This document shows, in pieces, positions 1 through 17,616 of a stretch of DNA of 17,616 bases. The translations under genes and the position numbers were made by a program. Below the pieces are notes generated by a model. That model was not told the DNA's origin and did no database searches. It saw only the letters and a program-made list of their open reading frames with translations. The stretch covers positions 1 through 17,616 of the forward strand of contig JAUXGM010000031.1 in NCBI GenBank assembly GCA_030622125.1, in the 5' to 3' direction. Source of the stretch: a bacterium (GTDB taxonomy: Bacteria > AUK180). Numbering within the stretch: the first letter of the stretch is position 1; each line of letters starts with the position of its first letter.

Positions 1-11
1 AGGAGAGTTTT

Positions 12-1796
12 ATGCCGAAAAAACTTCTTTCGGGAAACGAAGCAATTGCAAGAGGTGCTTATGAAGCCGGCGTCAAGGTTGCTGCTGCCTATCCGGGAAC
101 CCCATCAACCGAGATACTCGAGACAATTGCAAAATACAATGAGGTATATGCGGAATGGGCACCGAATGAAAAGGTAGCTGTTGAGGTTGCGATCGGTTCT
201 GCTTTTGCCGGAAAAAGAAGCCTCTGTGCAATGAAACATGTAGGACTTAATGTTGCAGCAGATCCATTTTTTACACTTTCCTATACTGGAATTGAAGGTG
301 GATTTGTGCTTGTTTCAGCAGATGATCCCGGAATGCATTCCTCACAAAATGAGCAGGATAATAGAAATTATGCAAGGTTTGCAAAGATACCGCTCTTTGA
401 ACCATCCGATTCACAGGAAGCGAAGGATTTTACAAAGTTAGCATATCAAGTATCCGAGAACTTTGATACACCTGTAATGGTCAGATCAACAACACGTCTT
501 TCACATTCAAAAGGACTCGTTGAGCTGGAAGATCGAACAGAACAAGAAGCAAAGGAATTTCCTAAAAGACAGGAAAAAAAATATATTACAATCCCTGCAC
601 ATGCAAGACCTTTAAGGGTAAAGGTTGAAAGGAGATTGGGAAAACTAAAAGAGTATAGTGAAAAAACAGATATAAATAGAGTAGAATGGGGCGATAAGGA
701 TCTTGGATTTATTGTTTCCGGTATTTCATACAACTATGTAAAGGAATGCTACCCTTATGCCTCTGTTCTAAAACTTGGTTTTACGAATCCGTTGCCGATA
801 GATAGGATCAGAGAATTTGTAAAGAAAGTAGAAAAAGTAATTGTTGTTGAAGAGAATGATCCATTTATCGAAAATGAAATAAAGGCAAATGGAATTATGG
901 TGGACGGAAAAAACATAATTCCGAATATGGGAGAACTCAATACCGATGTTATAAAGAAGAGCATCGAAGGAATAAAAGAAGTATCAAAAAAAGAGGCTGT
1001 TCCCGTCAGACCGCCTGCACTTTGTCCGGGCTGTCCGCATAGGGGAGTCTTTATTGTTTTAAGAGAACTCGGATTGAGGGTTGTCGGTGATATCGGATGT
1101 TACACGCTTGGGGTATTGCCTCCTCTCTCTGCACTTGATTGGCAGGTCTGTATGGGTGGCGGTATAAGTTTAGTTCAAGGCATTGCAAAAGCATGGGATG
1201 ATAAAATAAGCGATAAGGTAGTTGGGATGGTCGGTGATTCTACATTTTTTCACTCAGGTATCACGGGACTTATAGATATAGTTTACAACAAAGGACTTAG
1301 CACGCTTTTTATCCTTGATAATTCTACCACTGCAATGACGGGAACACAGGAAAATCCTGGAACCGGAAGGACATTAAAAGGAGAATCGACAAAGCAATTA
1401 AGTATAAAAAAAATATGCGAAGCTGTTGGTGTTGAAGAGGTTTATGAAATAGATCCTTACTACCTTGATAATTTGAAAGAAATTGTAAAAAACGCAATTT
1501 CTTCACCAAGACCAACTGTAATTATATGCAAAAATTCCTGTATGCTCCTAAAATTCAGGGCAGGGGAAAAATTTACGCCGCTTAAGGTCAATTCCGAGAA
1601 ATGTATTGGATGTAAAGCATGTATATCGGTTGCCTGTCCTGCAATAACTTATGATAAGAAAAATAAAAAAGCATTTATTGTAAAGGAACTTTGTGTAGGA
1701 TGTGAGATGTGCGCAAAGATGTGTCCCGTTGCTGCTTTTGAAAAAGATGGTAAATCGCTTACCTATCCGAATATCCATAAGATAAGGGGGAAATAA
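12..1796 (+). CDS. iorA: Indolepyruvate:ferredoxin oxidoreductase, alpha subunit
   Basis: Catalytic subunit of the cytoplasmic enzyme that oxidatively decarboxylates aryl pyruvates (from Trp, Phe, Tyr transamination) to aryl-acetyl-CoA, reducing ferredoxin. The 594 residues give the full family layout: an N-terminal pyrimidine-binding domain (AYPGTPSTEI at 25-34), a CPGCPHRG motif at 338-345, a thiamine-diphosphate motif starting GDS at 408 and ending at N437, and a C-terminal ferredoxin domain with two cysteine sets. Set one is C531, C534, C537, C542 (CxxCxxCxxxxCP); set two is C561, C564, C567, C571 (CxxCxxCxxxCP). Both should bind 4Fe-4S clusters. An AGGAGAG ribosome site at 1-7 fixes the ATG. 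The stop overlaps the iorB start by one base (TAATG), as expected for translational coupling. Substrate preference among aryl pyruvates cannot be read from sequence. Confidence 0.96.
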   Translation: MPKKLLSGNEAIARGAYEAGVKVAAAYPGTPSTEILETIAKYNEVYAEWAPNEKVAVEVAIGSAFAGKRSLCAMKHVGLNVAADPFFTLSYTGIEGGFVLVSADDPGMHSSQNEQDNRNYARFAKIPLFEPSDSQEAKDFTKLAYQVSENFDTPVMVRSTTRLSHSKGLVELEDRTEQEAKEFPKRQEKKYITIPAHARPLRVKVERRLGKLKEYSEKTDINRVEWGDKDLGFIVSGISYNYVKECYPYASVLKLGFTNPLPIDRIREFVKKVEKVIVVEENDPFIENEIKANGIMVDGKNIIPNMGELNTDVIKKSIEGIKEVSKKEAVPVRPPALCPGCPHRGVFIVLRELGLRVVGDIGCYTLGVLPPLSALDWQVCMGGGISLVQGIAKAWDDKISDKVVGMVGDSTFFHSGITGLIDIVYNKGLSTLFILDNSTTAMTGTQENPGTGRTLKGESTKQLSIKKICEAVGVEEVYEIDPYYLDNLKEIVKNAISSPRPTVIICKNSCMLLKFRAGEKFTPLKVNSEKCIGCKACISVACPAITYDKKNKKAFIVKELCVGCEMCAKMCPVAAFEKDGKSLTYPNIHKIRGK

Positions 1797-2380
1797 TGAA
1801 CGAGAAAAATATACTTATCGCCGGTGTCGGCGGACAGGGTGTTATCCTGGCATCGGAGATATTATCCGAGGTTGGAATTAAAGCAGGCTATGATGTAAAG
1901 AAGAGTGAGATTCATGGAATGTCCCAGCGAGGTGGAAGCGTTACCTCTGATGTCAGATGGAATAAAGAAAAGGTTTATTCTCCGACAATTTCAAAGAAAA
2001 GTGCGGATTTCATACTCGGATTTGAAAAGCTTGAAACCCTGCGATCAATAGATATGATCAAACCCGACGGGGTTATTATATCGTCGGATTACCATCTTGA
2101 TCCGATGACCGTTTCAGCAGGTAACCAAATTTATCCGGAAGATGTTGAAGAAAAAATTAAGAAGATTCATTCAAGATCATATTTTTTTTCCAATGAAGAA
2201 GTAATAAAAAAAATAGGAAATCCAAAGGCAATAAATATCTTTATCGTTGGAGCACTTTCATATTTTATGGATATTGATAAAGAACTTTGGTTTGATGTGA
2301 TAAAAAATAAGGTTCCACCGAAAACAGTTGAACTAAATATAAAAGCATTTGAAGAAGGCTATAATATTGTCAAAAAATAA
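1796..2380 (+). CDS. iorB: Indolepyruvate:ferredoxin oxidoreductase, beta subunit
   Basis: Small partner of IorA, supplying the gamma-type 2-oxoacid oxidoreductase domain. The 194-residue length is normal. It opens with a glycine-rich strand-loop (GVGGQGVILASEIL, residues 10-23) and carries the family motif SEIHGMSQRGGSV at 37-49. There are no cysteine clusters, as expected, because electron transfer centres are in IorA. The ATG at 1796 overlaps the iorA stop, so the two chains are probably made in a fixed ratio. The 3' end overlaps the start of glyS. Confidence 0.95.
   Translation: MNEKNILIAGVGGQGVILASEILSEVGIKAGYDVKKSEIHGMSQRGGSVTSDVRWNKEKVYSPTISKKSADFILGFEKLETLRSIDMIKPDGVIISSDYHLDPMTVSAGNQIYPEDVEEKIKKIHSRSYFFSNEEVIKKIGNPKAINIFIVGALSYFMDIDKELWFDVIKNKVPPKTVELNIKAFEEGYNIVKK
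2351..2358 (+). promoter_or_regulatory. Ribosome-binding site deciding the glyS start
   Basis: A purine-rich GAAGAAGG lies inside the iorB coding end, 8 bases before TTG 2367. It supports TTG 2367 over the in-frame TTG 2349, whose own start would lie just ahead of it. The choice also gives the protein a start closer to the usual GlyS N-terminus. Confidence 0.5.
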
Positions 2381-4391
2381 GATATTATTTTCCCTGATTT
2401 CCGAGGATATTCCTTACGATGAGATAACCGGAACAAGGAACTATTTTGAAAATGGTATTCTTGAGATACTTAAATCAAATAGCCTAAAATATCAAAAAAT
2501 TCGCTTTTTTTTTACAAAAAACAGATATGGCTTTCTTGTTGATCAATTAGTGGAAAGACAACCCAATTATACCGTTGAATTATGGGGACCTCCAAGGACG
2601 ATCTGTTATGATAAGGATAATAATCCCGCAAGACCTCTTTTTGGTTTCTGCAAAAATAATTCCATCAATACGGAAGATATTGAATTCAAAAGTAAAAAGG
2701 GACGGGAATTTGCCTATTTTTCAAAAGAAGTTGAAGGAAAAAATAGTATTGATATCTTAAAAAACGGTATTGGAGAACTTATTTCTTTGCTGCCATTTAA
2801 ACGAAAGATGCGGCTTGACAATGAGCAATTTTACACGAGACCTATACGGGGAATTATATTTTTAAAAGAAAATGAGCTTATCCCGTATGAGATATTCAAC
2901 ATAAGAAGTTCAAATGTAACATACTCTAATCATTTTACCAAGAAGATCATAATCGATAATGCACAAAATTATGAATCTCTCCTTGAAAAAAATGGTGTAA
3001 TTATTTCAGAAGAAAAACGACTTTCTAATATCAAAAAAGGATTCTCCGATATTGAAGCAATGGGTTATTCCATTGAAATTGATGAGTATAAAAAGTTTTT
3101 TTTAAGTTATCTTGATGAGAATCCTGTGGTTTTATTTGGAGATTTCAGCAAGGTTTTTTTAAAACTTCCGGAAGAGATCATAAAAAACACACTTTGGATA
3201 CATCAAAAATGTCTCTCTATCAAAAAAAATGGAGAAATAACAAACCATTATATTACCGTTATTTCCGCTACTTCTTCTCAGAAACTTGTTAAAGATAATT
3301 ATGAAAATGTAATTTCAGCGAGAATGGCTGATGCGGATTTTTTTTATGATCTTGATATCAAAACTCCCATTGAAAAATTTATTGCGAAGCTCGATAATGT
3401 TATCTATTTTGATAAATGGGGGAGTTTAAAAAGATTAGTTGAATATATTGAAAGTCTTTCGGTTATTTTATCAAAACAATTGGGATTCGATCCGGAAATT
3501 GCAAAAAAAGCGGGTCATTATTCAAAGTTCGACCTTGTTACAAATATTGTTTCAGAAAAGGAATACACATCTCTTCAAGGGGTAATGGGCTGCTATTATT
3601 TAAAAAATGCGAACATAGATGAAAAGATCGCTTATGCTGTTCGGGATCAGTATCTGCCGATCGGCGAGAACGATAGGCTTCCGGAAACCCCTTATGGTGG
3701 TATTCTTGCTATCATAAATAAACTGATATTGATCACTATTACCCATTCCCTTGATCTCAACATCAGCGGTTCAAAAGATATATACGGTGTCAGACGAGCA
3801 TCACTTGGTATTTATAAGATTGTGTTGAAGTTCGGTTTTTCTTTTGATCTTTTCTCTATTTTGGAACAAATTGATTTTCTAAATAAAAAGAATAGAGAAA
3901 ATATCTATGATTTCATAATTGACCGAATAAAAGCTTATGAAAGGGATGTAAATGGAATAAACGGTGAGATCATTAATGCTGCAACCGATTATCGAGAGAG
4001 AGATCTTTTGATACTGAAAAAGAAAATAACGGCACTTGCCGGATTTTCAAAGGAAAAAGATTTTAATTCAACAAAGATCACATTAAAAAGAGTTCTCAAT
4101 ATTCTTGATGGTAAAAACAATTATGATTTCTCAAGGGATTTGATAAGGGAGGAAGCAACGCTGATTCTCTATGAAAAATATCTTCTTTTTGAGAATGAAA
4201 CGGTTAAAAATTGGGGCAATTTTGATCTTATTTTTGTTGAAATACTAAAATTAAAGAAATATATTGATAATTTTTTTGATAATGTTATGGTAAATGTTAA
4301 TGATAAAATCCTTATGGAAAACAGAAAGGGTTTACTCAATTTAATTGGAAATAAATTGCTAAAAGTTGCTAATTTTAAAATAATTAGTTAG
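2367..4391 (+). CDS. glyS: Glycine--tRNA ligase, beta subunit
   Basis: Beta chain of the bacterial alpha2beta2 glycyl-tRNA synthetase, which binds tRNA-Gly and partners the catalytic alpha chain GlyQ. From TTG 2367 it has 674 residues, close to the usual length. Family landmarks are the ARMADADFFYDLD segment, the HD-like stretch with KKAGHYSKFDLVT followed by LQGVMGCYY, and DIYGVRRASLGIYK ahead of the C-terminal helical (DALR-like) tRNA-binding region. TTG 2367 follows a GAAGAAGG site by 8 bases; the longer form from TTG 2349 would add six residues. It overlaps iorB by 14 bases and the ppdK ribosome site overlaps its stop, so it sits inside a metabolic operon. GlyQ, normally adjacent, is not in the window. 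The sequence is lysine- and asparagine-rich and divergent, but no domain looks broken. Confidence 0.93.
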   Translation: MSKNKILFSLISEDIPYDEITGTRNYFENGILEILKSNSLKYQKIRFFFTKNRYGFLVDQLVERQPNYTVELWGPPRTICYDKDNNPARPLFGFCKNNSINTEDIEFKSKKGREFAYFSKEVEGKNSIDILKNGIGELISLLPFKRKMRLDNEQFYTRPIRGIIFLKENELIPYEIFNIRSSNVTYSNHFTKKIIIDNAQNYESLLEKNGVIISEEKRLSNIKKGFSDIEAMGYSIEIDEYKKFFLSYLDENPVVLFGDFSKVFLKLPEEIIKNTLWIHQKCLSIKKNGEITNHYITVISATSSQKLVKDNYENVISARMADADFFYDLDIKTPIEKFIAKLDNVIYFDKWGSLKRLVEYIESLSVILSKQLGFDPEIAKKAGHYSKFDLVTNIVSEKEYTSLQGVMGCYYLKNANIDEKIAYAVRDQYLPIGENDRLPETPYGGILAIINKLILITITHSLDLNISGSKDIYGVRRASLGIYKIVLKFGFSFDLFSILEQIDFLNKKNRENIYDFIIDRIKAYERDVNGINGEIINAATDYRERDLLILKKKITALAGFSKEKDFNSTKITLKRVLNILDGKNNYDFSRDLIREEATLILYEKYLLFENETVKNWGNFDLIFVEILKLKKYIDNFFDNVMVNVNDKILMENRKGLLNLIGNKLLKVANFKIIS

Positions 4392-4402
4392 GAGGTAATA
4401 AT

Positions 4403-7114
4403 ATGGCAAATGAAAAAATGGTCTATTTCTATGGCGCCGGTATAGCGGAAGGCAATGCTTCAATGAAGAATCTTCTTGGCGGAAAAGGAGCGAACCTTCA
4501 TGAAATGGCGAGCCTTGGTATTCCTGTTCCCCCAGGATTCACTATCACAACAAAGGTCTGTGTCGATTATGCAGAAACAAAAAAATATCACGATGACTTA
4601 AAAGAAATTGTTGATGAGAACATGGAGAAGATCAGCAAGGTTGTTGGAAAAAAATTTGGTGATGAAGAAAATCCACTATTAATATCGGTAAGATCGGGAT
4701 CTCGGGTTTCAATGCCCGGAATGATGGATACCGTTTTGAATTTGGGATTAAACGATAAAACCCTTTTAGGACTTATTAAACAAAGTGGCAATGAAAGATT
4801 TTCTTATGATAGCTATAGAAGATTTATGCAGATGTATGGCGATGTCGTTATGGGGATTGATCATGATAATTTTGAAGAGATACTCTCTGCTGTAAAAAAA
4901 GAGACGGATGTAAAGCTTGATACCGATTTAACTACTGCCGATCTGAAAGAGGTCATAAAAAGGTACAAGGCAATGATCAAGGACAAATTTCATAAGGAAT
5001 TCCCAACGGATCCAAACGAACAATTATGGGGAGCAATAACAGCGGTATTCGGTTCATGGAACAACGAAAGAGCCATCCAATACAGAAAAATAAATTCTAT
5101 CCCCGATAATTGGGGAACAGCGGTAAATATTGTTGCTATGGTCTATGGAAATATGGGGAATGATTCTGCAACGGGAGTTGCCTTTACAAGAGATCCGGCA
5201 ACCGGAGCTAAAAGATTTTTCGGAGAATTTCTTATAAATGCACAGGGTGAGGATGTTGTTGCCGGAATTAGAACTCCACAACATATCACTAAAAAGACAG
5301 CTGATGAATGGGGAGCAGAAAATGGGATCAATGAGGATGAAAGAGTAAAAAAATATTTTTCATTAGAGGAATTTATGCCGCCTGCTTATAATCAACTTGT
5401 TGATATTTACAAAAAATTAGAAAATCACTATCGTGATATGCAGGATATGGAGTTTACTATTGAAAGGGGAAACCTCTATCTATTACAGACAAGAACAGGA
5501 AAAAGAACCGGAAAGGCAGCTATCAAGATCGCTGTGGAAATGGTAAATGAAGGAATGATAACAAAAAAAGAAGCGATAATGAGAGTAACTCCCGATCAAC
5601 TTGATCAGCAGCTTCATCCAATGCTTGATCCGGAAGGAATAAAGGGTGTAAAGCCTATTGCAAAAGGACTTCCTGCATCTCCGGGTGCTGTTCATGGACA
5701 GATCGTATTTTCGGCAATAGACGCAGATGAATGGGTGGAAAGGGGTAAAAAGGTAATATTGGTAAGAAATGAAACATCACCGGATGATATCAAGGGTATG
5801 CAGGTATCGCAAGGTATCCTTACCGCAACAGGTGGTATGACATCACATGCAGCAGTCGTAGGCAGAGGAATGGGTAAGTGTTGTGTTGTCGGCTGCGGTG
5901 ATATTGTTATTAACTATAGTAACAAAAAAGTAGAGATACCAAAATTTGAACTTACCTTTAATGAAGGAGATGTAATTACACTTGACGGTTCAACCGGTAG
6001 GGTATATAAAGGAGAACTTCCTACAATGGATCCGGAATTTACTGAAGAATATAGTATTTTTATGAATTGGGTTGATGAATTCAGAACAATGGGTGTAAAG
6101 ACAAATGCCGATACACCGGAAGATGCAAAGAGAGCAAGGGATTTTGGTGCAGCCGGAATAGGGCTTTGTAGAACAGAACATATGTTCTTCGGCGGTGATA
6201 GAATTAAAGCAGTGAGAGAGATGATCCTTGCAGAAACACTTGAATCGAGAGAAAAGGCATTGAGTAAACTTTTACCGTTACAGGAAGAAGATTTTTATCA
6301 AATTATAAAAGCAATGGAAGGATTTCCGGTAATTATTCGTCTTCTTGATCCACCGTTGCATGAGTTCCTGCCACATTCGGACAAAGATCAGAAGACCATG
6401 GCTGATGAGATGAATCTGTCAATTGAAAAGATCAAACAGAGAGTAAATTCACTTCACGAATTTAATCCAATGCTTGGTCACAGAGGCTGTCGTCTTGGAC
6501 TTGTCTATCCTGAAATAAATAAAATGCAAATAACAGCAATATTAAGAGCAGCAGCACGGCTTATTAAGGAAGGAGTTGATGCAAAACCGGAAATTATGGT
6601 ACCGCTTATTGGTGATGTCAACGAGTTTATACCGGTTAAAAAAATGTCGCACAAAATAGCAAAAGAGGTTTTTGAGGAATTTGGTGTAACATTCAAATAT
6701 GAGGTTGGAACGATGATAGAGATACCAAGAGCAGCACTTTTAGCTGATACTATTGCAAAGGAAGCAGAATTTTTCTCCTTTGGAACCAATGATCTTACAC
6801 AAATGACATTTGGACTTTCAAGAGATGATGCTGGAAAATTCCTGCCGGGATATGTTGAGAAAAAGATATTACCTGCGGATCCATTTCAGAAACTTGATCA
6901 AGAGGGTGTTGGTCTCCTTATTAATTGGGCGGTAAAAAAGGGTAGAGAAGCAAACGATAAACTTGAGATCGGTATATGCGGTGAACACGGCGGCGAGCCG
7001 TCATCGGTGGAATTTTGTTATAGGACAGGATTTGATTATGTCAGTTGTTCTCCATTCAGGATACCAATTGCAAGATTGGCAGCGGCACAGGCAGCGATTA
7101 AGGATAAGAAATAG
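4403..7114 (+). CDS. ppdK: Pyruvate, phosphate dikinase
   Basis: Cytoplasmic enzyme interconverting pyruvate + ATP + Pi and PEP + AMP + PPi. In anaerobes it can run in either direction, toward gluconeogenesis or toward ATP gain from PEP. The 903 residues cover the N-terminal ATP-grasp domain (about 20-375, with GGKGANLHEMASLGIPVPPGF near 26-46), the swivelling phosphohistidine domain (about 420-540, GGMTSHAAVVGRGMGKCCVVG, catalytic H482 and the Thr at 480 that regulatory proteins target in other PPDKs), and the C-terminal PEP/pyruvate barrel (about 550-900, GLCRTEHMFF at 587-596, GTNDLTQMTFGLSRDD at 794-809, proton-donor Cys in GICGEHGG at C859). A strong AGGAGGT at 4390-4396 overlaps the glyS stop and fixes the ATG. 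It is the last gene of the iorAB-glyS operon, followed by a repeat-filled gap. Confidence 0.97.
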   Translation: MANEKMVYFYGAGIAEGNASMKNLLGGKGANLHEMASLGIPVPPGFTITTKVCVDYAETKKYHDDLKEIVDENMEKISKVVGKKFGDEENPLLISVRSGSRVSMPGMMDTVLNLGLNDKTLLGLIKQSGNERFSYDSYRRFMQMYGDVVMGIDHDNFEEILSAVKKETDVKLDTDLTTADLKEVIKRYKAMIKDKFHKEFPTDPNEQLWGAITAVFGSWNNERAIQYRKINSIPDNWGTAVNIVAMVYGNMGNDSATGVAFTRDPATGAKRFFGEFLINAQGEDVVAGIRTPQHITKKTADEWGAENGINEDERVKKYFSLEEFMPPAYNQLVDIYKKLENHYRDMQDMEFTIERGNLYLLQTRTGKRTGKAAIKIAVEMVNEGMITKKEAIMRVTPDQLDQQLHPMLDPEGIKGVKPIAKGLPASPGAVHGQIVFSAIDADEWVERGKKVILVRNETSPDDIKGMQVSQGILTATGGMTSHAAVVGRGMGKCCVVGCGDIVINYSNKKVEIPKFELTFNEGDVITLDGSTGRVYKGELPTMDPEFTEEYSIFMNWVDEFRTMGVKTNADTPEDAKRARDFGAAGIGLCRTEHMFFGGDRIKAVREMILAETLESREKALSKLLPLQEEDFYQIIKAMEGFPVIIRLLDPPLHEFLPHSDKDQKTMADEMNLSIEKIKQRVNSLHEFNPMLGHRGCRLGLVYPEINKMQITAILRAAARLIKEGVDAKPEIMVPLIGDVNEFIPVKKMSHKIAKEVFEEFGVTFKYEVGTMIEIPRAALLADTIAKEAEFFSFGTNDLTQMTFGLSRDDAGKFLPGYVEKKILPADPFQKLDQEGVGLLINWAVKKGREANDKLEIGICGEHGGEPSSVEFCYRTGFDYVSCSPFRIPIARLAAAQAAIKDKK

Positions 7115-7128
7115 TAAGATGTACTAAG

Positions 7129-7144
7129 TACTAAGTTTTTAGTA
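7129..7144 (+). terminator. Weak hairpin after ppdK, possible 3' end
   Basis: TACTAA, loop GTTT, TTAGTA: a 6-bp perfect but AT-rich stem starting 15 bases after the ppdK stop. It is preceded by a direct TACTAAG copy (7122-7128). There is no following T-run, so intrinsic termination is doubtful; it may only protect the 3' end or be repeat debris. Confidence 0.25.
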
Positions 7145-7214
7145 TCAGGCAAAGAAGTAGAAAAAAAAACAAATAACGGTTTTTCTATGGCTTCCCCGCA
7201 TTAGACACTATACC

Positions 7215-7244
7215 GTTATTATCGGGCCCAATCCGATAATCCAT
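7215..7244 (+). repeat. Hairpin repeat unit, copy 1 (diverged)
   Basis: Thirty-base unit with flanks GTTATT and AATCCAT. Its core is ATTATCGG...CCGATAAT, an 8-bp perfect stem that extends by one G-T pair. It differs from copies 2 and 4 in the first flank and the loop. Its left end doubles as one arm of the 9-bp inverted repeat ending at 7220. Confidence 0.75.
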
Positions 7245-7255
7245 TTTCTTCCTCT

Positions 7256-7285
7256 GTCATTATCGGGCTTGACCCGATAATCCAT
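7256..7285 (+). repeat. Hairpin repeat unit, copy 2
   Basis: Thirty-base unit beginning GTCATT and ending AATCCAT, with the stem ATTATCGGG (7259-7267), loop CTTGA, and CCCGATAAT (7273-7281). The stem is a perfect 9 bp. It is identical over all 30 bases to the copy at 7404. Confidence 0.9.
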
Positions 7286-7318
7286 ATTATAATATATTTT
7301 ATAAAAAAATAAAAATTC

Positions 7319-7347
7319 ATGGATTCCTGCTTTCGCAGGAATGACGG
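7319..7347 (-). repeat. Hairpin repeat unit, inverted, different core
   Basis: On the minus strand this reads CCGTCATT, a core with stem CCTGC/GCAGG and loop GAAA, then AATCCAT. Counting the flank bases the stem is 8 bp (ATTCCTGC/GCAGGAAT). The outer flanks match the other copies but the hairpin core is unrelated. The form resembles the GTCATTCC...GGAATCCA repeats dispersed in many bacterial genomes. Confidence 0.8.
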
Positions 7348-7360
7348 AGAAAAACATTTC

Positions 7361-7387
7361 ACCATTATTGAACTTTGTTCAAATGGT
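7361..7387 (+). repeat. Interrupted hairpin between repeat units
   Basis: ACCATT (7361-7366) can pair with AATGGT (7382-7387), and inside it GAAC (7370-7373) pairs with GTTC (7377-7380) around a TTT loop. It is followed by TTT and a pyrimidine-rich stretch. It contains the 12-mer ACTTTGTTCAAA, which recurs at 10758-10769 in the other repeat-rich gap. Confidence 0.45.
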
Positions 7388-7403
7388 TTTACTTACTCTT
7401 TCC

Positions 7404-7433
7404 GTCATTATCGGGCTTGACCCGATAATCCAT
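7404..7433 (+). repeat. Hairpin repeat unit, copy 4
   Basis: Identical over 30 bases to the unit at 7256-7285, with the same 9-bp stem ATTATCGGG/CCCGATAAT and CTTGA loop. It lies just upstream of the promoter for the next gene, so its hairpin could insulate that promoter from upstream transcription (inference). Confidence 0.9.
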
Positions 7434-7450
7434 GATTGTTCTACATTTTA

Positions 7451-7479
7451 TTGAAACTTATCACTATATATGTTATAAT
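7451..7479 (+). promoter_or_regulatory. Housekeeping-type promoter, extended -10
   Basis: TTGAAA at 7451-7456, a 17-base spacer, and TATAAT at 7474-7479, preceded by TGT (7471-7473) as an extended -10. It is positioned to start transcription about 15 bases before the ATG at 7501. Spacing and both boxes fit a sigma-70-type promoter closely. Confidence 0.8.
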
Positions 7480-7500
7480 AACTCATATTAATGAGGTATT

Positions 7501-7986
7501 ATGAAAAAAATAGAGTATGCACCCATTGGGATTATTCATTCGCCTTTTAAAGAACCGATAGGTATTCCGATACAGGCAGCAGTTGCAAAGGATTATAAGG
7601 GGACCATTGAAATATTTCCCGAATTTGAAAAGGGATTAAAGGATCTTGAAAATTTTTCACATATTTTTTTAATCTTTCACTTTCATTTATCTAAAAAAGG
7701 AAAACTTCTTGCAAAACCCTATATGGATACAAAAGAAAGAGGGATCTTTTCAATTAGGGGACCTTCTCGTCCCAATCCCATTGGTCTATCAATTGTTCGG
7801 CTTTTAAAAATTGAAAAAAATATTCTTTATATTCAAGATGTGGATATTGTTGATGGAACACCGCTTCTGGATATTAAACCTTATATTCCTGAATTTGATA
7901 ATAGAGATGTTCAAAAAATCGGTTGGCTCAAAAAAAATATTCATAAATTACCGGATACCAGCGATGATGGAAGATTTAAAAAATGA
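7501..7986 (+). CDS. trmO: TsaA/TrmO-like tRNA methyltransferase
   Basis: Member of the TsaA-like (YaeB/TrmO) family. The characterised E. coli enzyme N6-methylates the t6A37 base of certain tRNAs using SAM. The 161 residues cover the beta-barrel catalytic domain only: PIGIIHSPFKEPIGIPIQ at 8-25, LENFSHIFLIFHFH at 49-62, the signature GIFSIRGPSRPNPIGLS at 81-97, and VDGTPLLDIKPYIPEFD at 117-133. It lacks the C-terminal extension of the longer E. coli form, as do many short bacterial and archaeal members, so its RNA target is uncertain. A GAGGT at 7493-7497 lies only three bases before the ATG, which is tight; no better start is seen. It has its own promoter and is followed by another promoter, so it is probably transcribed alone. 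Confidence 0.88.
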   Translation: MKKIEYAPIGIIHSPFKEPIGIPIQAAVAKDYKGTIEIFPEFEKGLKDLENFSHIFLIFHFHLSKKGKLLAKPYMDTKERGIFSIRGPSRPNPIGLSIVRLLKIEKNILYIQDVDIVDGTPLLDIKPYIPEFDNRDVQKIGWLKKNIHKLPDTSDDGRFKK

Positions 7987-8008
7987 TAAGTGGAATCTTG
8001 TTTAACAG

Positions 8009-8037
8009 TTGACATAAAAAAATATTTATGTTAAAAT
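8009..8037 (+). promoter_or_regulatory. Promoter of the acyl-CoA ligase operon
   Basis: TTGACA at 8009-8014 (consensus), a 17-base spacer, and TAAAAT at 8032-8037, with TGT at 8029-8031 as an extended -10. The predicted start is near 8044, about 20 bases before the ATG at 8066. Confidence 0.82.
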
Positions 8038-8065
8038 TCACCTATAAAAAAAATTGGAGAATGCT

Positions 8066-9619
8066 ATGGCAAAACTTTATGAATTTCAAGGTAAATCAAT
8101 ACTACAAAAATTTGGGGTTGCTGTTCCTGAGGGAAAAGCAGTTGAAGGCATTGAGGAGGCAATTAATGTCTCAAATGAGATTGGATTTCCTGTTGTAGTA
8201 AAGATTCAAACATGGTCAACCGGTAGGGCTGCACTGGGTGGTGTCCAATTTGCGAATTCCATTGACGAATTAAAAGAGACCTGTGAAAATTTCTTCAAAA
8301 TGAAGGTTGGAAATTTCAATATTGAAAGACTTTTAATAGAGAAGAAATTAAATATTGTCCAGGAATTTTTTGTTGGATTTATTATCAATGGTGAAGAAAA
8401 AAAACCAACCCTTATATTCAGTTCAAAGGGTGGCAGTGGTATAGAGGAAATTGCAAAGGAATATCCTGAAAGTCTGTTTTCATATAATATTGATGTTATA
8501 AGGGGATTGAAAGCTTATGAGATTATTCCGCTTTTAATAAAGGTCGGAGTTGATAAAAAATTATTAAATAAAATGGCATCAACTATTATTAAACTCTATA
8601 ATGCTATGCGGGGTTCCGATGCAAGATCACTTGAAACAAATCCCCTTGTCTTAACGGAAGCAGGGAAGATAGTTGCAGCAGATGCACATATCGTCATAGA
8701 TGATTACGGCGTTTTCAGACATCCTGAATTCGGTATTGAAATAGCCCGTGAGTTTGACAGACCACCGACAGAACTTGAAAAAATTGCCTATTTAGTTGAA
8801 AAAAATGATTATAGAGGCACATTCTATTTCTTCCAGATGAATGAAAAACTAAAATCGGAAGAAAATTATATCGGTTTTCACGGTGCCGGCGGCGGTGGTT
8901 CGATGATGTCTATGGATGCGGTAGCAAAGAAAAATTATAAGATCGCCAATTTTTGTGATACAAGTGGAAATCCTCCGGCGTCAAAGGTTTATAAAGCAGC
9001 AAAGATAATACTTTCGCAGCCGAATATTACAGGATATTTTGCTTCGGGATCCGGTGTTGCCTCTCAGGAACAATTTCATTCTGCAAGAGGCTTCGTGAAA
9101 GCATTTTTGGAAGAAAGTCTTGATGTACCTGCTGTTTTGCGATTGGGTGGGAATTCCGAAGAGATAGCCATTGACATTTTAAATAAATATTTAGGGAATC
9201 TAAATGTAAAGGTTCTTGGATACGGGAAGAACGATTCTCCTGATTTTTGTATGGATAAATTGGATGAATTGATCAAAGAAAATGGAAAAAAATCACATAG
9301 GGTAAAAAAGATTAAGGAAAAAAATCTCGATGATTATAATTATAAATTTGAAACAATGACGGGTTCCATAAACATTGATCATAATGTTTGTAAAAATTGT
9401 CCAACTCAATCATGTGTGAAAAGTTGTAACTACAATATATTGAAGATCGAAGATGGCGTTCCGGTTCTTGCTATTGAAAAAGAAGATGTAAAAAAGGGCA
9501 AATGTATTGAATGTCTTGCCTGTGAGATCGCCTGTAAATTCAATGGTAGGAATGGACTTTACATTCATTTACCCATAGAGGGTTTAAAAGAATATAGAGA
9601 AAAAATAACAAAGGAGTAG
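8066..9619 (+). CDS. SucC-like acyl-CoA ligase beta chain fused to ferredoxin domain
   Basis: ATP-grasp chain of an ADP-forming acyl-CoA ligase (succinyl-CoA synthetase type), 517 residues. Residues 1-215 are ATP-grasp (KIQTWSTGRAALGGV at 46-60, LETNPLV at 189-195, DAHIVIDD at 206-213). Residues 270-385 are the CoA-ligase domain (FHGAGGGGSMMSMDA, NFCDTSGNPPASKVYKAAKI, VPAVLRLGGNSEE). Residues 430-505 form an added domain with C442, C445, C450, C454 and C480, C483, C486, C490, predicted to bind two 4Fe-4S clusters. Ordinary SucC is about 390 residues and has no such tail. The usual NIFGGI loop is replaced by ASGSGVASQEQ, so the substrate may not be succinate. ATG 8066 is chosen over TTG 8054 because GGAGA at 8056-8060 serves it. 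It precedes the sucD-like gene by three bases. It may process acyl-CoA from IorAB-type reactions; that is inference. Confidence 0.88.
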   Translation: MAKLYEFQGKSILQKFGVAVPEGKAVEGIEEAINVSNEIGFPVVVKIQTWSTGRAALGGVQFANSIDELKETCENFFKMKVGNFNIERLLIEKKLNIVQEFFVGFIINGEEKKPTLIFSSKGGSGIEEIAKEYPESLFSYNIDVIRGLKAYEIIPLLIKVGVDKKLLNKMASTIIKLYNAMRGSDARSLETNPLVLTEAGKIVAADAHIVIDDYGVFRHPEFGIEIAREFDRPPTELEKIAYLVEKNDYRGTFYFFQMNEKLKSEENYIGFHGAGGGGSMMSMDAVAKKNYKIANFCDTSGNPPASKVYKAAKIILSQPNITGYFASGSGVASQEQFHSARGFVKAFLEESLDVPAVLRLGGNSEEIAIDILNKYLGNLNVKVLGYGKNDSPDFCMDKLDELIKENGKKSHRVKKIKEKNLDDYNYKFETMTGSINIDHNVCKNCPTQSCVKSCNYNILKIEDGVPVLAIEKEDVKKGKCIECLACEIACKFNGRNGLYIHLPIEGLKEYREKITKE

Positions 9620-9622
9620 AAA

Positions 9623-10528
9623 ATGTCCATTTTAATAGATGAAAATTCAAAGGTAATTATTCAGGGTATAACAGGAAGAGAAGGAAGAAATCGTTCTAAA
9701 TTGATGAAGGAATACGGGACTAATGTTATCGGAGGTGTAACCCCGGGTAAAGGTGGGCAAGAAGTAAACGGTGTTCCTGTTTTTGATACGGTTGCAGAAA
9801 TTGTAGAAAAATATAACGGTATTGATGCCTCTGCTATATTTGTTCCTGCGCCGCTTGTTAAAGATGCAGCAATAGAAGCAATCGTTGCCGGTGTGAAACT
9901 TTTACTGATTGTTCCCGATAGAGTTCCTATTCACGATGTTTTGGAAATAGCTCAATATGCAAAAGAATGTGGAGCAAAATTTATCGGACCGAATACATTG
10001 GGAATACTTTCGGTTGATAAGGCGGTTCTCGGAATGATAGGCGGCAAAGCAAAATCTGCAAAGGAATGGTTTAAGAAAGGAAATGTAGGTGTAACATCTC
10101 GAAGTGGTGGCATTACATCTGCAATGTCATATTATCTTGGACAAAATGGAATTGGACTTACCACTATTGTTCATGTTGGCGGCGATTCTGTTATCGGGCT
10201 TCCTCACAATGAGATAGTTAAACTTTTTCAAAAAGACCCGGAAACAAAACTTATTGTTATGTTCGGTGAGATCGGCTCTTCTCAGGAAGAAAAAGTTGCG
10301 GAACTCATCAAAAACGGTGAGGTTACAAAACCCGTTGTTGCATACATTGGCGGTAAAGGGGCAAAATCAGGAACACGATTTTCGCATGCCGGTGCCATCG
10401 TTGAAGGTAATAAAGGAACTTATGCGGGCAAGGTTAAAGCATTGAAAGAAGCTGGTGCTTATGTGGTCGATTCCTTCTTAGATATCCCAAAGGTTGTGAA
10501 AGAGGTTAATAAGGAAAAAAGTGAATGA
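9623..10528 (+). CDS. SucD-like acyl-CoA ligase alpha chain (ADP-forming)
   Basis: Partner of the preceding chain; binds CoA and carries the phosphohistidine that passes phosphate between acyl-phosphate and ADP. The 301 residues show a Rossmann CoA-binding domain (GITGREG at 15-21, GGVTPGKGGQEVNGVPVFD at 37-55, FVPAP at 73-77), then the ligase domain with SRSGGIT at 159-165, GEIG with E216, and the catalytic RFSHAGAIVEG with H255. Length and motifs match SucD well, and it is less diverged than its partner. AAGGAG at 9611-9616 overlaps the upstream stop and places the ATG. Naming it succinyl-CoA synthetase would be reasonable by homology, but the unusual partner leaves the acyl group open. Confidence 0.9.
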   Translation: MSILIDENSKVIIQGITGREGRNRSKLMKEYGTNVIGGVTPGKGGQEVNGVPVFDTVAEIVEKYNGIDASAIFVPAPLVKDAAIEAIVAGVKLLLIVPDRVPIHDVLEIAQYAKECGAKFIGPNTLGILSVDKAVLGMIGGKAKSAKEWFKKGNVGVTSRSGGITSAMSYYLGQNGIGLTTIVHVGGDSVIGLPHNEIVKLFQKDPETKLIVMFGEIGSSQEEKVAELIKNGEVTKPVVAYIGGKGAKSGTRFSHAGAIVEGNKGTYAGKVKALKEAGAYVVDSFLDIPKVVKEVNKEKSE

Positions 10529-10573
10529 GTGAATGGGTATATGGGTTGATAAGTGGATATAATACAAAGCCGT

Positions 10574-10600
10574 AGGGGTGGTCGTTCGTGAACCGTCCCT
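10574..10600 (+). repeat. Hairpin with G-T pairs
   Basis: AGGGGTGGT at the left can pair over nine positions with ACCGTCCCT at the right (seven Watson-Crick, two G-T pairs), around a loop of nine bases. It lies about 45 bases after the sucD-like stop and may be a transcript 3'-end structure or a dispersed repeat. There is no T-run after it. Confidence 0.45.
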
Positions 10601-10661
10601 GAAGCCTGTTCCGCACTTGATACGGGGTCATTCTGATGGATTTATTTGCCGATTATTCAAA

Positions 10662-10677
10662 CCCCGATTTATCGGGG
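10662..10677 (+). repeat. CCCCGAT/ATCGGGG palindrome
   Basis: A 7-bp perfect inverted repeat separated by TT. The ATCGGG element recalls the repeat cores after ppdK, but the flanks GTCATT and AATCCAT are absent, so it is at best a relative. Confidence 0.5.
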
Positions 10678-10834
10678 AGAATCTATCTTTTGATCTTCAA
10701 AATATGGGATTATTACGGGAACGCTCTCAAATCATAAGGTATCAGGACGCACTTTTCACTTTGTTCAAAGTAACGTCCCTAATGTGGGACTTCGTCCCTG
10801 ACTTCGTCACCTTTGAACCTTATTAACAAATTTC

Positions 10835-10863
10835 TTGACAAGGAATATTAAATGTGTTAAAAT
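10835..10863 (+). promoter_or_regulatory. Promoter of the polysaccharide cluster
   Basis: TTGACA at 10835-10840, a 17-base spacer, and TAAAAT at 10858-10863 with TGT at 10855-10857 as an extended -10. The predicted start near 10870 gives a leader of about 95 bases before ATG 10966, longer than for the two other promoters in this window. Confidence 0.8.
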
Positions 10864-10965
10864 ATAAATGATGAAAATGATATCTGAAATAATACAAATT
10901 TTGTCTCATTTTGGAGAAAGCACTACAATATTTTTAATAGGATATGTGTGAAAAGGAAGCCATTT

Positions 10966-11811
10966 ATGACTGAAAATATAGTAACTTACGAGCCCGACAA
11001 TTCACTGAAAAAAGGGTATTTTTCTATCTTTGGTGAGATATTTAATGAACTCAAGAAAAACCGATGGCTCACTTATCAATTATTTAAAAGAGACTTTTTG
11101 GCAATGTATAAACAATCGTTCATCGGTGTTTTATGGGCTTTTATCATACCCCTTATTAGCGTTGGAACATTTATTATCTTAAACCGTTCCGGTATATTTA
11201 ATATTGGCAGTATCAATGTTCCCTATCCAATATATGCAGTACTCGGTATGGCATTCTGGCAGTTATTTTCAACCGGTTTAATTGCAAGTTCAAATTCATT
11301 GGTAAAAGCCGGTCCAATGATCATCAAAATAAATTTTTCTAAAAAATCATTGGTCATAGCGTCCTGTGGGCAGTCTATTATATCATTTGCCGTCCAATTT
11401 ATTTTAGTATTGATACTATTTATCTGTTACGGAATTGCACCGAGCATCTTGATTTTATTGGTTCCGATAATTATCATTCCGATTATGTTACTTACACTTG
11501 GATTTGGGCTCATATTATCATTATTTAACGGTATATTTAGGGATATTGGCAATATTCTATCAGTTTTAATTACATTTTTGATGTTTCTTACACCTGTTTT
11601 GTATGCAAGACCTACATCAGGGATATTAGCTTTTATTACAAGGTATAATCCACTATATTATCTGGTTTCAGTACCAAGAGAACTTATATTGATGGGAGGA
11701 ATTTCAGAATGGAAAGGTTTTTTAGTTGCAAGTATTATATCGGTTATTGTTTTTATGGTATGTTTGGTTGTATTTCATTTGACGGAAACAAGGGTCGCAG
11801 AGCGAATTTAA
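10966..11811 (+). CDS. Polysaccharide ABC exporter, permease (Wzm-like)
   Basis: Inner-membrane permease of the ABC-2 family that exports lipid-linked O-antigen or other surface polysaccharide, paired with the ATPase encoded at 12306. From ATG 10966 it has 281 residues. A cytoplasmic N-terminus with LTYQLFKRDFLAMYKQSFIG (35-54) is the hallmark of this subfamily. Hydrophobic segments are at about 55-73, 87-108, 128-155, 157-188, 197-213 and 252-271, giving the expected six spans. ATG 10966 is preferred because AAGGA (10953-10957) stands eight bases before it; an in-frame GTG at 10948 would add six residues and cannot be excluded. Normally the ATPase gene follows directly. Here 494 bases holding another gene separate them. 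Confidence 0.92.
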   Translation: MTENIVTYEPDNSLKKGYFSIFGEIFNELKKNRWLTYQLFKRDFLAMYKQSFIGVLWAFIIPLISVGTFIILNRSGIFNIGSINVPYPIYAVLGMAFWQLFSTGLIASSNSLVKAGPMIIKINFSKKSLVIASCGQSIISFAVQFILVLILFICYGIAPSILILLVPIIIIPIMLLTLGFGLILSLFNGIFRDIGNILSVLITFLMFLTPVLYARPTSGILAFITRYNPLYYLVSVPRELILMGGISEWKGFLVASIISVIVFMVCLVVFHLTETRVAERI

Positions 11812-11835
11812 AATGAAAAAAATTTTAAGATTCTA

Positions 11836-11860
11836 CCGCAGAAACGCAGAGATCGCAAAG
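11836..11860 (+). repeat. Left inverted repeat flanking the GxxExxY gene
   Basis: A 25-base sequence running from CCGCAGA to TCGCAAAG. Its reverse complement recurs at 12270-12294 with 23 of 25 positions identical (the two differences are A/G changes). It begins 24 bases after the permease stop. No repeat of this type is seen elsewhere in the window. Confidence 0.92.
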
Positions 11861-11885
11861 AAGAAACATTTATGTAGGATAAAAT

Positions 11886-12266
11886 ATGATTAAAGAAAAT
11901 GAATTATCAGAAAAAATAATTGGTGCAGCAATTGAAGTACACAGGGCATTGGGACCTGGATTACTGGAATCTGCCTATGAGGAATGTCTTTGTAAAGAAT
12001 TGGGTTTAAAAAAGATTTCTTTTGAAAGACAAAAATCTCTGCCAATAAAATATAAAGGAGTTGACTTAGATTGTGGTTGCCGACTCGATTTAGGAGTTGA
12101 AAACCTTGTAATTGTAGAATTGAAATCCATCACCAACTTGCTTCCAATTCACAGAGCACAATTATTAACATATTTGAAATTAACCCATTTAAAATTAGGA
12201 TTACTTATAAATTTTAATGTCCCTGTATTAACAAAAGGGATTAAAAGAGTGGTAAATAAATTATGA
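11886..12266 (+). CDS. GxxExxY protein, PD-(D/E)XK nuclease-like
   Basis: A 126-residue member of the GxxExxY family, which is related to PD-(D/E)XK nucleases and has no settled biological role. The naming motif is G25-x-x-E28-x-x-Y31 (GLLESAY). The nuclease-like core is D68 in CRLDLG, then VELKS with E78 and K80, followed by the conserved helix HRAQLLTYLK (89-98, Q92). All proposed catalytic residues are present, so nuclease chemistry is possible but unproven. TAGGAT at 11875-11880 lies five bases before the ATG. The gene is enclosed by 25-base inverted repeats and splits the permease-ATPase pair of a polysaccharide exporter, to which it has no obvious functional link. It is best read as inserted cargo. 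Confidence 0.9.
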   Translation: MIKENELSEKIIGAAIEVHRALGPGLLESAYEECLCKELGLKKISFERQKSLPIKYKGVDLDCGCRLDLGVENLVIVELKSITNLLPIHRAQLLTYLKLTHLKLGLLINFNVPVLTKGIKRVVNKL

Positions 12267-12269
12267 GAA

Positions 12270-12294
12270 CTTTGCGACCTCTGCGTCTCTGCGG
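12270..12294 (-). repeat. Right inverted repeat flanking the GxxExxY gene
   Basis: Reads CTTTGCGA to TCTGCGG on the + strand, the reverse complement of the left repeat with two differences. It begins three bases after the GxxExxY stop and ends 11 bases before the next ATG. Its last G's form part of the next gene's ribosome site. Confidence 0.92.
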
Positions 12295-12298
12295 TGAG
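12293..12298 (+). promoter_or_regulatory. Ribosome site of the ATPase gene, partly inside the repeat
   Basis: GGTGAG ends seven bases before ATG 12306 and is the only plausible Shine-Dalgarno sequence there. Its first two bases are the last two of the right inverted repeat, and the rest directly abuts it. Confidence 0.55.
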
Positions 12299-12305
12299 AT
12301 AAATT

Positions 12306-13496
12306 ATGGTTAAAGAAATCGCAATAAAAGTAGAGAACGCTTCAAAAAAATACTGCAAATCACTAAAAAGATCTATGTATTATGGAATAAATGATATTGG
12401 AAGAAATATGTTTGGATTGAGTTCTCATTCCGGCAAATTAAGGAAGAATGAGTTCTGGGCATTGGATGATATTTCATTTGAAGTTAAAAGGGGAGAGACA
12501 TTAGGTATTATTGGACCGAATGGTGCCGGTAAAACTACATTACTTAAACTTTTAAATGGTATTTTCTGGCCGGACAGAGGTAAAATTACAGTTAAGGGTC
12601 GAGTTGGTGCACTTATTGCCGTAGGCGCAGGCTTTCACCCTTTGCTTACAGGCAGAGAAAATGTATATATCAATGCTGCAATATTGGGAATGACAAAAAA
12701 AGAAGTGGATGAGAAATTTGATGATATAATAGAATTTGCAGGTATTGGTGATTTTTTGGATACACCTGTGAAATTTTATTCATCGGGAATGTTCGTCCGA
12801 TTGGGGTTTGCCGTAGCAGTGCATTGCGAACCTGATATTTTGCTTGTGGACGAGGTGCTTGCGGTGGGAGATGAAGGCTTTCAAAATAAGTGTTTTAATA
12901 AAATCGGTGAATTAAAAAAAAATGGTACAACGGTTATATTAGTATCTCACAATATGCATATAATCTCGACATTTACAGAAAAATCTGTTTTTTTGAATGG
13001 TGGTAAGGCTAATTATTTCAACAGTGTTGCAGAGGGTATTAAAGAATATAATAAATTATTTATCAAGAAAAGGGATTTGGAAATAGAGAAGATATGCAGC
13101 GGCAATAATAAAATCAAGTTTACCAATATAAAAATAAATAAAAGAATACTTCATCCTGGAGATTCTTTTTCATTATCCATGGAATATAGCTCAGCGGTTG
13201 ATTATAATGAAATAGATATAGACACTGTTATAATAAGTAATAATGAACCATCTATTTATTTTCAAGCTACGAATAAAGCTTTTAATAAAAAGATCAATTT
13301 AAAAAAAGGTAAGCATTCTATGAAAATAGATATAGAAAATATCCGGCTTCATAATTCAATGGCAAAAATAGTTATTGCAATTTATTCAAAAAATCGTAGT
13401 GGCTATTTATTTTGGTGGAGAATTCCGGTAGAATTTAAAACAATTGATTATTCTACGGGAAAGAATTTTTACAATGTTCAATATGAAGTAAAATAG
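12306..13496 (+). CDS. Polysaccharide ABC exporter, ATPase (Wzt-like)
   Basis: Cytoplasmic ATP-binding subunit driving the Wzm-like permease at 10966. The 396 residues hold an ABC domain (about 1-250) with Walker A GPNGAGKT at 70-77, signature YSSGM at 158-162, Walker B ILLVDE at 178-183 and switch H215. A C-terminal domain (about 265-396) is rich in beta-type segments, as in Wzt proteins whose C-terminal domain recognises the modified end of the glycan to be exported. The N-terminal half has the extended region before WALDDISFEVKRGE typical of O-antigen and teichoic-acid exporters. Such a C-terminal domain suggests a chain-terminating modification. The nearby methyltransferases are candidates to make it, which is inference. 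Confidence 0.92.
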   Translation: MVKEIAIKVENASKKYCKSLKRSMYYGINDIGRNMFGLSSHSGKLRKNEFWALDDISFEVKRGETLGIIGPNGAGKTTLLKLLNGIFWPDRGKITVKGRVGALIAVGAGFHPLLTGRENVYINAAILGMTKKEVDEKFDDIIEFAGIGDFLDTPVKFYSSGMFVRLGFAVAVHCEPDILLVDEVLAVGDEGFQNKCFNKIGELKKNGTTVILVSHNMHIISTFTEKSVFLNGGKANYFNSVAEGIKEYNKLFIKKRDLEIEKICSGNNKIKFTNIKINKRILHPGDSFSLSMEYSSAVDYNEIDIDTVIISNNEPSIYFQATNKAFNKKINLKKGKHSMKIDIENIRLHNSMAKIVIAIYSKNRSGYLFWWRIPVEFKTIDYSTGKNFYNVQYEVK

Positions 13497-13552
13497 ATAA
13501 ATGGTATTTATTGATTATATAACATTTAATATTTTTATAATAGGAGATAATG

Positions 13553-14686
13553 ATGAGTGAAGAGATCAGGAAACTCAAGGATTCTTTAAAAAAACTTTTT
13601 AAAATGAATAAACTTCAAGATAGCAAACTTGATAAAATAACCTGTATTCGGTACACAATGACATGGCAATGTAATTTTAAATGTGTATCTTGTAATATAT
13701 GGAATATCAAAGCAAAACCCAAGGAGGAACTTACTCCGCACGATATTGACGAATTGACAAAAAATAAATTATTAAAAAATGTCAAAGAAGTTGTATTCAG
13801 TGGTGGAGAGCCCATATTAAGAGATGATTTTTCCGAGATGGTCCTGGCTTTTCATAAAAATTTAAAGAAGGCAAAATTCATTATTACTATTAATGGGTAT
13901 GATCCTGACAGAGCGTATAAATTTTTTAAGAAAATAAAATCTAAGGCACCAAAATTAAAATGGAGATTGATTGGGGTTAGCTTGAATGGTCCGAAAGAAA
14001 TTCATGATAAGAGCAGGGGTGTTTCCGGGAGCTTTGAGAAAGCGATTAAAACCGCAGAACTATTAAAAGAATTTTCATCAAATGTGGATTTTAGTTTTAC
14101 ATTTCTTAAGAATAATGTTGAATATTATGATTGGGTACAAGATCTGGCAAAAAGTAAAGATCTGGGTGTTCATATTTGTTGGACGGTTATGAATGATCGT
14201 TTCAGCACAACAGAAAAAGACCTGGTTTTTCAAAATAATCCGGCATTAATCCCTATTTTAAATCGATATAGCAGTGTTGATAATATTAAATTTACAAAAG
14301 ATATTTATGGAGATTTTTTTAAATATAAGGTATATATTAAATGGGCATTTCTATATGATTCAATAATAAATAAACATATTATGCCTTGTCATGCTGGAAA
14401 AACCTTTTTTCATTTGGCACCTTATGGAGATATATATCCTTGTAATTTTAAATTAAGTTCAGACAGACACTTAGGAAATATTAAAAAAGAGCCTTTTGAA
14501 CAAATTTGGAAAAAAATACCTCAAAAGTTATTTGATGAGATCAAAGCAGGAGAATGTATGTATCCAAATGGTGTTTGTGGCGACTCTGATATTAATAGGA
14601 GTATCGGGCAGGTTGATACGCCCATCTTTGAGTGGTATCTGGAGAAAAGAAAAAAAGGCGAGAAACTCATAAATAAGGAAAAATAG
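13553..14686 (+). CDS. Radical SAM protein with SPASM-like C-terminus
   Basis: Radical SAM enzyme of unknown substrate, 377 residues. The cluster motif CNFKCVSC has C40, C44 and C47; SGGEP at 83-87 is the SAM-binding motif; LIGVSLNGPKEIHD follows at 139-152. The C-terminal part has MPCHAGKTFFHLAPYGDIYPC (C279, C297), then C335 and C342, a layout like SPASM or twitch domains that hold extra clusters. Members often modify peptides, but similar proteins also occur in surface-glycan clusters. AGGAG at 13542-13546 lies six bases from the second ATG (13553) and only three from the first (13550), so 13553 is preferred. It lies 56 bases after the ATPase and three before the next gene. Confidence 0.88.
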   Translation: MSEEIRKLKDSLKKLFKMNKLQDSKLDKITCIRYTMTWQCNFKCVSCNIWNIKAKPKEELTPHDIDELTKNKLLKNVKEVVFSGGEPILRDDFSEMVLAFHKNLKKAKFIITINGYDPDRAYKFFKKIKSKAPKLKWRLIGVSLNGPKEIHDKSRGVSGSFEKAIKTAELLKEFSSNVDFSFTFLKNNVEYYDWVQDLAKSKDLGVHICWTVMNDRFSTTEKDLVFQNNPALIPILNRYSSVDNIKFTKDIYGDFFKYKVYIKWAFLYDSIINKHIMPCHAGKTFFHLAPYGDIYPCNFKLSSDRHLGNIKKEPFEQIWKKIPQKLFDEIKAGECMYPNGVCGDSDINRSIGQVDTPIFEWYLEKRKKGEKLINKEK

Positions 14687-14689
14687 AGA

Positions 14690-15580
14690 ATGACTGAAAG
14701 AGCATATCCTGAAGATCCGCATTATGTGAATAAAACCAAATATTACAATGCTTTTATTGAAAGATATGAATTCGGGAAAAAATATACCCAAGACAAGATG
14801 GTGCTGGATATTCCGTGCGGTTCAGGCTGGGGAACATCTTTGATTGATAATGCAAAAGAAATTTACGGCATTGATATTTCATCAGATGCGATCCAATATG
14901 CTCAATCTCATTTTTCTGCTACATTTTTAAAGGGTTCAATGACAAAAATAGATTTTGAAGACAATAAATTTGATACAGCATTATGTTTTGAAGGAATAGA
15001 ACATATTACAAGACAGGAAGGTATTGAGTTTATTAATGAAATAAAAAGGGTTGTAAAGAAAGATGGTTTAATAATTGCTTCTGTTCCCATTCTAAATAAA
15101 TACGGGGAAGATACGGGTAATCCATATCATAAATTTGAGTACCCTGAAAATTATCTGAAAATTTTATTAGAAGAAAATTTTAAAATTATTAAATACATTA
15201 ACGAGAAAGGTGGGGATGGACCAATTGTTTATTTTGTTTTAAAAAATCATTTTAAGCATAAACTAACAATGCTTACATCGGCTTATAAGAATGAAGAAAA
15301 ATTTAAAAAAATAATTAATAATACCTTAAAACAAAATTCCAATGATTTTGAGATTATAATAATTAATGATAATTCAAATCATAGATCAACGAAAATCTTA
15401 CAAAATTATACTGATGATAGAATTAAAATAGTAAATTATAAATTCAAGAAAAGAACAAATTTATTAAGAAAATTCTATAAAAAAAATTATACGAGCAGAT
15501 TGCTCAATTTAATAACTTCAATTTTACCTAATTTCTTGTTAAGAGTTTTGAAGAAAATAAAACATATACTAAAAATATGA
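14690..15580 (+). CDS. SAM methyltransferase with C-terminal GT2 remnant
   Basis: Residues 1-185 form a class I SAM-dependent methyltransferase: motif I MVLDIPCGSGWGTS at 37-50, acidic IYGIDISSDAI at 58-68, and CFEGIEHI at 99-106. Residues 190-260 are different: KLTMLTSAYKNEEKFKK, then DFEIIIINDNS and ILQNYTDDRIKIVN, which match the first 70 residues of a GT2 glycosyltransferase and align with residues 20-91 of the next gene. The fold stops before the DXD motif and the tail is basic and low in complexity, so this part cannot be a working transferase. The remnant region is very AT-rich (about 19% GC in 15241-15540). The methyltransferase probably acts on sugar or a glycan end. Its stop overlaps the next start (ATGA). 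Confidence 0.82.
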   Translation: MTERAYPEDPHYVNKTKYYNAFIERYEFGKKYTQDKMVLDIPCGSGWGTSLIDNAKEIYGIDISSDAIQYAQSHFSATFLKGSMTKIDFEDNKFDTALCFEGIEHITRQEGIEFINEIKRVVKKDGLIIASVPILNKYGEDTGNPYHKFEYPENYLKILLEENFKIIKYINEKGGDGPIVYFVLKNHFKHKLTMLTSAYKNEEKFKKIINNTLKQNSNDFEIIIINDNSNHRSTKILQNYTDDRIKIVNYKFKKRTNLLRKFYKKNYTSRLLNLITSILPNFLLRVLKKIKHILKI

Positions 15581-17202
15581 ATAATAAAAAAGTATTAAAA
15601 GATTATTTCAATGGTGTAAATATAAAAAATCCAAAAGTTACCGTTTTAATGTCCATATACAATGGTGAAAAATATCTTCATCAGGCAATTAACAGTATCT
15701 TAAATCAAACCTTTAAAGATTTTGAGTTCTTAATTATCAATGATGGTTCTACCGACGGAACAGCAGAAATATTGCAAAGTTACAATGATTTTAGAATTAG
15801 AATAATTAATAATGAGAAGAATATAGGATTAACCAAATCGTTAAATAAAGGCTTAAAACTGGCTAAAGGTGATTATATTGCTCGAATGGATGCTGACGAT
15901 ATTTCATTACCAGAAAGATTTGAAAGACAGGTAGAGTTTCTTAATAAAAATAAAAAGATGGGATTAGTTGGAACATTCTGGTACACTATTGATGAAAATG
16001 GTCAAGAAATAGATATCAGTAAACCTACCAACTCTATATATGCTGTTCATTTTATGTGTCATGGTACATCAATGATAAGGAAAAGATGTTTAGATAAAAT
16101 AGGTTTTTATCGGGAAGTATTTGAATTTGCTCAAGATTATGATCTTTGGCTTCGTATTGCAGATAAATATGAAATAAAAAATATAAAAGAACCATTGTAT
16201 AAGCTGAGAATAAGGGATGATTCTATTTCATTGAAGAAAAAAACACAACAGAATTTATATGCCTCACTTGCAATTAAAATGGCAAAGGAAAGAAAAAAAT
16301 ATGGAAGGGATAGATTAAGTATTGCAACAGAATACGAAGCAAACAAAATCAGGGATCAAAGACTGAAAGCATCGGGAATAAAAAAAAGAAAATTACTCTC
16401 ATATAATTATTCTATATGGAGTAAAGCTGCTTTTGTATCAGGTGAAGACGAAAAGTCTTTTTATTGTGCAATTAATGCTTTTACTTGGTATCCATTGAAT
16501 TATCGAATATGGAATATACTTATAAAAGCTATATTTGGAAAATTCAAGGATAATCCTATTAAATTAATATTCCAATGTTTAAATTTCTTATTTATACGGG
16601 TAAATAACCTGCGAAGAAGAATTCTTCAACAATTAGTATCTCTAAATTTTTTGCGAACATATAAGATATGGTGGAATTACCTGGCAAGAGATATTGATGA
16701 AAAATGGGGAACAATAAGGCATGATTATGCTCTATTAAGCAGAATAATTTCATCTTCTAAGCCAAGGCGTATATTGGATATCGGTTGTGGAAGCGGACGT
16801 CTATTTCCATTATATAATGACCTGAAAATTAATGAAGTTGTGGGAATAGATATTTCAAATAAAGCACTAAAAATTGCCAATAGCCGGTACTCCTACTCAA
16901 ATATTAAGACTTATAATCAACATATTTTGGACTTAAATTTCCCTATTCACTACTTTGACCTGGTAATTTCAAATCGTGTGTTGCAACATATTCCACAAAA
17001 TGAAATCGAAATAGTTATCAAAAAACTAACAGAGTTAGGAAAGAGAATATATATTAACGAAATGTATGATAGTGATCATTTTGGTGAATCATTCTATTTA
17101 TTTAAATATGACTATATATTATTATTCGATAAATTTGGTTTTCAAGTTATTGAAAGAGGATGTCTTGGCAAACAGACTTGGTTTCTTTTTGGTAAGAGAT
17201 GA
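15577..17202 (+). CDS. GT2 glycosyltransferase fused to a methyltransferase
   Basis: A 541-residue two-domain protein. Residues 20-220 are a GT2 (GT-A fold) transferase: VTVLMSIYNGEKYLHQAI at 21-38, FLIINDGSTDGT at 51-62, metal-binding DADD at 105-108, and EFAQDYDLWLRI at 183-194 with a candidate catalytic Asp. Residues 225-370 are a helical linker without a recognised motif. Residues 395-541 are a class I methyltransferase: RRILDIGCGSGRLFPL at 397-412, VVGIDISNKAL at 421-431, and FDLVISNRVLQHIP at 460-473. A protein that both adds and methylates a sugar would suit a chain-end cap, as known for some O-antigens, but the substrate cannot be told. It overlaps the upstream gene by four bases. Confidence 0.9.
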   Translation: MNNKKVLKDYFNGVNIKNPKVTVLMSIYNGEKYLHQAINSILNQTFKDFEFLIINDGSTDGTAEILQSYNDFRIRIINNEKNIGLTKSLNKGLKLAKGDYIARMDADDISLPERFERQVEFLNKNKKMGLVGTFWYTIDENGQEIDISKPTNSIYAVHFMCHGTSMIRKRCLDKIGFYREVFEFAQDYDLWLRIADKYEIKNIKEPLYKLRIRDDSISLKKKTQQNLYASLAIKMAKERKKYGRDRLSIATEYEANKIRDQRLKASGIKKRKLLSYNYSIWSKAAFVSGEDEKSFYCAINAFTWYPLNYRIWNILIKAIFGKFKDNPIKLIFQCLNFLFIRVNNLRRRILQQLVSLNFLRTYKIWWNYLARDIDEKWGTIRHDYALLSRIISSSKPRRILDIGCGSGRLFPLYNDLKINEVVGIDISNKALKIANSRYSYSNIKTYNQHILDLNFPIHYFDLVISNRVLQHIPQNEIEIVIKKLTELGKRIYINEMYDSDHFGESFYLFKYDYILLFDKFGFQVIERGCLGKQTWFLFGKR

Positions 17203-17205
17203 ATT

Positions 17206-17616
17206 ATGAAACCTTTAATTAGTATAATTATTCCAACTTATAACCGTTCGGATTATATCTGTGAAACGATTGATAGTGTTTTAACTCAAACATATAAAAA
17301 TTATGAGATCATAGTTGTGGATGACGGTTCTTCAATTGATGTAAAAAAGGTTTTGGAACCTTATAAGAATAAAATCAAATATTTATATCAAGAAAATCAA
17401 GGATTATCCACTGCCAGAAATACGGGAATAAAGAATTCAAAAGGTAAATACCTTGCATTTTTAGATGATGATGATCTATTTGAACCTCAAAAATTGGAAA
17501 TTCAAGTTCCAATACTTGAAGATAATTCTAAAGTAGGATTTGTATATTCTGACTGTTATGAGTTCAATACAATTAATAAAGCCAAAATAAAGTTGAATTT
17601 AGCGGTGGGACGCAAT
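17206..17616 (+). CDS. GT2 glycosyltransferase, 5' part (runs off window)
   Basis: The first 137 codons of a GT2 family transferase, open to the last base of the window. MKPLISIIIPTYNRSDYI opens the nucleotide-binding fold, EIIVVDDGSS follows at about 34-43, and the metal-binding DDDD is near residue 90. It starts three bases after the stop of the fusion gene. Its ribosome site is weak (AAGAGA overlapping the previous stop region), so translation may be coupled. It is a third GT2 sequence in a row in this stretch, but is not a close copy of the previous one. Confidence 0.9.
   Translation, partial: MKPLISIIIPTYNRSDYICETIDSVLTQTYKNYEIIVVDDGSSIDVKKVLEPYKNKIKYLYQENQGLSTARNTGIKNSKGKYLAFLDDDDLFEPQKLEIQVPILEDNSKVGFVYSDCYEFNTINKAKIKLNLAVGRN

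Follow-up and report, generated by a model that had tools for sequence, protein, structure and literature searches.

A small gene of the GxxExxY family, lying between the two genes of an ABC exporter in a 17,616-nucleotide stretch of bacterial DNA (the window), is enclosed by inverted arms built from short tandem units, or iterons, and comparison with other genomes indicates that gene and arms together very probably form a mobile unit running from arm to arm. The genome comparisons show that such arms are a general feature of GxxExxY loci, that arms and gene have diverged together, and that both dispersed copies of the unit and sites without it exist.

The window unit and its predicted nuclease

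The left arm (positions 11836-11860, + strand) reads CCGCAGAAACGCAGAGATCGCAAAG and consists of the units CCGCAGA, CGCAGAG, and CGCAAAG, separated by AA and AT. The right arm (12270-12294, - strand) is its inverted copy and reads CCGCAGAGACGCAGAGGTCGCAAAG on the reverse strand, where TCTCA is followed by the units CCGCAGAG, CGCAGAG, and CGCAAAG, separated by A and GT. Compared in inverted orientation, the two arms are identical at 23 of 25 positions. The only open reading frame between them is the GxxExxY gene (11886-12266, + strand), which encodes a 126-amino-acid predicted PD-(D/E)XK nuclease of the Cas4/RecB-like type, and there is no transposase gene inside the repeats. Outside the element, both on the + strand, lie an ABC-2 permease gene upstream (Wzm-like, 10948-11811) and an ABC ATPase gene downstream (Wzt-like, 12306-13496), with 24 bases between the end of the permease reading frame and the left arm and 11 bases between the right arm and the ATPase start. 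The initial annotation had described this arrangement from the window itself, a GxxExxY gene between 25-base inverted repeats, at these short distances from the exporter genes and with no transposase in the module, and the coordinates bear it out. The unit lies in what is likely an operon. Its 25-nt repeat is more than a simple inverted repeat, because three C-R-C-N-R-A-G units follow one another in each arm, 8-9 nt apart, and the outer extension of the left arm, TTCTA, matches the family consensus TTYAC. The 16-nt arm core occurs in the window at the two arm sites only, against 0.05 expected, and about 24 near-exact cores are found in the window's genome, which carries a single GxxExxY gene. 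An exact-seed repeat search of the window did not report the arm pair, since the two mismatches break up every possible 9-base seed. Elsewhere in the window, positions 10620-10720 hold a dispersed repeat, with 80-90% matches of 39-70 nt in four loci (L014, L016, L025, and L028), which overlaps a short GTG-start reading frame (10578-10826) that is probably not a gene.

Profile searches place the window protein in the GxxExxY family, with matches to TIGR04256 (E 1.7e-45, 154.1 bits against a cut-off of 35) and PF13366 PDDEXK_3 (E 3.9e-43, 147 bits against 22). Its key residues are E28, Y31, D68, E78, K80, and Q92xxxY96. Among 122 family proteins, E28, Y31, D68, and K80 are invariant, position 78 is E or D, and Q92 and Y96 are present in 98%; D68, E78, K80, and Q92 are conserved at 96-100%. 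The series D..ExK..QxxxY is the residue set of Cas4/RecB nucleases. An AF2 model of the protein (pLDDT 94.4) has the PD-(D/E)XK fold, and its nearest known fold is that of the Cas4 protein SSO0001 (4ic1; Z 9.8, Foldseek E 0.002), so that, as modeled, the protein has the core fold together with the D, (D/E)xK, and Q residues. A profile search of the PDB with the protein returned no sequence relative, and the sole similarity found by PADLOC was a weak one to Cas4 (E 0.02). The proposal that the gene encodes a nuclease-like fold with intact D68, E78, and K80 therefore holds at the level of the model and of conservation across the 122 proteins. Across 37 close pairs, the median dN/dS is 0.08. The gene is selected for function; the alignments show a predicted nuclease under purifying selection with its predicted active site intact. 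The long N-terminal extensions of some GxxExxY reading frames (L033 and L035) look like left-arm repeat DNA read as protein, an indication that starts in this family are often annotated too far upstream.

Iteron arms at GxxExxY loci and their match to the protein

A scan of genome contigs, most of them from metagenome-assembled genomes (MAGs), yielded 80 GxxExxY loci under 14 phylum labels in bacteria and archaea, or 81 with the window. Inward-facing arms of the form CRCNRAK with a period of 8-9, scored in + orientation up to 200 nt upstream and in - orientation up to 250 nt downstream, were present at 68 of the 81. With both strands counted, arm matches near the gene numbered 94 and 109, against about 5 and 6 predicted by the distal flanks. 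The same conclusion follows from a motif-free test, in which upstream DNA was aligned to the reverse complement of downstream DNA at 80 loci that were found by profile in the same genomes and share a few members with the first set: 70 of the 80 lay above the 99th percentile of shuffles, compared with 8% of cross-locus pairs. In a same-contig control, 60 of 75 GxxExxY genes passed this test and 16 of 320 other reading frames did so. GxxExxY units thus have terminal inverted repeats in the sense used for insertion sequences, and the repeats that the initial annotation had noted around one gene are found around most of its relatives. What is general is the form and not the CCGCAGA-type sequence proposed there, as the letters are specific to each locus (CACAGAG, CGCAGAG, CGCAAAG, CACGGAG, CACGAAG, CGCCAAG, CACGGAT, CGCGGAT, CACGAAT, CACTAAT, and others). 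On their outer side, the arms have the consensus TTYACC, and by position -8 the information is down to background. The MAG of a Methanophagales archaeon (L092) also contains a unit with iteron arms, in which the gene has one in-frame stop.

Within a locus, the two arms resemble one another in a particular way. At 54 of 65 loci, the left and right arms agree in unit type, whereas 10,000 permutations gave a mean of 12.7 and a maximum of 24. At the 70 loci with clean three-unit arms, the units of left and right arms are 93% identical within a locus and 72% between loci, values that include two columns matching by construction, since the pattern that defines a unit requires C at position 3 and A at position 6. 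Spacer letters agree at 48% within a locus and 34% between loci, and spacer lengths are equal in 89% of comparisons within a locus versus 43% between loci. Unit sequence and phase are therefore kept and spacer pairing is not; because units and spacing match while spacer letters do not, the pattern is the one expected of protein-binding sites and not of mere base pairing. These data bear on the proposal that the arms act mainly as an RNA stem, processed by an enzyme of the RNase III type, in an operon transcript that tolerates the insert, with any spread being rare and incidental. The window element does fold with its arms paired (z -4.7) and lies in a likely operon, and the known intervening sequences (IVS), which combine terminal inverted repeats with a small reading frame, are excised by RNase III (PMC4990558). 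Selection for pairing, however, would not give units that match at 93% and spacers at 48%, a stem does not need tandem iteration at fixed spacing, and no Rfam family matches. We therefore consider it improbable that the arms are mainly an RNA stem, although by analogy such a role may hold in addition to that of a mobile unit.

The arms also follow the protein. Between genomes, iteron type tracks protein similarity with a Spearman coefficient of 0.51, and when iteron types were shuffled among paralogues of the same genome, the maximum in 2000 trials was 0.36. As the observed value exceeds these within-genome shuffles, the match does not simply reflect host composition or host repeats. Arms and gene would also diverge together in this way if they were inherited as one unit.

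Copies, empty sites, and gene-less hairpins

The clearest case of presence and absence comes from Accumulibacter, in which 28 genomes share all or part of a junction between murC and ddl (gene names as read from the encoded sequence). Only one of them, G045, has a GxxExxY unit at this junction; the flanks are 1 to 145 nt apart in 26 others, and one (G059) is cut by a contig end. G045 is nested within a clade of genomes with the empty junction (SH-aLRT 100), and gain of the unit is therefore the simple reading. Viewed by species, this junction (L213-L239) is a spacer hotspot that is bare, holds a GxxExxY unit, or, in several of the genomes, holds gene-less hairpins, which are made of facing iteron arms of at least four iteron types.

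Copies in unrelated surroundings provide the second line of evidence. In a Desulfaltia genome (G017), two copies (L142 and L150) are 94% identical over 430 nt with unrelated flanks, and copies on two contigs of a single genome (L087 and L088) are 97% identical with unrelated left flanks. Some genomes are multi-copy, with 19 copies in G010 and 14 in G046. Three units from MAGs named Desulfobacterales, Proteobacteria, and Planctomycetes (L046, L050, and L054, respectively) share 82-84% identity over about 462 nt, exactly from arm to arm (YTCACCGC to GCGGTGA), and the DNA outside is unrelated; a binning error could mislabel a MAG, but these sharp ends are independent of the names. To the base, the ends of the unit are approximate, none of the empty sites compared having near-identical flanks. 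Among 73 loci, no target-site duplication was found: for flank lengths of 3-8 at boundaries of 0-8, matches were not in excess, the exception being two 5-mers at a single boundary. Together, the empty sites and the copies in unrelated flanks strongly support, from comparison of sequences, the earlier suggestion of a mobile single-gene module bounded by inverted repeats. Carriage by phages or plasmids was rejected as a route on the counts obtained: GxxExxY was found in none of 50,697 phage records, was confirmed in no viral contig, and occurs in 7 of 72,556 plasmids.

The initial annotation had further suggested that the protein might cut DNA and promote its own spread in the manner of a homing nuclease. 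In the strict sense, such a protein cuts one target allele, into which repair then copies its gene. A single nuclease-family reading frame, sites with and without it, and the finding of different units at one site in two Geobacteraceae, where the flanking DNA is 85% identical and the unit proteins 67%, all fit such a gene. Against it, recent, near-identical copies lie in unrelated flanks, so there is no one conserved recognition site; the loci share no target outside the arms and their TTYACC ends, there is no target duplication, and homing gives facing inverted arms no role. This part of the earlier suggestion is not supported, and a strict homing endonuclease gene is very improbable.

Relatives lacking the gene had been proposed as a check of insertion, and besides the 26 empty Accumulibacter junctions, one occurs at the window's own site. 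The sister genome G001 keeps the Wzm-Wzt junction, with a permease 91% identical in amino acid sequence and the ATPase, and at this junction (L126, contig 332), the place of the GxxExxY gene is taken by a four-helix-bundle gene (TIGR02436, E 2.8e-30) with tandem repeats of its own on either side, AGTGTTGAGTGTTTAGTGTTGAGT and, inverted, AGTTTTGAGTTTTAAGTATTGAGT. In a test of 39 TIGR02436 genes from 19 genomes, 26 were flanked by significant inverted arms, again of tandem units but of other sequence. Two unrelated small genes therefore have this architecture in common and can be found in the same spacer, and it follows that units of this kind need not contain a nuclease. Another genome, G005, was discarded as a candidate empty site, as the homologue of the window's permease there has no ATPase gene after it.

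Arms also occur with no gene at all. Accumulibacter genomes contain up to 100 triple CRCAGAG arrays each, with a reversed-pattern control near zero, and most of those read in context are inward-facing hairpins of 73-138 nt, whose fine spacing (9-8-9 or 8-8-11) is also that of the arms around GxxExxY genes of the genus. Five of the 15 Accumulibacter genomes with arrays have no GxxExxY gene. The association between gene and repeat within Accumulibacter (Fisher p 0.00025) is not independent of phylogeny, with only four phylogenetically independent pairs, and is not proof of a link. In the window's genome, many of the arm cores stand in mosaics with other iteron types, and several repeat loci (L009, L011, L018, L026, and others) are likewise intergenic mosaics, such as CCGCAGAG arrays beside TTAACCACAGATTAGACGGATTAAACGGAT.

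The main rival to a unit mobilized by its own nuclease takes the arms as the mobile thing, moved in trans by a RAYT/Y1 or other enzyme, with the GxxExxY and four-helix-bundle genes as passengers. The four-helix-bundle units are its best support, since two unrelated gene families have one arrangement, and it is also favored by gene-less hairpins being far more numerous than gene-bearing units and by the distribution of Y1_Tnp genes, which are present in 14 of 15 Accumulibacter genomes with arrays versus 4 of 13 without. GxxExxY and Y1 presence are inseparable by phylogenetically independent pairs in this group. Yet Y1_Tnp genes are flanked by other repeats (GGGGACAGACCACGGTTT or AAAAGGGGACGCTACCCTTT, as seen in Accumulibacter at the RAYT-like genes of L326, L327, L323, and L335), a CRCRRAG triple lies close to only 1 of 31 Y1_Tnp loci, and G045, which carries the element, yielded no Y1_Tnp gene. 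Passengers should, moreover, match the repeats of their host, whereas the iteron type goes with the protein over and above the genome. RAYT was thus set aside as the mobilizer for want of linkage and for its different flanking repeats, although the counts correlate, and movement of the arms in trans by some enzyme seems to us unlikely.

A candidate mechanism and related elements

We favor, with some reserve, the explanation that the window holds one example of a widespread single-gene mobile unit, whose GxxExxY protein recognizes and cuts its own iteron arms to start movement or copying and whose non-autonomous derivatives are the gene-less hairpins. The unit would be about 460 bp long and run from TTYACC through three to four CRCNRAK iterons of period 8-9, the gene, and the inverted iterons to GGTRAA, and it would move in one piece into intergenic spacers without detectable target duplication. 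The protein would recognize its own arms by unit sequence and spacing and make its cut at the ends of the unit or close to them, where repair or replication would then move or copy the unit. Gene-less hairpins of two facing arms would be deletion derivatives served in trans, standing to the GxxExxY gene as REPINs do to RAYT genes. Self-mobilization is a step that we infer, and the chances that mobility is due to the nuclease acting on its own arms appear to us about even. More tentatively, these units may constitute an undescribed self-mobilizing class, in which a lone Cas4-like nuclease replaces the transposase and its specificity co-diverges with the iterons, with the hairpins as miniatures and the four-helix-bundle genes as a sister class.

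In its working, the unit is closest to REPIN/RAYT systems and to the IVS, and it fails a defining feature of each. Like RAYT genes (PMC3116915, PMC2817692), it is a single-copy gene between inverted repeats in an intergenic location, the repeat is specific to the gene lineage, and dispersed gene-less hairpins of facing repeats share the repeat of the gene. It differs in that the GxxExxY protein is a predicted PD-(D/E)XK nuclease and RAYT an HUH Y1 transposase, in that its arms are three to four direct iterons whereas a REPIN is a short tagged palindrome, and in that the Y1 genes of the same genomes carry other repeats. The IVS of 23S rRNA (Coxiella, Leptospira) are about 430 nt long, with 28-bp terminal inverted repeats around a four-helix-bundle (S23p) reading frame, and are excised by RNase III (PMC4990558); they share with the GxxExxY unit one small reading frame, terminal inverted repeats, a length of 430-460 bp, the lack of a transposase, and horizontal spread, and TIGR02436, the family of their protein, has iteron arms at sites other than rRNA. 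The window unit, in contrast, lies between permease and ATPase genes and not in rRNA, its protein belongs to another family, and its arms consist of iterons with locus-specific letters. It shares terminal inverted repeats, one reading frame, and shortened gene-less derivatives with insertion sequences and MITEs, but the GxxExxY unit has no recognized transposase family and no target-site duplication in the 73 loci. Homing endonuclease genes are likewise lone nuclease genes present or absent at a site, whereas GxxExxY units occupy many unrelated sites with inverted arms and no conserved target. With Cas4/RecB-like nucleases such as SSO0001 (4ic1), the modeled protein shares the fold and the D..ExK..QxxxY residues; it differs in being a single short domain whose N-terminal part is a GxxExxY region, and no CRISPR neighbors were seen among the window's reading frames. 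The element is apparently undescribed so far: in the open-access papers covered by the search, GxxExxY appears in two passing mentions only and the repeat sequences tried are absent, and a prior description in subscription papers or preprints is possible.

GxxExxY is a very common family of "unknown" proteins, and hairpins of CGCAGAG, CACGAAG, or CACGGAT units fill intergenic regions in many phyla. The link between gene and iterons explains both, and it gives each locus its cognate test DNA, so that many protein-iteron pairs would make the recognition rule directly testable. The proposal puts a nuclease in a role so far held by transposases and would have a bearing, too, on the long-standing question of the spread of intervening sequences in 23S rRNA.
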